This document shows positions 1-64,000 of a stretch of DNA of 64,000 nt, piece after piece. The notes beneath the pieces are model-generated. The model ran no database searches. It saw only the letters and a list, made by a program, of their open reading frames with translations, and was not told the DNA's origin. Position numbers and translations under genes: made by a program. The stretch comes from Cyclobacteriaceae bacterium (GTDB taxonomy: Bacteria > Bacteroidota > Bacteroidia > Cytophagales > Cyclobacteriaceae). Where the stretch lies: NCBI GenBank assembly GCA_025455015.1, contig JALONI010000026.1:1-64000 (forward strand). The letters are read 5' to 3'. Numbering within the stretch: the first letter of the stretch is position 1; each line of letters begins with the position of its first letter.

Positions 1-77
1 TTTTTTAAGGAGGGAATCTGCTCCATCAGTTGATCGCGGGTATGAAGCGGCCATTCCTTGCCCTGAACAAAACGCGA
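1..77 (-). pseudogene. Downstream remnant of the interrupted FG-GAP/UnbV gene (runs off the window)
   Basis: In the same frame as the 914-codon ORF and directly after its TAG, this stretch encodes SRFVQGKEWPLHTRDQLMEQ and then IPSLK, ending at the window edge. The pattern (aromatic, QGK, P, H/S-RD-L-EQ-P-LK) is typical of the part of FG-GAP/UnbV proteins that follows 'DxDGxGxLDP'. It supports a nonsense mutation or base error in a gene that continues to the left of the window. Confidence 0.6.
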
Positions 78-2822
78 CTAAACAGGGTCGAGCGTTCCGG
101 TGCCATCCACATCAATGGCCCGGCAGGAAAAGGGTTCTTCCCGCGTACCTTTGAACACGGTGTTGATCCCGTAGTTTCCCAACGCCAAATCCATATCCCC
201 GTCCCCATCGGCATCCATAGGCATCACCTTCTGCCAAAAGCCCTTAGCCGCGCTTAGTCCGGTGTTTTTGGTTACGTCCCGAAACCCCTTGCCGCGTTGG
301 TTTTGATAGACAGACACCGGCATGAAGTCTCCCGCCAGCACTAAGTCAACCCATGTGTCGCCATCTACATCAACCCAACAGGCCGAACGCACAATGCCAA
401 GATGGAGCGCCTGACCCCGGCCGGCCACTATCTCGATCGGTTGAAAGGCGCCCTGGTTGTTTTGAAGCAGAAAGCTTTTGTCCGGCAAGGGATAGCGTTG
501 GGGATAGCCTCCCGCGCCCACAAAAATGTCCGTGTCGCCATCCTGATCATAGTCGGCCGCGGCCACGCAGGAGCCGCTGTACACCTCGTTCGGCAAGTGG
601 GCCCGTTGGAAGTTACCCTGCCCGTCATTCAGGTAGAGACGGTCTTGATAATAAGGCATTTGCGCCATAAACGAATTGCCACCGCTAACGACATATAAGT
701 CAGGGTGGTGGTCATTATTGACATCCAAAAAAATGGCGGCAGCATCTTCATACACGGCCTCGTTGGCCGGAAATTTATAGGTGATCCACTGCCGGTTGGC
801 TTGTTGCAACCACAGCAGGGGACGCTTTCCCTTGGTGCCACCGATGTAAACATCCTCCAGGCCATTGCCATCCACATCGGCAACGGCTGCCACGGGTCCG
901 GCCACCGACTGTTTTCCTAGCAGCAGGGGTTCATAGTTAAAATCGTCATGATCGGATTGCGTTGGGGTGTGTTGAAACCCCAGAGAGTCTGTGACATCTG
1001 TCAGTAAGACACCTTCCGCTGGGGCGGAAGGGATTTGGGGTACGGAGGCTTGGGTGTACGTGAGCGTGATTTGTTGGTTGGCGGCAACCTTGTCTATTCG
1101 TTGTGTACGTCCATCGGGCCATGTCACCAGCACATCCACGTGTTCTGCTTCGCCCAGGCCGAGGTGGAGTATCTGCGACACCGATGACTGATAGCCGCGG
1201 GTGCTGTGTTTGGTTACTTTTTGCCGGAGTACGTCCTTTTCAAACAGGGCTACGGATGCTCCTTCGCCAAAGCGATTTTCGGCCGGCCCCTCCAGTTTCA
1301 CGTGCAGGAAGTGACCCGCTGCGCGAGGCGATTGATTTTCCAACAGGAAGGCGGGTTCATCGAGATTGTTCACCACCAAGTCGAGGTCGCCATCGTGATC
1401 CAAATCAGCATAGGCAGCGCCATTTGAGTAAGAAGGTTTGTCTTCCAGCCAGGACGTTGTCTCATCGGCAAATTGGAGATCACCGGTATTCGAGAAGAAT
1501 CGATTTTGCAGGTGCGCGCCCGGCAAGTTGCGTAGCATGTCGGCTATGTTTTCGCGTTCGTTGCCTTTTTCGACCATCCCTTTTCGGTGCTGAAACGTAT
1601 AAATCGCAAAATCTCGATCCGTGATATTTTTAAAGTAGCCGTTTGTGATAAAGACATCGCGGTGTGTGTTATTGTCGAAATCGGCCAGCAATACCGACCA
1701 ACTCCAGTCGGTTTGATACATTTCCGTAGCTATCCCGATTTCGGCAAAGTGTCCCTTGCCTGCATTGATTTGCAGCATATTGCGCATAAACGAAGGTTGG
1801 TATCCAAGTTGGCGGGCCATTTCATAGTGGTTGTAGCTCACCGGCCCGCTCAGTTTTTTCTGCCGCTCGTTGTCGGGTGGCATCATGTCGGCAACCAGTA
1901 CATCGGCCCAGCCATCATTGTTTAAATCCGCGGCATCGGCCCCCATGCTAAAGTGGCTGGTATGACGCAGCCGGATGGCTGCTTCGTCTTTAAAAAACGC
2001 CCCTTGTTGATTGATGTACAAAACATCATTGAACACATAGTCGTTGGCCACGTAAATGTCCGTCCAGCCATCGTCATTGAAATCGCCCAACGCCAATCCC
2101 AGGCCATATCCTTCCAGACGGATGCCGCGCGCGTGTGACACATCAAAAAACTTTCCGTGCCGGTTTTCAAATAATTGATCGGTGCTGTAGGCGCTGCCAT
2201 CGGTGAGGGGAGGGGTCAGCACGGTGGCATCGCGGTCCTTGTTGGAATGGTTCATCAGGTACATGTCCAGGTCTCCGTCCCGATCAAAATCAAAAAACGC
2301 AGCTTGTGTTGAGAAGCGGGTGGAAGCCAGGCCAAATTCCTGTGCGCGTTCCGTGAACGTGCCGTTGGTATTGTTGATGAACAACAGATTTTTGCGGATG
2401 GTCGAATCTCGGTGACCGGACACGCACACGTAAATGTCAAGCCATCCATCGGCATTGACATCGGCCATGGTAACCCCGGTTGCCCATTGCCATGTGCCCA
2501 CCCCGGCCTGATCGGTAATGTCTTCAAATTGCAGATTCCCTTTGTTTCGATACAGGCGTGACGAAGCCGTGTTTCCGGTAAAGTACACATCTTCGAGGCC
2601 ATCGTTGTCAATATCGCCTATCGCTACGCCACCCCCGTTGTACATGTACTCGAAATCAAACACGTTAAACGAGTCTGACGCCACCAGGGTGTTTTGAAAT
2701 TCGAGGCCGCTTCGCTCGGGTGGAATCAAGACGAATCTTTTGGGAGAGTGGCCGCACGACATCATGGCGAGCAGGGCGATGAAAACCGGCAAAAGGCAGG
2801 TGAGGAGGGGGTGTCTGTTCAT
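78..2822 (-). CDS. FG-GAP/VCBS-repeat, ASPIC/UnbV-domain lipoprotein, interrupted by an in-frame TAG
   Basis: Surface or secreted protein of the FG-GAP/ASPIC-UnbV family; the molecular role is unknown. The N-terminus is a lipoprotein-type signal (hydrophobic stretch ending MMSC near residue 23). Many DxDxDGxxD calcium-loop repeats form a propeller (for example DIDNDGLEDVYF near residue 70), and an ASPIC/UnbV segment (GEGASVALF to VTWPDGR) lies near residues 535-600, followed by more repeats. Reading stops at TAG 78-80 after GTLDPV. The same frame then continues to the window edge as SRFVQGKEWPLHTRDQLM and further family-like sequence, which matches the usual continuation after the 'DGxGxLDPxL' motif. 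So this is probably a longer gene (about 1,100 residues in relatives) with a Leu-to-stop change. I am sure of the family and fairly sure of the break. Confidence 0.85.
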   Translation of the reverse strand: MNRHPLLTCLLPVFIALLAMMSCGHSPKRFVLIPPERSGLEFQNTLVASDSFNVFDFEYMYNGGGVAIGDIDNDGLEDVYFTGNTASSRLYRNKGNLQFEDITDQAGVGTWQWATGVTMADVNADGWLDIYVCVSGHRDSTIRKNLLFINNTNGTFTERAQEFGLASTRFSTQAAFFDFDRDGDLDMYLMNHSNKDRDATVLTPPLTDGSAYSTDQLFENRHGKFFDVSHARGIRLEGYGLGLALGDFNDDGWTDIYVANDYVFNDVLYINQQGAFFKDEAAIRLRHTSHFSMGADAADLNNDGWADVLVADMMPPDNERQKKLSGPVSYNHYEMARQLGYQPSFMRNMLQINAGKGHFAEIGIATEMYQTDWSWSVLLADFDNNTHRDVFITNGYFKNITDRDFAIYTFQHRKGMVEKGNERENIADMLRNLPGAHLQNRFFSNTGDLQFADETTSWLEDKPSYSNGAAYADLDHDGDLDLVVNNLDEPAFLLENQSPRAAGHFLHVKLEGPAENRFGEGASVALFEKDVLRQKVTKHSTRGYQSSVSQILHLGLGEAEHVDVLVTWPDGRTQRIDKVAANQQITLTYTQASVPQIPSAPAEGVLLTDVTDSLGFQHTPTQSDHDDFNYEPLLLGKQSVAGPVAAVADVDGNGLEDVYIGGTKGKRPLLWLQQANRQWITYKFPANEAVYEDAAAIFLDVNNDHHPDLYVVSGGNSFMAQMPYYQDRLYLNDGQGNFQRAHLPNEVYSGSCVAAADYDQDGDTDIFVGAGGYPQRYPLPDKSFLLQNNQGAFQPIEIVAGRGQALHLGIVRSACWVDVDGDTWVDLVLAGDFMPVSVYQNQRGKGFRDVTKNTGLSAAKGFWQKVMPMDADGDGDMDLALGNYGINTVFKGTREEPFSCRAIDVDGTGTLDPV

Positions 2823-3218
2823 GGTAAAGTGCTACTTCGACCTCGAGTAACCAAATTCAAGCATCAGAGGCAACGGCAGGTTTGTAAACCAGCTATCAGA
2901 TTGAACTTGGACGGTCATTTACCGGGATCAACTAGGGTTTTACTGATCGCAAGATAGAATGCCGATGTCCATCTGGGAAGTTAACCTTTTCGACAAAAGC
3001 AGCCTGATTTGTTGCGTGATAACAGATTGACTTGAGGGAAAAAGGCTCAATTGAAGTTCAAAAACGCGTTGACGGTGCGTCTCAAGCGTATAAAAAGGCA
3101 TTTTTGGCACCGCCTTTTTGCGGTTGAAAACCGAAAAAAGATTTGGAAATTTGCCAGCAATCGTATGCGAGCCATAGTTTCGTGCCAACGATTTCAAAAA
3201 ATCAAAACAAACAAGCTT
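2823..3218. other. 396-bp intergenic region between divergent surface-protein genes
   Basis: No convincing gene or RNA seen. The left part must carry the promoter of the minus-strand FG-GAP gene and the right part that of the plus-strand lipoprotein. A weak plus-strand match to the Bacteroidota promoter pattern is TTTG at 3150-3153 and TAGTTTCG at 3175-3182, but the spacer (21 nt) and the last bases deviate. An ORF extends upstream from the lipoprotein frame, but it lacks a signal-like start and is basic and low quality. Confidence 0.4.
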
Positions 3219-4550
3219 ATGGTTTCTGTAAAACGGTTTCTTTTCTTGGGGCTGCTCGCAGGGTGCGGCTTTTTCATAGACGGCTGTAGCGATGACGAAG
3301 CTCCTGTTTTTGAGGCGCCCTCTATTGCAGTAACAGCGGATAACTCGCAGCCGTATCCGGGCGATGTGGTGAATTTCACGATTGCAGTGACGGGCCCCGG
3401 GGGGTTAAATGAGGTGACGCTGAACGGGAACGCAATCAAAACGTACGATCTGGCCTCTGCGGTGACGGAAGATGAGTTTCAATTTGCATACACTGTGCCC
3501 CCCAATGCTATTTTGGGGCCGTTGGCGCTGGAATTTGGCGTATCCGACAGACAAGCTGCGGCTAAAACGGGGGAGTTTACCAGCGACTTGACAATACAAA
3601 ACCCTGATTTTCGGGGTGCTCCTGTTGTACTTTTCAACTTCCAGACCGCTATTCCCAATAATCAGGTTAGTGCTATCACCAGAGATGGTGGCTCTCAGGT
3701 TTGGGAGAACGCCTATGAGCTCAACTTAAACGCCACCGATCCGGCCAACGCAGCCAATAAAGTCCTACAGGCTGACCGCAAGGGTGCGCACGAGTGGCGC
3801 TTTCAAGGCGGTGGGGCCGTGCAGATTGAGTTTGCAAATGCTATTTCGGAAGACGAAATCCAAAAATTGGTTTCTGGTGAGCGTGTATTACAAATGAACG
3901 TGTACTTTAAAGAAGTGCCGAAATTGGTCACTGCTCATAGAGACCCCGCAGCCCCGGATGGGCCTACCAAAAGGTCTAACTTGGACGTTTCCTGGAGATT
4001 GGATTCTACCGCGCGTTTTAGACTTCCGCTTACCGCTGCCACCAAAAAGGGGTGGAAGCATGAGTTAGGCGATAGTTTGGTAAGGGCCATTCCCGTTACA
4101 TTAGAGATTGGAAACAAAGCCCGGTGGGCGTGGAATGGGGGCGATGTAACCGGTAAGAAGTTTTATTTGACGGGCTCGATCACTACGGCCAACGCATGGG
4201 AAACGGTGACTTTTACGCGATTAACGGGTACGTTTACGCGCGATGAAACTCAGGTGGGAGGCAGAAGATGGGTGCGAACAAATTTCAGACCGGCCGCGAA
4301 AACATCTACGGCACCTGCTGCTTTGCAGGACCCTGCCGTGGGATTGGATCAGATAAACTACTTCGCGATGATAATAAACAACCGTATTACAAGCTACCGA
4401 AATTTTGGCGGGTGGTTTGAAATGCCTGGCGATGGAAACGGGTGGAGCGCTAGCAACGCCATCGGAATTAGCGATGATCACAATACTTACCTCATTGATA
4501 ATATTCGAACTATCAATGCGGCAGATTTCGACAAGAATCCGAATAATTGA
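3219..4550 (+). CDS. Surface lipoprotein with Ig-like N-domain, possible glycan-binding protein
   Basis: Likely outer-surface lipoprotein. The start at 3219 is chosen because it opens a lipoprotein signal (MVSVKRFLFLGLL, then FIDGC-SDDE, with negative residues after Cys as in Bacteroidota surface export signals). Residues about 35-120 look like an Ig/TIG fold (SIAVTADNSQPYPGDVVNF). The C-terminal two thirds resemble a galactose-binding-like or SGBP-type fold: FNF at its start and a closing DNIRTI strand after GISDDHNTYL. No catalytic motif is seen. It precedes a T9SS S74 protein and a T9SS glycoside hydrolase on the same strand, so a carbohydrate-capture role is plausible but inferred from context. 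The family assignment is weak. Confidence 0.6.
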   Translation: MVSVKRFLFLGLLAGCGFFIDGCSDDEAPVFEAPSIAVTADNSQPYPGDVVNFTIAVTGPGGLNEVTLNGNAIKTYDLASAVTEDEFQFAYTVPPNAILGPLALEFGVSDRQAAAKTGEFTSDLTIQNPDFRGAPVVLFNFQTAIPNNQVSAITRDGGSQVWENAYELNLNATDPANAANKVLQADRKGAHEWRFQGGGAVQIEFANAISEDEIQKLVSGERVLQMNVYFKEVPKLVTAHRDPAAPDGPTKRSNLDVSWRLDSTARFRLPLTAATKKGWKHELGDSLVRAIPVTLEIGNKARWAWNGGDVTGKKFYLTGSITTANAWETVTFTRLTGTFTRDETQVGGRRWVRTNFRPAAKTSTAPAALQDPAVGLDQINYFAMIINNRITSYRNFGGWFEMPGDGNGWSASNAIGISDDHNTYLIDNIRTINAADFDKNPNN

Positions 4551-4624
4551 GAATGGGTAGTTAATTGTTGTTTTGAGGCCAATCATTTTGATTGGCCTTT
4601 TTTTGTCACTTAAAAAATACATTT

Positions 4625-5992
4625 ATGAAAACGCAGATTTTTAGAATGTCTTTAGTGCTTATTGGTTTGTTTAGCTTATCACTAACTGTAAACGGACAAC
4701 CAACGAATCCGTACACTTTTCCGATTAATGGAATTAGTGTAACTGCTCCATACGGTGCAGGACAAATTGAGACAATTATGCCGACAACCTTCGTCCCCGG
4801 TACGGGAACGGTGCCAACGGGAAACACAAGCAGGATGAATTTCAAATTTGTAAGACAGGGTGAGTACTATGATGCAATGACGATTATACGAAACGATATC
4901 ATTCCGGGCATACCGAGCATCAACTTGAGCATAAATGGTACTATGTCAAGTTCGGTTTTAAGCGCATTATCCCTGAATATTGGGTCGATAACCTCAACTG
5001 GCGCGTTTTCGACTACAAGTTCGATTTCTGCTGGCGGTGCAATATCATCACAAAGTACGCTTAGCGGCACAGGCCTGACGCTCAGCAGCCTTTCAGGTTC
5101 AGGAAACAGGATGGTTATTGCAAATGCATCTGGAGTCTTGAGCACTTTACCTATTCCTGCTGGTGATAATTTAGGTAATCACACAGCTACAACCACGCTC
5201 AATTTAAGCAATCAAGATATCTCGACAGTTAGGGCAATCTTCTTACAATCAAATAATACAATTGATGGTTCTACATCTCTTGGGGGGATTCGAATAACCC
5301 CAAGAGTCGGTATCAATACATTGCCTGACAACCTATATACACTTAGAATTCTTGGAAATGCGTTCGCCTCTAGCGGTTCGTGGCTCGTAAGTTCTGATGA
5401 AAAATTGAAGACAGACGTCAAAGGTAAACCATATGGGCTAAATGATATTACTAAAATCAACAGCTATTCTTACAAATACAAGGACGATAAGACTGCCATG
5501 CGGAAAATCGGTGTAATGGCTCAAGAAGTGAGAAAAGTGTTTCCAGAGCTAGTTTTCGAAGGTGGTGATGGGACACTTGGAGTCGACTATCTGAGCTTTG
5601 TGCCTATCTTGATAGAGGCCTTAAAGGAACAACAACAGCGGATCAATGCTTTGGAAGAGATAATTTTAAACAAAGCAGGAGAATCGCAGTCAAGCCGCTT
5701 GTCGACTTCGGTAGAACACTTAGTCTCTGAGTTATTTGATGGTTATCCAAATCCATCCAGTGCAGCGGTAGAGATACCAACCTTTGTTGCCAATGGTGAT
5801 GGAGACGCCAAGCTTGTATTGTTTGATGGAAGCGGAAATAGAATTAAGGAGTTTACGCTAAGGCAAGGTTCAAATTTGACTCGAATTGATTTTGGTTCAA
5901 CTTCCCGGGCAAGGTATTGTATTACTCCCTCATCATTGCCGGTAAGAAGATTGGCACAAAAAGACTCATTGTCGATTAGTGTTGTTAGCTGA
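4625..5992 (+). CDS. Tail-fibre-like secreted protein with S74 intramolecular-chaperone domain; T9SS signal frameshifted
   Basis: Start 4625 opens a Sec signal peptide (MKTQIFRMSLVLIGLFSLSL, ending NGQ). Residues about 30-250 are Ser/Thr/Gly-rich, low-complexity and fibre-like. Residues about 257-345 are a clear peptidase S74 chaperone domain (SSDEKLKTDV, YKYKDDKTAMRKIGVMAQEV, VDYLSFVPILIEALKEQQ). Residues about 372 onward start a type A T9SS sorting domain (GYPNPSS...). The reading frame breaks at the CCC of 5904-5906: as read, it ends in unrelated sequence at 5992. Adding one base at that run restores SPGKVLYYSLIIAGKKIG then TKRLIVD and stop TAG 5977-5979, a canonical T9SS end. The gene is AT-rich relative to its neighbours, which suggests separate ancestry. 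Confidence 0.8.
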   Translation: MKTQIFRMSLVLIGLFSLSLTVNGQPTNPYTFPINGISVTAPYGAGQIETIMPTTFVPGTGTVPTGNTSRMNFKFVRQGEYYDAMTIIRNDIIPGIPSINLSINGTMSSSVLSALSLNIGSITSTGAFSTTSSISAGGAISSQSTLSGTGLTLSSLSGSGNRMVIANASGVLSTLPIPAGDNLGNHTATTTLNLSNQDISTVRAIFLQSNNTIDGSTSLGGIRITPRVGINTLPDNLYTLRILGNAFASSGSWLVSSDEKLKTDVKGKPYGLNDITKINSYSYKYKDDKTAMRKIGVMAQEVRKVFPELVFEGGDGTLGVDYLSFVPILIEALKEQQQRINALEEIILNKAGESQSSRLSTSVEHLVSELFDGYPNPSSAAVEIPTFVANGDGDAKLVLFDGSGNRIKEFTLRQGSNLTRIDFGSTSRARYCITPSSLPVRRLAQKDSLSISVVS

Positions 5993-6049
5993 GTTCATCC
6001 CCGATTGCATACGGATCAGAGTATTTCAGAAGAAAATTTGGATTAAGCC

Positions 6050-8104
6050 ATGAGAAAATGGATGTTGGTGATAATGTTGGGAGCGACAGTTTTTGATTTA
6101 CGATCGCAAGTCCAGCCCGTGACGATCCAGGGAAGCCCGGGTTCGTTTCAGTTGATCCGCAATGGACAGCCCTATTTTGTGAAAGGAGGCGGGGGCGACC
6201 GACAGGTGGCAACCCTCGCAGCAGCGGGGGGCAACTCCATGCGTACGTGGGGTACAGATGCTAATACGATCCGGTTTTTGGATGAAGCCCACGCCCACGG
6301 CATCACCGTGTTGATGGGCCTGTGGGTGGCCCATGAAGCTCACGGATTTGACTATAATAACACTACGGCCGTGCAGGCGCAGTTGGAAGGATTTCGGACC
6401 TGGGTGCGCATGTATAAAGATCATCCGGCCGTTTTGGCGTGGGGCGTAGGCAATGAGGTGGAACTGGGGCTCACCACGTACAATCCGAAGGTTTGGAATG
6501 CCATCAACGATATTGCGCTCATGATCAAGCAGGAAGACGGCAACCATCCCACCTTGACCGTCACAGCCGGCATTGATGTGGCCAAGGCCCAGTTGATCAT
6601 GAGCCGGGCCCCCGCGCTGGATATGCTGGGCGTAAATGCCTACGGGGGAATCAATGGTGTTTACCAGACGTTGCAAACTGCGGGGTGGGCCAAGCCATAC
6701 ATGATCACCGAATGGGGACCCAATGGACAATGGGAGTCGCCCACGACCGCCTGGGGCGCACCCATTGAGGCCACCAGCACTGAAAAAGCCGCCCTGTACA
6801 AGTCGCGCTACGAAACAGCCATTGCGGCACGCGCGGGGGCTTGTGTAGGCTCCTATGTTTTTTTGTGGTCGGACAAGTTTGAGCAGACGTCTACGTGGTA
6901 CGGTCTGTTTTTGCCCAATAGTTCGGACCGGACGCAAGCGGTGGAAGAAATGCAATACAGCTGGAGCGGCACGTATCCGGCCAACCGCGCACCACGCATC
7001 ACGCTCGCAACCGTTGAGGGAAAGGTTGCCAGCCAAAGCCCGGTCATCACCAAAGACAACGGGAACGTAGTCTCCGTAACCGCCACCGATCCCGATGGAG
7101 ACCCGCTGACATTTGAATTCTTGATTCAGCCGGATATCCAGATCGGCCTGGTCAATGACCCGCCCGCCACCATTCCTTACCTGCCGGGGTTGATTGAGTC
7201 TGCGTCCGGGTCGACCGCATCGTTCCGCGCACCCGCAGACCAGCGCAACTACCGGGTTTTTGTGTTCATCCGCGATGGAAAGGGAAACGCGGCCACGGTC
7301 AACATCCCCTTTCGGGTGGCGCTGAACCCCATGGTAAGTTCGGATCCTTCCATCATTTTTCCGTCCAAAGACTTGTACATACGCAACGGGGAGTTTGCCA
7401 ACAACTCGTTCGGCTTGTCCGATCGCCTTCGGCTGCAAGCCCGGTTCGCCACGACCGAGGGCAACACCCGCGAAACGTACCTTGGCTTTTACGTGGCTCC
7501 CATCGACCAGCGGATTGTTCACGTTTGGCTGGAGTTGTATGGCAATGGTACGCAAGGGACGCAAGCGGCCATTTTCCCCTTGCCGCAAAATGACTGGACA
7601 GAGTCCATGGCGTGGGGCAACCGAAAATCCACTACCCGCGATGCGCTCGACACAGTGACGCTGGACGGAGCGGGAGATCGGTACGTGCGGTGGGATGTCA
7701 CTTCGTATGTGAACACCGCGTTGTTTTTTGGGAATGACTCGGTCTCCTTTGTGTTACGCCATCTGAATGAAAGCGGAAACCCGTCCAATTGGCTGTCGCG
7801 GGAAGCGCGCCCCTTTCCGCCACGGCTGGTTTTTGAGCTAACGGAAGGCGACATTGTGCTTTCGCTGGATGAAATCGAAGAGCCTGTGGATGTATATCCC
7901 AATCCTGCAGGCGACAAAATTTTCTTACAAACCGTGCGCTCGGTAGATGCCATCATGGTCTCGGATATGTGGGGGCGGCCGCAGCACGTGCCATGTCATC
8001 TCTCCGATAAATCGGTGGACGTGTCAGCACTGCCGGTAGGTACCTACCTCGTGCGCGTTGTTTCGGGAAAAAAGCAGATGATCAAAAAGGTGGTCAAGCG
8101 GTAG
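6050..8104 (+). CDS. Secreted TIM-barrel glycoside hydrolase with CBM96/DNRLRE-like domain and T9SS signal
   Basis: Extracellular glycan-cleaving or transglycosylating enzyme, exported by Sec and T9SS. Residues 1-20 are a signal peptide. Residues about 22-310 form a clan A-type barrel resembling GH2/GH5/GH72 catalytic domains: GNEVE with Glu136 as likely acid/base and TEWGPNGQWE with Glu221 as likely nucleophile. Residues about 315-435 look Ig/cadherin-like (VTATDPDGDPLTF). About 440-610 is a beta-rich carbohydrate-binding segment like DNRLRE/CBM96. From about 612 there is a complete type A sorting domain (VDVYPNPAGDKIFL to KKQMIKKVVKR), in contrast to the broken one upstream. The exact GH family and substrate cannot be named from sequence alone. 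Confidence 0.8.
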   Translation: MRKWMLVIMLGATVFDLRSQVQPVTIQGSPGSFQLIRNGQPYFVKGGGGDRQVATLAAAGGNSMRTWGTDANTIRFLDEAHAHGITVLMGLWVAHEAHGFDYNNTTAVQAQLEGFRTWVRMYKDHPAVLAWGVGNEVELGLTTYNPKVWNAINDIALMIKQEDGNHPTLTVTAGIDVAKAQLIMSRAPALDMLGVNAYGGINGVYQTLQTAGWAKPYMITEWGPNGQWESPTTAWGAPIEATSTEKAALYKSRYETAIAARAGACVGSYVFLWSDKFEQTSTWYGLFLPNSSDRTQAVEEMQYSWSGTYPANRAPRITLATVEGKVASQSPVITKDNGNVVSVTATDPDGDPLTFEFLIQPDIQIGLVNDPPATIPYLPGLIESASGSTASFRAPADQRNYRVFVFIRDGKGNAATVNIPFRVALNPMVSSDPSIIFPSKDLYIRNGEFANNSFGLSDRLRLQARFATTEGNTRETYLGFYVAPIDQRIVHVWLELYGNGTQGTQAAIFPLPQNDWTESMAWGNRKSTTRDALDTVTLDGAGDRYVRWDVTSYVNTALFFGNDSVSFVLRHLNESGNPSNWLSREARPFPPRLVFELTEGDIVLSLDEIEEPVDVYPNPAGDKIFLQTVRSVDAIMVSDMWGRPQHVPCHLSDKSVDVSALPVGTYLVRVVSGKKQMIKKVVKR

Positions 8105-8152
8105 CTTGAGCGCGACAGGCCAGGCGGAGAAAAAACGAACCATACTCCTGAT

Positions 8153-8174
8153 CGCTCGCGGCTGTCCGAGAGCG
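8153..8174. terminator. Hairpin between convergent genes
   Basis: CGCTCGCGG, loop CTGT, CCGAGAGCG: an inverted repeat with one internal mismatch, lying between the convergent glycoside hydrolase and 7TM-DISM genes. No T-run follows on either strand, so a terminator role rests on position only. Confidence 0.3.
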
Positions 8175-8204
8175 CTGGAACTTGAGCACAGGGGCAGGGT
8201 GTCT

Positions 8205-10136
8205 TCAGGCTTTCATCACGGGTGCCGGTGATAAGGTCACGGGCTCCAGAATAATGCTATCCCAACCCGAGCTGCCTTTTTTCCGCGGTGTTTTCATGGC
8301 CGTCTTCACTTTTTTCAGGAAAGACCAGCAGGTGCTTTGACGCAATTGCAGTTGATCGGCCAAATCCACGGAAGTGATGTCACCTTTTCGGTTGTAAATC
8401 AGAAAAATGGCATAAAAGGCTTTGTCAAGTGGTAACTTACACTTGTGCAGAAGGGTATAGGCGGTGGGCGACTCTTCGTATCGGCAACGCGTACACCGTT
8501 TTGACAAAATGGTTTTTCCATCGCAGAAATGCGTATGCCCACACTTTCGGCAATGGTATCCTTCGCCCCATTTCATGTCGGCCAGAAAACGCAAACATGC
8601 CAAGTGGTCCGGATAGGTCTTGGAGAACTCTTCAAATCCCACCTCTTTTGAGAGCACACGCTCTTCCGTGATTTTCTTGATGTTTTTCTTCAACGCCCAA
8701 TTGTCCAGGTCGAGCAACTGATTCATTTTGTTGATTTGTTCAGCCTGTTGTTTTAGCTTTTCATTGGCTTCCACGATTTCGGCTGCCCGTATCCTTACTT
8801 CGTTTTCGAGCTCTTGGTTGAGCTTATCTTTTAGTAGTTGATTTTCCTGAAGCTGCACCACCAGTTGCTGCTGCGCCCTCTGCCGTGTTTTGAGCTGTGC
8901 CAGCAGCTTCTCCTGGGCCCAAATTTTCAGGCTTTTGGTGTGATTCAGGCGTTCGCCCAGTGCGTACGACAACACCGCCAACTCAATGGCAAAACCAATT
9001 TGCAGACTGAAGAACGGAAGGGCGCTTCCAAAAAACGAAATGCCCAATTTGCGCAAGACCAAAAAAGCAATGCCAATGATGATGAACGAATGAGCCACAA
9101 CAAAGTACCGAGCGGCTTTTTGGCCTTTTCGGGCGATGGATATGCCCAGTAGGTAGATGCTTAAGAACGGAAGGATGTAGAAATGATAGCTGGGCGATTG
9201 AGCGCTGTACCAGGCAAAAAAAAGCAGATAGAGAACCGACAGCCCCATCAGCCACTTGAGCCATTGGTGTGCGCGAGGGAAGTAGTTTTTGAGTTGGATA
9301 AAGTTTACCGAGTAGAAATAAAATGACAGCACCAAAAATGCGGGCGAGTAGTTGGCCACCAACTCGTTCACCATCGGCAGGCGAGGCCACAAATACTCAA
9401 ATCCGAGCATGTCTTCACTGAGGAAAAGAAGCGAACAGTTCAGCACGTACAGCGTGTAAAACAGATACAGCCGTTCGCGCACGAACAGGAAGATGATCAG
9501 GTTTGTGATCAGGGAAATCAGAATCATGCCGTAGAATATCCCCAGCCCATAATACTCATTCTTTGCGTTGGACAGGAAGTCACGCTCGCTTCGGATTTTG
9601 AATAGGAGCGTGGTTTTTGACGTAGAGCGAACGCGCGCCACAACCACGAGACTTTTGTCGCCCGGCTTGAATCGTAGCGGAAACAGGTAGTTTTTGAAGT
9701 GAAAGTCTTTTTGGTCAAAGGGCACATCAGCCCCCACCTCTTCGTCAATAAACGCGGGTGCGCCCCCGCGAAGGACAGCCACGGTCAGGCTGTTCGTGTG
9801 GGGGTCAATGAACTCGAGGTAAATCGGATTGGCCTCCGTAAATGAGGTGGCCATGATCTCAAAAAGCACCCAATAGGTAGAAGTCGGGTTTTCGACATGG
9901 TCGGTCGCTACGCGCAGCGCAGGAATGTGTTTCTCGGGCTGCAGCGTCTCGAACGTCAGCGCTCCGGTTTTGTCTTCCAGCACGACAAAATATTGCGTAG
10001 GCACCAAGTCGTTGTCCGTGTCCGTATACAGGCTGATCGGGGTAGCAGGCAGTTGTTGGGAGGATGCCGAAAACGGAAGCCACCCAACCATCAACAGCAC
10101 ACATATCCCCACGGCCGGTAACGTATTCTTACGCAT
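8205..10136 (-). CDS. 7TM-DISM receptor fused to IS1595-type transposase zinc-ribbon/helix domain
   Basis: Membrane sensor with an unexpected cytoplasmic end. Start 10136 is chosen because it gives a signal peptide (MRKNTLPAVGICVLLMVGWL, ending ASSQQ). Residues about 30-165 look like the extracytoplasmic 7TMR-DISMED2 beta domain; about 170-385 carry seven hydrophobic helices (for example YGLGIFYGMILISLI, LYLFYTLYVLNCSLLFL); about 390-500 are a long coiled coil. Residues 529-643 match the N-terminal zinc ribbon and helices of IS1595-family transposases: CRKC (529/532), CTRC (548/551), then KLPLDKAFYAIFLIYN and VDLADQLQLRQSTCWSFLKK. The protein stops where the transposase DDE domain would begin, so it is not an active transposase. 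Normal outputs for DISM receptors (kinase, cyclase, LytTR) are absent. Role inferred: membrane-tethered DNA or protein binding. Confidence 0.85.
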   Translation of the reverse strand: MRKNTLPAVGICVLLMVGWLPFSASSQQLPATPISLYTDTDNDLVPTQYFVVLEDKTGALTFETLQPEKHIPALRVATDHVENPTSTYWVLFEIMATSFTEANPIYLEFIDPHTNSLTVAVLRGGAPAFIDEEVGADVPFDQKDFHFKNYLFPLRFKPGDKSLVVVARVRSTSKTTLLFKIRSERDFLSNAKNEYYGLGIFYGMILISLITNLIIFLFVRERLYLFYTLYVLNCSLLFLSEDMLGFEYLWPRLPMVNELVANYSPAFLVLSFYFYSVNFIQLKNYFPRAHQWLKWLMGLSVLYLLFFAWYSAQSPSYHFYILPFLSIYLLGISIARKGQKAARYFVVAHSFIIIGIAFLVLRKLGISFFGSALPFFSLQIGFAIELAVLSYALGERLNHTKSLKIWAQEKLLAQLKTRQRAQQQLVVQLQENQLLKDKLNQELENEVRIRAAEIVEANEKLKQQAEQINKMNQLLDLDNWALKKNIKKITEERVLSKEVGFEEFSKTYPDHLACLRFLADMKWGEGYHCRKCGHTHFCDGKTILSKRCTRCRYEESPTAYTLLHKCKLPLDKAFYAIFLIYNRKGDITSVDLADQLQLRQSTCWSFLKKVKTAMKTPRKKGSSGWDSIILEPVTLSPAPVMKA

Positions 10137-10298
10137 GACGCTGAAAGGTAAGCAAAGGCGAAGTAATTTCGGAAACACACCGCCCCCGGTTTGTCAGCGC
10201 CCCAGCACCACAAAAATGGTTGTTACGCCATTCGCGCCACCTTCGAAGCGGGCCATTCCGCGCTGCCCACCCCAATCGCGGTTTTGGCTTTTGGGGCT

Positions 10299-12110
10299 TC
10301 AATTCTTCAACATCCATTTGTTATTCGCACGCTCCACATCGGCCGTCTCTCGCTTCGTATCAATTTCGACCGACACAATGTTGCCGGCATTTTTGCTCCA
10401 GGAAAAGGCATACTCGGTAGCCACCCAAAACCAGGGTTTTAGTTCCGTCACCGGCTTGTCAAATGCTTTGCTTCCCAGTGTCTCGTTGGTGGGGATGTAA
10501 ATCAGATCGGTTGTGCCATCGGCATAGGTCAGCGTCACCTCCACGGGCATGGGAAATTCACCTTTGCGTTCCAGCGTAATGGCCATCTCGTTGCCTGTAA
10601 CGACCGATTTCACGGCATAGTCCACGTGTTTGGTGGAGCCGATCAGGTAATTGGCATGCCATTTCAACTGGAGGCCTGCAACGCTTTCCATCACGCGCAC
10701 AAAGTCATTCGGTTCCGGGTGTCTGAATTTCCATTGTTCATAGTAACGCTTTATGCCCTTCCAAAAAAGCCGCTCGCCCATGATGTACCTCACGTGCGTG
10801 AGCATGATGGAACCTTTGGTGTACGATGATACCGTATAGGCGGCATTGGTCGAAAAGATGTCGCTGTGTTGTGTGGCGGGCTCATCCGTGCCTGATTTGA
10901 TGAATTTCTCAAAACCGTCCAGCGTGGATGCCTGCGGGTTGGTGAGCTTGCGGTCAAACACGTGGTTTCCGGCTTCGGCTGTGGCAAAGGTGGTAAAGCC
11001 TTCGTCCATCCAGGCATACAAAGCTTCATTGCTGGCCAGCACCATCTGAAACCAACTGTGCGCCACTTCGTGAATCATGGTGCCGGCCGTGCCTTGAAAT
11101 CCCACTTCACCCAGGATGAGGGTGCACATGGGGTACTCCATGCCGCCATCGCCTCCTTGAATCACCGAATAGGTGCTGTAGGGATACTTGCCAAAACGGT
11201 CGTCCATAAACTGAAATAGTTTGACGCCCACCGGAAGCAGGTCAGGCCAATGTTTTGTTTTTTCGCCCGGCTGATAAAAGAAATGCAACTCGGGCCCGTT
11301 GGGTACTTGCACACGCTCGTGCTTGTATTGCGGGTCGGCTGCCCAGGCAAAGTCAATGACATTGGGTGCGCTAAAGTGCCATGTTAGGTTGCCCTTAGGG
11401 CGGGTGACGGTGGTTCCTGGTGGCTCATAACCGTGGCCCACCTCTGCGGCATTTTGCAACACGCCTGTGCCGGCCACCACGTAGTCGCTTGGCAATTCCA
11501 GTGTCACTTCGTAGTTGCCCCACACACCATGAAACTCCCGCGCCACATACTGATACGGATGCCACCCTTGGTGGTCGTACTCGGCAATTTTGGGATACCA
11601 CTGTGTCATGGAGTAGGCGATGCCTTCGCGGTTGTCGCGGCCCGACCGCCTGATTTGGATGGGCACCTGGCTTTCAAACACCACTTCCAGCACGGTGGAC
11701 ATTTGGGGAAGGAGGGGCGCAGGCAAGTGTACTTCCAAAATGGTGCCCGTAAGTTGCGTCTTGGTTTCTTTTCCATCTTGCGTAAGCGACCGGATCTTTT
11801 GGTAGCCTATTTCGCCCTCGGTCAGCCTGCTGATGCGGTCCTGAACCCTGCGGTCGGGATCGGGTAACGAGCGCGACCTTACATCCATCATGCTGCCGGG
11901 CTGAAAGGCATTCCAATACAGGTGAAAAAAGAGCTTGGTGAGCGTATCAGGCGAATTGTTTACGTAACGGATCCGTTCTTGCCCTTGGATGAGGTGCTTT
12001 TTGGTATCTAACGAGGCGTTGATCGTGTAATCGGCCTGCTGTTGCCAACGCGGCTGCCCGTAGGCCAGCACCGGGCTGCAGAAAAGAAAAAATAAGAGGG
12101 CTTTTTTCAT
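10299..12110 (-). CDS. Secreted M1-family (gluzincin) aminopeptidase
   Basis: Zinc metallopeptidase predicted to trim peptides in the periplasm or outside the cell. Start 12110 (rather than an upstream ATG) gives a signal peptide MKKALLFFLFCSPVLAYGQ. An N-terminal beta-saddle domain covers about residues 35-290. The catalytic domain carries GGMEYP (about 322), HEVAH-W (about 347) and the downstream zinc-ligand Glu in WMDEGFTTF (about 370), so the active site is complete. At 603 residues it lacks the long C-terminal helical domain of PepN, as in many Bacteroidota M1 proteins. It lies in the minus-strand run between the outer-membrane protein and the 7TM receptor, with 162 bp before the latter. 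Confidence 0.85.
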   Translation of the reverse strand: MKKALLFFLFCSPVLAYGQPRWQQQADYTINASLDTKKHLIQGQERIRYVNNSPDTLTKLFFHLYWNAFQPGSMMDVRSRSLPDPDRRVQDRISRLTEGEIGYQKIRSLTQDGKETKTQLTGTILEVHLPAPLLPQMSTVLEVVFESQVPIQIRRSGRDNREGIAYSMTQWYPKIAEYDHQGWHPYQYVAREFHGVWGNYEVTLELPSDYVVAGTGVLQNAAEVGHGYEPPGTTVTRPKGNLTWHFSAPNVIDFAWAADPQYKHERVQVPNGPELHFFYQPGEKTKHWPDLLPVGVKLFQFMDDRFGKYPYSTYSVIQGGDGGMEYPMCTLILGEVGFQGTAGTMIHEVAHSWFQMVLASNEALYAWMDEGFTTFATAEAGNHVFDRKLTNPQASTLDGFEKFIKSGTDEPATQHSDIFSTNAAYTVSSYTKGSIMLTHVRYIMGERLFWKGIKRYYEQWKFRHPEPNDFVRVMESVAGLQLKWHANYLIGSTKHVDYAVKSVVTGNEMAITLERKGEFPMPVEVTLTYADGTTDLIYIPTNETLGSKAFDKPVTELKPWFWVATEYAFSWSKNAGNIVSVEIDTKRETADVERANNKWMLKN

Positions 12111-12164
12111 GCGATTGAGATGATGCCCCAAGGTATCAAAACGGGCATACGCACCCAACCGTTT

Positions 12165-13100
12165 TTATTTCAAGTTGAAGGTCTTGGAAAGGCCGAGGGA
12201 GAAAAAGCCCGTGGGGTCGGTTTCGATGGGGGTTACCACTTTGCGCGGCAATACCAGCGAGTAGCTGGCGATCACGTTCCAGCTTTTTTTGGTCAGCGAA
12301 AGGGGGAAGACAAAATTATGGCTCATGATGCCAAAGCCGGTGATTGGATACTCGGTGGGCAGCCTGCGTATCACCCGCCTGAGCCGTTCCATACCGCTGG
12401 TGACCACCTCGTATTCATCATTGCCCAAAATGAGGGTATAGCCCGGGTTAAAGGCTATGCGATCCAGCCCCCACCATGTTTCCTTTCGGAGGTTGAGCAC
12501 AAACCCCGGCATCAGGCGATGCCCTGTGTCGCGACCAAACAGAAAAGAGTAATCCAGGCGAAGGCTGGCGTATTTGAAGTCCAGAAAATTGGAAACGCTG
12601 ACATTGTCAGTAAACGGAATGTCGGTTTCAGGTCCCCGGTAGGTGTAGAAGAAATGGCTGTACTCCACCATGCTCATCAGCCTTTTGCTCCAGGGCTGTA
12701 AGTAACCCACGGAGGCCACCGTGAGGTAGTGCTTGGGGGCAAACTCCGGGCTCCAATAGCCGGACACATCAAGATAGGCACCCGACCGGTGGTAGTAGCT
12801 GGCTCCGTAGGTCACGCCAAACTGGTCAAAGCCCAGCGCGCGGGCTTGCGAGGTGAGATTGCTGCTATAGCCTGCCCGCAACAGAAGTTGCGATGGCAAA
12901 CGGGCCCCCGACAACTGGACCAGGCTGTCGATCAGCGACAGGATGTTGGTGCGCTCACCGGAGTTTAACAACGAGTCGAGCTCTGCCAAGTCCTTGTCAT
13001 GCTTGAGCAGGTAGGCCAGCGAGTCGGGGTTGATTTTCTGCGCGCTGCCATACGCGAACCCGAGGCAAAACAGGGAGCAGAGTAGGGTGGAGGGTCGCAC
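12165..13100 (-). CDS. Predicted outer-membrane beta-barrel protein
   Basis: I do not recognise the family. A signal peptide (MRPSTLLCSLFCLGFAYGSAQ) is followed by a short helical, acidic segment (residues about 22-70) and then alternating amphipathic strands rich in Tyr/Phe/Trp (SYYHRSGAYLDVSGYWSPEF, LRLDYSFLFG), ending in aromatic-hydrophobic GLSKTFNLK as in porin-like barrels. It sits 25 bp downstream of the Spy-like gene and 54 bp upstream of the M1 peptidase, so it is probably co-transcribed with the sigma-factor cluster. Confidence 0.55.
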   Translation of the reverse strand: MRPSTLLCSLFCLGFAYGSAQKINPDSLAYLLKHDKDLAELDSLLNSGERTNILSLIDSLVQLSGARLPSQLLLRAGYSSNLTSQARALGFDQFGVTYGASYYHRSGAYLDVSGYWSPEFAPKHYLTVASVGYLQPWSKRLMSMVEYSHFFYTYRGPETDIPFTDNVSVSNFLDFKYASLRLDYSFLFGRDTGHRLMPGFVLNLRKETWWGLDRIAFNPGYTLILGNDEYEVVTSGMERLRRVIRRLPTEYPITGFGIMSHNFVFPLSLTKKSWNVIASYSLVLPRKVVTPIETDPTGFFSLGLSKTFNLK

Positions 13101-13125
13101 GGGGGCCGCGATTAGATCAAGCCCC

Positions 13126-13662
13126 TCAGTTGCGCTGCCGCAGCCGTTGGCGTTGCTGCACGTTTTCTCTGCGCTGCTGCATTAACCTGCGCTGCTGGAT
13201 CTGGTTTAAAATAAGTTTGTTGAAATCGCCTTCGGCTTTCCGCAAGGCCAGCATTTGTTGGGCCGAGATAACTTTTAAGATGCGATCTGAGTAGTCTCGT
13301 TCCAAGTCCAGTTCTTGCTGTTTTACGCGCAGCCCCAAATCAAGTACTCGTTTCTGTTGGTCCGGGTCGGGATTGGCAGCGTCCAGCCCTTTGCGCGCAT
13401 CGATCAACTGCTGGCGTACTTCGCGTCTTTTCTCCGCATACTCGCGGTACACCGGCCAAAATTTTTCAGCCTGCGCGGGTGTGAGGCCGAGTTTATCGGT
13501 GATGTAGGCAATACGCAAGTTCTGGATCTTCTCTTGCGCTCTCGGGTCTTGCGGCACTTCGTCCAGGGCACCCTCGTCTTGGGCCTGCGCCCCGGGCGCA
13601 GCGGCCAGCAGGAGCCACGCGCAGGCCAGTACCGGAATCCATTGTTTCATCATTTTTTTCAT
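13126..13662 (-). CDS. Spy/CpxP-like periplasmic protein (putative sensor of ECF-type sigma factor)
   Basis: Small periplasmic helical protein. Signal peptide MKKMMKQWIPVLACAWLLLA ending AQAQ; then residues about 40-178 are almost wholly charged helices. The segment LTPAQAEKFWPVYREYAEKR resembles the repeated LTxxQ motif of Spy/CpxP/ZraP chaperones and of Bacteroidota proteins annotated as sensors of ECF sigma factors. The C-terminus is Gln/Arg-rich (RRLMQQRRENVQQRQRLRQ). It follows the sigma and anti-sigma genes by 36 bp, which supports a stress-sensing or chaperone role, but that is inference. Confidence 0.65.
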   Translation of the reverse strand: MKKMMKQWIPVLACAWLLLAAAPGAQAQDEGALDEVPQDPRAQEKIQNLRIAYITDKLGLTPAQAEKFWPVYREYAEKRREVRQQLIDARKGLDAANPDPDQQKRVLDLGLRVKQQELDLERDYSDRILKVISAQQMLALRKAEGDFNKLILNQIQQRRLMQQRRENVQQRQRLRQRN

Positions 13663-13698
13663 TTTTTTCGTTGCTATTTTTGCCTGTACTCGGCACCG

Positions 13699-14112
13699 TT
13701 ACGGAAGTTCATCGCCATCCCAAAACTCATCCTCGGGCGCGGAGGTGCTCAAAATATCCTCGTACACAACCTCTTCCAATTCATCGGAGTCTACCTCGGT
13801 CCAACTAATTGCGTCCACAAGTTCCTCGGCTTCCATGTCAGCCTCTTCCAGGTAGGCTACCAAGTCGGTGGTTTCTATTTTTCCCAATTGATCCTCCACG
13901 CTGCCTTGCGGGCCGCCCCACCACCAAATACTTGCCACTACGGCTACCACGCCTGCTACACCCAACGCATACCGCAGCACCGGCAGCCCCCAGGCGGGGG
14001 CCAGGTCAGTCGTGCTACCGGAGGTGCGGGCTTGTATCATGCCCGGCAGCTTTTCGAAGTAGCCATCGGGCACGTCAAAAATATTCTTCTTGGGTACGTC
14101 TTCCAGTTTCAT
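13699..14112 (-). CDS. Single-pass membrane protein, likely anti-sigma partner of the adjacent ECF factor
   Basis: Start 14112 opens MKLEDVPKKNIFDVPDGYFEKL, a pattern common in small Bacteroidota proteins encoded beside ECF sigma genes. One transmembrane helix (ALGVAGVVAVVASIWWW) follows a cytosolic N-terminal half, and the remaining periplasmic part is very acidic (YLEEADMEAEELVDAI). No zinc-binding HxxxCxxC anti-sigma motif is present. Located 34 bp after the sigma gene and before the Spy-like gene; the anti-sigma role rests on topology and position. Confidence 0.6.
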   Translation of the reverse strand: MKLEDVPKKNIFDVPDGYFEKLPGMIQARTSGSTTDLAPAWGLPVLRYALGVAGVVAVVASIWWWGGPQGSVEDQLGKIETTDLVAYLEEADMEAEELVDAISWTEVDSDELEEVVYEDILSTSAPEDEFWDGDELP

Positions 14113-14146
14113 GGCTATTCGACTTTTTTGCTGGTGCAAGGTTTAA

Positions 14147-14716
14147 CTAGTGGCTCAGATATTCCTCTATTTTCTTCACCGCATGGTGATAGCTGGCTTT
14201 GAGGGCACCCACGCTGGTGTTGGTCACTTCTGACATGTCTTCGTAGCTCATTTCTTCAAAGTACTTCATGTTGAACACAAGTCTCTGTTTGTCAGGAAGT
14301 TTAAGAATTGCTTTTTGCAGCTTTTTCTGGATTTCATCCCCGGACAGATCGGGGGCGGTATCGATTTTTCGGCTCAAGAGGTTGCTCACGTCTTCAATGG
14401 GCAGAAAAAAGCGCCTTCGCTTCTTATTCAGAAACGTGAGGCATTCATTGGTGGCAATGCGGAAAATCCAGGTGTACAATTGGGCGTCTTCGCGAAAGGT
14501 GCCAATGTATTTGTGCACTTTGATGAATACCTCTTGGGTGAGGTCGTTGGCATCGTCATGGTCGATCACCATTTTTCGCACCAGCCAGTACACGCGCTGT
14601 TGGTAGGCACGCACCAACAGGTTAAATCCATAGCTGGAGGTCTCCGGATTTCGGATTTTGGCGAGTAGGTCTTTGTCTTCCAAGGGGGCGAAGCTGGGGC
14701 TTAGACGGCCAGCCAC
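14147..14716 (-). CDS. ECF-type RNA polymerase sigma factor
   Basis: Directs RNA polymerase to a stress or envelope regulon. Region 2 is visible at residues about 28-100 (VYWLVRKMVIDHDDANDLTQ, EVFIKVHKYIGTFRE, TWIFRIATNECL), and region 4 at about 130-185 (LPDKQRLVFNMKYFEEMSYE, then a helix-turn-helix GALKASYHHAVKKIEEYL). The first codon is GTG (14714-14716); an in-frame ATG alternative is not seen nearby. It heads a same-strand run with a putative anti-sigma, Spy-like protein, barrel protein and M1 peptidase. Confidence 0.88.
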   Translation of the reverse strand: MAGRLSPSFAPLEDKDLLAKIRNPETSSYGFNLLVRAYQQRVYWLVRKMVIDHDDANDLTQEVFIKVHKYIGTFREDAQLYTWIFRIATNECLTFLNKKRRRFFLPIEDVSNLLSRKIDTAPDLSGDEIQKKLQKAILKLPDKQRLVFNMKYFEEMSYEDMSEVTNTSVGALKASYHHAVKKIEEYLSH

Positions 14717-14765
14717 GAATAAAGTTTAATCCGCGCACGATGCCAAACGGAATTTAATTGGATGG

Positions 14766-14798
14766 CTGATGGCCCATCAGGGGTGGAGGGGACCCCTG
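14766..14798. repeat. Two overlapping inverted repeats between the aminotransferase and sigma genes
   Basis: CTGATGG-C-CCATCAG (14766-14780) and CAGGGGT-7 nt-ACCCCTG (14778-14798) share three bases, so only one stem can form fully at a time. They lie in the 119-bp gap that is both the 3' flank of the class V aminotransferase gene and the leader of the sigma gene. No T-run follows either stem on the minus strand. Candidate terminator or operator; function unproven. Confidence 0.4.
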
Positions 14799-14835
14799 AG
14801 GGGTGAAGCTGCGGAGGAGGCCGGAGGTTTGTGCG

Positions 14836-15930
14836 CTACCGGCGATGGCTTTCCGCCCATGCGCCAATGGCATCCGCCAGGCACTCATACTGTTCTTTAG
14901 AATGCGTGGGGAAATTGGCAAACCGGAGGTGGCTTTTTTTGTAGGCCCCGTAGCCCTCGCCCGGCTCAAACCCCCGCTCCAACAAGAACGTGCTGATGTC
15001 TGCCTGTCGTTCGCCCGCGTCCGCTACCAGGACGGTACTGGATCGCCACTCCGGATCAGCCACAAACGGCTTGAGTGCCCCGCTTTTTTCCAATGCCTGA
15101 TACAACACCGCGGCTTTGTACTCGGTCTCTTTGCGTATGGCGTGTATGCCCTTTTGCAACATGTCTTCAATGACCTTTCCCAAAAGATAAATCGCCAACA
15201 CATTGGGTGTGGAGGGCGTCTGATTTTTCTCGGCATAACTCCACAAAGCCGGCAGGGCGTGATATGTGCCGATGAATTTTCCGTGCTCTTGCAGCATCAG
15301 CGATTTTTCCACACACCGTGAGTTGAACATCCATACGCCCAGGCCTGCCGGCAAGCCAAATCCTTTTTGCACGGAAAAAAACACAGAATCGACCTGACGA
15401 TAGTCGAAGTTGGGATAGGGAAGCGAAGACACCGCATCCACGATGATCAGCGCGGTGGGGTTTTTGGCGCGAACGTCATGCAAAGCCGCCAACGGCATGG
15501 CTACACCGGTGCTTGTTTCGTTGTGTGTCAGAGCGATCAGCTCCGTTTCTTCCGGCAGCGCCAACGTGGTTTTGAAGCCCGAGCCGTCCTGCACGGTGGT
15601 GTGTGTGGCCCGTTTGCCGCTCAGCTTCGCAATCTCAAAGTAGCGTTTCGAAAAAGCTCCGTTGATGTAGTGGTGGCTCGTTTCGGCTGCAAGGCTTTGA
15701 ATGGAGCGCTCCCATATCTCGGTGGCGGACGAAGTAAAGGCAATGGTATAATCTGACGGCACGTTCAGCAACGCGCGCAACCCGTCAACCACGGCCCGGT
15801 AGTATCCCTCAAACAGGCGCGATCGGTGCGAGAGCGAGGGAACCCCCTCGCGGAAGGCAGCCTTGACATGGCCTTCCACCGTAAAATACAACTCAGAGGG
15901 CCCCGGGGCCAGGCATATTTTCTTTTTCAT
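14836..15930 (-). CDS. Class V (SerC/AGXT-like) PLP-dependent aminotransferase
   Basis: Fold-type I aminotransferase. The start KKKICLAPGPSELY matches the 'PGP' opening of SerC/alanine-glyoxylate transaminases. The cofactor motif IIVDAVSSLP (Asp binding the pyridinium) precedes SVQKGFGLPAG, where the Lys is the expected Schiff-base residue, and the C-terminal small domain includes EGYGAYKKSHLRFANFPTHS. Length 364 is usual. Phosphoserine aminotransferase in serine synthesis is the likeliest role, but no serA is in view, so the substrate stays open. A TAnnTTTG box sits 20 nt upstream of the start. Confidence 0.75.
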   Translation of the reverse strand: MKKKICLAPGPSELYFTVEGHVKAAFREGVPSLSHRSRLFEGYYRAVVDGLRALLNVPSDYTIAFTSSATEIWERSIQSLAAETSHHYINGAFSKRYFEIAKLSGKRATHTTVQDGSGFKTTLALPEETELIALTHNETSTGVAMPLAALHDVRAKNPTALIIVDAVSSLPYPNFDYRQVDSVFFSVQKGFGLPAGLGVWMFNSRCVEKSLMLQEHGKFIGTYHALPALWSYAEKNQTPSTPNVLAIYLLGKVIEDMLQKGIHAIRKETEYKAAVLYQALEKSGALKPFVADPEWRSSTVLVADAGERQADISTFLLERGFEPGEGYGAYKKSHLRFANFPTHSKEQYECLADAIGAWAESHRR

Positions 15931-16280
15931 CAGGTAATAAACCGCGCGGCAAAACTACGGGTTTCGTGCACGCGATAGGTAAAAAAAACTTTTTTATCAA
16001 TAGTTTTCGATAGCACGGTTTTGCGTAACTCGCATCTAATTCCCACTCGGGTTTGGGACACGTTTGCTGAACCTAACAATTAATACAATGCCGAGTGAAG
16101 CTTTTGGTCAAAATCAGGCCTCATCTCGCCTCAGGCGAGACCTCGCCCAAAAAGCAGGTTAACAGAAGAAGGTTGCGACCACGGGCAGCTCAAAACTTGT
16201 CTTTTTCTGGGGTTCAGAAACACCTCACCAAACCCAGTGGGATTTTTTTTGCCTTCGTTGTTTGCCGCGAAAGGCACCTC
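15931..16280. other. 350-bp intergenic region with a perfect palindrome
   Basis: Lies between the end of the DUF2279 gene and the class V aminotransferase start, both minus strand. It holds the promoter box at 15950-15957, a T/A-rich tract near 15982-16000, a perfect 8-bp-arm palindrome at 16124-16140 (TCTCGCCT-C-AGGCGAGA), and a plus-strand CCCAGTGGG followed by eight T near 16230-16250. A 70-codon plus-strand ORF (16095-16307) has no protein-like features. No tRNA fold is seen. Confidence 0.4.
15950..15957 (-). promoter_or_regulatory. -7 promoter box of the class V aminotransferase gene
   Basis: Minus-strand TAGTTTTG fits the Bacteroidota -7 consensus TAnnTTTG exactly. The region 20 nt further upstream is T-rich (TTTTTTTTACC) but not a clean TTTG. 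The leader to the ATG at 15930 would be about 15 nt. Confidence 0.45.
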
Positions 16281-17153
16281 CTAGAAATAAATCCAATGCC
16301 CTGTTAGTTTTCCGCGCGACAGCTCCAGCGCAGGAGCCGGCAGGCGTACCATGTTGCCGATAAAGATTAACGTATTCCAGAATTTGTTTTTCGAACGAAA
16401 GGCCGTCAGGTCAAAGTCGATACCGAGATAAATTTGCCGGTAGGGATGTAGTCCATTGTCGCGGTTGGCCCCGTCCGCAGCAAACAGCATGTCGTGTGCA
16501 CCATAGCCGGGGGCAATGTTGAGCCACGCAGGCCAGCCGGGAATAAATTTGTCCATGTCTACCGAGAGCCATTGCGTCTGTCCGTTATAGTCTTTCACCA
16601 CTTCTTCCAGCAGCCCGTTGCCCAGCAGCGAAGGCCGCTGGGGTGCCAAGTGCGTGCGGTGAAACGAAAACTTAGGATAGACGCGCTGCTCTTTCCAGAC
16701 GGCACTTTGCAACCAATACAGCCCGGCTCCCGAAGCATTGGCCACCCAGTCGCTGCCCGAGGCTCCGTAGCCGGCCGAAAAGCCATCCAGTATTTCAATA
16801 GACGACAAAATGCCGAAGCTCACCAATGCGGCCGTGCGCACGGCCTTGGCTTCATCAAAGCCGGCCCACCGCCAGGTGGCCGCACCTGCGGCCGTTACTT
16901 GATACGCGGCATAGAAATGCCCGACCTTGTCCATCTGTTTCCATTCGCGGCTGTCATTGAAAAAGCGAAACGGCTGCCGGTCGTATTGGCTATACCACAG
17001 CGCATTGAGTCCAACCATGCTCACCGTGTAGGCGGCTGCGCTTCCATACACTACGGTTCGTTGGCGTTTGGCAAAATCAACCGTCAACGAATCCTGGGCA
17101 CCGGCCTGTATGGCCACCAACCACCCGATCAGCCACAGGCTACTGCGAGTCAT
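16281..17153 (-). CDS. DUF2279 family periplasmic/membrane-associated protein
   Basis: Family of unknown function. Start 17153 (MTRSSLWLIGWLVAIQAGAQ) gives a signal peptide; an ATG 12 bp upstream is also possible. Diagnostic DUF2279 segment: MDKVGHFYAAYQ with conserved Lys-GH, then VRTAALVSFGILSSIEILDG and ASGSDWVANASGAGLY, where a GSDWxAN signature is typical. The C-terminal half contains the repeated aromatic pattern IAPGYGAHDML. It overlaps the end of the tamB-like gene by 14 bp, so the pair is probably co-transcribed; a role in the outer envelope is suggested only by that link. Confidence 0.75.
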   Translation of the reverse strand: MTRSSLWLIGWLVAIQAGAQDSLTVDFAKRQRTVVYGSAAAYTVSMVGLNALWYSQYDRQPFRFFNDSREWKQMDKVGHFYAAYQVTAAGAATWRWAGFDEAKAVRTAALVSFGILSSIEILDGFSAGYGASGSDWVANASGAGLYWLQSAVWKEQRVYPKFSFHRTHLAPQRPSLLGNGLLEEVVKDYNGQTQWLSVDMDKFIPGWPAWLNIAPGYGAHDMLFAADGANRDNGLHPYRQIYLGIDFDLTAFRSKNKFWNTLIFIGNMVRLPAPALELSRGKLTGHWIYF

Positions 17154-20100
17154 CGTCAGGATCATTTGGTTCTCCTTGTTGGGCGGCTTCTTCCAACTCC
17201 CTGCGCCTGCGCTCGCGGGCCGAGCGCCACAAGTCGCTGATGCGGTTGAAACTTTGTGTGTGCGAAAGGCTCACCCCAGTAGTGACGGCATTTTGGTTGC
17301 CCAGCGTAGACACCACCTGGTTGAAATTAGATCGGCTGTACATTTTTACTTTGAATTTGCCATCCGCGGTAAGCGAGTAGTCCACAGTCCAGTCGCCCGC
17401 CAGCGAGGCCACATCCGACCGGTTGCTTTGGTTGGTAAACGTGCCATCGCGCGTGACGCGCAACCGGCCATTGAAGAACGAGTAGGAGAGGCGCAGTTGG
17501 AAGGTGTTGAACGACTCCTGGTCCAACGTGCCCAGGTCGAGGTCAATTTCCAGGTTGGAATCCACCTGTGTGAGCCAGTAGCTGAGTTGATTGGACAGTA
17601 ACTCACTCACACTGTTATACAAGCTGCCGCTGGTGGCAAACGCATCGGGTGGCGAAAACCGCCTCAACACAATCAAACTGAAAACCTGTCGCTTCAGTTC
17701 TTGCTCATCCAGTCTTGCCTTGAACGCGTTAAACTCAAACTGCAGTCTGATCGATCGGCCATCTTCCGCCACCAAGTTGTCGGGCAGGTCTTTGGCGGCA
17801 ATGTCAAAGTTGATTTGCGGACTTAACATCGGGCCATCGAGTGTCAATAAAACTTCCACCGGATATTTTCTTCGTACGGCCGAAGCACCTGCCAGCGTCT
17901 GGTCGGTAAGGATGGGCGACAGCGATGCCAGTTGGCGGTAGCTGGCATCCAAATCCAGCGTGCCTGTGTACGGGCTTCCGTACCAGGTGATGCGGCTACC
18001 TTTGTTGATCAGAAATTCCTTGTTGATGATGTCGTAAAGCGTGAAGTTGTAAAAGCCGCGTTCAAACTCATAAACACCAAACATGTTGAATTCGCCCTTG
18101 GTGTCCAGTTGCAGTTTGATGTCGCCTTTGCCATAGCCCCGCACAATGTCGCCCGCCTTAATGTCGAAAATGATTTCTGCGTAGGCATCGGGCGTGATGT
18201 CCAGGTTAAAATCCATCGTGAGCCCCGAGGTTTGCGTTTTGCGGGTAGCTTGCGCAGCTGTTTTTTTGGCGTAGGCGGTATCCGAGAAGGGTGTGAACAA
18301 GATGTAGTCTTTGCGCTCCACTGTTTTGGTGCCGCTGATCGGAATAAAAATGCGCGTCTTTTTTTCGGTGCGGGCGGTGGCGCTGATCTTCATATTGGCC
18401 AGCGGTCCGGTAAACGAGAGTTGGCCGGTGGCATAGGCCTGCCCGTAGAACAACTCATTGTCTTTGCTGGTCGTATTGAGTACCTGAAAGTTGCGGAACT
18501 GCCCTTCAAGGTTGATCCGCATATCCCGGAAGAAGCGATGACCCAGGTAGCCGTTCAGGGTGCCTCCGTTGCCAAAGGCGTCTGTCATTTCAATGTTTCG
18601 GAAGATGACCTGAGAGGGAGACATCGCCAACACACCACTGACTGAATAGTCGGTCTTCAGATAGTCGACCGTGAGGCGGCCGTTTTCGATGTTGCCCTCG
18701 CCTTCAATGCGCGGCTCGCGAAAACTGCCCAGAATGGTATACTGGCCCGTGAGGGTGCCATCCATTTTCGAAAAGATGCCACGCAGAAACGGCTCGGCCA
18801 ACTTCAGGTTGGTTTTGTCCAGCTTCCCGATCAGGTGAAGCCCGTTTTTTTCCGAAGGCCGATAGTAGCCACCTAGGCTAAGGGTGCGGTCGCCTAAGCG
18901 GTCGATCAGCAGGTTGATGTCAAACTGGTTGTCGCTGCGGTTCCAGATGTTGGTGCCCGTGACATTGCCGATCAAAAACTGATCGATCTCCAGTTGATCG
19001 ATCGAAATATCGTTTTGAACATAGGGCTCCCGGTAGAGGTCTCCGGCTGTCACTTCGCCATTGACAGTGCCCGTCAGGTCAATGCCCGTCAGTGTTTTCA
19101 GTACATTCAACGAAAAGTCCTGCACACGCAGGTTGAGTTTTTTGGTGGGATCGTTTGAGATGTGCCCGTCCACCCGCACCGACTGGTTACCATTGGCAAA
19201 TTGCAGGTTTTGGATGCTCCATTCGTTTCCCTTCACCCGTGTCTGGTTGGCGGTGCTCACACGCCACGCGGTGCCCAGCAGCCGGATGGTTGACGGCAAA
19301 AACGTGATGAGCGTGCTGTCACGGTCAAAGTCCACCATGGAGCGGATGTTGGCCGCATGCGCATAGCCTTTTTGCGCTACATCCAAACTGGCATCGATAT
19401 GATCACCATTCCAAATGGCTTCAACCAACAGGTCTTCCGTGGTTAGTACCTTCGACAATCGCTGTTCGGCCGAGGTAATGGTGAGCATGGCCAGAACATC
19501 GGTGCTATCGCGTATTTTGGACCCGTTGAAGTCGATGGCCACGTCATTCCACTGCTGCCCCTCCAGGTAAAGCGTATCAATCTGCGAATAAAACTTCAGC
19601 CGGCTGGTGTAGTCGTTGCTGAAGCGGCCGGTGAATGCAGTGTTTTTTGACAGCTCTATGTTGCGGCCAATCAGGTGACTGACGGGCGCCAACGTTTTGA
19701 GCAGAACAGAAAAGTCAGCTTCGTACTTGTTGTCGGCCGTCTTTTTGGACGCATAGTAGTCGCGTAGTTTTTCTTTGTCGTTTTTGATATTGAGCACAAA
19801 CTCGTGGATCAGCTTTTGCGCATCCGCAAACAGCGTAGTATAGGCATACGTGCCCGTGAGTGCCACGTTGGCGATGGAGCTTTCCAGACTCAGACTCCGG
19901 ATGCCGTTTTGAAGTTGCGAACGGACATGAATTGAATCGAGCGAAATTTGCTTGTCCTGGTAGGCGATGGTGGAATGGTTGAAGGTCGCATCGCCAAAGA
20001 GGCTGTCCAACGTCAATCCCCGCGAGTCAATGTCTAACTCCGTCTGCACAAACAAGGGTTCTTGAATGAAGCCCAACCGGTGCACAAAGGCGGTATCCAA

Positions 20101-21696
20101 TGAAGCCCGAATGCGCACGGCCTCGTTGGCATTGCGAAAGTCAATGGTGCCGGTGGCTGCCAATTGCAGGTTTGGGTCATCGATCTTGACTTCACCGTTG
20201 AACAACTGGCTGGCGAACGTGGCATTGGTGGTGATGTTGCGATAGGTGTAGCCCCGGATGCCAATGGATGGCACTTCCCCGTTAAGCGTAAACTCGGTGG
20301 AGGCTAACGAAAAACCCTTGCCGCGAATTTCGCCCGCCATGGTGACGCGCTGAAACAGCGAGGTGTCGTTTAAGAAGGTACCCAGCTCGAAGTTGGTCAG
20401 TTGCAGTTTACCCCGGTAGGCCGATTGACGGGGATCGTCCGGATTAATTTTCAGGTTGATGTCGGACGCAATCTTTCCCAGTTTACTCTGAAACACCCCT
20501 TTGGCCACGAAGTCATTAACAAAGCCGGTAAAGCTCCCACTCAGTGCCAGGGTGCCTAACGGGCGAAGTGGCTCCGTGACGCTTTTGCCGAGTATGGTTT
20601 CCAGATCGGCAAAGTGAATGCGGCTGTCTTTGAGGTCGATTTGCATAAAGGTTTCGTTCACCGTGGGAAGGCCGTCCATGGTCAAGCGGCCCACCAGGCG
20701 CGAGGTGCCCAGCCGCACGTCCATGTTTTGGTAGGAGAGCCGCGTCACCCGTCCGCGAATGACGCCCTGGGCATGAAGCGGGCGGCCGATGAATTTGACG
20801 CCCGGGGCAAACAAGTCCAGATCGGCCGGGTCGAGGGTGGTGTTTTTCAGCTTGGCCAGTATGGTCACCTTGTTGTTGAAGTCGCTGAAATCGCGCTGGC
20901 TCTCATAGAAAAACGCGATGGTGTCATTGATCTCGCTGTTGTTCACCCGGAAATGGGCATTGTAGAACTCCATGCCTTTTTGGGAGATTCGAAAAAACGT
21001 GCGCAGTTCTTTGATGGCCAAGTGTGTTTTCTGGTCTTCGGCCACCAGCGAACGGACCTGCATTTGAATGGTGTCGCCAATGACCTTGAAGTTGCCCACT
21101 TCAGCCGTGGGTATGCCCAACCGGAAATGCTGGTAATCGAAACCCGTGGCGATTGAGTCTTGGAAGGGATCAAGGTAGGAGAATGACGATTGGTCGAGCA
21201 CAATTTCGCCAATGTTTACCTTAGGGCTGGTGCCTCCGCCTTGCCCGGAGGCGGTTGCTTTGTTGATCTCCGCGATGAAGAAGTTCATGTTTAAGTCGCG
21301 TAGCGTGTCGCGCTGGAGCTTGATCAGGTTCACCTGCGTGTTTTGAAGCCGGGCCCCGTCCAGGTTAACTTCATTGTGGGCCAATAGCGAGTTGAGATTG
21401 AAATTCACTTGCAGGCGTTCTGCGGCAATCATTACGTTTTGTGCGGGGTCGCGAATGAGCAGCCCCTCGATGCGCAAGCGGTCATACCAAACAAAATGGA
21501 GGCGGTCGTACGTGATGGTGAACCCGGAGACCGAACCGAACCGGGCAAGCACACGCTGTGACAAGCGTGTTTGGACGGCCGGTATCTGCAAAACGAAGAA
21601 CCCCACAAAGAGCGCCACCAAAGTGGCCAGCAGTCCGTAGAGCACCACACGCCTGAGCCAGAGAAGGAGCCGATTTTTGATAACTTGCAGTCTCAT
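17140..21696 (-). CDS. TamB-like translocation/assembly module protein (DUF490/AsmA-type)
   Basis: Giant envelope protein thought to bridge inner and outer membranes for lipid transport or outer-membrane protein assembly. Residues about 10-33 are a signal anchor (LLLWLRRVVLYGLLATLVAL). The body is a long run of short beta strands characteristic of the AsmA/TamB hydrophobic groove. The last ~450 residues carry the TamB C-terminal domain: MDFNLDITPDAYAEIIFDIK, GDIVRGYGKGDIKL, YEFERGFYNFTLYDIINKEF and SYFLNG-type ending strands. Length 1,518 is normal for Bacteroidota versions. The start codon lies only 15 bp from the divergent tsaD start. Confidence 0.88.
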   Translation of the reverse strand: MRLQVIKNRLLLWLRRVVLYGLLATLVALFVGFFVLQIPAVQTRLSQRVLARFGSVSGFTITYDRLHFVWYDRLRIEGLLIRDPAQNVMIAAERLQVNFNLNSLLAHNEVNLDGARLQNTQVNLIKLQRDTLRDLNMNFFIAEINKATASGQGGGTSPKVNIGEIVLDQSSFSYLDPFQDSIATGFDYQHFRLGIPTAEVGNFKVIGDTIQMQVRSLVAEDQKTHLAIKELRTFFRISQKGMEFYNAHFRVNNSEINDTIAFFYESQRDFSDFNNKVTILAKLKNTTLDPADLDLFAPGVKFIGRPLHAQGVIRGRVTRLSYQNMDVRLGTSRLVGRLTMDGLPTVNETFMQIDLKDSRIHFADLETILGKSVTEPLRPLGTLALSGSFTGFVNDFVAKGVFQSKLGKIASDINLKINPDDPRQSAYRGKLQLTNFELGTFLNDTSLFQRVTMAGEIRGKGFSLASTEFTLNGEVPSIGIRGYTYRNITTNATFASQLFNGEVKIDDPNLQLAATGTIDFRNANEAVRIRASLDTAFVHRLGFIQEPLFVQTELDIDSRGLTLDSLFGDATFNHSTIAYQDKQISLDSIHVRSQLQNGIRSLSLESSIANVALTGTYAYTTLFADAQKLIHEFVLNIKNDKEKLRDYYASKKTADNKYEADFSVLLKTLAPVSHLIGRNIELSKNTAFTGRFSNDYTSRLKFYSQIDTLYLEGQQWNDVAIDFNGSKIRDSTDVLAMLTITSAEQRLSKVLTTEDLLVEAIWNGDHIDASLDVAQKGYAHAANIRSMVDFDRDSTLITFLPSTIRLLGTAWRVSTANQTRVKGNEWSIQNLQFANGNQSVRVDGHISNDPTKKLNLRVQDFSLNVLKTLTGIDLTGTVNGEVTAGDLYREPYVQNDISIDQLEIDQFLIGNVTGTNIWNRSDNQFDINLLIDRLGDRTLSLGGYYRPSEKNGLHLIGKLDKTNLKLAEPFLRGIFSKMDGTLTGQYTILGSFREPRIEGEGNIENGRLTVDYLKTDYSVSGVLAMSPSQVIFRNIEMTDAFGNGGTLNGYLGHRFFRDMRINLEGQFRNFQVLNTTSKDNELFYGQAYATGQLSFTGPLANMKISATARTEKKTRIFIPISGTKTVERKDYILFTPFSDTAYAKKTAAQATRKTQTSGLTMDFNLDITPDAYAEIIFDIKAGDIVRGYGKGDIKLQLDTKGEFNMFGVYEFERGFYNFTLYDIINKEFLINKGSRITWYGSPYTGTLDLDASYRQLASLSPILTDQTLAGASAVRRKYPVEVLLTLDGPMLSPQINFDIAAKDLPDNLVAEDGRSIRLQFEFNAFKARLDEQELKRQVFSLIVLRRFSPPDAFATSGSLYNSVSELLSNQLSYWLTQVDSNLEIDLDLGTLDQESFNTFQLRLSYSFFNGRLRVTRDGTFTNQSNRSDVASLAGDWTVDYSLTADGKFKVKMYSRSNFNQVVSTLGNQNAVTTGVSLSHTQSFNRISDLWRSARERRRRELEEAAQQGEPNDPDDDSQ

Positions 21697-21711
21697 TTTG
21701 ACATCGCCCTC

Positions 21712-22725
21712 ATGAGTGCCTTGATACTTGCCATTGAATCGTCATGCGATGAAACGTCTGCTGCGGTCATCCAACAGGGCAAGGTACTCAATAATGTAGT
21801 AGCCTCGCAAAATGTGCACCAGAAATATGGGGGCGTGGTGCCCGAGTTGGCTTCTCGCGCGCATCAGCAAAACATTGTCCATACGGTGAACGAAGCGCTG
21901 ACCCTAGCCGGCATACGCCTGCCCGACCTTGACGCCATTGCGTTCACCCGAGGCCCGGGGCTGTTGGGCTCGTTGCTGGTGGGTGTTTCGTTTGCCAAGG
22001 GTGTGGCCGTGGCCTTGAAGAAACCCCTGATCGAGGTAAACCACATGGAGGCACACGTGCTCGCGCATTTCATTGAAGACCCCAAGCCTGCCTTTCCGTT
22101 TTTGTGCCTTACGGTGAGCGGGGGCCACACGCAAATTGTGTGGGTCGAAGACTACCTGTCCATGCGCGTGATTGGAGAGACGCGTGACGATGCCGCATGG
22201 GAGGCGTTCGACAAAGCGGCCAAAGTACTGGGGCTGCCGTACCCCGGTGGTCCGCTCATTGATCGGTATGCCAGCGAAGGAAACCCGCGCGCGTTTTCGT
22301 TTCCCGACACCACTGTTCCCGGTCTTGACTTCTCATTCAGCGGAATCAAAACGGCACTGCTGTATTTCATCCGCGATCGCGTAGCGGCCGATGCCGACTT
22401 TGTAAAAAACAACCTGGCCGATATCTGCGCCAGCTACCAACAGCAGGTTGTGACCATGCTCATGTCTCGCCTGGTCAAGGCCAGCCTTGAAACGGGCATC
22501 AAAGAAATAGCCATTGCCGGAGGGGTGGCCGCCAACAGGGGGCTACGGGCGGCACTGGCCACCAAGGCGTTGCAACACCACTGGCGAACGTACATTCCTG
22601 CGTTTGACTATTGCACTGACAATGCCGCGATGATTGCGATGGCCGCGCATTTCAAATTTCAACAACGGCAGTTTACCGATTTGTCGGTGGCACCGCTGGC
22701 GGCCTACGAGATAGGGGAGCGTTAG
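21712..22725 (+). CDS. tsaD: tRNA N6-adenosine threonylcarbamoyltransferase
   Basis: Transfers the threonylcarbamoyl group to A37 of ANN-decoding tRNAs, with TsaB and TsaE as partners (not in this window). Start 21712 is set by the family N-terminus ALILAIESSCDETSAAV. The metal-binding NHMEAHVLAH motif, the substrate segment LTVSGGHTQIVWV, GGVAANRGLR and the C-terminal CTDNAAMIAMAA are all intact. 337 residues, normal length. Longer in-frame upstream ORF sequence is antisense to tamB and is rejected as the start. Confidence 0.95.
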   Translation: MSALILAIESSCDETSAAVIQQGKVLNNVVASQNVHQKYGGVVPELASRAHQQNIVHTVNEALTLAGIRLPDLDAIAFTRGPGLLGSLLVGVSFAKGVAVALKKPLIEVNHMEAHVLAHFIEDPKPAFPFLCLTVSGGHTQIVWVEDYLSMRVIGETRDDAAWEAFDKAAKVLGLPYPGGPLIDRYASEGNPRAFSFPDTTVPGLDFSFSGIKTALLYFIRDRVAADADFVKNNLADICASYQQQVVTMLMSRLVKASLETGIKEIAIAGGVAANRGLRAALATKALQHHWRTYIPAFDYCTDNAAMIAMAAHFKFQQRQFTDLSVAPLAAYEIGER

Positions 22726-22795
22726 AAACGGTGTAGCCAACGGCTAAAACCGCTGGCCGCTGTTATCTGCTGGGAAAACGGGGCAAACGCAGAAC

Positions 22796-23062
22796 TTATC
22801 CGAGGGCATTGGCCAGGTTCACCACTTCAATGGCTTTCAGTTCGGGCACGGCTTTTTTCAAGGCTTCTTCCACACCGGCCTTAAAGGTCATGGTGCTCAT
22901 GGGGCAACTGCCGCAATTGCCCACAAACTCCAGTTTCAAAACCTTTTCCTTGGTCACCTCCAGTACGCGTACGTTGCCACCATCGGCCTGCAAGTAGGGG
23001 CGTATCGAATCCAGCGAAGATTCAACGCGTTCGTGCAGGTCTTCCTTTTTTTCTTTTACCAT
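22796..23062 (-). CDS. NifU-like (Nfu) Fe-S scaffold/carrier domain protein
   Basis: Small protein that carries and donates Fe-S clusters. The whole 88 residues form one NifU C-terminal domain: SLDSIRPYLQADGGNVRVLE and GNCGSCPMSTMTFKAGVEEA with the cluster-binding CxxC. It lies 4 bp downstream of the Mrp ATPase gene, which acts in the same pathway, so the two are very likely one operon. Confidence 0.9.
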   Translation of the reverse strand: MVKEKKEDLHERVESSLDSIRPYLQADGGNVRVLEVTKEKVLKLEFVGNCGSCPMSTMTFKAGVEEALKKAVPELKAIEVVNLANALG

Positions 23063-23066
23063 TGGC

Positions 23067-24161
23067 TTATACGGTTAGCTCCACCTTTTTTGTCTGCGCA
23101 AAGGTAGCATTTCGGATGGCAACTTGCCGGGCCACGGATTCGGCCAACGTCATGAAGGCCGCGGCTATGGGCCCTTCCTTTAACACCACCGGGCGGCCGC
23201 TGTCACCGCTTTCGCGGATGCTTTGCACAATCGGAATCTGCCCCAGCAGCGGCACGTCAAACTTTTCGGACAGGCTCTTGCCACCATCTTTGCCAAAGAT
23301 GAAGTATTTATTGTCCGGAAGTTCTTCGGGTGTAAAGTAGGCCATGTTCTCAATGATGCCCAGCACAGGCACGTTGATTTGCGGTTGCTTAAACATCGCC
23401 AACCCCTTGATGGCATCAGCCAATGCCACTTTCTGCGGGGTGGTTACAATGACAACACCCGTAACGGGCACCGTCTGCACCAGTGTCAGGTGTATGTCGC
23501 TGGTGCCGGGGGGCATGTCGATGAGCAAGTAGTCCAATTCGCCCCAGTCGGCATCGCTGATAAACTGTTTCAAGGCTGCACTCGCCATCGGTCCGCGCCA
23601 CACTACCGCGCTGTCGGGCGGGGCCAAGAACCCGATGGACATCAGTTTTACGCCATACTGCTCCAACGGGATGATCACATTCTTTCCGTTGATGACCTTT
23701 ACCTCGGGCTGTTCCGCTTCGCAATGAAACATGACCGGTACGGAAGGGCCGTAGATGTCGGCATCGATCAACCCCACGCGCGCGCCCGTTTGGGCCAGGG
23801 CCACGGCCAGGTTGGAAGTGACGGTCGATTTGCCCACACCGCCCTTGCCCGATGCCACCGCAATGATGTTTTTGACCCCGGGCAGCAAAGGCGCCTGACT
23901 TCTACTGGTGGTTACGCTGGAAGTCATAAATATCTCAATATCAACATCTTTACCCACTACTTTCTCAACCGCTTTGAGGCAATCTTGTTTGATGATTTCC
24001 TTGAGCGGGCAGGCGGGGGTGGTAAGCACCACGGTAAAACTCACTTTGTGTGCGGACACCGCCACATCGCGCACCATGTTCAGGGTCACCAGATCCTTTT
24101 TGAGATCGGGATCGTGCACGGTACCCAAGGCGCCCAGAATATCTTCGGTTGTAAATGTCAT
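23067..24161 (-). CDS. mrp: Mrp/NBP35-type Fe-S cluster carrier ATPase
   Basis: Cytosolic P-loop protein of Fe-S cluster assembly (ApbC/Mrp family). Residues 1-85 are a MIP18/DUF59 domain (ILGALGTVHDPDLKKDLVTL and ACPLKEII). The ATPase has a deviant Walker A VASGKGGVGKSTVTSNLA, LIDADIYGPSVP and LLIDMPPGTSD. The CxxC dimer-bridging cluster site found near IENMAYF in many homologues is absent: here it reads IENMAYFTPEELPDNKYFIF, a form I associate with Bacteroidota. Four bp separate it from the downstream Nfu gene. Confidence 0.92.
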   Translation of the reverse strand: MTFTTEDILGALGTVHDPDLKKDLVTLNMVRDVAVSAHKVSFTVVLTTPACPLKEIIKQDCLKAVEKVVGKDVDIEIFMTSSVTTSRSQAPLLPGVKNIIAVASGKGGVGKSTVTSNLAVALAQTGARVGLIDADIYGPSVPVMFHCEAEQPEVKVINGKNVIIPLEQYGVKLMSIGFLAPPDSAVVWRGPMASAALKQFISDADWGELDYLLIDMPPGTSDIHLTLVQTVPVTGVVIVTTPQKVALADAIKGLAMFKQPQINVPVLGIIENMAYFTPEELPDNKYFIFGKDGGKSLSEKFDVPLLGQIPIVQSIRESGDSGRPVVLKEGPIAAAFMTLAESVARQVAIRNATFAQTKKVELTV

Positions 24162-24287
24162 GGCTGTAAAAACACCGCAAGTTAACGGCTGGTTTGGTAC
24201 GCGGGAAATTTAATTTGAGCATCGGCACGCAGGCGTTTGGCCACAGCACCCGGGCCCGGCTGGCCCTTCCCGTGCGTGGCTATTTCG

Positions 24288-24295
24288 TATCTTTG
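24288..24295 (+). promoter_or_regulatory. -7 promoter box upstream of dnaG
   Basis: TATCTTTG matches the Bacteroidota TAnnTTTG box, 20 nt before the TTG start of dnaG. The -33 position is CCTTCC-like rather than TTTG, so the upstream element is weak. Confidence 0.45.
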
Positions 24296-24315
24296 TTCGT
24301 TATTACACCCGCCCT

Positions 24316-26259
24316 TTGATCTCACGCGACACCATTGAGGAAGTCAAAAACCGCATCGACATTGTGGATGTGATCAGCGATTTTGTGTCGCTTAAGAAGA
24401 GTGGCGCTAACTACAAGGCTCTCAGTCCGTTCGCGAGCGAAAAAACACCTTCCTTTTTCGTGGTGCCGTCCAAGGGTATTTTCAAGGACTTCAGCAGCGG
24501 CAAGGGCGGAGATGCCTTCACGTTTGTGATGGAGCATGAGAAGCTCAGCTATGCCGAGGCCATCCGCTACCTGGCCAAAAAATACGGGGTCGAAATCAAG
24601 GAAGACAAGCAATCCAGCGAAGAGCAGGCCGCCCAATCCGAACGCGAAGGCTTGTACATCCTGATGAACTTCGCCAAAGAGTTCTACAAAGAAAAACTGC
24701 TGCGCTCGGAAGAAGGGCAGAGCATCGGCTTAAGTTACTTCCGCGAGCGCGGATTTACCGACCCAACCATCCAAAAGTTTGAGTTAGGATATGCGCTGGA
24801 GGGCTGGGATCATCTGAGCAAAGAAGCCCTGGCCAAAGGCTACCGTCAGGAACTGTTGGAGAAGACAGGCCTGGTGGTAAAAAAAGAAGACGATGGCGGC
24901 CACGGCCAGCGCACCTACGACCGGTTTCGCGGCCGCGTCATTTTTCCGGTGCACAACCTCTCCGGCAAGGTCATCGCCTTTGGCGCGCGCATGTTGGGCA
25001 ACGACAAAAACCAGCCCAAATACATCAACTCCCCCGAAACGGAGATCTACCACAAGAGCGATGTGCTCTATGGCCTGTACCAGGGCAAGAACGCCATCCG
25101 CCAGCAAGACAACTGCTATTTGGTGGAAGGATACACGGATGTCATCTCTATGCACCAGGCCGATGTGGAGAACGTGGTGGCTTCATCGGGTACTGCCCTC
25201 ACGGAGCAACAGATCAAACTCATCCGCAGGTTTTCTGAAAACGTGACCGTGTTGTTTGATGGCGATGCCGCGGGCATCAAAGCCGCCATCCGGGGCATCG
25301 ACCTGATTTTGAAAGGCGGCCTCAACGTGCGTGTGGTACTTTTTCCCGATGGCGAAGACCCCGACAGCTACTCGCGCAAGGTAGGCACCACGGCTTTTCA
25401 GGCCTACCTGAAGGAGGCGCGTCAGGATTTTGTGTCATTCAAGGCGAGTCTGTTTGCCAAAGAGGCCGCAGGCGACCCCATCCGCAAGGCCGAATCGATC
25501 AAAGAGATCGTGGGCTCCATTTCGCTGATCCCCGATCCGGTCAAACGCTCGGTGTACATTCAGGAAACCAGCAACCTGCTGAAGATTGCCGAGGCCGTGC
25601 TGCTGACCGAACTGAACAAGTTGCTCATAGCCGAACGCAAAAAGAAAGACAAAGAGCGGCTGCGCGAAGACGACTCGGTGCCGGAGGCCCAACCGGTGGA
25701 AGACGTGATCGCCCCTGCGAAAGTGGATGCGCAGAGCCTGATTCAATACCAGGAACGCGAAACCATACGCCTGTTGCTCAACTATTCCGATCGCAAACTG
25801 GCCGACCAGAGCGTGGCTGAGTTTCTGATGCACGAACTGGACGATGTCGAGTTTACCAACGTCACCTTTCGCGAAATACACGAAGTGTACAAACAAGGGC
25901 TGGTGAAAGGCGAGCTGCCCGGAAGCGAGTACTTTTTACGCCATGGCAGCGAGCCGGTGAAAGTGGCGGTAACAGACCTCATCACCTCGCGCTATGATAC
26001 GAGCCAGCATTGGGGCGACAAGTACAATATTTTCATTCCGAAAGAAGAGCAGGTGCTGGATCAGTTGGCGCTGACAAACGTGTTGCGGCTCAAGTTTCGC
26101 ATTGTGCAAAAAATGATGGAAGACAACCTGGCAGAAGTGCGAAGGGCCGAGGCATCGGGCGATTGGGACAAACTGGACGAAGCGCTGACGGTGCAAACGG
26201 GCTTGAAGCAGGCCGAACAGGAACTGGCCAAGGAACTTGGCATCGTAGTGGCGCGTTAA
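24316..26259 (+). CDS. dnaG: DNA primase (cysteine-free N-terminal domain)
   Basis: Makes RNA primers for replication together with DnaB, also in this window. The start is TTG (24316-24318), fixed by the family N-terminus ISRDTIEEVKNRIDIVDVIS. The N-terminal domain has the CHC2 fold but none of its zinc ligands: where homologues have CPFH and CFGC this reads LSPFASEKTPSFF and KDFSSGKGGDAF. A similar form is known to me from other Bacteroidota. The catalytic core is intact, with TOPRIM motifs LVEGYTDVISMHQ and VLFDGDAAGIKA and the E-G-D-D residues. The C-terminal helicase-binding region follows. Length 647 is normal. The downstream ribBA begins 48 bp later. Confidence 0.93.
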   Translation: MISRDTIEEVKNRIDIVDVISDFVSLKKSGANYKALSPFASEKTPSFFVVPSKGIFKDFSSGKGGDAFTFVMEHEKLSYAEAIRYLAKKYGVEIKEDKQSSEEQAAQSEREGLYILMNFAKEFYKEKLLRSEEGQSIGLSYFRERGFTDPTIQKFELGYALEGWDHLSKEALAKGYRQELLEKTGLVVKKEDDGGHGQRTYDRFRGRVIFPVHNLSGKVIAFGARMLGNDKNQPKYINSPETEIYHKSDVLYGLYQGKNAIRQQDNCYLVEGYTDVISMHQADVENVVASSGTALTEQQIKLIRRFSENVTVLFDGDAAGIKAAIRGIDLILKGGLNVRVVLFPDGEDPDSYSRKVGTTAFQAYLKEARQDFVSFKASLFAKEAAGDPIRKAESIKEIVGSISLIPDPVKRSVYIQETSNLLKIAEAVLLTELNKLLIAERKKKDKERLREDDSVPEAQPVEDVIAPAKVDAQSLIQYQERETIRLLLNYSDRKLADQSVAEFLMHELDDVEFTNVTFREIHEVYKQGLVKGELPGSEYFLRHGSEPVKVAVTDLITSRYDTSQHWGDKYNIFIPKEEQVLDQLALTNVLRLKFRIVQKMMEDNLAEVRRAEASGDWDKLDEALTVQTGLKQAEQELAKELGIVVAR

Positions 26260-26307
26260 CCAAACGGGGCACTCGTGCGTTTACTAAACAGCCGGCAAAA
26301 ACGGATT

Positions 26308-27522
26308 ATGGACAAGATAAAACTGGATACGATCGAAGAAGCCATTGAGGAAATCAAAAACGGAAAAGTCATCGTTGTGGTGGACGATGAAGACCGCGAA
26401 AACGAAGGCGACTTCATTTGCGCGGCCGAGTGCATTACGCCCGCGATCGTCAATTTTATGGCTACGCATGGCCGAGGCCTCATTTGCGCGCCCCTGAGCG
26501 AAGACCGCTGCGATGAACTGGGCCTTGAACTGATGGTGGGCAAAAACACCGCGGCCTTTGAGACGCCCTTTACCGTATCGGTGGACCTGATCGGCCATGG
26601 CTGTACCACCGGCATTTCCGCCCACGACCGGTTTAAGACCATCAAAGCGTTGGCCGACCCCGAAACAAAGCCCGAGGAGTTGGGAAAACCCGGCCACATT
26701 TTTCCGCTGAAGGCCAAAAAAGAAGGCGTATTGCGCAGGTCGGGGCACACCGAAGCAGCCATCGACTTTGCGCGGTTGGCCGGCTTTCGCCCGGCCGGGG
26801 TGTTGGTCGAAATCATGAACGAAGACGGATCGATGGCGCGCCTGCCCGACTTGCGCCTGGTGGCCGATCGTTTCCAATTGAAGATTGTCACCATCAAAGA
26901 CCTGATTGCCTACCGGATGCGCACCGAGTCGCAGATACGCAAACAGGTGGAAGTAAACATGCCTACCCATTACGGGGATTTTCGGTTGACGGCCTACGAG
27001 CAGATCAATACGGGCGAAGTACACCTGGCGTTGACCAAGGGCGTGTGGCAGAAGGACGAACCCGTGTTGGTGCGCGTGCACTCCTCCTGTGTCACGGGCG
27101 ACATCTTTGGCTCCTGCCGGTGCGACTGTGGTTCGCAACTCCACAACGCCATGCGGCAGGTTGATGCCGAAGGAAAAGGCATCGTGCTGTACATGAAGCA
27201 GGAGGGGCGTGGCATTGGGTTGCTCAATAAACTCAAAGCCTACCAGCTGCAGGAACAAGGACTGGACACGGTGGAGGCGAATCTTCAACTGGGCTTTGAC
27301 ATGGATAGCCGCGACTATGGCATTGGCGCGCAGATTTTGCATGACCTGGGTGTATGCAAAATCCGGTTGATGACCAACAACCCCAAAAAACGGGTGGGCC
27401 TGATGGGCTACGGCCTGGAAATTGTAGAGAATGTGCCCATCGAGATCGCGCCCAATCCGCATAACGAGAAATACTTGCAGACCAAACGCGACAAGTTGGG
27501 CCATACGATTTTGAAAAAATAA
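26308..27522 (+). CDS. ribBA: Bifunctional 3,4-dihydroxy-2-butanone 4-phosphate synthase / GTP cyclohydrolase II
   Basis: Catalyses the two entry reactions of riboflavin synthesis, from ribulose 5-phosphate and from GTP. Start 26308 ([19 protein letters not shown]) matches the family. The RibB domain (1-205) has [11 protein letters not shown] and [16 protein letters not shown]. The RibA domain (206-404) has the zinc Cys set [20 protein letters not shown] and [20 protein letters not shown]. Both active sites look complete. No FMN riboswitch-like leader is seen; it lies in the dnaG-ribBA-surE plus-strand run. RibF lies elsewhere in the window. Confidence 0.95.
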
Positions 27523-27525
27523 GAT

Positions 27526-28137
27526 ATGAGCATCCGCATCGGGCTTGTAGGTTGTTTGTTGTTCGCTTGCCTCTCGGCCAGGGGACAACAGTTTCCTTTT
27601 GAACTTTGGCATGAAGGGAAAATAGTGACCGAGCAGGGCGATACGCTGAAAGGGCTGGTGAACTACAACATGCAAACAGACCTGTTGCAGTTGCAAGCCA
27701 ACCGCAAGCTTGAGTCGTTCACGGCCCGCAAGGTGTTATACTGCGAAATCTTTGACGCCACCGTAAAACGCTACCGGCAGTTCTTTTCGCTGCCCTTTGC
27801 ACTGTCGGGCGAATACAAGGCACCCGTATTTTTTGAGTTGCTCTGCGAAGGAAAAATCACCCTGCTCACCCGCGAGTACGTGGAATACCGAACCTTCACG
27901 TATGGCTATGGTTTTGGCACCTACACGAGGCAGGTGTTGGTGCAGCGGTATTTCCTGCTGAAGGAAAATGGCAGCATCGAGGAATTTCGCGGCAAGCGCA
28001 ACGATTGGCTGGACATGATGAAATCGAAGGGCGAAGACGTGGGCAAGTTTGCCCGCCAAAACCGGCTGTCCTTTGAAGAAAAATACGAGCTCTCCCAAAT
28101 CATCGACTACTACAATTCTTTCTTCTCCAAAAAATAA
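27526..28137 (+). CDS. Secreted protein of unknown function
   Basis: I do not recognise the family. A signal peptide (MSIRIGLVGCLLFACLSARGQQ) precedes about 180 residues of mixed beta/alpha sequence. The motif GKIVTEQGDTLKGLVNYNM resembles the 'G.i.t..GDTl.G.I.y' opening of many small Bacteroidota periplasmic proteins. The tail is helical (RLSFEEKYELSQIIDYYNSF). It begins 3 bp after ribBA and shares the TAATG junction with surE, so it is translated from the same message. Confidence 0.6.
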   Translation: MSIRIGLVGCLLFACLSARGQQFPFELWHEGKIVTEQGDTLKGLVNYNMQTDLLQLQANRKLESFTARKVLYCEIFDATVKRYRQFFSLPFALSGEYKAPVFFELLCEGKITLLTREYVEYRTFTYGYGFGTYTRQVLVQRYFLLKENGSIEEFRGKRNDWLDMMKSKGEDVGKFARQNRLSFEEKYELSQIIDYYNSFFSKK

Positions 28138-28913
28138 TGAAGCCTCTTATTCTGGTCTCCAATGACGATGGGATCACTTCTCGTGGCATACGCCATCTGG
28201 TAACCGTGATGAAACAAGTAGGCGATGTGCTCGTGGTAGCACCCGATAGCCCGCAGTCGGGCATGGGCCACGCCATCACCGTAAACAACGTGCTGCGGCT
28301 CGAAGAAGTAGACATCTTTGATGGGGTAAAGGCCTATCAATGTTCGGGTACCCCGGCCGACTGTGTGAAAATGGCCCGGCATTTTGTGCTGAAAGGCCAG
28401 CGCCAACCCGATGTGGTGGTCAGTGGTGTCAACCACGGCAGCAACACCAGCATCAGCGTGCTGTACTCCGGCACCATGTCGGCCGCCATTGAGGGCGCCA
28501 TTGAGGGCACTCCCGCCATCGGCTTCTCGTTGTGCGATTACCGCCACGATGCTGACTTCAGTCACACGGAGGACTACATCAAAAAGATCACCCAGCAAGT
28601 GCTGGACAAAGGCCTGCCGAAAGGGGTGGCTTTGAACGTCAACTTCCCGGCCATCAAGAGCGAACCGATCAAAGGCATCCGCATTTGCCGGCAGGCCAAC
28701 GCCAAATGGGTAGAGGAGTTTGACAGGCGTGTAGACCCCAATCGCAAACCTTATTTTTGGATGACGGGCAGCTTTGTCAACTTTGACAAAGGCGAAGACA
28801 ATGACGAGTGGGCCATTGCCAACAACTACACATCGGTCGTTCCCTGCCAGTTTGATCTTACGGCACATCAGGCGATACCCGTGTTGAACGAGGATTGGGA
28901 AATATTGGGCTAG
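28137..28913 (+). CDS. surE: 5'/3'-nucleotidase SurE
   Basis: Metal-dependent phosphatase acting on nucleoside monophosphates, linked to stationary-phase survival. The N-terminus PLILVSNDDGITSRGIRHL carries the metal-binding Asp pair; SGVNHGSNTSISVLYSGTMS provides the Asn/Ser ligand region. 258 residues, normal. The start ATG overlaps the previous stop (TAATG). Confidence 0.95.
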   Translation: MKPLILVSNDDGITSRGIRHLVTVMKQVGDVLVVAPDSPQSGMGHAITVNNVLRLEEVDIFDGVKAYQCSGTPADCVKMARHFVLKGQRQPDVVVSGVNHGSNTSISVLYSGTMSAAIEGAIEGTPAIGFSLCDYRHDADFSHTEDYIKKITQQVLDKGLPKGVALNVNFPAIKSEPIKGIRICRQANAKWVEEFDRRVDPNRKPYFWMTGSFVNFDKGEDNDEWAIANNYTSVVPCQFDLTAHQAIPVLNEDWEILG

Positions 28914-28984
28914 CAACCGTTCAACTGCGTGGATGCCAAGGGATGCGCGCAATGCAGCGGAAGATGAGACCGCGCAAGCACTCG

Positions 28985-31489
28985 TTACATTGGATCGACA
29001 TCAAAGACGATTTTCAGGTTTCGGTTGCCCTCCTGTTGGCGGATGCCATCGGCCAACTGACGCAACGTGTCTTTTATTTCTGTTAAGTGGCCGCTCTCGC
29101 GCGGAATCTTCAAAAGGATGTTCCTTAAGTATTCATTTCGCACCTTGTTCACCATCGGTTCACCCGGGCCCACCAGTCGCAGCCCCTTCAGTTGACGTTG
29201 GATGTGCATGCAAAACTGGTCGGCTGCTTCGCGCACCGTTTTTTTGTCCGTGTGGCGCAGCGTGATTTCAATCAAACGGGTAAAGGGTGGATAAAAATAG
29301 CTGTGACGGTCGGGGAGTTCGTTTTCCAAAAAACCTTTCACATCGTGGGTCATCACATACCGGAAAACCGGATGGTCGGGTTGATGGGTTTGAATCACCA
29401 CCTTGCCACGTTTGGCCCTGCGGCCGGCACGGCCGCTCACTTGCACCATCAATTGAAAGGCACGCTCATGCGAGCGAAAGTCAGGGAAGTGTAGCATCCG
29501 GTCGGCATCAAAAATGCCAACCAAGTTGACCCGGTCAAAGTCAAGGCCCTTGGTCACCATCTGCGTGCCCACTAAAATATGAGTGTCTCCTTTTTCAAAC
29601 GCTTCGATGATGGACTCGTACCCGGTTTTACTGCGGGTCGTTTCCAGGTCCATGCGTTGGATGGTGCTCTCTGAAAAATGAAGCTTTAGTTCTTCCTCCA
29701 GTTTTTCCGTGCCATAGCCCAGCGTAAGTATCCGCTGCGAGGAGCAACTGGGGCATTGATGAGGCATTTCCTCGCGGTAGCCGCAATAGTGACACACCAG
29801 CGCGTGTTTGTATTGGTGATAGGTGAGGCTTACATCGCACTGAACGCACCGGGGCATCCAATGGCAATCCTGGCATTGCACAAGGGGGGAGTGGCCCCTG
29901 CGGTTTTGAAACAAAATCACTTGCTGGCCTTGGCCCAGGGTATCCCGGATTTCGTTGAGCAGCCGCGAAGTAAATTCGCCTTTGGTTGTTTTTTGCTGCT
30001 TTTCCTGAGCCGTGTTAGCAAATACGATTTCGGGCAGTGCGGCATCGCCATAGCGCTCCGTCAGCTCGCAAAAACCATAGCGGCCGCTGCGTGCCTGCTG
30101 ATAGCTTTCCAGCGAGGGGGTGGCGCTGCCGAGCACTACCTTGGCGTGATGTTGGTGGGCCAGCACCAAAGCTGTGTCGCGGGCATGGTAGCGCGGGGCG
30201 GGGTCTTGTTGTTTGTAGGAGCCTTCGTGTTCTTCATCCACGATGATCAACCCCAGGTTGTCGAATGGCAAAAAAACTGCGGAGCGGACGCCAATCACAA
30301 ACTTGACTTTTCCCAGCAAGACATTATTCCACACCTCCACGCGCTCGTTGTCTGAAAACCGCGAGTGATAGACGCCTACTTCCCCGCCCACCATTTTGGC
30401 CAACCGCTGTACGATTTGCGTGGTCAGTGCGATCTCCGGCAGCAGATACAGGACTTGCGAGCCGCCTTCCAGCGCCCGCTTGATCAGATCGATGTAGATC
30501 TCCGTTTTGCCGGAGCCGGTCACTCCTTGCAGCAACACGGTATTCTTGGTTTCAAAGTGCGTGAGTATCTGGTTGCGGATGGCTTCCTGTTTTTCGCTTA
30601 GCAAAAGGGCGGGCGCAACAAAGGACTTTTCAACCGCCATGCGCGGCACGATCACTTCAAACTCTTCCAGCACGCCTTTTTTGATCAGCGTCTTATACGC
30701 GCTGTCGGAAAGACCTTCTAACAAGGCCGCCCGGGCGATGCCATGAATATTTTTTTCGGGATGTTGCAGCACCGGCAATTCTTGTAAAAAACGCAGCAGC
30801 AGTTCTTCCTGTTTTGGATGCGAGGCAACCCACTCAAACACCTTTCCGATGGCAGCCTTTGAGCTTTGCTCACGCGTTAAACGCACGCGCTTTTGGGTCT
30901 TTGGTTTGTATTTATCCCGCACTTCTTCCACCAAAAGAATGGCCTCTTTGAGCAGCAGTGATTTGATGAGTGCGTAGATGTGTTTGGTGTTCAACAGCTT
31001 GGCTACTTCGGTGTAATTGAGGGTGCCGTTGGCGAGGTGGGCCAGCAGCAACCGCTCTTTTTCCGAAAACGCATGAGCCGTGGTTTCGCGGTCAAAGGCG
31101 GGGTTGAGTTGCACGATGGACTCGCTCGAAAGTTTCAAACCGGCCGGCAGTGCGGCATTCAGCACTTCGCCAAACGCGCACAGGTAGTAGTCGGCCATCC
31201 ATTGGTACAGGCGCAGTTGCGGCTCGTACACGATCTCATACGAGTCTAACACTTCAAAAAGATACTTCGCTTCGTGCTCGCGCGGGGGCCGTTCGTGCAG
31301 TGCCATCACAATGCCCGTCACGATCTTTTTCTGGCCAAATGGCACAATGACACGGTGCCCCACCTTCACGTGCTCATTCATGGCCGCGGGCACGCGGTAG
31401 GTAAAAAAACGGGGCACGGGTACGGGCACTGCTACGTCCGCAAACAGGGTCGCTTTCTCCTCAAATAGTTCGGTTGCCACGGCAGTCAC
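28985..31489 (-). CDS. priA: Primosomal replication-restart helicase PriA
   Basis: 3'-5' helicase that reloads the replisome at stalled forks. Residues 1-105 are the 3'-DNA-binding domain (FADVAVPVPVPRFFTYRVP). The helicase core has Walker A GVTGSGKTEIYIDLI, a DEEH box (LIIVDEEHEGSYKQQDPAPR) and motif VLGSATPSLESYQQ. The eight-Cys zinc region is complete: CQDC, CVQC, CHYC, CPSC. 834 residues, normal. It is the last gene of a minus-strand run, 9 bp after the DUF255 gene. Confidence 0.95.
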   Translation of the reverse strand: MTAVATELFEEKATLFADVAVPVPVPRFFTYRVPAAMNEHVKVGHRVIVPFGQKKIVTGIVMALHERPPREHEAKYLFEVLDSYEIVYEPQLRLYQWMADYYLCAFGEVLNAALPAGLKLSSESIVQLNPAFDRETTAHAFSEKERLLLAHLANGTLNYTEVAKLLNTKHIYALIKSLLLKEAILLVEEVRDKYKPKTQKRVRLTREQSSKAAIGKVFEWVASHPKQEELLLRFLQELPVLQHPEKNIHGIARAALLEGLSDSAYKTLIKKGVLEEFEVIVPRMAVEKSFVAPALLLSEKQEAIRNQILTHFETKNTVLLQGVTGSGKTEIYIDLIKRALEGGSQVLYLLPEIALTTQIVQRLAKMVGGEVGVYHSRFSDNERVEVWNNVLLGKVKFVIGVRSAVFLPFDNLGLIIVDEEHEGSYKQQDPAPRYHARDTALVLAHQHHAKVVLGSATPSLESYQQARSGRYGFCELTERYGDAALPEIVFANTAQEKQQKTTKGEFTSRLLNEIRDTLGQGQQVILFQNRRGHSPLVQCQDCHWMPRCVQCDVSLTYHQYKHALVCHYCGYREEMPHQCPSCSSQRILTLGYGTEKLEEELKLHFSESTIQRMDLETTRSKTGYESIIEAFEKGDTHILVGTQMVTKGLDFDRVNLVGIFDADRMLHFPDFRSHERAFQLMVQVSGRAGRRAKRGKVVIQTHQPDHPVFRYVMTHDVKGFLENELPDRHSYFYPPFTRLIEITLRHTDKKTVREAADQFCMHIQRQLKGLRLVGPGEPMVNKVRNEYLRNILLKIPRESGHLTEIKDTLRQLADGIRQQEGNRNLKIVFDVDPM

Positions 31490-31498
31490 TACAAGCGA

Positions 31499-33526
31499 CT
31501 AAGATACGCTTTTGCCCACGTGTTTGATAACGTCCAGTGCTTCGGCAACGGATGTTACCGGCCGCTGGCACGTGTTGTTTTGGCAGATGAAAATCCGCGT
31601 GAGGCCATCCGCCTGAGTCCGGTCGCGCAGCAGCGGCAAGTCGCTCGTGTGCGAGGTGCCACAAAAGAGCGCGAACGGCAGATGGTGCCTGCCCAGTTCC
31701 GCGCGGTAGTCTCGTGCCTCGGGCCCGGTGATCACGACCTCAAGGGTACCGTGTGCCAGCCGGGCAAACACCTGCGCCCAACGCGAGAGATAAACCGGTT
31801 CTTGTGCGATGAGGCTGGCGAGCCCGCTGGTCATCTGCCGGGCGGCTTGCAGCCATGTTGGTTTTTGCAACAACGTGCCTAGCGATATCAGGTTGCCGGC
31901 CATCAACGCATTGGATGACGGGATGACGTTATCGAAAATTTCTTTCTTGCGAGCAATCAGTTTTTCGCTCCCGTGCGAGGTGAAATGGAAGTAGCCCTCT
32001 TCGGCATCGAAGAAATGGGTGAACACATACGTGGTCAGGGTTTCCGCTTGGGTCAAATAAGCCTCGCGAAAGGTGGCTTGGTACAGCTCCGCATAGGCTT
32101 CGATGAGGGCGGCATAGTCTTCCAAGAACGCCTCGGTCGGGTTCGGCTTTTCTTTGAACGACCGGAGCACCTTGCCATCATGGATCAACTGCGTTTCGAG
32201 GAAACGCATGGCCTGCTCGGCTGCTTCCAGTAGGTGCGGATGGGCGGTGGCCAGGGAGGCTCGCACCAGCCCGGTAATGGTGAGGGCATTCCATCCCGTC
32301 AGGATTTTGTCATCCAGGCCGGGGCGCGGGCGCTTTTCGCGGTGGTCGAGCAAAGCCCGTTTGGCCGTTTTGAGCTGTTCAACGAACGCGGGGGCGAGGT
32401 GGCGGCCGGATAGCCATTGATCCACATCCTGTGGTCGCTTGAGGATGGAGAACCCATGTTCCCAGTTGCCGGTTTTTTCAATGGCATAAAAGTCGGCCAG
32501 TAGCGCTGCCTGTGTTGTCAGCGCGGCTTCCCACTCGGCATAGGTCCAAACATAATAGCGTCCTTCCATGCCCTCGCTGTCGGCATCGAGTGCCGAGTAA
32601 AATCCGCCTTGCGGATGCTGCATCTCAGCGGCCAGCCATTCGAATGTCTCGATCAGGATTTCGGCATAACGCGGCAGGCGGGCCATCTGGTAGCCCGTGG
32701 CATACAGGCTGAGCAACTGCCCGTTGTCATACAGCATTTTTTCAAAATGGGGGGCGAACCACTCGTTGTCCACCGAGTAGCGCGCAAAGCCTCCGCGCAG
32801 TTGATCATAGAGCCCGGCATCCGCCATTTTTTGGAGCGTTACGTGCAGCATCTCTGCGGCTTTGGTATCGGATTCAACGTGTTGGTACATGGCCAGCCAT
32901 TGCCACACCGCGGGCATGACAAACTTGGGCGCTTTGTCGATGCCGCCCCACTCATGGTCAAATCGCGAGTGCAAAACGTCAAAGGCTTGCTGCATGGCGT
33001 CCCAGCGGAAGTCGGCCACAGGCGCGCTGACGAAGCGATGGGTGTCGCTGGTGTTCAAGTGCCGGGTCAGGTCTTCCGCGCTTTCGTCTATCTCGCGCCT
33101 GCGTTCGCGAAAGGCCCGTTGCAGTTGCGTGAGCACGCTGGCCCAGCGGGGCGGAGGGAAGTACGTGCCCCCGTAGAAAGGCTTTTGATCGGGTGTCAGG
33201 AAAACATTCAATGGCCATCCTCCGTTGATTTTCATGGCCTGCACGGCATCCATGTAAATCTGGTCAATGTCGGGCCGTTCTTCGCGGTCGACTTTGATGC
33301 ACACAAAGTGCTCATTCATCAAGGCTGCGATGTCCGTATTTTCAAATGACTCGCGCTCCATCACATGACACCAATGGCACGAAGAGTAGCCGATGCTGAC
33401 CAGGATGGGTTTATCTTCCGCCCGGGCTTTTGCCAGCGCTTCTTCCCCCCACGGAAACCACTCTACCGGGTTGTGGGCATGCTGGCGCAGGTACGGGCTG
33501 GTGGCATGAATGAGGCGGTTGGGCAT
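31499..33526 (-). CDS. YyaL/SPATA20-type thioredoxin-domain protein (DUF255)
   Basis: Large two-domain protein of unknown physiological role. Residues 1-160 are the DUF255 thioredoxin-like domain: [38 protein letters not shown] with the CxxC, and [20 protein letters not shown]. The rest is an (alpha/alpha)6 glycosidase-like barrel ([34 protein letters not shown]). Length 675 is typical. Its ATG overlaps the stop of the acetoacetyl-CoA synthetase gene by 1 bp, and priA follows after 9 bp. Confidence 0.9.
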
Positions 33527-35265
33527 TACCGTGGGTGGGTTTGGTAGAAGTGAACGAAGAACGTCAATGCCTCGGGGTTTCTCAACGATCCCGCGTTTAT
33601 TACTTTCTGCGGGTCTTTGCCCATCAATATTTTCTTGATCGGGGTTTCGGTTTTTTTGCTGACTTTATCCACCGCGCGGTACACCTCACTGGTGCCAATT
33701 CGCACACCGCCCCGGTTGAGCGTAGCGTCCGATCGCCCATAAATGATGACGCCCTGCTGTTTAGTGATCTCAATCCAATCGCCATGGCGCCAGGTGGCCG
33801 GATAGGTTTCAAAGTAGCTCTCGCGGTAGCGTTGGAAATCGACATCGCCCCAAAAAAAGATGGGCATGGAAGGCATGGGTTTCACGATGACCATTTCGCC
33901 CACTTCGCCTACCCGCGCGTGTCCCTCGTCATCCCACGCTTCGAGCGCACAGCCCAACGCGCGGCATTGAATTTCGCCCTTGCGCACGGGCCACAGAGGG
34001 TTTCCGCCCACAAACGCGCTGCACACATCCGTACCGCCACTCATGGACGTGAGCCATACGTCTTTCTTGATGTGCTCATACACCCATTCGAATCCTTCGG
34101 GGGGCAACGTGCTGCCGGTGGAGCCGAGGGAACGCAGGGCGGGAAAGGCGCGGGTGGCGTTGGGTTGGATGCCGGCCTTCAAGCAAGCGAGTATAAATCC
34201 TGCGCTGGTGCCAAAATGATTCCATTGCTGATCGTGGGCCAGGTGCCAAAGATGGTCAAGGGTGGGGTAGGCGGGGCTTCCATCATACAACACCGCGGTA
34301 GCGCCCAGCAGCAGGGAACTTTGGATGTAGTTCCACATCATCCAGCCGGTGGTGGTGTACCAAAAACACAACTCGCCAGGCTTCACATCCTGGTGAAACG
34401 ACAAATATTTCAGGTGCTCGAGCAGGATGCCGCCCGTGCTGTGCACGAGGGCTTTGGGCAGGCCGGTGGTACCGGATGAGAAGAGAATCCAAATCGGATC
34501 ATTGAAACCGCTTCGATGAAACGTCAGCTCGCCATCGGCTCCCTGTTGAATTTCGTTCCACGGGGTGGTACCGGGCCAGCCGGCCTCGCCCACCATGATC
34601 GTGTGTCTGACCGTTGGCAATTGCGCCACAATCGATTGGACGGTTTCCGTTTTGGAAAACGTTTTGCCGCCATAGTGATACCGGTCTACGGCAATCAACA
34701 CCACCGGTTCGATCTGTGCAAAACGGTCTACAACCGACTGGCTTCCAAAATCAGGAGAGCAACTCGACCAGACAGCCCCCAGCGAGTTGACCGCCAGAAA
34801 AGCTACCGTGGCTTCGGCCGCGCACGGCAGGTAAGCCGCTACACGATCACCGGGTTTTACGCCTACTGTTTTCAGGTATCGCTGCAACTTGGCCACGCGC
34901 AACCGTAGTTCGCCATAGGTCAGGCACTGCACCGCTCCTTGCTCCTGGGTGGCCAGGATGGCCGTCTGTTCCGGCCGGCCTTTTCGAAACACATGTTCGC
35001 AGTAGCTGAGGTACGTTCCGTCAAACCATCGCGTTTCGGGCATGGTTCCGCGGCACACGCGGTCGTAGTGTCCGTGGTGTATGATCGCAAAGTAATCCCA
35101 AAGGTATTCCCAGAACGTCTCCACCTCCAGCACCGACCACGACCACAGTTCGTCATAGCTGGCAAAGGCACGTCCTTTTTCGCGTTTCAGCCACGCCATA
35201 AAATGCGTGAGGTTTGCCTGCTCGCGCACGGGTGCGGAAGGTTGCCAAAGTAAGGCGTGGCTCAT
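33526..35265 (-). CDS. Acetoacetyl-CoA synthetase with internal C-terminal deletion
   Basis: Adenylate-forming enzyme converting acetoacetate to acetoacetyl-CoA. The large domain is complete: ACS N-terminal helices, P-loop [48 protein letters not shown] and HGDWIEI. After [16 protein letters not shown] (residue 535) homologues have about 65-70 residues forming the mobile lid; here the sequence jumps straight to [17 protein letters not shown] and the normal end [11 protein letters not shown]. Total 579 residues versus about 650 in the family fits this gap (junction near 33660). The catalytic-Lys peptide is kept but its domain is gutted, so activity is doubtful. Overlaps ribF by 4 bp (ATGA). 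Confidence 0.85.
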
Positions 35266-36194
35266 GACGGACGAAGTATTTGCAAGGCCGCTTCCTTGTC
35301 GCGTTGCAGTTGATGTTTCAGCTCTTCCAAATCGCTAAAGCGGCTGTCGCCACGCAGCAATGACACGAAGTTGACTTGCAGCGACTCGCCATAAATATCG
35401 CTGTCAAAGTCAAAGATGTTGACCTCGATCACTTGTCGTTTTCCATCCACCGTGGGTCGGTTGCCGATGTACAGCATACCATCGTAGCGCAGGGCTTCGT
35501 GTTGAACGGTTACGGCATAAATTCCCTGGGCAGGTATCAATTTGTACGCAAAATCCAGTTGCAGGTTGGCGGTGGGAAAACCCAGCACGCGCCCCAACCG
35601 ATCGCCCTTGACTACGCGGCCCGTGAGCGAATACGGCTTGCCGAGAAAATGATGGGCGGTGTCGATGTCGCCCTCGAGCAATGCCTTTCGTATCTTCGAG
35701 GAGCTGACGCCCACGTGGTCAACCTCTTGTTTGGGAATCTCTTCCACCTCAAATCCATAGGTGGGGGCATTTACTTTCAGTTGCTCAAAACTTCCCTCGC
35801 GGTTTTTTCCAAACCGATGATCGTAGCCAATCACCAACTTGCGCGTACCCAGTTTGTTCACCAAAATGCCGGTGATGAAGGCTTGAGACGAAATCGAGGA
35901 AAACTCTTTGGTAAACGGAATACGCAACAGGTGTTGCACTCCCTGTTCTTTCAAGAGGGCGGCTTTTTCTTCAAATGTATTCAACAGCCGCAAGTCTTGC
36001 TCTTCGGGGTTAAGCACCAGGCGGGGATGGGGCCAGTACGTAATCACCACGGTTTCGCCCTGGTGCCGGTGGGCCGTTTCGCGCAGCCGTTTTAAAATCG
36101 TCTGATGCCCCACATGTACGCCATCAAACGTGCCCGAGGTGACCACCGCGTATGCCAGAGGCTGAAAATCGTCTATCGAGTAGTAAATCTTCAT
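35262..36194 (-). CDS. ribF: Bifunctional riboflavin kinase / FAD synthetase
   Basis: Turns riboflavin into FMN and then FAD. The N-terminal adenylyltransferase domain (1-180) has GTFDGVHVGHQTILKRL and the SSKIRKAL motif. The kinase domain (about 185-305) has LTGRVVKGDRLGRVLGFPTA and NIFDFDSDIYG. 310 residues, normal. ATGA overlaps join it to truB upstream and to the acetoacetyl-CoA synthetase gene downstream. Confidence 0.95.
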   Translation of the reverse strand: MKIYYSIDDFQPLAYAVVTSGTFDGVHVGHQTILKRLRETAHRHQGETVVITYWPHPRLVLNPEEQDLRLLNTFEEKAALLKEQGVQHLLRIPFTKEFSSISSQAFITGILVNKLGTRKLVIGYDHRFGKNREGSFEQLKVNAPTYGFEVEEIPKQEVDHVGVSSSKIRKALLEGDIDTAHHFLGKPYSLTGRVVKGDRLGRVLGFPTANLQLDFAYKLIPAQGIYAVTVQHEALRYDGMLYIGNRPTVDGKRQVIEVNIFDFDSDIYGESLQVNFVSLLRGDSRFSDLEELKHQLQRDKEAALQILRPS

Positions 36195-36838
36195 GGCGTG
36201 ATCTGCTCAATCTCTAACGCGTCTGCCAGGTGATAGTTCCCGATGCGCGTGCGGCACAAGGACGACAGGTAAGCCCCTACGCCCAGCGCTTGGCCAAAGT
36301 CGTGCGCCAGGCTGCGGATGTAAGTGCCTTTGGAACACACCACCCGAAAGCTGACCGAGGGCAGTTCGATTTGGGTGATTTCAAATACGCGCACTTCCAC
36401 CGTGCGCGGCTCCAGGCCGGCCTCCTGACCCTTTCGGGCCAGTGTGTAGGCACGCGTACCATTGACCTTGATGGCGGAATGGGCGGGCGGCACTTGCTGT
36501 ATCGCTCCGGTAAAACGGGCCGCCAGGGGTATTAGCTGCTCGGGTGTCAGGTGCGAGGTATCTACGGGCTGGCTTGGTTGGGTTTCCAAGTCATACGAAG
36601 GGGTGGTTTGCCCTAAGACAAACGTGCCTGTGTATTCTTTTTCCAAGCCCATGAACGTGTTGATGTCTTTGCATTTTTTTCCGGTGCAAATGATCAAAAG
36701 TCCGGTGGCCAGCGGGTCCAGCGTGCCGGCATGGCCGATTCTTTTTTGCTTTAGACGGTAGCGCAATTTGTTCACCACGTCAAACGAAGTCCACTCCAGA
36801 GGCTTATTGACCAGCAAGACGCGATCGGGTGTTTCCAT
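36191..36838 (-). CDS. truB: tRNA pseudouridine-55 synthase
   Basis: Modifies U55 in the T-loop of tRNAs. The catalytic Asp sits in GHAGTLDPLATGLLIICTGK; KPLEWTSFDVVNKLR and CSKGTYIRSLAHDFGQALG are the other family motifs. At 215 residues it lacks the C-terminal PUA domain of longer homologues, as in other Bacteroidota. Overlaps ribF by 4 bp. Confidence 0.94.
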   Translation of the reverse strand: METPDRVLLVNKPLEWTSFDVVNKLRYRLKQKRIGHAGTLDPLATGLLIICTGKKCKDINTFMGLEKEYTGTFVLGQTTPSYDLETQPSQPVDTSHLTPEQLIPLAARFTGAIQQVPPAHSAIKVNGTRAYTLARKGQEAGLEPRTVEVRVFEITQIELPSVSFRVVCSKGTYIRSLAHDFGQALGVGAYLSSLCRTRIGNYHLADALEIEQITP

Positions 36839-36844
36839 GGGGCT

Positions 36845-37639
36845 TTATACAACCGAGAGTTGGACGCCCAGGTAATACAGGATCAGGATGGCACCCCCCA
36901 CGGCAATACGGTAATACCCAAACCAGCGAAAGCCGTGTCGCGTGATAAATCCGATGAACGATTTGATGGCGATGAGTGCTACCCCAAACGCCACTGCGTT
37001 GCCCAGCGCAAGTAGCGTGAGCTGTTCGGAGCCAAACGAGTGGCCGTCTCCGATGTATTGATAAAGCTTGTACGCGGTGGCGGCAAACATGGTGGGCACG
37101 GCCAAAAAAAAGGAAAACTCGGCAGCCGCTTTTTTGCTCATGCCTTGTGCCAGCCCGCCAATGATGGTGGCAGCCGACCGCGAAACGCCCGGCACCAACG
37201 CCAGGGTTTGAAACAGTCCGATCTTGAAGGCAACCGGCACCGTGACGTCATCCGCGGGATACTCGTCTCGCTGACCAAAGAGCCGATCCATCCACACAAA
37301 AAACACCCCCCCGGCCACCAGCATGTAGGCCACCACGTCCACGCGCTCCAATAAATTGTCGATGTGGTCACCCAACAGCAAGCCCGCCACCGCTGCGGGC
37401 ACAAAGGCTACCAGCAACTTGACATAAAAGCCCAGCGATTTAAAAAACTGCCGGGCATACAACACCACCACGGATAAGATGGCACCCAGCTGGATGCAGA
37501 CCGTGAATGTTTTGGTAAACGGATCTTGTGCGATATTCATCACGGAAGAAGCAATGATCATGTGCCCGGTGGACGACACGGGCAAATACTCGGTGAGCCC
37601 CTCCACAATGGCCAGGACAATCGCTTCGCCAACCGACAT
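36845..37639 (-). CDS. uppP: Undecaprenyl-diphosphatase (UppP/BacA)
   Basis: Integral membrane phosphatase that recycles the lipid carrier for cell-wall synthesis and can give bacitracin tolerance. The active-site segments EGLTEYLPVSSTGHMIIA and PGVSRSAATIIGGLAQGM are intact, with about eight hydrophobic helices over 264 residues. It is 6 bp upstream of truB and 3 bp after the DUF3098 gene. Confidence 0.95.
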   Translation of the reverse strand: MSVGEAIVLAIVEGLTEYLPVSSTGHMIIASSVMNIAQDPFTKTFTVCIQLGAILSVVVLYARQFFKSLGFYVKLLVAFVPAAVAGLLLGDHIDNLLERVDVVAYMLVAGGVFFVWMDRLFGQRDEYPADDVTVPVAFKIGLFQTLALVPGVSRSAATIIGGLAQGMSKKAAAEFSFFLAVPTMFAATAYKLYQYIGDGHSFGSEQLTLLALGNAVAFGVALIAIKSFIGFITRHGFRWFGYYRIAVGGAILILYYLGVQLSVV

Positions 37640-37642
37640 GAA

Positions 37643-37852
37643 TTATTTTTTTTCTTCTTTTGGCGAATACACAATCGCAACGATTTCAATGATGAACCCG
37701 GCCATGGCCACGATGGGGCCGAGCGTCAATCCCAAAAAGCCAAAGCCGTAGGGTTCTTTGTCGATGGACATGATGACAAAACCCAGGGCGAGTACCACCA
37801 GGCCCGCAATCATCAACTGATAATTTCTTTTTCCAAACGGAAGCTTGCTCAT
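37643..37852 (-). CDS. DUF3098 small two-helix membrane protein
   Basis: 69 residues. Start 37852 (MSKLPFGKRNYQLMIAGLVV) is chosen over the upstream ORF extension, which is antisense-like and Arg-rich. Two transmembrane helices are separated by SIDKEPYGFGFLGLT and the tail is charged (SPKEEKK). DUF3098 proteins are regularly encoded between ftsX and uppP in Bacteroidota, as here, 2 bp after ftsX. Function unknown. Confidence 0.85.
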   Translation of the reverse strand: MSKLPFGKRNYQLMIAGLVVLALGFVIMSIDKEPYGFGFLGLTLGPIVAMAGFIIEIVAIVYSPKEEKK

Positions 37853-37854
37853 GA

Positions 37855-38745
37855 TCAATAAAGTTCGTCCAATGAAAGTTGTAAGTATTTGTATACCGCC
37901 CGGTACGTGCCGGCCACGGCAATCACCACGCCACTGACCAGCAGGCCAGAAAACAGAATGACCAATCGCTCGGTATTTTGGATTTGGCGTATATCTTCGA
38001 TCTGATTGTCGGCCAACACCAACAACCCAATGAGTGTCATGGAGGCAAGCACCCCGGCCAGCAGGCCGTGGAACGCGGCCCGCCCTAAAAAAGGACGTTG
38101 GATAAACCAATCGCGGGCGCCCACCAATTGCATGCTTCGGATCAGAAAGCGTTGTGAAAAAAGTGCCAGCCGCAGGGTATTGTTGATGAGCAGGATTACG
38201 GTGATCAACAACAGCACCGCCATCCCCAACAGCACCAGCCCAATTTTGGTCACGTTTTGGTTAATGGAGTCGATCAGGTTTTCGATGTAAAAGGCTTCAA
38301 AAACGCCTGGCATTTTCTCCAACTCCTTTTTGATTTCCGCCAGCTTGGCTTTGTCGTGGTAGGCGGGGTCAAGATTCACCAGATAGGCATCGCGCAGCGG
38401 GTTTTCGCCCAGCAGTTTTTTAAAGTCTTCGCCTGTTTCTTTAATGAATTGTTTGGCGGCCTCCTCCTTGGAAATAAACTGGAGCGTACTTCCCTTCACC
38501 ACAAACGGTTTGGCGGCCAGGGCCTTTTCCAGTTTTTTACGGTCGTTGTCGGTGAGCTGGCTTTTCAGGTAGACTTGCACTTTGACATTCTCCCGCACCA
38601 CCCGCTCCAACTCCTTGGAGTAAATCAACAGGCAGCCAAAGGCCCCGATGAACGTGAGCACTAGCGTGATGCTCAATACCACGCTGACATACGGATAACT
38701 TCCCAGCTTTTTTTTTCGGACTTTGAATTTTACCGGCTCTGGCAT
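37855..38745 (-). CDS. ftsX: Cell division ABC-type permease FtsX
   Basis: Inner-membrane partner of the FtsE ATPase; it controls peptidoglycan hydrolases at the septum. FtsE is not in the window. The start at 38745 (MPEPVKFKVRKKKLGSYPYV) is preferred to an upstream ATG. TM1 is about residues 20-42, followed by a periplasmic loop of about 120 residues (KVQVYLKSQLTDNDRKKLEK, LQFISKEEAAKQF) and three C-terminal helices including LVGARDWFIQRPFLGRAAFH. It heads an eight-gene minus-strand run down to priA. A -7 box ends 6 nt before the start codon, implying a nearly leaderless message. Confidence 0.92.
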   Translation of the reverse strand: MPEPVKFKVRKKKLGSYPYVSVVLSITLVLTFIGAFGCLLIYSKELERVVRENVKVQVYLKSQLTDNDRKKLEKALAAKPFVVKGSTLQFISKEEAAKQFIKETGEDFKKLLGENPLRDAYLVNLDPAYHDKAKLAEIKKELEKMPGVFEAFYIENLIDSINQNVTKIGLVLLGMAVLLLITVILLINNTLRLALFSQRFLIRSMQLVGARDWFIQRPFLGRAAFHGLLAGVLASMTLIGLLVLADNQIEDIRQIQNTERLVILFSGLLVSGVVIAVAGTYRAVYKYLQLSLDELY

Positions 38746-38751
38746 GGGCAA

Positions 38752-38759
38752 CAAAGATA
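38752..38759 (-). promoter_or_regulatory. -7 promoter box immediately upstream of ftsX
   Basis: Minus-strand TATCTTTG fits TAnnTTTG. Only 6 nt separate it from the ftsX ATG (38745), so transcription would begin at or next to the start codon. No clear -33 TTTG is seen. Confidence 0.45.
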
Positions 38760-38808
38760 GCGAAAGCAGCGGTTTTCTGGTGCTTTTGACAAGCTGCCCA
38801 AACAAAAA

Positions 38809-38841
38809 GCCCCTTCCTGTGCCGAAGACAGGAGGGGGCTC
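38809..38841 (-). terminator. Rho-independent terminator after the second anti-sigma gene
   Basis: On the minus strand, AGCCCCCTCCTGT, loop CTTCGGC, ACAGGAAGGGGCT, then TTTTTG. A 13-bp stem with a single mismatch, ending the sigma/anti-sigma unit 17 nt after its last stop. Confidence 0.8.
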
Positions 38842-38857
38842 AAATGGACGTTAGCGG

Positions 38858-39709
38858 TTATTGGCGATAGGCTTTAAGCAAGCGCAACAGCGTAGGGTCG
38901 GTAATGGCCTTTAGCTCGGTGATTTTGATTTGGCGCTCATCCAGCAGGTAGTAGTTGTTTTTGTGGAACAAGAAAAGCGCGTGGCTGTCGCCATTCACTT
39001 CCAAAATCTCATACAAGCTCTTATCGAACGAGCCGTACAGGATCAACTTGCCGCTGGCGAATTGGTAGTGGAAGTTGTACTTCTTCAACGAGCTGTCGGT
39101 CTCCACTTCCATTTGGGCAGCCCTTACCGCGGGTGCATTCAGGGTGGCAGCATCGGTCTGTGTGGTTTCACTGCCCACCTCATCGGATGGATCCAGCACA
39201 TTCAAGGTGGGTTTTTCGGCCGCCTTTGTTTCCGCTCCGGGCTTCTCTTGGGGTTGGGCTTTGGAGGTTTGCGGGGCCTTGGCGACCACTTCGTCCGTTA
39301 CCTGGGTTTGTTCCGGGTCAGCCGTTGCCCCGGTGGGCTGCGTTGCCTCGGGTTGAATTTGAGGCGTGGTTTGAACGGATTCGGTAAGCGTTTCCGTCAC
39401 CGGGGTCGTTTGGCTGTCGCGCACCACCGCGAAATAAAGCCCGGTGATGACCGTTCCGGTGGCCACCACCCCGGCCGCCCATTTCAAGGCATACGAGCTG
39501 CTTCCGGATACCGAAGGCACGGACACGTTGTTCAACCGGGCCTTGAGCTCGGCTCTGCGGGCCGCCCGTACCCCTTCGATGAGGGTGCGTTGGGTGGTCA
39601 CCTCGCGGGTCAGCGCGGGGTCTTGCGCCAGGCGCTGTTCAAAATCAGCCTGGTCGGCAGCGCTCAACTTGCCGGTCAGGTAGTCATCTATTTTTTCAAT
39701 GTTTTCCAT
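38858..39709 (-). CDS. Single-pass membrane anti-sigma-like protein
   Basis: Residues 1-65 are a helical cytosolic domain resembling anti-sigma N-termini (MENIEKIDDYLTGKLSAADQ), without zinc ligands. A transmembrane helix follows (ALKWAAGVVATGTVITGLYF, about 73-93), then a Thr/Gln/Pro/Glu-rich linker of about 110 residues and a compact C-terminal domain (KLILYGSFDKSLYEILEVNG). It is 7 bp downstream of the ECF sigma gene, the usual arrangement for a cognate regulator; what it senses is unknown. Confidence 0.65.
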   Translation of the reverse strand: MENIEKIDDYLTGKLSAADQADFEQRLAQDPALTREVTTQRTLIEGVRAARRAELKARLNNVSVPSVSGSSSYALKWAAGVVATGTVITGLYFAVVRDSQTTPVTETLTESVQTTPQIQPEATQPTGATADPEQTQVTDEVVAKAPQTSKAQPQEKPGAETKAAEKPTLNVLDPSDEVGSETTQTDAATLNAPAVRAAQMEVETDSSLKKYNFHYQFASGKLILYGSFDKSLYEILEVNGDSHALFLFHKNNYYLLDERQIKITELKAITDPTLLRLLKAYRQ

Positions 39710-39716
39710 GCGCGTG

Positions 39717-40289
39717 TCAATCTAAAAAATCCTGTGCGCTGTACTGCGCTTTCACCAATTCATCCAACTTTTGCTTGCACTTGTATTTTTTGGTTTTGGC
39801 CGTGTCGGTGTTGGCAAAGCCCAGTTGGTCGGCAATGTCCTGCATCGACAGCTCATCAAAGTAATACATGGTCAATACCTTGCGGCACGTATCGCCCAGT
39901 TGGCTCAGGCATTTGGCAATGATCTTTTCCCGTTCGGGTGTGTCCATGTCCATCTGCTCGGCTGAGTCTTTCTCCTCACTGGATAGGCGTTTCTTCCGAT
40001 CCAATTCTTTGCGCCAGAGGTTTTGGCAGATACTGTAAATGTAGGTGCTCATTTTGGAGGTGAGCACCAGATTTCCAGATCGGGCCTTTTGCCAAAACAC
40101 CACCAGGGCATCTTGGTACACATCGCGGGCTTCGTCTTCGGTGCCACTGTTGGTGATCACCAACTTGGTCATCATCCGGTAGTACTTTTTATAAACCAGC
40201 TCCAGTGCTTTTTCGTCTCCTTGGCGGATGCGCTCAAACACGTCCCCTTCGTTAAACTGCCCTACGGACTTGAATACACGCAATGCCAC
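39717..40289 (-). CDS. ECF-type RNA polymerase sigma factor
   Basis: Second ECF factor in the window. Region 2: LELVYKKYYRMMTKLVITNS, EDEARDVYQDALVVFWQKAR, STYIYSICQNLWRKELDRKK. Region 4: LGDTCRKVLTMYYFDELSMQ then DIADQLGFANTDTAKTKKYK. The first codon is GTG (40287-40289), with the same frame giving MALRVFKSVGQ. Paired with a membrane anti-sigma-like protein 7 bp downstream. Confidence 0.87.
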   Translation of the reverse strand: MALRVFKSVGQFNEGDVFERIRQGDEKALELVYKKYYRMMTKLVITNSGTEDEARDVYQDALVVFWQKARSGNLVLTSKMSTYIYSICQNLWRKELDRKKRLSSEEKDSAEQMDMDTPEREKIIAKCLSQLGDTCRKVLTMYYFDELSMQDIADQLGFANTDTAKTKKYKCKQKLDELVKAQYSAQDFLD

Positions 40290-40342
40290 TTCTGGTAACC
40301 TTTAGGTATGGTGAACGGGAATTTCTGCTGGTCGAAAGTTCG

Positions 40343-40771
40343 TTATTTTCCGTTGGAATGACGGAGCCATGTTTGAGTACGGAAAAACGGCCCCACGTAA
40401 CCCCTCAACTTTAGATTGTTTCCCTCCAGCCAAATCTTGCATCGGTACACTTCGCCTTTTTCGGGGTCCAGCACAGTACCCTGGGCCCATTCGGTGCCCG
40501 AGCGGGAGAGGCCCCGGATAATTTCCATGCCCAAAATGGGTTTTTGAAACCGGTCGTCCGCGGGGGCGCACTGTGCGCACACGGGGTTCGGATCATCGCC
40601 AGGCTTGGGAAATATCTGCACCACGGTGCCAAAAAGCCGGCCGTTGCGTTCGGTAATTTCCACCACGGATTTGACTTCGTTGGTTTGGTCGTCTACACTT
40701 TTCCATAGCCCCGTCACTTGCGCTTGCGCGGAAAGAGAAATGAACATCAACAGTGCAATGCGTGAAATCAT
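40343..40771 (-). CDS. DUF2147 family secreted protein
   Basis: Periplasmic protein of unknown function. The signal peptide MISRIALLMFISLSAQAQ is followed by the full DUF2147 pattern: VTGLWKSVDDQTNEVKSVVE, GRLFGTVVQIFPKPGDDPNP, VCAQC and a closing LKLRGYVGPFFRTQTWLR. 142 residues, normal. It stands alone between the sigma and pyrophosphatase units. Confidence 0.88.
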   Translation of the reverse strand: MISRIALLMFISLSAQAQVTGLWKSVDDQTNEVKSVVEITERNGRLFGTVVQIFPKPGDDPNPVCAQCAPADDRFQKPILGMEIIRGLSRSGTEWAQGTVLDPEKGEVYRCKIWLEGNNLKLRGYVGPFFRTQTWLRHSNGK

Positions 40772-40795
40772 CTTGGTTTTTTTGGTTAGCGATAA

Positions 40796-40831
40796 ACTAA
40801 AAACCCCGCAGCAGGCTGCAGGGTTTTTAGA
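40796..40831 (-). terminator. Rho-independent terminator after the membrane pyrophosphatase gene
   Basis: The stem AAAAACCCTGCAG / CTGCGGGGTTTTT (minus strand, with small internal mismatches) sits 23 nt after the hppA stop and is followed by a T-run on the minus strand. The A/T flanks could also make it work in the other direction. Confidence 0.75.
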
Positions 40832-40853
40832 ATCAAACTACTTTTTGGGTCTA

Positions 40854-43139
<2,286 letters not shown>

Positions 43140-43164
43140 AACAGGTTGATGTTTGATTGAACCA

Positions 43165-43193
43165 AATGCCCGACCTTTTCGGGCACGCTTTTT
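43165..43193 (+). terminator. Plus-strand terminator-like hairpin inside the hppA leader
   Basis: On the plus strand TGCCCGA, short loop, TCGGGCA, then CGC and eight T. That is the shape of an intrinsic terminator acting against antisense transcription toward the right. On the minus strand the same bases form a hairpin about 25-50 nt upstream of the hppA start. Confidence 0.5.
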
Positions 43194-43204
43194 TTTAAGT
43201 CGCG

Positions 43205-43235
43205 CAAAGATAGAAGAACCGCGTAAACCCGCAAA
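43205..43235 (-). promoter_or_regulatory. Promoter of hppA (TTTG-N19-TATCTTTG)
   Basis: Minus strand: TTTG at 43235-43232, a 19-nt spacer, TATCTTTG at 43212-43205. Both elements and the spacing match the Bacteroidota consensus, the best promoter seen in the window. The leader would be about 60 nt and contains a strong hairpin. Confidence 0.7.
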
Positions 43236-43265
43236 ACGGGCGTAAAAAGCAAAAAAAGAGGCTTT

Positions 43266-43886
43266 TTACTCGGCCGCGAGCTTTTCGAGATAGATGCGGA
43301 AACGCGCCCGCCCAAAATCGGTGGTGCCCACTTCCCGTTGCACCACACGCCCTGCTTTATCGATGATAAAGGTGGTGGGGATGGACGGTACATTCAACTG
43401 CTCGGGCAGGTAGCCAAATGGCATGTACACGGGAAAGGTAAACCCTTTTTTTGCGATGTATGCGCGCACCTTTTCCTTGTCTTCGCTGCGGTCGATGGAA
43501 AGAATGACAAAGGCCACATGCGGGTTTTGGGCCAGCTCGCTGTACAGCTTTTGAATGGAGGGCATCTCCACGCGGCAAGGGCCGCACCAGGTGGCCCACA
43601 GATTCACAAACACGACTTTGCCCTTTAGTTCCGAGGCCTGGCGCGTGTTGCCTTGCAGATCCTGCAACGCGAAGCCAAAGTCAAAATCGGCAGGGGCCTC
43701 GGTGGGCGCATCCGTAGAGGCGGCCAGCAGGCCCGTTTTCATGACGGCCGACTGCGCGTAATACTGGACATCGTCCAGCTGCCCGGTCAGCAGCAAAACG
43801 GCCATCAGCATGCCGGCCGATACCAGTGGCTTAATCCATTGAAAAAGAACCATTAGGCGTTGCACTTTGGCGTGGTTATTGTCCAC
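43266..43886 (-). CDS. TlpA/ResA-like membrane-anchored thiol-disulfide oxidoreductase
   Basis: Redox protein facing the periplasm. The N-terminal signal anchor is PLVSAGMLMAVLLLTGQ (about residues 20-36). The thioredoxin-like domain (about 65-206) has FVNLWATWCGPCRVEMPSIQ with the CxxC and the cis-Pro segment NVPSIPTTFIIDKAGRVVQ. Likely in cytochrome c maturation or general disulfide reduction; no cyt c genes adjoin it, so the partner is unknown. Divergent from the gene at 43940. Confidence 0.85.
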   Translation of the reverse strand: MDNNHAKVQRLMVLFQWIKPLVSAGMLMAVLLLTGQLDDVQYYAQSAVMKTGLLAASTDAPTEAPADFDFGFALQDLQGNTRQASELKGKVVFVNLWATWCGPCRVEMPSIQKLYSELAQNPHVAFVILSIDRSEDKEKVRAYIAKKGFTFPVYMPFGYLPEQLNVPSIPTTFIIDKAGRVVQREVGTTDFGRARFRIYLEKLAAE

Positions 43887-43939
43887 TCACCCGGCAAAGT
43901 AACGCGAAAATCCTAACTTCGCACATCACTGACCACCCC

Positions 43940-45739
43940 ATGAACCTACCAAAGTACGCCTGCGTGCTGATTTGTGTTTTGATGTCGTTGGCAAGCCACG
44001 CCCAAAAGGTGAAATACAAAGACATTTTGTACTTGCTCAAATCCAAACAATACGAGCAGGCCGAGCCCTTTTTGAAAAAGCACCTGGCCGAAACCAAATC
44101 CAAGCCCAATCCCAACGCCCTGCTTTTTATGGGTTTTGTGTACCAGGACAAAGCCGAGAAAACGGACTATCTGAAAAACACCGATGTGTTGTTGCTCAAC
44201 AGCGACTCGGCCCTTTTTTTCCTGGACAAGGCATTCAAGACCATCACCGAAAGGGACCTGCGCGATGAGGAAGAGTACGGCATGTACTCGCGCAGGGATT
44301 TGCGCACCGGCAAATTTGAAATCAAGCTTTCGGATGTGCAGTTTGACCTGGAAACGCGCATGAAGGCCATCAAAGAGCGCAAGGAAAAAGTAAAAATGGC
44401 GAAAAGTTTTTTTGTGGATGCCCTGGCACAATACGGCCGAGCCGAAAAACAATACGCAGCGGTGCAGGCTGCCTATGCCAGCGACCAGGAGCTCTTTTTG
44501 CGCGCGGACGAAGGGTTGATCCAGAAGCTGAAAAACCTATCGCTCACGTTTGACTCGGCCTCCGCCACGTTCTCCCATTTCCGGTCGTCCAACCAGGCGC
44601 TGGGCAAAACGGGCTATAACCAGGCGTTGGACCTGCGCGAAGTGCGCAATTTCAAAACCGATGGGAGCGAACCTGCAGATTTTTACAAAGACAACGTGCG
44701 CGCGTGGGACTACAAGCGCTGGGCCGAGGGAGTGGCAACGATGATTACCAAAGAGATTTTTCCCATGCGCGAAAACCTGGTGAGCTATGACATCGAAATC
44801 AATAAACTGCGCGATAAGGTGAAGCGTGATTCGGTTTCGGTGCGCAACGACCTGACCAAGCTCGTTGATCGCTTGCTGCTGGATCAACTCAAGAAATACG
44901 ACCCCACACCGATGCCCATGGCCGTGTTCAGAATGAAAGTGGCCGAGTTGGAGTATGCCAATGAGAAAGTCGAGCACCGTCCTTACCGCGACTCGGCCGA
45001 TGTGCCGCTGCACATCAGTCATTTGAAGAGCGAGTTGGCGGTACTCCACAGGCTGGATAGCGTCACCCAACGGCTCGGCTCCCTGCCTTTTGCAGAGGCC
45101 GAAAAAGATTATGCGCACTTTATCACCCATGCCTACGGTACGGCCTCGGTGCTCAAGAGCTTGATCCACACCACGCATGAGTTTGCCCAACGCGAAAAAA
45201 GCAAGTTGTCGGGGCAGTTGGAGCGCACCGAGAAAGCCTTGATTTGGATCGTAGACAAGACCGACTCGATCCCGCTGGTGCCAGACGCCCGCTACACGCA
45301 AAAACACATGCCCTTGTTGATTGCTGACAACCAATTTACTACCGGGCTCACGTTTGTCGATTCGCTCGCCACGGGCTACTTCTACACGATACAGCCTTCG
45401 CGCAAGCCCGATGTGCACGCCAAGTTTCAGATCGATAAAAAGAATTTCACCAAACGCAACCTGCCGGTGTTGAAAGCGCTGGCCACGGCCGATGCCAAAA
45501 AGCTGGTGTACTTTACCGCCATCTATTCCGAAGCCAAAGTGGGGGAGAAGTACCCCGTAACAGTAGCCAAAATCTATCGGTCGGATGGCTTGGCGTGGGC
45601 CATGAATTACCTGTTCGATGCCCTCCCGACTGAACTGACCTTCCGTGCCGACAGCGGGGAGCTCTCCGTGAAGACCACCCACGCCAACGGAGAAAATTCA
45701 GTGGTGGTAATCGACAAGAGCGGAAAGAAAGTTCAGTAA
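43940..45739 (+). CDS. Secreted protein of unknown function, helical repeat-like
   Basis: I do not recognise this 599-residue protein. A signal peptide (MNLPKYACVLICVLMSLASH, then AQ) precedes a TPR-like start (ILYLLKSKQYEQAEPFLKKH, LLFMGFVYQDKAEK). The middle is long, charged and mostly helical (ETRMKAIKERKEKVKMAKSF). The last ~150 residues turn beta-rich (SGKKVQ end, VYFTAIYSEAKVGEKYPVTV), like a domain found at the ends of other Bacteroidota periplasmic proteins. Stands alone with a strong terminator after it. Confidence 0.6.
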   Translation: MNLPKYACVLICVLMSLASHAQKVKYKDILYLLKSKQYEQAEPFLKKHLAETKSKPNPNALLFMGFVYQDKAEKTDYLKNTDVLLLNSDSALFFLDKAFKTITERDLRDEEEYGMYSRRDLRTGKFEIKLSDVQFDLETRMKAIKERKEKVKMAKSFFVDALAQYGRAEKQYAAVQAAYASDQELFLRADEGLIQKLKNLSLTFDSASATFSHFRSSNQALGKTGYNQALDLREVRNFKTDGSEPADFYKDNVRAWDYKRWAEGVATMITKEIFPMRENLVSYDIEINKLRDKVKRDSVSVRNDLTKLVDRLLLDQLKKYDPTPMPMAVFRMKVAELEYANEKVEHRPYRDSADVPLHISHLKSELAVLHRLDSVTQRLGSLPFAEAEKDYAHFITHAYGTASVLKSLIHTTHEFAQREKSKLSGQLERTEKALIWIVDKTDSIPLVPDARYTQKHMPLLIADNQFTTGLTFVDSLATGYFYTIQPSRKPDVHAKFQIDKKNFTKRNLPVLKALATADAKKLVYFTAIYSEAKVGEKYPVTVAKIYRSDGLAWAMNYLFDALPTELTFRADSGELSVKTTHANGENSVVVIDKSGKKVQ

Positions 45740-45770
45740 GCCGCGCTCAAGGAAGCACCCTGCCTAACAT

Positions 45771-45799
45771 AAAAAAACCCGCACTTGGCGGGTTTTTTT
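45771..45799. terminator. Bidirectional rho-independent terminator
   Basis: AAAAAAACCCGC, loop ACTTG, GCGGGTTTTTTT: a perfect 12-bp stem with A/T flanks on both sides, between convergent genes (the 43940-45739 gene and aconitase). It can serve both strands. Confidence 0.9.
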
Positions 45800-45816
45800 A
45801 TTGTGTGAGCAGCGTT

Positions 45817-48321
45817 TTACTTCTTTTTCTTCTTGGCATTAACGGCCTTCTTCACGCTTTTTTTCGCCTTTGCCTTCACGACTTTGCGAGTCGCTTTTTT
45901 TGCTGCCTTGACGGACTTCTTGATTGTCTTTTTCACTGCTTTTTTGGCTGCTTTCTTCACCGTTTTGCGGGCCGCTTTGGCAGGCTTCTTTTTGGCTGCT
46001 TTTTTCACCACCGCGGTTTTTTTCTTTGGCGCTGCTTTGGCCGCGGGCTTGCCGGCCGCCTTTGGCCCTTTGCCCATCGCGTTCAGTGCAGACCCTGCCT
46101 TGAACCACTCAATCTGGTTTTTATTGTAGGTGTGATTCACCTGAATGCTTTCCGTGGTGCCATCGCTGTGGTGGATAACCATCAGCAGCGGTTTTTCGGG
46201 GGCAAACGAAGTGAGCCCGACAATGTCAAACACATCGTCTTCTTTGATCTTGTTGTAATCGTCTTTGTTGGCAAATGTGAGGGCCAACATGCCTTGTTTC
46301 TTCAAGTTGGTTTCATGGATGCGGGCAAACGACTTTACCAAAATGGCGCGCACGCCCAGGTGGCGCGGCTCCATGGCGGCATGTTCGCGTGATGACCCCT
46401 CGCCATAGTTTTCATCGCCCACCACAATCGAACCGATGCCTTGCGCCTTGTAAGCGCGCTGCACCCGGGGTACTTCGTCATACTGGCCGGTCAGGCTATT
46501 TTTGACGCTGTTGGTCTTTTCGTTGAAGTAGTTGGTGGCACCGATCAATAAGTTGTTGGAGATGTTGTCTAAGTGGCCGCGATACTTCAACCATTTGCCG
46601 GCCATGGAAATGTGGTCGGTTGTACATTTTCCTTTCGCCTTGATGAGCAACCGCAGCCGCTTCAGGTCGGTGCCTTCCCACGGTTTGAAGGGCTCCAGCA
46701 ATTGCAAACGGTCTGAGTCAGGGCTTACTTTCACCACCACCTTGCTTCCGTCTTTGGCCGGGCCAATGTAGCCGGGGTCTTTGACGTCAAAGCCTTTGGT
46801 GGGCAATTCATCGCCTGTGGGAGGGTCGAGTTTCACCTGTTGTCCCTGTTCGTTGGTCAGGTAGTCGGTGATCGGGTTAAAACCCAGATCGCCCGCGATG
46901 GCGAGGGCCGTCACCAATTCAGGCGAGCCGACAAAAGCAAAGGTGTTGGGGTTGCCATCGTTGCGGCTCTGGAAGTTGCGGTTGAAGGAGTGAACGATGG
47001 TATTCTTTTCTTTTTTCTCCGAACCCATGCGGCTCCACATGCCGATGCACGGGCCACAGGCGTTGGCAAACACCTTGGCTCCGATCTTATCAAACGTGTC
47101 GATAAAACCGTCACGCTCAATGGTATAGCGTACTTGTTCTGAACCGGGGGTTATGGTGAATTCGGCCTTTGTTTTAAGACCCTTGTCCGCTACTTGTTTG
47201 GCCAGCGAGGCCGCGCGCGAGATGTCCTCGTAGGACGAGTTGGTGCAGGAACCGATCAATCCTACTTCTATTTTGGTGGGCCAGCCATTTTTGGCGGCCT
47301 CTTCTTTCAATTTCGAAATGGGCGTGGCCAAATCGGGCGTAAAGGGCCCGTTGAGGTGGGGCTCCAGTTCCGACAGGTTTATTTCGATCAGTTGGTCAAA
47401 ATACTGCTCCGGATGGGCATATACGTCCGGGTCGGCCGTCAGGTGCTCTTTGATCTTGTTGGCCATGCGGGCCACTTCGGCCCGGCCCGTGGCAATGAGG
47501 TAGCGCTCCATGGAGGCATCGTAACCAAAGGTGGAGGTGGTAGCACCGATTTCCGCGCCCATGTTGCAAATGGTGCCCTTGCCGGTGCAGCTCATGGAGG
47601 TAGCCCCTTCGCCAAAGTATTCCACAATGGCACCCGTACCGCCTTTTACGGTAAGGATGCCGGCCACTTTCAGTATCACGTCTTTGGCGGATGTCCAGCC
47701 GTTGAGTTTGCCTGTCAGCTTTACGCCAATGAGTTTGGGGAATTTCAGTTCCCAAGCCATGCCCGCCATGACGTCAACCGCATCGGCACCGCCCACGCCT
47801 ATGGCAACCATGCCCAGGCCTCCGGCATTTACCGTATGCGAGTCCGTGCCGATCATCATACCCCCGGGGAAGGCGTAGTTTTCGAGCACCACCTGATGGA
47901 TGATGCCTGCCCCGGGCTTCCAAAAGCCGATGCCATATTTGTTGGATACCGAAGCCAAAAAGTCAAAAACCTCCTTGCTTTCGGCATTGGCCGCAGTAAG
48001 ATCATCTTTGGCCCCCGTTTTGGCCACGATCAGGTGGTCGCAATGGACGGTGGAAGGGACGGCTACCTTGGGGCGGCCTGCCGACATGAACTGGAGCAGG
48101 GCCATTTGGGCGGTGGCATCTTGCATGGCCACGCGGTCCGGGGCAAAATCGACATACGATTTGCCGCGGCCAAAAGCCTCCAGTTTTTGGTCGTTGTGAA
48201 GGTGACTGTAAAGTATTTTCTCGGAAAGCGTGAGGGGTTTGCCTACTGCTTTGCGAGCCTTGGCAATGCGGCCGGGCATGGCGGCATACACCTTTTTGAT
48301 CATGTCTAAATCGAATACCAT
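45817..48321 (-). CDS. Aconitate hydratase with a histone-H1-like Lys/Ala tail
   Basis: TCA-cycle enzyme isomerising citrate to isocitrate with a 4Fe-4S cluster. Residues 1-749 are a complete mitochondrial-type aconitase: [17 protein letters not shown], the cluster Cys in [14 protein letters not shown] and ACGPCIGMW, and [20 protein letters not shown]. Homologues end shortly after [11 protein letters not shown]. Here about 85 further residues follow (750-834), made almost only of Lys, Ala, Val, Thr, Arg and Pro in AKK/VKK units (for example [16 protein letters not shown]), ending KKKKK. This looks like the C-terminal tail of histone H1 and should bind nucleic acid or other polyanions. The tail is in frame and contiguous, with no stop or gap between. 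Confidence 0.93.
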
Positions 48322-48404
48322 AAGGCAGTCTGTAGCTTGGTTTTAAGATCGCTAAACTACTAAAAAAGTGAAGGGAAAAACCATCCCGTGTCGCCTTTTT
48401 TGAG

Positions 48405-48899
48405 TCAGGCACGCATCCGTGGAAGTTGGTACACGTGGCAGTGGTCTTCGCCAAATCGCTGGAGACGCACAAATACAAAGCCCAGTCGCTCATAAAAGCG
48501 GATGGCGCGCGTGTTGGAGGTGAGCGGGTCGATCAGGATGGTGTGCACGGTGGGGTCCGAGAAACAACGCTCGATGGCCCATTGCATCAGGTGGGTGCCA
48601 TAGCCTTTTCCGAGAAAGTCCGCCTCGCCAATCCAGATGTCAATGGCGCGATACCCTGCTGCAATATCGCCCCAATAGTGGGATTCTTCCTGCTGAGGAT
48701 CAATGATTTGGATAAAGCCGATGGGCGTTTGGGCGGCCAGCGCGAGCCACTGTTCGCGCCAGGCGACCGTGCGTGCCAACTCCACGCCCCAGTTCCAGTC
48801 ATCGTGCGGGTCGCTTTCAATCACATGCGCCTGCTCGTCCCACCGCTCAAGGAGGTCTTGGTGCGCAGGGGCAGCCGGGATGAAGGTTACGTCCGTCAA
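48405..48899 (-). CDS. GNAT acetyltransferase (AAC(6')-like)
   Basis: Acetyl-CoA-dependent N-acetyltransferase. The body RWDEQAHVIESDPHDDWNWG, GFIQIIDPQQEESHYWGDIA, IDIWIGEADFLGKGYGTHLM (acetyl-CoA loop) and LIDPLTSNTRAIRFYERLGF resembles the aminoglycoside 6'-acetyltransferase branch, though resistance cannot be claimed. Start choice: a TTG at 48899 whose last two bases overlap the upstream TGA stop (TTGA) gives 164 residues beginning at TDVTFIPAAPAHQDLL. An ATG at 48950 would overlap the upstream gene by 55 bp and add non-family sequence. Confidence 0.75.
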   Translation of the reverse strand: MTDVTFIPAAPAHQDLLERWDEQAHVIESDPHDDWNWGVELARTVAWREQWLALAAQTPIGFIQIIDPQQEESHYWGDIAAGYRAIDIWIGEADFLGKGYGTHLMQWAIERCFSDPTVHTILIDPLTSNTRAIRFYERLGFVFVRLQRFGEDHCHVYQLPRMRA

Positions 48900-49324
48900 T
48901 CGAGGGGTTGCAGTGTAAGCCGGTATTGATCGTAGGAAGCGGTAGCCCATGCCTTTGTCAGGATGATCTCTTCGCCTTGGCGGCTGAGGGCGTATTCCCC
49001 GGACAAGATCAAAGACCAATCAAAATCAGCAGTCCAGAAGCATTCGTTCGTGAACGTAGCCGTGGTGCTGGTGGCCTGAATGGTACCCCGGCAGATGGCC
49101 GGATAGCGAGGGGTATTGCTGCCGCCCTCGAAGTTGTGGCCGGAGAAGGTAAGCGTGACGGAAGCAGGTGCGAAATCAGCGTAGGGGCTTGAGCGAATAA
49201 ACGTACCTGTGTACGTGCCATTGCTGAACGCGGTGCTCGCTTCGTCTTCCACACAGGTTGCTTGCACGAGTGTCAGAAGCAGAAACAACGCGCCTGCCTT
49301 TATTGCCATCGGTTTCATATCCAT
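48896..49324 (-). CDS. Small secreted or lipid-anchored protein of unknown function
   Basis: 142 residues. A hydrophobic signal (AIKAGALFLLLTLVQAT) is followed by Cys and an acidic stretch (CVEDEAS), suggesting a lipoprotein, though the residue before Cys is Thr. The body is a small beta-barrel-like sequence (NGTYTGTFIRSSPYADFAPA, SVTLTFSGHNFEG) reminiscent of lipocalin-type domains. Its TGA stop overlaps the proposed TTG start of the GNAT gene, implying translational coupling. Confidence 0.6.
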   Translation of the reverse strand: MDMKPMAIKAGALFLLLTLVQATCVEDEASTAFSNGTYTGTFIRSSPYADFAPASVTLTFSGHNFEGGSNTPRYPAICRGTIQATSTTATFTNECFWTADFDWSLILSGEYALSRQGEEIILTKAWATASYDQYRLTLQPLD

Positions 49325-49367
49325 GTGTTTTTCTGTTTGGACACGGACGATCGCCTAAAGGTTGGGA

Positions 49368-50321
49368 TTACTTGCGCTTCACTACGCGCTCTACTGCCGC
49401 TACGATATTCTCGGTCCCCAAACCGTACTTCTTCAGCAATTGAGTCGGTGTGCCGCTTTCGCCAAAAGAGTCATTTACGGCTACCATTTCCAGCGGGGTG
49501 GGACGGAAGCGGGCCAACACTTGAGAAACCGCATCGCCCAGGCCTCCGTTCATCTGGTGTTCTTCGGCCGTCACCACGCAGCGGGTTTTATTCACCGATT
49601 CCAGAATGGCTTCGACATCCAGCGGTTTGATCGTGTGCACGTTGATTACTTCGGCCGAGATTCCTTTTTCGGCCAGGGCCGCTTCGGCTTCGATGGCACT
49701 CCACACCAAGTGGCCGCAAGCAAAAATGGTCACGTCTGTTCCTTCAATCATTTTGTCCGCTTTGCCAATGACAAAGGGCCTGTCGGCCGCGGTGAAGACG
49801 GGCCAACTGGGGCGGCCAAAGCGCAGGTAGGCCGGGCCTACGTGGTTCCCGAGCGCCAGGGTGGCAGCCTTCGTTTGGTGGTAGTCGCACGGCACAATCA
49901 CGGTCATGCCGGGCAGCATGCGCATCATCCCGATGTCTTCGAGTATTTGATGGGTGGCACCGTCTTCGCCCAATGTCAAACCCGCGTGGGACGCACAGAT
50001 CTTCACATTTTTACCTGAGTAAGCGATTGATTGGCGGATTTGGTCATAGACGCGACCCGTGGAAAAATTGGCGAACGTGCCCGTGAAGGGAATCTTGCCG
50101 CCAATGGTCATGCCTGCCGCCAGGCCCATCATGTTGGCCTCGGCAATGCCTACTTGAAAGAAGCGCTGGGGAAACTCTTTTTTGAAGGCATCCATCTTGA
50201 GCGAGCCCGTGAGATCCGCGCACAGGGCCACCACATTTGGATTTTGTTTGCCGAGTTCATGCAGCCCTGCGCCAAAGCCCGAGCGTGTGTCTTTCTTTTC
50301 GGTGAAGGTGTAGTGAGTCAT
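49368..50321 (-). CDS. Transketolase, C-terminal (beta) subunit
   Basis: Half of a split transketolase in the non-oxidative pentose phosphate pathway. Contains the pyrimidine-binding domain ([40 protein letters not shown] with the conserved activating Glu in 'GIAE') and the C-terminal regulatory domain ([34 protein letters not shown]). 317 residues, normal for the beta half. The N-terminal half is encoded 189 bp upstream on the same strand. Confidence 0.9.
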
Positions 50322-50400
50322 GAGAAACGTAAAAGTGTTAATGTTCGGTTAAAGCCTGCGCCACGCGTAACACGAAGAAGCGGGCCGCGTACGTAGGCAC

Positions 50401-50496
50401 ATGAAATCTTCGAACCTCTCGCGCACGGACAAGCGGCTATTGTTTTGGTTGATCGTAACGTTGTTGATGGCCATCCTTCCGTGGTTCGTGGCATAG
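50401..50496 (+). CDS. Candidate 31-residue membrane microprotein antisense to the transketolase unit
   Basis: ATG at 50401 gives MKSSNLSRTDKRLLFWLIVT then a second half LLMAILPWFVA and TAG. A basic polar N-terminus followed by one transmembrane helix is the classic shape of a bacterial membrane microprotein. It lies on the plus strand in the 189-bp gap between the two minus-strand transketolase genes. No promoter box was recognised directly upstream, and chance cannot be excluded at this length. Confidence 0.3.
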   Translation: MKSSNLSRTDKRLLFWLIVTLLMAILPWFVA

Positions 50497-50509
50497 CTTA
50501 GCGAGGGCC

Positions 50510-51352
50510 TCAATAGTCCCCCAGCGTTTCTTCCAACTGTGCCAGGGCACGCTTCAATTCGTCATCGTTGGGGGCCACGCCATGCCATTTGTGGGAGCCC
50601 ATCATGTAGTCTACCCCAAAGCCCATTTCGGTGCGCATCAAATTCAAAATAGGCACCCCCTGGCCGGTCAGGTTTTTCGCTTTCTCCAGTGTGGCTACCA
50701 CCTCTTCCATCTTATTTCCCTGGCTCTCGATCACGCGCCAGCCAAAGGATTGCCATTTAGCTTTGAGGTCTTTGAGGTCCAGCACGTCTTTCAGCGAGCC
50801 GTCAATCTGCTGGCCGTTGTAGTCGATGGTGGCTATGACGTTGTCAATCTGGTTGTGCGCGGCATACATGGCGGCTTCCCAAATCTGTCCTTCTTGCTGC
50901 TCGCCATCGCCCATCAGCACGTATACCAAGTGACCATCGCCATTGAGTTTTTTTGCCTGCGCGGCACCCAGCGCCACCGACAGTCCTTGTCCTAAGGATC
51001 CCGATGCCACCCGTACCCCGGGCAGATCCTCATGGGTGGTGGGGTGGCCTTGCAGGCGCGAGTCGATTTTCCGGAAGGTGGCCAACTCCTTCAAATCAAA
51101 GTAGCCGGCCCGCGCCAGGGTGGCATAGAAAACGGGCGAGATGTGCCCATTGGAGAGAAAAAACAGGTCTTCGTTTCGGCCTTCCATGGTGAAGGCAGTG
51201 TTGTGCTTCATGGCGTGGAAGTACAAGGCCACAAAAAAATCTGTACAACCGAGCGATCCGCCCGGGTGCCCGCTCTGGCAGGCATGTACCATGCGCACAA
51301 TGTCTCTTCGAATTTGGGTAGCTGTCTTTTTGAGAAGTTCAAGGTTGGCCAT
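50510..51352 (-). CDS. Transketolase, N-terminal (alpha) subunit
   Basis: Thiamine-diphosphate-binding half of the split transketolase. Start 51352 (MANLELLKKTATQIRRDIVR) fits the family; the longer ORF upstream is rejected. Key parts: CQSGHPGGSLGCTDFFVALY with the catalytic His region, the TPP motif MGDGEQQEGQIWEAAMYAAH ending in IDYNGQQIDG, and MGFGVDYMMGSHKWHG. 280 residues, normal. Pairs with the beta subunit gene downstream. Confidence 0.9.
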   Translation of the reverse strand: MANLELLKKTATQIRRDIVRMVHACQSGHPGGSLGCTDFFVALYFHAMKHNTAFTMEGRNEDLFFLSNGHISPVFYATLARAGYFDLKELATFRKIDSRLQGHPTTHEDLPGVRVASGSLGQGLSVALGAAQAKKLNGDGHLVYVLMGDGEQQEGQIWEAAMYAAHNQIDNVIATIDYNGQQIDGSLKDVLDLKDLKAKWQSFGWRVIESQGNKMEEVVATLEKAKNLTGQGVPILNLMRTEMGFGVDYMMGSHKWHGVAPNDDELKRALAQLEETLGDY

Positions 51353-51482
51353 AGAAAAAGGAAAGTGCGAAGTAACTAAAAAAAGAACGAACAGGGCCGT
51401 TGTTTTTTTCCTTTTTGCCGCATGCATGCCGCTACGCACGGGCACCCACTGCACACGCGCGGGGCCATCGTTCTCCCAACAA

Positions 51483-52061
51483 CTACTTTTTCTTTTTTAC
51501 GGCTTTTTTCACCACTGCTTTGGTCGACTTCTTCGCGGCTTTTTTCACCACCGGTTTTTTCGCGGAAGCTCCCTTGGCTTTTGGCCGAGCGAACTTGATG
51601 GCGGCAGGGGCTCCACCTAAAATCTGCGCTGCGTGATTTTTGGTGTCTACCTTTTCGATCACCTCGGCTATTACCCCGCGTTCATCGATGACATACGTCA
51701 CGCGTGCGGTGCCCATGTACTCGCGCCCATACATCGATTTTTTCACCCACGTGCCATACGCTTCGTGCAACGTGCGGTGAGTATCCGCCAGCAGGCGAAA
51801 AGGCAGTTTTTCTTTCGCAATAAACTTTTGATGGCTGCGCTGGTCATCGGTGCTCACGCCCAACACTACAAAGCCTGCCTTGAGCAAGGCTTGGTAGTTG
51901 TCGCGCAAGCTGCACGCCTCGGCTGTACAGCCGGGGGTCATGTCTTTCGGATAAAAATACAGGACTACTTTTTTGCCTTTCAGATCGGAAAGACGCACGA
52001 TGTTGCCGTTCTCATCGTTGGCGGCAAATGCGGGTGCGGGGGTGCCTACTGCCAGTGCCAT
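51483..52061 (-). CDS. bcp: Bcp/PrxQ-type peroxiredoxin with H1-like Lys-rich tail
   Basis: Thiol peroxidase removing peroxides. Residues 1-157 are a full Bcp domain: LKGKKVVLYFYPKDMTPGCT, AEACSLRDNY with peroxidatic and nearby resolving Cys (CTAEAC), and VLGVSTDDQRSHQKF. Homologues end near residue 150-155. Here residues 159-192 add a Lys/Ala/Val tail ([16 protein letters not shown] and VVKKAVKKKK) like that of the aconitase in this window. It lies 3 bp downstream of the M23 peptidase gene. Confidence 0.9.
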   Translation of the reverse strand: MALAVGTPAPAFAANDENGNIVRLSDLKGKKVVLYFYPKDMTPGCTAEACSLRDNYQALLKAGFVVLGVSTDDQRSHQKFIAKEKLPFRLLADTHRTLHEAYGTWVKKSMYGREYMGTARVTYVIDERGVIAEVIEKVDTKNHAAQILGGAPAAIKFARPKAKGASAKKPVVKKAAKKSTKAVVKKAVKKKK

Positions 52062-52064
52062 GGG

Positions 52065-53990
52065 TTAGGGAATTTGTTGTTGATAGGTGTTCGTGTTGCC
52101 GGCCCGGTCGGTTACCCGCAAAATAAATTCGCCTTTGAGCGGCCGTTTGTCTTTGCGTTGCGACTGCACGATGCCGGTTTTGTAATCATAGGACATTAAC
52201 AGCCACTCGCCATTTATGTTTGCCTCGTACTTCGCAATGCCCGAGAGGTTGTCGCGTATGCGGAAGCGGGCTGAAGCGGGGGTGCAGCGGATGCGGTAGA
52301 CGGTAGGCGGGATGCTGTCTTCCAAGATGGTAAAGTTGCCCCAGTCGCGCGTGTCAAACGTCACGTATCCGTTTTCGAAAGTTCCGCCCCGGTATTCGTA
52401 CGCACCCGAGCCGAGATAGACGGCCGCCTTCGGGCCATACGACCTCTCAGTTTTCAGTTTGACTTTTACTTCGCTTTGCAAGGGGCTGAGGGACGTGCCC
52501 ACGGTGAAGACTTCAGCCGCTTCGGACGTACGCTTAGCCAAGGGTAAGTAAAGCGTATCGTACAAGGAATTCGGACGGAACGAAATCTCGGCCCAATCGG
52601 AATAAAACGTGTAGGCCAGGCCGGGCGGTACCAACCCTGCGAAGTGGGTGGCCACGCTCGCGTGCGGGGCGGCCACGGAGTCCGGCAGGTGTTTGCGTAA
52701 GTCGATCAGGAACACCTGCCGCTGGGCACTGTAGTAGGCCGCGTGGGCCGTGTGCATGCTGCCCTTTTCGTAAAGGGTGATGGTGCGCGCGGTATCGCCA
52801 GGCGTGGGCTTCACCGAAACAATCAAGGTGTTGTTGATCACATCCGTCTCCATGGCGTTGGCCATGGGTTCCAGCGTGTTCACCTGTTTTGTCGGTGGGG
52901 TAGGCTTCAGCCGAAAGCTGACCCGGCTTTGGTTGCCGGCTGCGTCCGTCAGGGTTGCCTTGAAATACACAGGTTCGGCCCCCACCGTTACCACACCGCC
53001 TGTCAGCGAGGGGTCGTAGAAGGGAAGCGCATTGCCATCATCTACGTACAATTTGTTGAATCGTGTGCCCTTGCTCTTCAAGGTTTTGTAGTCCATCACG
53101 GCCAGGATCTGACGGGTCGTTTGGAAATTGATGGTTTCAATTTTCTGTTCAAACACTTTCTGCTCGTTGGCGCGCAGCTCTATGTGGTTGATGCCACAGC
53201 GGAAGTGTGCGGCATCTACTTTGTCGTGTGCAAGCAGTTCCACCGCAATGCGGCCGTGCGCCAAAATGGGCTGGCTCAGCACATACCCATTTCCTTCGCG
53301 GACGAGGTAAAATTCAAAGCGGCCGAAGCGGTCGTTGATGCGCGCGCGGGCATCCAGCGTACGCAGGGCAATTTTTTGGGCGATGGGTGCCCGGTTGTCG
53401 TTGATTTCTTTGAAGCCGAAGCGAAGCGGGTTGATGGCTTCGTTTTTTTCGTTGCGGATTTCAAAATGTAAGTGCGGGCCGTTGGAGCCACCCGTATTGC
53501 CCGACAGGCCGATGGTATCGCCTGCGTTGACTTTGAACGCGCCCCGCTCGGGCGTTAAATCGATTTCAAAAGACTTGCGTTCGTATTGCTTTTCCAACAC
53601 GTGTTTGGCAATGGCTCCCTTGAATTGGTCTAAATGCCCGTACACGGTGGTTTGCCCATTGGGGTGGGCTATGTACAACACGTTTCCATAGCCAAAGGCG
53701 CTGGATGTTACCCGGGAAACATACCCTTCGGCTGCGGCCAAAATGGGTAAGCCCACCCTGTTTTGCGTGCGGATGTCTATGCCTGCATGGAAGTGGTTTG
53801 AGCGCAACTCGCCCATGGTGCCCGCCAGTTGGTTGGGCTGCCCGGGGTTGAAGGGGAAGCGGTATGTGACCGTCTTCTTTTCCTCACCGAAGGCGGAGTC
53901 GCGGGCGGGGTTATCAAATTGGCTATGGGCACGGAACGATACGACCGTTAGCAGCAGGCTACTTAACTTCAAAATCCAACATCTTCTCAT
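52065..53990 (-). CDS. Secreted M23-family metallopeptidase (peptidoglycan endopeptidase)
   Basis: Envelope hydrolase. A signal peptide (MRRCWILKLSSLLLTVVSFR, AHSQ) is followed by an early LytM/M23 domain (about residues 45-190) with both zinc motifs: HFHAGIDIRT and GPHLHFEIR. The remaining ~450 residues are beta-sandwich-like repeats (GNQSRVSFRLKPTPPTKQVN, and the end FILRVTDRAGNTNTYQQQ), a layout I know from Bacteroidota M23 proteins. Its start overlaps the end of the FAH-family gene by 32 bp. Confidence 0.88.
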   Translation of the reverse strand: MRRCWILKLSSLLLTVVSFRAHSQFDNPARDSAFGEEKKTVTYRFPFNPGQPNQLAGTMGELRSNHFHAGIDIRTQNRVGLPILAAAEGYVSRVTSSAFGYGNVLYIAHPNGQTTVYGHLDQFKGAIAKHVLEKQYERKSFEIDLTPERGAFKVNAGDTIGLSGNTGGSNGPHLHFEIRNEKNEAINPLRFGFKEINDNRAPIAQKIALRTLDARARINDRFGRFEFYLVREGNGYVLSQPILAHGRIAVELLAHDKVDAAHFRCGINHIELRANEQKVFEQKIETINFQTTRQILAVMDYKTLKSKGTRFNKLYVDDGNALPFYDPSLTGGVVTVGAEPVYFKATLTDAAGNQSRVSFRLKPTPPTKQVNTLEPMANAMETDVINNTLIVSVKPTPGDTARTITLYEKGSMHTAHAAYYSAQRQVFLIDLRKHLPDSVAAPHASVATHFAGLVPPGLAYTFYSDWAEISFRPNSLYDTLYLPLAKRTSEAAEVFTVGTSLSPLQSEVKVKLKTERSYGPKAAVYLGSGAYEYRGGTFENGYVTFDTRDWGNFTILEDSIPPTVYRIRCTPASARFRIRDNLSGIAKYEANINGEWLLMSYDYKTGIVQSQRKDKRPLKGEFILRVTDRAGNTNTYQQQIP

Positions 53991-54573
53991 CTTCCAAATA
54001 GGCCGTTAGCCGGTTGCCGATTGCCACCGGGCCTACGCCCTTGGGCGTGCCGGTAAAAATCAGGTCTCCGGTTTTGAGTGTAAAAAATCGCGACAGATAG
54101 CTGATGATGTATTCAACGCTGAATATCATCAGGCTGGTATTGCCTTGTTGTTTTAGTTTTCCGTCTACCTCCAGTTTGAAATTGATGTTTCGAAGGTCGG
54201 GGATGTTGGCCAGGGGAATAAACGTGTCGGAGACAGGCGCTGACCCGTTGAATCCTTTGGCAATGTCCCACGGAAGTCCTTTCTCTTTGGCTTTCTGCTG
54301 CCAATCGCGCGCGGTAAAGTCAATGCCCAACCCCACGGAGTCGATGTATTTCAGCGCAAACTTTTCTTCGATGTTTTTTCCTTCTTTGCCGATTTTCAAC
54401 ACCACTTCCACTTCGTGGTGCACGTCTTTCGAAAACGAGGGCAGGTAAAAGGGCGCGTTGTTTCGCACCAGGGCGGTATCGGGTTTGGTGAACACCACCG
54501 GATCGTCCGGCTTTTCGTTGTTCAACTCGTGAATGTGGTCTACATAATTACGGCCGATGGCGAAAATGCGCAT
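53959..54573 (-). CDS. Fumarylacetoacetate hydrolase (FAH) family protein
   Basis: Metal-dependent hydrolase or decarboxylase, acting on 2-oxo-acid-type compounds; the substrate cannot be told. Start 54573 (MRIFAIGRNYVDHIHELNNE) matches the family opening, and the longer ORF is rejected. The metal ligands lie in HHEVEVVLKIGK and the central Asp region; the sequence ends with LKTGDLIFTGTPKGVGPVAI. 204 residues, normal for the short form. Divergent from the M48 gene. Confidence 0.9.
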   Translation of the reverse strand: MRIFAIGRNYVDHIHELNNEKPDDPVVFTKPDTALVRNNAPFYLPSFSKDVHHEVEVVLKIGKEGKNIEEKFALKYIDSVGLGIDFTARDWQQKAKEKGLPWDIAKGFNGSAPVSDTFIPLANIPDLRNINFKLEVDGKLKQQGNTSLMIFSVEYIISYLSRFFTLKTGDLIFTGTPKGVGPVAIGNRLTAYLEDEKMLDFEVK

Positions 54574-54594
54574 GAATGACGTTGTTTGCTTCGA

Positions 54595-54602
54595 CAAAAC
54601 TA
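54595..54602 (-). promoter_or_regulatory. -7 promoter box of the FAH-family gene
   Basis: Minus-strand TAGTTTTG matches TAnnTTTG, 21 nt before the FAH ATG. It lies 24 bp from the oppositely directed box of the M48 gene, so the two promoters are back to back. Confidence 0.4.
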
Positions 54603-54626
54603 TCAACAATATTCCGTTGTCCTTTG

Positions 54627-54634
54627 TATTTTTG
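54627..54634 (+). promoter_or_regulatory. -7 promoter box of the M48 peptidase gene
   Basis: TATTTTTG matches TAnnTTTG, 15 nt before the ATG at 54650. No clean -33 TTTG at the expected distance. Confidence 0.4.
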
Positions 54635-54649
54635 CCAAAATTTCTCCCC

Positions 54650-55447
54650 ATGATCCGTACTACTTCGTTGTTGAGTTTGTTGGCGATTGCCCTCTACGCC
54701 TGTGCCACGGTGGCCGTCTCGGGCCGCAAGCAGTTGAACCTGGTACCCAACAGCGAGCTGATTCCCATGGCGCAGCAACAGTATGCGGAGGTGATTGCCA
54801 AGGGCCCGTTGTCAACCAATCGCGAACAGACCGATATGATCAAACGCGTGGGGGGACGTATCCAAAGAGCGGTGGAAAAATACATGGCCGACAATGGCCG
54901 TGCGGCTGAGTTGGACGGCTTTGCGTGGGAGTTCAACCTGATTCAAGACGACCAGACCGTAAATGCCTGGTGTATGCCCGGGGGCAAGGTGGCGTTTTAT
55001 ACGGGCATCCTGCCAATCTGCAAAGACGAAACAGGCGTGGCCATTGTCATGGGGCACGAAGTGGCGCATGCCGTGGCCAACCACGGGCGCGAGCGCATGA
55101 GCCAGCAGATGGCCGCCCAGTTTGGTATGAACACCTTTGCCGTGCTGATGGGGCAAAACCCTACGGGCGGTGAGCAACTGCTGATGCAAGCTATCGGTGC
55201 CGGCACCAACCTGGGGATGCTAAAATTTAGCCGCGCACATGAGTCGGAAGCGGACTACCTGGGGGTCATTTTTATGGCGATGGGGGGATACGATCCGCGG
55301 CAAGCACCTGCCTTTTGGGAGCGCATGGCAGCCTTGAGCGGAGGCCAACAGCCGCCCGAGTTTCTCTCCACCCATCCTTCGCATGACACGCGCATCAAAG
55401 ATTTACAGGGCTGGATACCACAGGCGATGACATACTATAAGCCTTGA
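54650..55447 (+). CDS. M48-family metallopeptidase, lipoprotein
   Basis: Zinc peptidase of the periplasm, similar to LoiP/YcaL-type proteases that check outer-membrane proteins. Start 54650 gives a lipoprotein signal (MIRTTSLLSLLAIALYAC), then VSGRKQLNLVPNSELIPMAQ typical of the family. Active site: IVMGHEVAHAVANHGRERMS (HExxH) with the third ligand Glu in RAHESEADYLGVIFM. The end LSTHPSHDTRIKDLQGWIPQ is normal. 265 residues. Confidence 0.92.
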   Translation: MIRTTSLLSLLAIALYACATVAVSGRKQLNLVPNSELIPMAQQQYAEVIAKGPLSTNREQTDMIKRVGGRIQRAVEKYMADNGRAAELDGFAWEFNLIQDDQTVNAWCMPGGKVAFYTGILPICKDETGVAIVMGHEVAHAVANHGRERMSQQMAAQFGMNTFAVLMGQNPTGGEQLLMQAIGAGTNLGMLKFSRAHESEADYLGVIFMAMGGYDPRQAPAFWERMAALSGGQQPPEFLSTHPSHDTRIKDLQGWIPQAMTYYKP

Positions 55448-55533
55448 TTAGCGCTAAATCATACCAACACGTGTAAACATTTTTAGCCTCGCGGCCTTAT
55501 GGTAGCGCGCGCACGTGTACGCCTCCTGTTTTC

Positions 55534-56325
55534 ATGACCGAAGCTTATAACTTTTTATCTTCCTGGCAGTTGTTTCCCGAGCGGGGGACGTATGAGTTTG
55601 GCGCCCGGCCTAAATCGGGTATCTATCGCATCGAGTTGGGCGAGGCCAAACGGCAGTTGAACATCAGCATGAACTGGGTGACGCTGGAAGACCAGGCGTT
55701 TGCGTCCAGGTATTCGGTGCTGGCCACGCACGAGTTGATAGACACACCCGATAGCGACTTTTCCGACCGGGTGCGGTGCTCGCTGGTCGATTCGATCAGG
55801 ATGGTGGTGTCGTTTTACCGGCAAGACGACCTGGTGCTGGAGGTCATCCACGAAATCACCCCCAAGGGGTATTTGCAACTGACACAAAAACGGAAGAACG
55901 AAGAAGGCGCGTGGCTCACCAACGTGGAGGTTTATCACAAACAGATGAGTGTGCTGCCCTACGCTGCCTCGGTGTCGGGCGCGGTCATTCGGCCCAGCGA
56001 AGAGGGCATGATACGCCACAGCGCCCTTACCGCCATGGAGGAGCAGACCAACATGCAACTCAGTCAAATACGTCAGCAAATCGAACTGCTGGCCCTGCAA
56101 GCCAAGGAGATACAGCAGCGCAAGGAGTTGTCGATGATCATCTATGATGCGAAGCTGAGTTTCGCGCCCGTCATTGGCAAGATTTACTATCTGTACGAGC
56201 GGGAAGATGGCACGCACCTCGTGTCGATGGTAGCGCCTGCGGAGTGGGGTAAAAAAATTCCATTCAAAAAATTTGTGGCGGCCGTTCAGTTGCTGGCCGA
56301 CCATACCTGGAAAGAGGTGCAATAA
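55534..56325 (+). CDS. DUF2452 domain protein
   Basis: Cytosolic protein of unknown function, no signal peptide. Residues 1-140 form a beta-rich domain (YEFGARPKSGIYRIELGEAK). Residues about 145-263 match DUF2452: LPYAASVSGAVIRPSEEGMI, a coiled helix MQLSQIRQQIELLALQAKEI, then FAPVIGKIYYLYEREDGTHL and SMVAPAEWG. Single gene, 86 bp after the M48 gene. Confidence 0.7.
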   Translation: MTEAYNFLSSWQLFPERGTYEFGARPKSGIYRIELGEAKRQLNISMNWVTLEDQAFASRYSVLATHELIDTPDSDFSDRVRCSLVDSIRMVVSFYRQDDLVLEVIHEITPKGYLQLTQKRKNEEGAWLTNVEVYHKQMSVLPYAASVSGAVIRPSEEGMIRHSALTAMEEQTNMQLSQIRQQIELLALQAKEIQQRKELSMIIYDAKLSFAPVIGKIYYLYEREDGTHLVSMVAPAEWGKKIPFKKFVAAVQLLADHTWKEVQ

Positions 56326-56368
56326 AAAGAGGCTGCCCTGTTAAGACAGCGTCTCCAAACGGTAAAGC

Positions 56369-56382
56369 GCTTTTTAAAAAGC
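56369..56382. repeat. Palindrome between convergent genes
   Basis: GCTTTTTAAAAAGC, a perfect 14-bp palindrome, sits in the 101-bp gap between the convergent DUF2452 and exonuclease genes. It may help end transcription, but lacks a GC stem plus T-run. Confidence 0.3.
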
Positions 56383-56426
56383 AAAAACCGAGCATGAGAC
56401 CGTCACGTCAAAGCCATCGTCCATAC

Positions 56427-57230
56427 TTATTTCTTAAGTTGACTGAGACGCAGTTCGGTCAGCTTTCGTTTGGTATCCAGTGTGAAGTCGCCATTCATCA
56501 TCCAGTCATAATAGGAGGGTTCGTCTTTCAATACCTGCAACACGGGCTTAAGGCGGTGTTTGCCAAAATTGAAAACCACCACACCTTTTTCATCGCGCAC
56601 CATCCGGCCGGCCAGGTCTACCATCTCTGACGAAGTAAGCTGATGGATGGCGTCCATGTCGTTTTTCACCGTTCCGATAACCTTGCCCAGCCCATCGGTG
56701 ACGGGTTGGTTCTCGTACTTTTCCACCTGCGCCACAAACACTTCATAGGTGGCTTGGGTGTCGGCTGCGGCCGAGTGGGCGTCTGTCAACGCCTTGTTGC
56801 AATAAAACTGATAGGCGGCTGCCAGGTTGCGCTTCTCCATCAGGTGATAGATTTTCTGGGCGTCCAGGATGCGCCTGCGGCTGTAGTCAAAATCCAATCC
56901 TATCCGCAGGAATTCTTCCACCAGCACGGGCACATCAAACTTCAAAATGTTAAACCCGGCCAGGTCGCTGCCTTCCAACAACCGGTGGTACTCCCGGGCC
57001 ACGTCTTTGAATGTGGGCTTGCCCACCACATCTTTGTCCCAGATGCCATGGATGGCCGATGAAGAAGGCGGTATGGGGATGGTTGGGTTGAGCACATCTT
57101 CCTTCCGGATGACCTCTCCGTTGGGCATCACCTTGATCACGGCAATTTCCACGATGCGATCGTGCGAAATGGCGGTGCCGGTGGTTTCAAGATCAAAAAA
57201 GCAAAGCGGTACTTTTAGATTGAGTTTCAA
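56427..57230 (-). CDS. DnaQ-like 3'-5' exonuclease (DEDDh)
   Basis: Exonuclease of the DNA polymerase III epsilon superfamily. The catalytic acidic residues are visible in FFDLETTGTAISHDRIVEIA (ExoI), GFNILKFDVPVLVEEFLR (ExoII) and DAHSAAADTQATYEVF (ExoIII with His). The C-terminal ~100 residues (GRMVRDEKGVVVFNFGKHRL, YDWMMNGDFTLDTKRKLTEL) match the extension seen in Bacteroidota homologues. Could be a proofreading subunit or a stand-alone nuclease. Confidence 0.88.
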   Translation of the reverse strand: MKLNLKVPLCFFDLETTGTAISHDRIVEIAVIKVMPNGEVIRKEDVLNPTIPIPPSSSAIHGIWDKDVVGKPTFKDVAREYHRLLEGSDLAGFNILKFDVPVLVEEFLRIGLDFDYSRRRILDAQKIYHLMEKRNLAAAYQFYCNKALTDAHSAAADTQATYEVFVAQVEKYENQPVTDGLGKVIGTVKNDMDAIHQLTSSEMVDLAGRMVRDEKGVVVFNFGKHRLKPVLQVLKDEPSYYDWMMNGDFTLDTKRKLTELRLSQLKK

Positions 57231-57262
57231 AGGAGTGTAGGGTTAAAAGAAAGACGGGCGGC

Positions 57263-58141
57263 TCAGGCCGTGGGGTAGCTGGCCTCCAAGGTGGCGATGG
57301 ACTTGTAAAACTGGTCTTGTGTGATGCCAATTTTCTTCAGGGCTTCCAGGGCCCCGCTAATGTATTGCAGATTTTGTTTTCCGGTGAGCCCCAGCGGAAT
57401 GCGCTCTTTGTGGTTGCCAATCAAAAAGTCGCGCCCGCCTTCGGTGGTGCTGGCATGGGTTTTAAAGGGCACGTACGTAACATCGGGCCGCTCTTTGTTG
57501 CATAAGACAGTCGCCACCTTGTCCATTTCACCGTACACCAAAATGCCGCCCTTGGGCGTGGCATCGGCAAACAGATCGAACTGGCGCATGTAATCATCTT
57601 CGCTCAGGTTTTTGGCCGAGGATTGCCAGTCGATCATGCTGATGACGCCAATGTGGTGTTTGTATTTGATAAACGAGGGGGTGTGGTACAGCGAAGAGGA
57701 CGGGTTGTCACCGGCTTCCACCACAATCAGCGGGGCATCACTCAAGGCTACCTGCGCCTGCTGGTGGGGGGCCGTGTGGATCATGTAGTCAAACTCGCGT
57801 TTCTGATCGGCCAGCACATGCACGATGATGGAGGCGATGATGTTTCGCCCTTTGCTGCCCACCACCACCAGCCGCTGTTTGTCTTGCGAAAAATCATACA
57901 CAAACTCCGGCACGGTGTACACTTTGAGCCCCAGTTGTTGTGCTTTGACCACCTCGGGGTTGTCTTTGCTGGCGCGGATGCCCACGATGACACCCGCCAA
58001 GTCGCGCGTGATTTTGTCCGGCTGCCAGTTTGTTTCGTCCGAGCCCGACACGGAGTAGCCCAGCGTTGTCAGGGCCTCGGCCAATTTACCGGTAAGGTTC
58101 TCATTAACAGATATTACGTGATACCTCTTTGAAGTGGCCAT
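57263..58141 (-). CDS. Degenerate Mur-ligase-like protein (Mpl-type, P-loop and C-terminal domain lost)
   Basis: Resembles the first two domains of the UDP-MurNAc:peptide ligase Mpl of Bacteroidota (alignment by eye with PIIVIEGDEY, HHIG, YVRQFDLFADNTPKGGILVY type motifs; here VALSDAPLIVVEAGDNPSSS and QFDLFADATPKGGILVYGEM). Two signature sites are gone: the N-terminal Gly-rich loop reads VISVNENLTGKLA, and the ATP P-loop GTHGKT is GSKGRN (residues 95-100). The protein ends at residue 292, where the C-terminal ligase domain should start. It is intact as an ORF, so it is more likely a repurposed pseudo-enzyme than a fresh pseudogene. Confidence 0.75.
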   Translation of the reverse strand: MATSKRYHVISVNENLTGKLAEALTTLGYSVSGSDETNWQPDKITRDLAGVIVGIRASKDNPEVVKAQQLGLKVYTVPEFVYDFSQDKQRLVVVGSKGRNIIASIIVHVLADQKREFDYMIHTAPHQQAQVALSDAPLIVVEAGDNPSSSLYHTPSFIKYKHHIGVISMIDWQSSAKNLSEDDYMRQFDLFADATPKGGILVYGEMDKVATVLCNKERPDVTYVPFKTHASTTEGGRDFLIGNHKERIPLGLTGKQNLQYISGALEALKKIGITQDQFYKSIATLEASYPTA

Positions 58142-58287
58142 GTGAACTAAAACTCGGCTAAAAATAAGTGAAATAGTTCAATAACTAAACGCGGGCCAAT
58201 TAAATTCGAGTCACTGCCATGCACGCTACTTTTTTTATGCACAAATTCACGTGGACAAGTTGTTAGTAGGAGTACAAAACAATCCCC

Positions 58288-58295
58288 TACGTTTG
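58288..58295 (+). promoter_or_regulatory. -7 promoter box upstream of dnaB
   Basis: TACGTTTG matches TAnnTTTG, 39 nt before the dnaB ATG. It lies in the 193-bp divergent gap shared with the Mur-ligase-like gene. Confidence 0.45.
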
Positions 58296-58334
58296 TTGCC
58301 CTAAAAAGAAAACTCGTACAACAACCACGAATGT

Positions 58335-59846
58335 ATGGAGCAAGGATCAATGCCTGTGAGGTTAAGTGCCCTGGCCAACCGGGGCACGGGTAAGTCGACC
58401 CGGCTTGCGAGAGACATCTCCGAAAGCCTCGGTAAACTTCCGCCTCAGGCGCTTGATCTGGAAGAAGCTGTGTTGGGTGCCCTGATGTTGGAGAAGAACG
58501 CGCTGACCGCGGTGATTGAATTTTTGCGGCCCGAGCACTTTTACAGCGAAGCCCACCGCGAAATCTTTCAGGCCATCACTGATCTGTTCAAAGCCTCTGA
58601 GCCGGTGGACATGCGCACGGTGGTGGCGCAACTGCGCAAAAACGGAAAACTGGAATTGGTGGGGGGCGCGTACTATGTGGCCGAGCTTACCTCCAAGGTC
58701 AGCTCCGCAGCCAACATCGAATACCACGCCCGCATCATCATTGAGATGGCGATCAAACGCGACCTGATCCAAATTGCCTCGCAAGTACACAGCGATGCCT
58801 ACGAGGATACCACCGATGTGTTTGAATTGCTCGACAAAACCGAGCAGTCCATCTTTAAGATATCCGATACCAACCTGCGGAAGAACTACGACAAGATGCA
58901 GTCGTTGATGTACCAGGCCATCAAAGAGCTGCAAGAAAAGAAAAACCACAAAGACGGGCTGACGGGCATCCCCAGCGGTTTCTCGCGATTGGACCGCGTC
59001 ACGTCCGGCTGGCAGAAATCCGATTTGGTGATTATTGCGGCCAGGCCCGGGATGGGAAAAACTGCATTTATCGTCTCCGCCCTGCGCAATGCAGCCGTAG
59101 ATTTCAACCACCCCGTGGCCATCTTTTCGCTCGAGATGGCTTCGCTGCAACTGGTGAACCGACTCATCTCCGCGGAAGCGGAACTCGAATCGGAAAAAAT
59201 CAAAAAGGGAAACCTGGCCGAGTTTGAATGGCAGCAACTGGTGCACAAAACCAGCCGCCTCTCCAGCGCGCCCATTTTTATTGACGATACGCCTGCGCTC
59301 TCCATCCTGGAGTTGCGCGCCAAGTGCCGCAGGCTCAAAGCCGAGCACAACATCCAACTCATCGTCATCGACTACTTGCAGTTGATGAAGGGCGATATAG
59401 GTGGCAACCGCGAACAGGAAATTGCCTCCATCTCGCGCGCACTCAAGGGCGTGGCCAAAGAGCTGAATGTACCCGTCATCGCCTTGTCGCAATTGAGCCG
59501 CGGGGTAGAGACGCGCGGAGGCGACAAGCGGCCGCAACTGTCAGACTTGCGCGAGTCGGGCTCCATCGAACAAGATGCCGACATCGTGATGTTCCTCTAT
59601 CGCCCCGAGTACTACAAAATCGATGTGGACGAAGAAGGCCAGCCCACGCAAGGCATGGCCGAGGTGATCATCGCCAAGCACCGAAACGGATCGCTGGAAA
59701 ACGTGAAGCTCAAGTTCATCGGCAAATACACCAAGTTTGCCGACTACGATGCGCCCGAAGGCTTGCGCCCGTTGTCCAGCATCACCCGCGAAAGCCGCAT
59801 GAACCAACCGCCTCCGCCCCGGCCGGACGAAGACGCACCGTTCTAA
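58335..59846 (+). CDS. dnaB: Replicative DNA helicase DnaB
   Basis: Hexameric helicase that unwinds the fork and recruits primase DnaG. The N-terminal domain is LPPQALDLEEAVLGALMLEK to residue about 180. The RecA core has Walker A AARPGMGKTAF (residues 236-245), VIDYLQLMKGDIGGNREQEI (Walker B) and ALSQLSRGVETRGGDKRPQL, ending with IAKHRNGSLENVKLKFIGKY. 503 residues, no intein. The first ~30 residues are a basic extension before the conserved start. Confidence 0.96.
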   Translation: MEQGSMPVRLSALANRGTGKSTRLARDISESLGKLPPQALDLEEAVLGALMLEKNALTAVIEFLRPEHFYSEAHREIFQAITDLFKASEPVDMRTVVAQLRKNGKLELVGGAYYVAELTSKVSSAANIEYHARIIIEMAIKRDLIQIASQVHSDAYEDTTDVFELLDKTEQSIFKISDTNLRKNYDKMQSLMYQAIKELQEKKNHKDGLTGIPSGFSRLDRVTSGWQKSDLVIIAARPGMGKTAFIVSALRNAAVDFNHPVAIFSLEMASLQLVNRLISAEAELESEKIKKGNLAEFEWQQLVHKTSRLSSAPIFIDDTPALSILELRAKCRRLKAEHNIQLIVIDYLQLMKGDIGGNREQEIASISRALKGVAKELNVPVIALSQLSRGVETRGGDKRPQLSDLRESGSIEQDADIVMFLYRPEYYKIDVDEEGQPTQGMAEVIIAKHRNGSLENVKLKFIGKYTKFADYDAPEGLRPLSSITRESRMNQPPPPRPDEDAPF

Positions 59847-59927
59847 GCCGCGGCCCCCACAGACGTTTCTTAAAGGCCCGACAGCCGACCGGTTTCTGAT
59901 TGTCCCCGGAAATCAACATCTTGCCTC

Positions 59928-61022
59928 ATGCTGCGTTGGTGCGTTTTGATCATCGGGTGTGGGCTGACCTTGTCGGCTGCGGCCCAGTTGGAAAAAGTGG
60001 AAAATCCCTACCTGGATTCGATTGAGTATGCGTTGGAAGAAGACAACGCGCGCGTGCTACGCTACCTTGCCAGGGCCCGCCAGTTCGACTCAGCGCAAAC
60101 GGCCGCTACTCATCAAAAACTGGCGGCCACGCTGGCCGTCACAGACTCCCTGGTGAGCCTGACCGAGGAGGAGCGGGCGCGCTTCCGGCTGGCGGAGCAA
60201 GAGCAGGTGGCCGCCCACCAAAGCCTGGTTCGCTTTTTTATCATGGCATTGGTAGCGCTGGCCACCATGTTGGGCGTGGTGGTCTACTACTTCTGGAAAC
60301 AACGAACAGAAACGCTGGCGGCCTTGCACGCGGCAGAACGCGAGTTGACCGAAGCAAAAGCACGGCAGGAGCGCTTCTTCTCGGTAGTAGCGCGCGACCT
60401 GAAAACGCCCGTGGCGTCACTGGCGCAGTTTGCCAAAACGCTGCGCCAAACCAACGACCGCGTACCCGCAACGGAGTACGCTTCGCTGCTCAACCAACTG
60501 GGTGCCGAAAGTGCGGCCGTAGCCCAGGCGCTGGAAAACCTGGCGGAATGGTCGGTGATGCAAACCGGGGTTTTTACCCTGCGCAAAGAACGGTTCAATG
60601 TGCTGCCCGCCATCCGTGAAACGGTCGACTTGCTGCACTACGAACTCACCCAAAAAAAAATAGCCGTAGAGGTGCTGGTGCCCGACCTGTTGATGGTGTT
60701 TGCCGACCGGGCCCTTACGGCTTTGGCGTTGCGTAACTTGCTGCGCAATGCGGTCCGCTTTTCGGCCCCGGGCAGCACCGTGGTCTTCTTTGGTGGCCGC
60801 AAGAACGGTATCGTCACCATTGGCCTTCGCGATTTTGGCAAGGGCATGAGTGCCGCAGAGCAAGCGCGCGCCTTCGCCCTCAAACCCGCCAAAGACGATG
60901 CGGGGCAGGGTACGGGTCTGCTGTTTGTATCCGAATTGGCGAAAGCAAGCCAGGGAAAAATAACGGTGGAAAGTGAAGAGGGTAAAGGCAGCACGTTTTA
61001 TCTCACCCTGCCCCAAGAATAG
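59928..61022 (+). CDS. Histidine-kinase-like membrane protein lacking the phospho-acceptor His
   Basis: Signal-transduction protein built like a Bacteroidota sensor kinase: signal peptide (MLRWCVLIIGCGLTLSAAAQ), a short periplasmic helical part, a TM helix at about 104-122 (FIMALVALATMLGVVVYYF), a coiled coil, then a HisKA-like helix. The expected SHDLRTP reads ARDLKTP: Ala155-Arg156 replaces Ser-His, so no phospho-acceptor His is present. The ATPase domain keeps its sites: N-box RNLLRNA (270-275), DFGKG (302-306), GQGTG (326-330). It may act as a non-phosphorylating ATP-binding switch or phosphatase-like partner. It follows dnaB by 81 bp. Confidence 0.82.
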   Translation: MLRWCVLIIGCGLTLSAAAQLEKVENPYLDSIEYALEEDNARVLRYLARARQFDSAQTAATHQKLAATLAVTDSLVSLTEEERARFRLAEQEQVAAHQSLVRFFIMALVALATMLGVVVYYFWKQRTETLAALHAAERELTEAKARQERFFSVVARDLKTPVASLAQFAKTLRQTNDRVPATEYASLLNQLGAESAAVAQALENLAEWSVMQTGVFTLRKERFNVLPAIRETVDLLHYELTQKKIAVEVLVPDLLMVFADRALTALALRNLLRNAVRFSAPGSTVVFFGGRKNGIVTIGLRDFGKGMSAAEQARAFALKPAKDDAGQGTGLLFVSELAKASQGKITVESEEGKGSTFYLTLPQE

Positions 61023-61042
61023 CGTGCGCCCCGCTCAATGCG

Positions 61043-61408
61043 CTATTTCCGTATCCACCAGGCCCACGCCATCAGCAGCGGATGTACCACCACCAGCCGC
61101 ACCCAACCAACCCATGCAGGCACGCACAAGCCCTCGGCCACGCAGCTTCCCTGCTGAATGAAGTGCACATGGGCGGGCACAAAGGCGACCAGCAACGCTA
61201 CGATGCCGTAACACGCCCACAGCCGCGTGCGCGGAAAAATCAGCAACACGCCCAACGCGATTTCGGCCAGCCCACTCCCGATGTTCAGGGTTGTTTTGCC
61301 CGGCAGGTAGTCGGGGATGAGCGGATAGTAAAAGTGCGGATGCCAAAAATGGTTGATGCCCGCCACCACATAAAAAACTACCGCCCCCAGCCATGCCATC
61401 TGCTTCAT
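61043..61408 (-). CDS. DoxX/MauE-like four-helix membrane protein
   Basis: 121 residues. Start 61408 (MKQMAWLGAVVFYVVAGINH) fits the DoxX opening; the longer upstream ORF is rejected. Four hydrophobic helices, with GINHFWHPHFYYPLIPDYLP after the first and IGSGLAEIALGVLLIFPRTR next, a pattern of DoxX proteins. Possible redox or terminal-oxidase-associated role is only a family-level idea. A -7 box lies 6 nt before the start codon. Confidence 0.75.
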   Translation of the reverse strand: MKQMAWLGAVVFYVVAGINHFWHPHFYYPLIPDYLPGKTTLNIGSGLAEIALGVLLIFPRTRLWACYGIVALLVAFVPAHVHFIQQGSCVAEGLCVPAWVGWVRLVVVHPLLMAWAWWIRK

Positions 61409-61414
61409 TGCGCG

Positions 61415-61422
61415 CAAAGATA
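61415..61422 (-). promoter_or_regulatory. -7 promoter box immediately upstream of the DoxX-like gene
   Basis: Minus-strand TATCTTTG, identical in sequence and in distance to the start codon (6 nt between) to the box before ftsX. Implies a leaderless or nearly leaderless transcript. Confidence 0.45.
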
Positions 61423-61485
61423 ATCTTAGGGGCGGCATTTGGTTGGCACGGGTGCGCTTAGTAATTTTCAACAAACCCAAAAACC

Positions 61486-62478
61486 ATGAAAGCGTTGGTG
61501 CTCTCCGGCCCCGGCCACATCGAGTTAAAAGACCTGTCCAAGCCCGTGTTGGCCCCGGGCAAAGCCTTGGTGAAAATGAAGGCAGCCGCCCTCAACAGGC
61601 GCGATGACTGGATACGCGAAGGCAAGTACCCCAACATCCGCTTTGGGGTGATCATGGGCTCGGATGGCGCGGGCGTGGTGGAAGAAGTGTTTGACGAAGA
61701 ACACAAGCCGTGGGTAGGGCAGGAGGTGGTCATCAACCCCAACATCGACTGGGGGCCCGATGCCGAAGTGCAGTCGCCCAAGTACACGATCCTGGGCATG
61801 CCCGTGAACGGCACCTTTGCCGAGTATGCGCTGGTGAATGTGGACCGGCTCCAGCATAAGCCCTTCCACCTGGATTTTTTGCAGGCGTCAGCCATGCCGT
61901 TGGGCGGGCTCACTGCCTTCCGCGCGCTGTTCAGGCGTGGGCGGCTCAGTGCCGGCCAAAACGTGCTGATCTCCGGCTTTGGCGGGGGCGTGGCCCAGTT
62001 TGCGTTTTTGTTTGCCAAGGCCGCGGGTGCCAACGTGTACGTAACCTCGGGCAGCGATGAAAAAATTGCCCGTGCGCTGAAGATGGGCGCCAAGGGTGCC
62101 TACAACTATAAAAAAGAGGCCAACTACAGCGAGCTGTGGAAGACCAAAGGCGGTTTTGATCTGGTGATCGACAGTGCCGGGGGCGACCAGATCAACAGCT
62201 TCATCAAGGTGCTGAAGCCCAACGGCAAGATTGTGTTTTACGGAGCCACCAACGGCCTGCCCGCCAAGCTGGATTTGTACCGGATGTTTTGGAATCAGCT
62301 TTCGTTGCTCGGCTCCACCATGGGCAACGACCATGAGTTTAATGAGATGCTCGCTTTTGTGAGCACACACCAGATCCGGCCCATCGTGGACTCGATACGG
62401 CCGTTTTCAAAGATCGCGGAATCCTTTGCTGACATTACCCGCCCGAATAAGGTGGGCAAGATTGTGTTTCAGATTTGA
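61486..62478 (+). CDS. Medium-chain dehydrogenase/reductase, quinone-oxidoreductase-like
   Basis: NADPH-dependent oxidoreductase of the MDR superfamily. The GroES-like N-domain (1-130) has LNRRDDWIREGKYPN and GSDGAGVVEEVFDEEH. The Rossmann domain has the loop ISGFGGGVAQFAFLFAKAAG and DLVIDSAGGDQINSFIKVLK. There is no structural-zinc Cys cluster, so it is closer to zeta-crystallin-type quinone reductases than to zinc alcohol dehydrogenases. 330 residues, normal. Confidence 0.85.
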   Translation: MKALVLSGPGHIELKDLSKPVLAPGKALVKMKAAALNRRDDWIREGKYPNIRFGVIMGSDGAGVVEEVFDEEHKPWVGQEVVINPNIDWGPDAEVQSPKYTILGMPVNGTFAEYALVNVDRLQHKPFHLDFLQASAMPLGGLTAFRALFRRGRLSAGQNVLISGFGGGVAQFAFLFAKAAGANVYVTSGSDEKIARALKMGAKGAYNYKKEANYSELWKTKGGFDLVIDSAGGDQINSFIKVLKPNGKIVFYGATNGLPAKLDLYRMFWNQLSLLGSTMGNDHEFNEMLAFVSTHQIRPIVDSIRPFSKIAESFADITRPNKVGKIVFQI

Positions 62479-62517
62479 GGCAGCTTTTGAGAGGATGGCG
62501 GGGCGCAAGGCAAAGCG

Positions 62518-62544
62518 CGCGGGCTCACCATCAAACGATATGAA
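62518..62544 (+). repeat. 27-bp direct repeat, left copy
   Basis: CGCGGGCTCACCA-T-CAAACGA-T-ATGAA. The copy at 63933-63959 differs at only the two marked positions (25 of 27 identical). The pair brackets the two AT-rich genes, 1,415 bp apart. Confidence 0.65.
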
Positions 62545-62550
62545 CTTGCG

Positions 62551-62558
62551 TAACTTTG
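62551..62558 (+). promoter_or_regulatory. -7 promoter box of the first AT-rich gene
   Basis: TAACTTTG matches TAnnTTTG, 31 nt before the ATG at 62590 and 6 nt after the left direct repeat. Confidence 0.45.
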
Positions 62559-62589
62559 GTGTAATCGTCAACTTTAGTTTTAAAGAAAG

Positions 62590-63108
62590 ATGAAAATTCC
62601 AATCTTGTTTTTATTGGTCAGTTTGTCCCTTTGCAGCGAGGCGCAGTGTTATTTCATTGGACAAGAACCTGATACTGCTGCCTTCAGAATGTTTTTAGAA
62701 ACATTGACACCTATTGCTGTGGATTCTGCGGAACAGGTGGCGACATTGACGAGCGATCTCAAGAAATGGTATGTTAACCGAAGGGGCATTTTCCCATACA
62801 GTCGAATCAGCCGAGAGCATTACTTCTTCTTGTATGGTCATCAAATTCCAGAGTTATTTGCAAACTTTGTTGGCTACAGTTATCTCGGAATTGGAAAAAT
62901 TATCCAGAATGGAGAACCATACGTAGTTTATGAGCAGACTTATTCTTACGGCACTTATGATAACATGTCCCATACAGCCAGTATTATTATTCTGCGGTAT
63001 AACAGGATTGGATGTATTGAGAAAGCCTTCGGCACACCCATTAAGAAAAGAAAAGATATTGATAAGGCCATTAATAATTCCATCTCCTTTGCGACTTCAG
63101 GTAAATGA
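62590..63108 (+). CDS. AT-rich secreted protein of unknown function
   Basis: I do not recognise the family. Signal peptide MKIPILFLLVSLSLCSEAQ, then about 150 residues with helix ATLTSDLKKWYVNRRG and a beta-rich core (YSYLGIGKIIQNGEPYVVYE). Base composition is clearly lower in GC than the MDR gene before it. Together with the next gene it lies between two copies of a 27-bp repeat, which suggests acquisition as a unit. Confidence 0.6.
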   Translation: MKIPILFLLVSLSLCSEAQCYFIGQEPDTAAFRMFLETLTPIAVDSAEQVATLTSDLKKWYVNRRGIFPYSRISREHYFFLYGHQIPELFANFVGYSYLGIGKIIQNGEPYVVYEQTYSYGTYDNMSHTASIIILRYNRIGCIEKAFGTPIKKRKDIDKAINNSISFATSGK

Positions 63109-63236
63109 AACGGGTCATCTATTTTTTCTTTTCTGGGGACTCTCCCGACCCGGGCCTGCCCGCGGTAGACACGGACTCCGCGGGATAAAAAGAAGAAAAG
63201 TGTCATGAGTGTGTGTAAGTAAAGACTAATTGTCAA
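63109..63236. other. 128-bp spacer with GC-rich hairpin
   Basis: Between the two AT-rich genes. Contains CCCGCGG (63159-63165) and CCGCGGG (63178-63184), an exact 7-bp inverted repeat with a 12-nt loop, set in a GC-rich block that contrasts with both flanking genes. No T-run follows it. Confidence 0.4.
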
Positions 63237-63866
63237 ATGAGGCTGGTTGGTTTTTTAATTTTGATATTGTTCTCTTGCGAAATCGCAAAAGAAAAAGTAA
63301 TTCTTTATAGCGTTCAAGAATCTGATTTTAGTTGGAATTTGATTTTGGAGAATAAGAGCCCGATTATGTTTGTGAAGAGCGATTCCATATTTGTTATTGA
63401 CGGAAGAAGGCAACTATCAGTTTCTTTAAAGGGTACCTTAGATTCGTTAAAGACTGCGTTGATCTCGCCTCATACCGGAAGCATGCTCTTTCATTACAGT
63501 ATCTGTGCGAGAACACCATCAAGTTATAATTGTGAGATTAAGTTAACGGATAGTACCGAGATAAAAAGTGCAAAATTCTATGTGGAAGGTATTAATGGCT
63601 TGTTGAGCTACCCCACCTGCTACCTTTCATTGAAAGGAAACAAGAACAATTACATATTGGATTTTAGTTTTTACCGACTTGATATCTATGATGTTGCACA
63701 AGTTGACAGTCATTCTTTTGTTGTTTTATATGATTATACCCCACATGAAATAGATAAAGCTGGAATAAAAAGAATTGGCCTGTTAGACTTATCGCGATTG
63801 GAGGGTGATAATAGCATTAAAGTGCTGGAGTATCTTAAAGATAGACTTAATGAGATTGGTGAATAA
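63237..63866 (+). CDS. AT-rich lipoprotein of unknown function
   Basis: 209 residues, family not recognised. Lipoprotein signal MRLVGFLILILFSCEIAK (lipobox LFSC at residues 11-14). The body is beta-rich (FSWNLILENKSPIMFVKSDS, IFVIDGRRQLSVSLKGTLDS), ending in helix DNSIKVLEYLKDRLNEIGE. Same low GC as the preceding gene. Probably surface or periplasmic. Confidence 0.6.
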   Translation: MRLVGFLILILFSCEIAKEKVILYSVQESDFSWNLILENKSPIMFVKSDSIFVIDGRRQLSVSLKGTLDSLKTALISPHTGSMLFHYSICARTPSSYNCEIKLTDSTEIKSAKFYVEGINGLLSYPTCYLSLKGNKNNYILDFSFYRLDIYDVAQVDSHSFVVLYDYTPHEIDKAGIKRIGLLDLSRLEGDNSIKVLEYLKDRLNEIGE

Positions 63867-64000
63867 ATCGACTTTTGTTTCTCCTTGCTCGCGGAGTATC
63901 CGCCTTAGTTGGTGTTGCGGGTCGAGAATGAGCGCGGGCTCACCAACAAACGAGATGAAATCGGACTACACGCTCGTTTGCTGATTATGTTTTTCGCCCC
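63867..64000. other. Right window edge, no gene recognised
   Basis: 134 bp after the last lipoprotein gene. Holds the right copy of the direct repeat and an AT-rich end (TTATGTTTTTC) that could be part of a promoter for a gene beyond the window. Confidence 0.4.
63933..63959 (+). repeat. 27-bp direct repeat, right copy
   Basis: CGCGGGCTCACCA-A-CAAACGA-G-ATGAA, the partner of the repeat at 62518-62544 with two substitutions. It lies 67 bp after the last lipoprotein stop, near the window edge. Confidence 0.65.

Follow-up and report, generated by a model that had tools for sequence, protein, structure and literature searches.

A widespread family of 7TMR-DISM receptors with an IS1595 transposase-type end, predicted to regulate polysaccharide-utilisation loci of Bacteroidota

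The window considered here is the whole stretch of 64,000 nucleotides analysed from contig JALONI010000026.1 of a Cyclobacteriaceae bacterium. On its minus strand it codes for a protein in which a sensor and a membrane domain of the 7TMR-DISM type are followed by a zinc ribbon and a helix-turn-helix (HTH) of the kind found in IS1595-family transposases. Its parts are as follows.

8205..10136, minus strand: receptor gene, 643 aa; the open reading frame singled out in a preliminary description of this DNA
10059..10136, minus strand: N-terminal hydrophobic, signal-peptide-like stretch, residues 1-26, recognised by eye and modelled as a helix at 5-18
9594..9995, minus strand: DISMED2 periplasmic sensor with a RetS-sensor-like fold, residues 48-181 (PF07696 and Foldseek)
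8949..9557, minus strand: 7TMR-DISM 7TM domain, residues 194-396 (PF07695)
8655..8948, minus strand: long helix or predicted coil from TM7 to the output, residues 397-494 (AlphaFold model)
8478..8600, minus strand: IS1595-type zinc ribbon, residues 513-553, C529-x2-C532 ... C548-x2-C551 (PF12760)
8277..8441, minus strand: IS1595 transposase N-terminal HTH, residues 566-620, with the helix LQLRQSTCWSF (NF033547)

Both DISM models match the protein well above their cut-offs, PF07696 over residues 48-181 (E 3.2e-12, 47 bits against a cut-off of 22) and PF07695 over residues 194-396 (E 1.6e-37, 129.9 bits against 29). The zinc-ribbon model PF12760 (513-553) scores 23.4 bits with the whole protein as query, below its cut-off of 25.4, and barely exceeds it with the C-terminal 181 residues alone (25.9 bits, E 9.7e-6). 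The NCBIfam model transpos_IS1595 (NF033547) aligns residues 566-620 with only positions 2-57 of its 215 (E 3.5e-7 for the whole protein and 6.3e-8 for the C-terminal piece), and its 30-33 bits fall under the cut-off of 75, as is to be expected of a match that is a fragment. Since this match stops at position 57 and just 92 residues follow the second CxxC, the catalytic part of the transposase is absent from the window receptor. The preliminary description had read the gene as a 7TM-DISM receptor ending in an IS1595 zinc ribbon and stopping before the catalytic domain, and had named these DISM and ribbon models as the check; all of them match, PF12760 above its cut-off on the C-terminal piece only, and the reading is upheld. 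No kinase, receiver, AraC-type, sigma or anti-sigma Pfam domain occurs in the window protein, and none appears in the Pfam listings of 49 members of its family. The reading frame and signature residues are intact, and the four ribbon cysteines are invariant in A2 and A3.

An AlphaFold model of the window receptor (49 alignment rows, mean pLDDT 81, pTM 0.60) predicts the order beta-sandwich sensor, membrane helices, long helix, ribbon and trihelical HTH. In this model TM7 continues as a single helix from 372 to 494, with pLDDT under 50 at 457-494; the C-terminal piece modelled alone has a mean pLDDT of 83, with the ribbon and HTH mostly above 87. Foldseek relates the sensor model to the RetS periplasmic domain (3jyb, E 1.4e-5), and its search with the C-terminal piece returned no match with E below 0.001. 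VIA-align of the HTH model gave middling matches to DNA-binding trihelical HTH and homeodomain folds (Z 5.0-5.6), the IstA transposase DNA-binding domain being among them (Z 5.0). The C-terminal module is usually basic, with a pI of 9.3 in the window protein and a family median of 9.1 (lowest 5.8).

A search with the C-terminal piece found a match in 121 of 196 same-family genomes, and at least 94 of the 196, counted from rows with open frames of that length, hold a match of receptor length. In a phylum-wide sample 52 of 395 genomes have a match, many of transposase frame length. A scan of genome contigs found 395 relatives, of which the best 80, a named set that leans to one clade and includes Pedobacter, Mucilaginibacter, Chryseolinea, Siphonobacter, Pinibacter and others, all had a receptor-length frame (580-688 residues). 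Among 49 family members scanned with HMMs, both DISM models match in all 49 and the zinc-ribbon model in 47 at E of 0.01 or less. The CxxC...CxxC signature is present in every one of 171 extracted receptors, followed by 70-108 residues after the second CxxC. Six of these genes had been extracted twice and the duplicates were dropped from the counts, leaving 165 distinct receptors; the receptor tree and the motif sets drew on 108 of them, those over 80% identical having been thinned out. The 87 neighbourhoods fetched from the same-family search come from its receptor-length rows, other rows being left out. Draft assemblies can produce fusions of this kind, but the joining of receptor and IS fragment here by misassembly or recent IS insertion has next to no probability and was rejected because the architecture is conserved: it recurs in the 165 distinct genes, those of complete genomes (L083, L084) included. 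The survey of relatives that the preliminary description proposed thus shows neither a one-off nor a misassembly.

A maximum-likelihood tree was built from 66 modules, 37 from receptors, 26 from transposases and three from short solo proteins. One branch, with support of 98/94, separates the receptor modules from all the others. The 37 were picked for spread from the 108 thinned receptors, two spurious ORFs were left out, and the tree is unrooted. As the receptor modules form one side of the branch, the topology fits a single capture of a transposase module by a receptor if the root lies among the transposases. The earlier suggestion that a transposase-type DNA-binding module serves as the output of a DISM receptor is supported. 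Among the matches listed, the nearest Bacteroidota transposases share about 45% identity with the module of the receptor.

The receptor family is tied to polysaccharide-utilisation loci (PULs), a link that the preliminary description did not make. A SusC gene lies in the downstream same-strand run of 110 of the 165 distinct receptors; for the remainder this run has listed glycosidases only (22/165) or neither (33/165). At least two downstream ORFs are in view for 164 distinct receptors, and 96 of these are followed directly by SusC on the same strand; for the other ORFs of these loci (150 aa or longer) the figure is 13 of 1,367. When the next three genes are taken together, 125/164 receptors have SusC or a listed glycosidase among them, but this is common for other ORFs too (474/1,367), so that only the count of SusC as next gene is sharply specific. 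For 19 other 7TMR-DISM genes in five genomes SusC is next in no case, and their C-termini, judged by eye, comprise 14 kinases, one NtrC-type output and four without an output. Receptor clades track the enzyme class of the locus (GH30, GH144-like or GH16), with 19 label changes on the tree against a shuffled mean of 56. The neighbouring clusters include TonB-plug SusC-like, SusD, GH30, GH16, GH3, GH5 and SusE-like proteins and one matching PF10091, which we take to be GH144-like (beta-1,2-glucan-type); one GH30 protein that was scanned reaches 413 bits with the BT3312 endo-1,6-beta-glucanase model, below its cut-off of 700. The family labels derive from HMMs built on clusters seen in these loci, and the label "none" therefore includes xylan-type loci. 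In clade D, three of 12 loci were checked and GH10 was found in all three and GH43 in one; the next gene lies on the opposite strand in 9 of the 12. The receptors of these loci (L183, L206, L214 and nine more) carry the helix RRETCW.

Upstream of the window receptor (10299-14716, minus strand) lies a run of a sigma factor, an LTXXQ-like protein and an M1 peptidase, and sigma/LTXXQ-type genes also precede the receptor in a Pedobacter subgroup. The preliminary description had placed the receptor at the end of a sigma-factor-led run: the run exists, but as a family feature it was discarded, with the sigma-factor cluster in 16 loci including the window and the LTXXQ-type companion in 16, mostly Pedobacter. 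It is no regular neighbour of the family and no functional tie was seen.

The gaps between receptor and SusC were searched de novo for motifs by expectation-maximisation, with a pass score of 8, in two sets: loci of the SusC plus GH30 class (clade A, a usable gap in 15 of 18 thinned rows) and of the SusC plus GH144 class (clade B, 43 of 46). The clade A motif, tG.tActaAAGCGTATcAAatt, is found in all 15 of its own training regions and in 1 of 43 clade B regions, 5 of 242 other intergenics and 2 of 12 upstreams of unlinked SusC genes in the same loci. The clade B motif, TtaaTGTTtTTtaagCGt.AaA, occurs in 38 of its 43 training regions, and in 1 of 15 clade A regions, 3 of 242 other intergenics and 1 of 12 unlinked SusC upstreams. 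Under two-fold hold-out, 14 of 15 clade A and 28 of 43 clade B held-out regions were refound, with none in 40 unlinked SusC upstreams (two genomes, 20 of 53 rows taken in each); on these 40 the full matrices gave 0 (clade A) and 1 (clade B). Four receptor-SusC gaps of the two control genomes score highly for their own clade's motif only, and column-permuted matrices passed a mean of 0 (A) and 0.28 (B) regions. High-scoring sites in the loci mostly lie between genes, in the sense orientation of SusC or of a first glycosidase gene, with a few inside genes or pointing elsewhere; sites also stand before separate GH30 genes in the Mucilaginibacter loci L059 and L083. A paired second site lies at 76-94 bp in 11 of 15 clade A regions; in clade B the distance is 63-67 bp, seen in 25 of 38 regions. 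Shifted control windows gave 0. Clades A and C have RQSTCW-type helices and an AAGCGTA core in common; clade B has mostly R.NTVW-type helices, and the left half of its motif differs. A strict promoter-like element, sought with what we take to be the Bacteroidota promoter consensus, lies downstream of the site in 10 of 15 clade A regions (1.25 of 15 in mononucleotide shuffles), the last site ending 30-54 bp upstream of it in these 10, and in 3 of 38 clade B regions. A de novo search of 52 upstream regions from the 12 clade D loci returned mainly start-codon-like patterns and no convincing motif. By eye, the receptor motifs are unlike the terminal inverted repeats found in some related IS1595 transposons, no clear repeat having emerged for several of the set, and an "IS-end" target is accordingly unsupported.

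In the window itself, a predicted site and a run of genes lie on the plus strand, convergent with the receptor.

3075..3092, plus strand: predicted operator GTGCGTCTCAAGCGTATA, the relatives' pattern with one mismatch
3151..3181, plus strand: weak promoter-like element TTG-N-TANNTTT with one mismatch, of low confidence; a second match starts at 3124
3219..4550, plus strand: predicted target gene 1, lipoprotein-like, with no Pfam match; its start was set at the ATG at 3219 and not at the mechanical TTG at 3051
4625..5992, plus strand: predicted target gene 2, with an S74 (endosialidase chaperone) domain (PF13884, E 2.7e-14)
6050..8104, plus strand: predicted target gene 3, GH2-type TIM barrel with CBM96 and a T9SS tail (PF02836, E 4e-5; PF24517, E 1.7e-23; PF18962, E 2.8e-8), convergent with the receptor gene

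The window receptor groups with L149, in a join of two long branches, and less firmly with L066 and L079. Three relatives from another family of the same order, L116 (in the same place as L149), L118 and L121, carry by eye GTGTGY...AAGYGTATA downstream of the receptor, and on these three the clade C pattern rests. In the 3.42 Mb genome of the window that pattern has a single site at up to one mismatch, 3075-3092 on the plus strand (reversed control 0), 5.1 kb from the 3' end of the receptor gene and 127 bases before the ATG at 3219. The site first arose in a scan with the clade A core that gave seven window matches at up to two mismatches. When the pattern is widened to fit the window, the site is the one exact match and the only match in the window at up to two mismatches, where 0.22 are expected; genome-wide at up to two mismatches there is no enrichment, with 13 sites for the pattern and 14 for its reversed control. 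Inspection by eye revealed no second site paired with it in the window. As this lone site precedes a glycosidase-containing run converging on the receptor, we lean towards predicted control of 3219-8104 by the window receptor through 3075-3092.

The receptor could instead be an orphan paralogue whose locus has been lost and which controls nothing nearby, the site at 3075 being coincidental, and we give this a considerable though lesser chance. No SusC or SusD match was found within the 64 kb window, and another receptor of this genome, its second, stands next to SusC/SusD with a clade B site before its SusC. About one site like 3075-3092 is expected per genome by chance, on an estimate that assumes uniform base composition, and the looser pattern is unenriched. 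Against this, the only such site in the genome falls 5.1 kb from the receptor and just before a run with a glycosidase, and the receptor has kept its frame and signature residues. Divergent from the predicted target run lies a 914-aa protein (78-2822, minus strand) with no NCBIfam match, in which we presume, by eye, VCBS-like repeats.

For the family as a whole, we consider it likely that the receptor works as a one-component transmembrane regulator that controls the transcription of polysaccharide-utilisation genes and has the captured DNA-binding end of a transposase as its output, and that the genes beside it are probably switched on directly from the membrane. A periplasmic glycan fragment would be bound by the DISMED2 domain, and the change relayed by the 7TM core along the long TM7/coil helix, which would hold the dimer. 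The IS1595-derived ribbon and HTH would then bind operator sites with the protein still in the membrane, and SusC, SusD and glycosidase genes would be activated from the bound operators. Of the preliminary description's one-protein DNA-binding sensor, the clade-specific conserved sites indirectly favour one-component DNA binding, and there is no sign of the general nucleoid binding that it had also entertained; nothing in the analysis points to the proteolytic release that it had raised as a possibility. A more speculative proposal, which we regard as rather doubtful, is that a receptor dimer or pair of dimers binds both operators of a pair at their fixed spacing (76-94 bp for GH30 loci, 63-67 bp for GH144-type loci) and pulls the promoter towards the inner membrane; the transposon-style binding of paired ends, captured once, would then have become a membrane-tethered sugar switch.

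Two other accounts concern how the conserved sites work. The protein might be a repressor that glycan frees from DNA and not an activator, for which the shortage of clear promoters downstream of clade B sites could speak; the activator-like position of the last clade A site relative to the promoter-like element makes this unlikely. It is quite improbable that a different regulator recognises the sites, or that they function in an RNA leader, with the receptor signalling by protein contact and its ribbon and HTH forming an interaction domain. The clade-specific motifs are inherited together with entire loci, so that any factor particular to a locus would produce such a pattern; however, the module keeps its four cysteines and its HTH and is usually basic, its recognition helix varies between clades in step with the motif, and sites also occur before the separate GH30 genes of the two Mucilaginibacter loci.

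The usual account of how polysaccharide utilisation is controlled in Bacteroidota invokes HTCS, ECF sigma/anti-sigma and SusR-type regulators. The receptor family would share with SusR the control of SusCD and glycosidase genes, but it differs from these types in having no kinase, receiver, AraC or sigma domain and in joining a 7TM sensor to a transposase-type output. With 7TMR-DISM proteins such as RetS it has the sensor and 7TM domain in common by HMM, and the sensor also by fold; the intracellular module that follows the 7TM domain is here a zinc ribbon and HTH in place of a kinase or cyclase. IS1595-family transposases have the same ribbon and N-terminal HTH, but they retain a catalytic domain that the receptors lack and fall on a separate branch. 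CadC/ToxR, ChiS and TfoS likewise combine a membrane sensor and a DNA-binding domain in one chain, DNA binding being a prediction in our case, but their DNA-binding domains are unrelated to that of the receptor, which occurs in a Bacteroidota SusCD context. ChiS and TfoS are described as responding to chitin (PMC11856585, PMC8092284), and the latter source mentions a 7TMR-DISM plus ChiS-DBD architecture in proteobacteria, which provides a precedent for a DNA-binding output on a DISM receptor. In the open-access literature we found no description of the present architecture or of a 7TMR-DISM PUL regulator, and met no transposase-type output, locus linkage or operators for DISM receptors.

The family adds a widespread candidate class of PUL regulator with its own predicted operator, linked to GH30 (beta-1,6-glucan-type) and GH144-like gene sets and, in three loci examined, to GH10/GH43 (xylan-type) genes. 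If the proposal is right, the DNA target and likely glycan would be predictable from sequence, for instance in Pedobacter, Mucilaginibacter and Chryseolinea, and the family would clearly exemplify, in bacteria, how the DNA-binding end of a transposase becomes the output of a receptor.

Short proteins of related make-up were also encountered. Four genomes of one family of the same class (loci L153, L154, L159 and L160) hold ORFs of 154-168 aa that are very similar in sequence; they combine a zinc ribbon and HTH of IS1595-like type, lack the catalytic domain and are possibly another domesticated DNA-binding end. L152 (5888-6445, plus strand) has a 185-aa protein with an IS1595 transposase-like start, located between SusD-type/glycosidase-like genes and a large sensor-like gene, that may be an IS remnant. 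In L156 (1194-1607, minus strand) a 137-aa solo ribbon and HTH protein has a receptor-like W-containing tail; in the first module tree, which included the two spurious ORFs, its module sits at the base of the side formed by the transposases.
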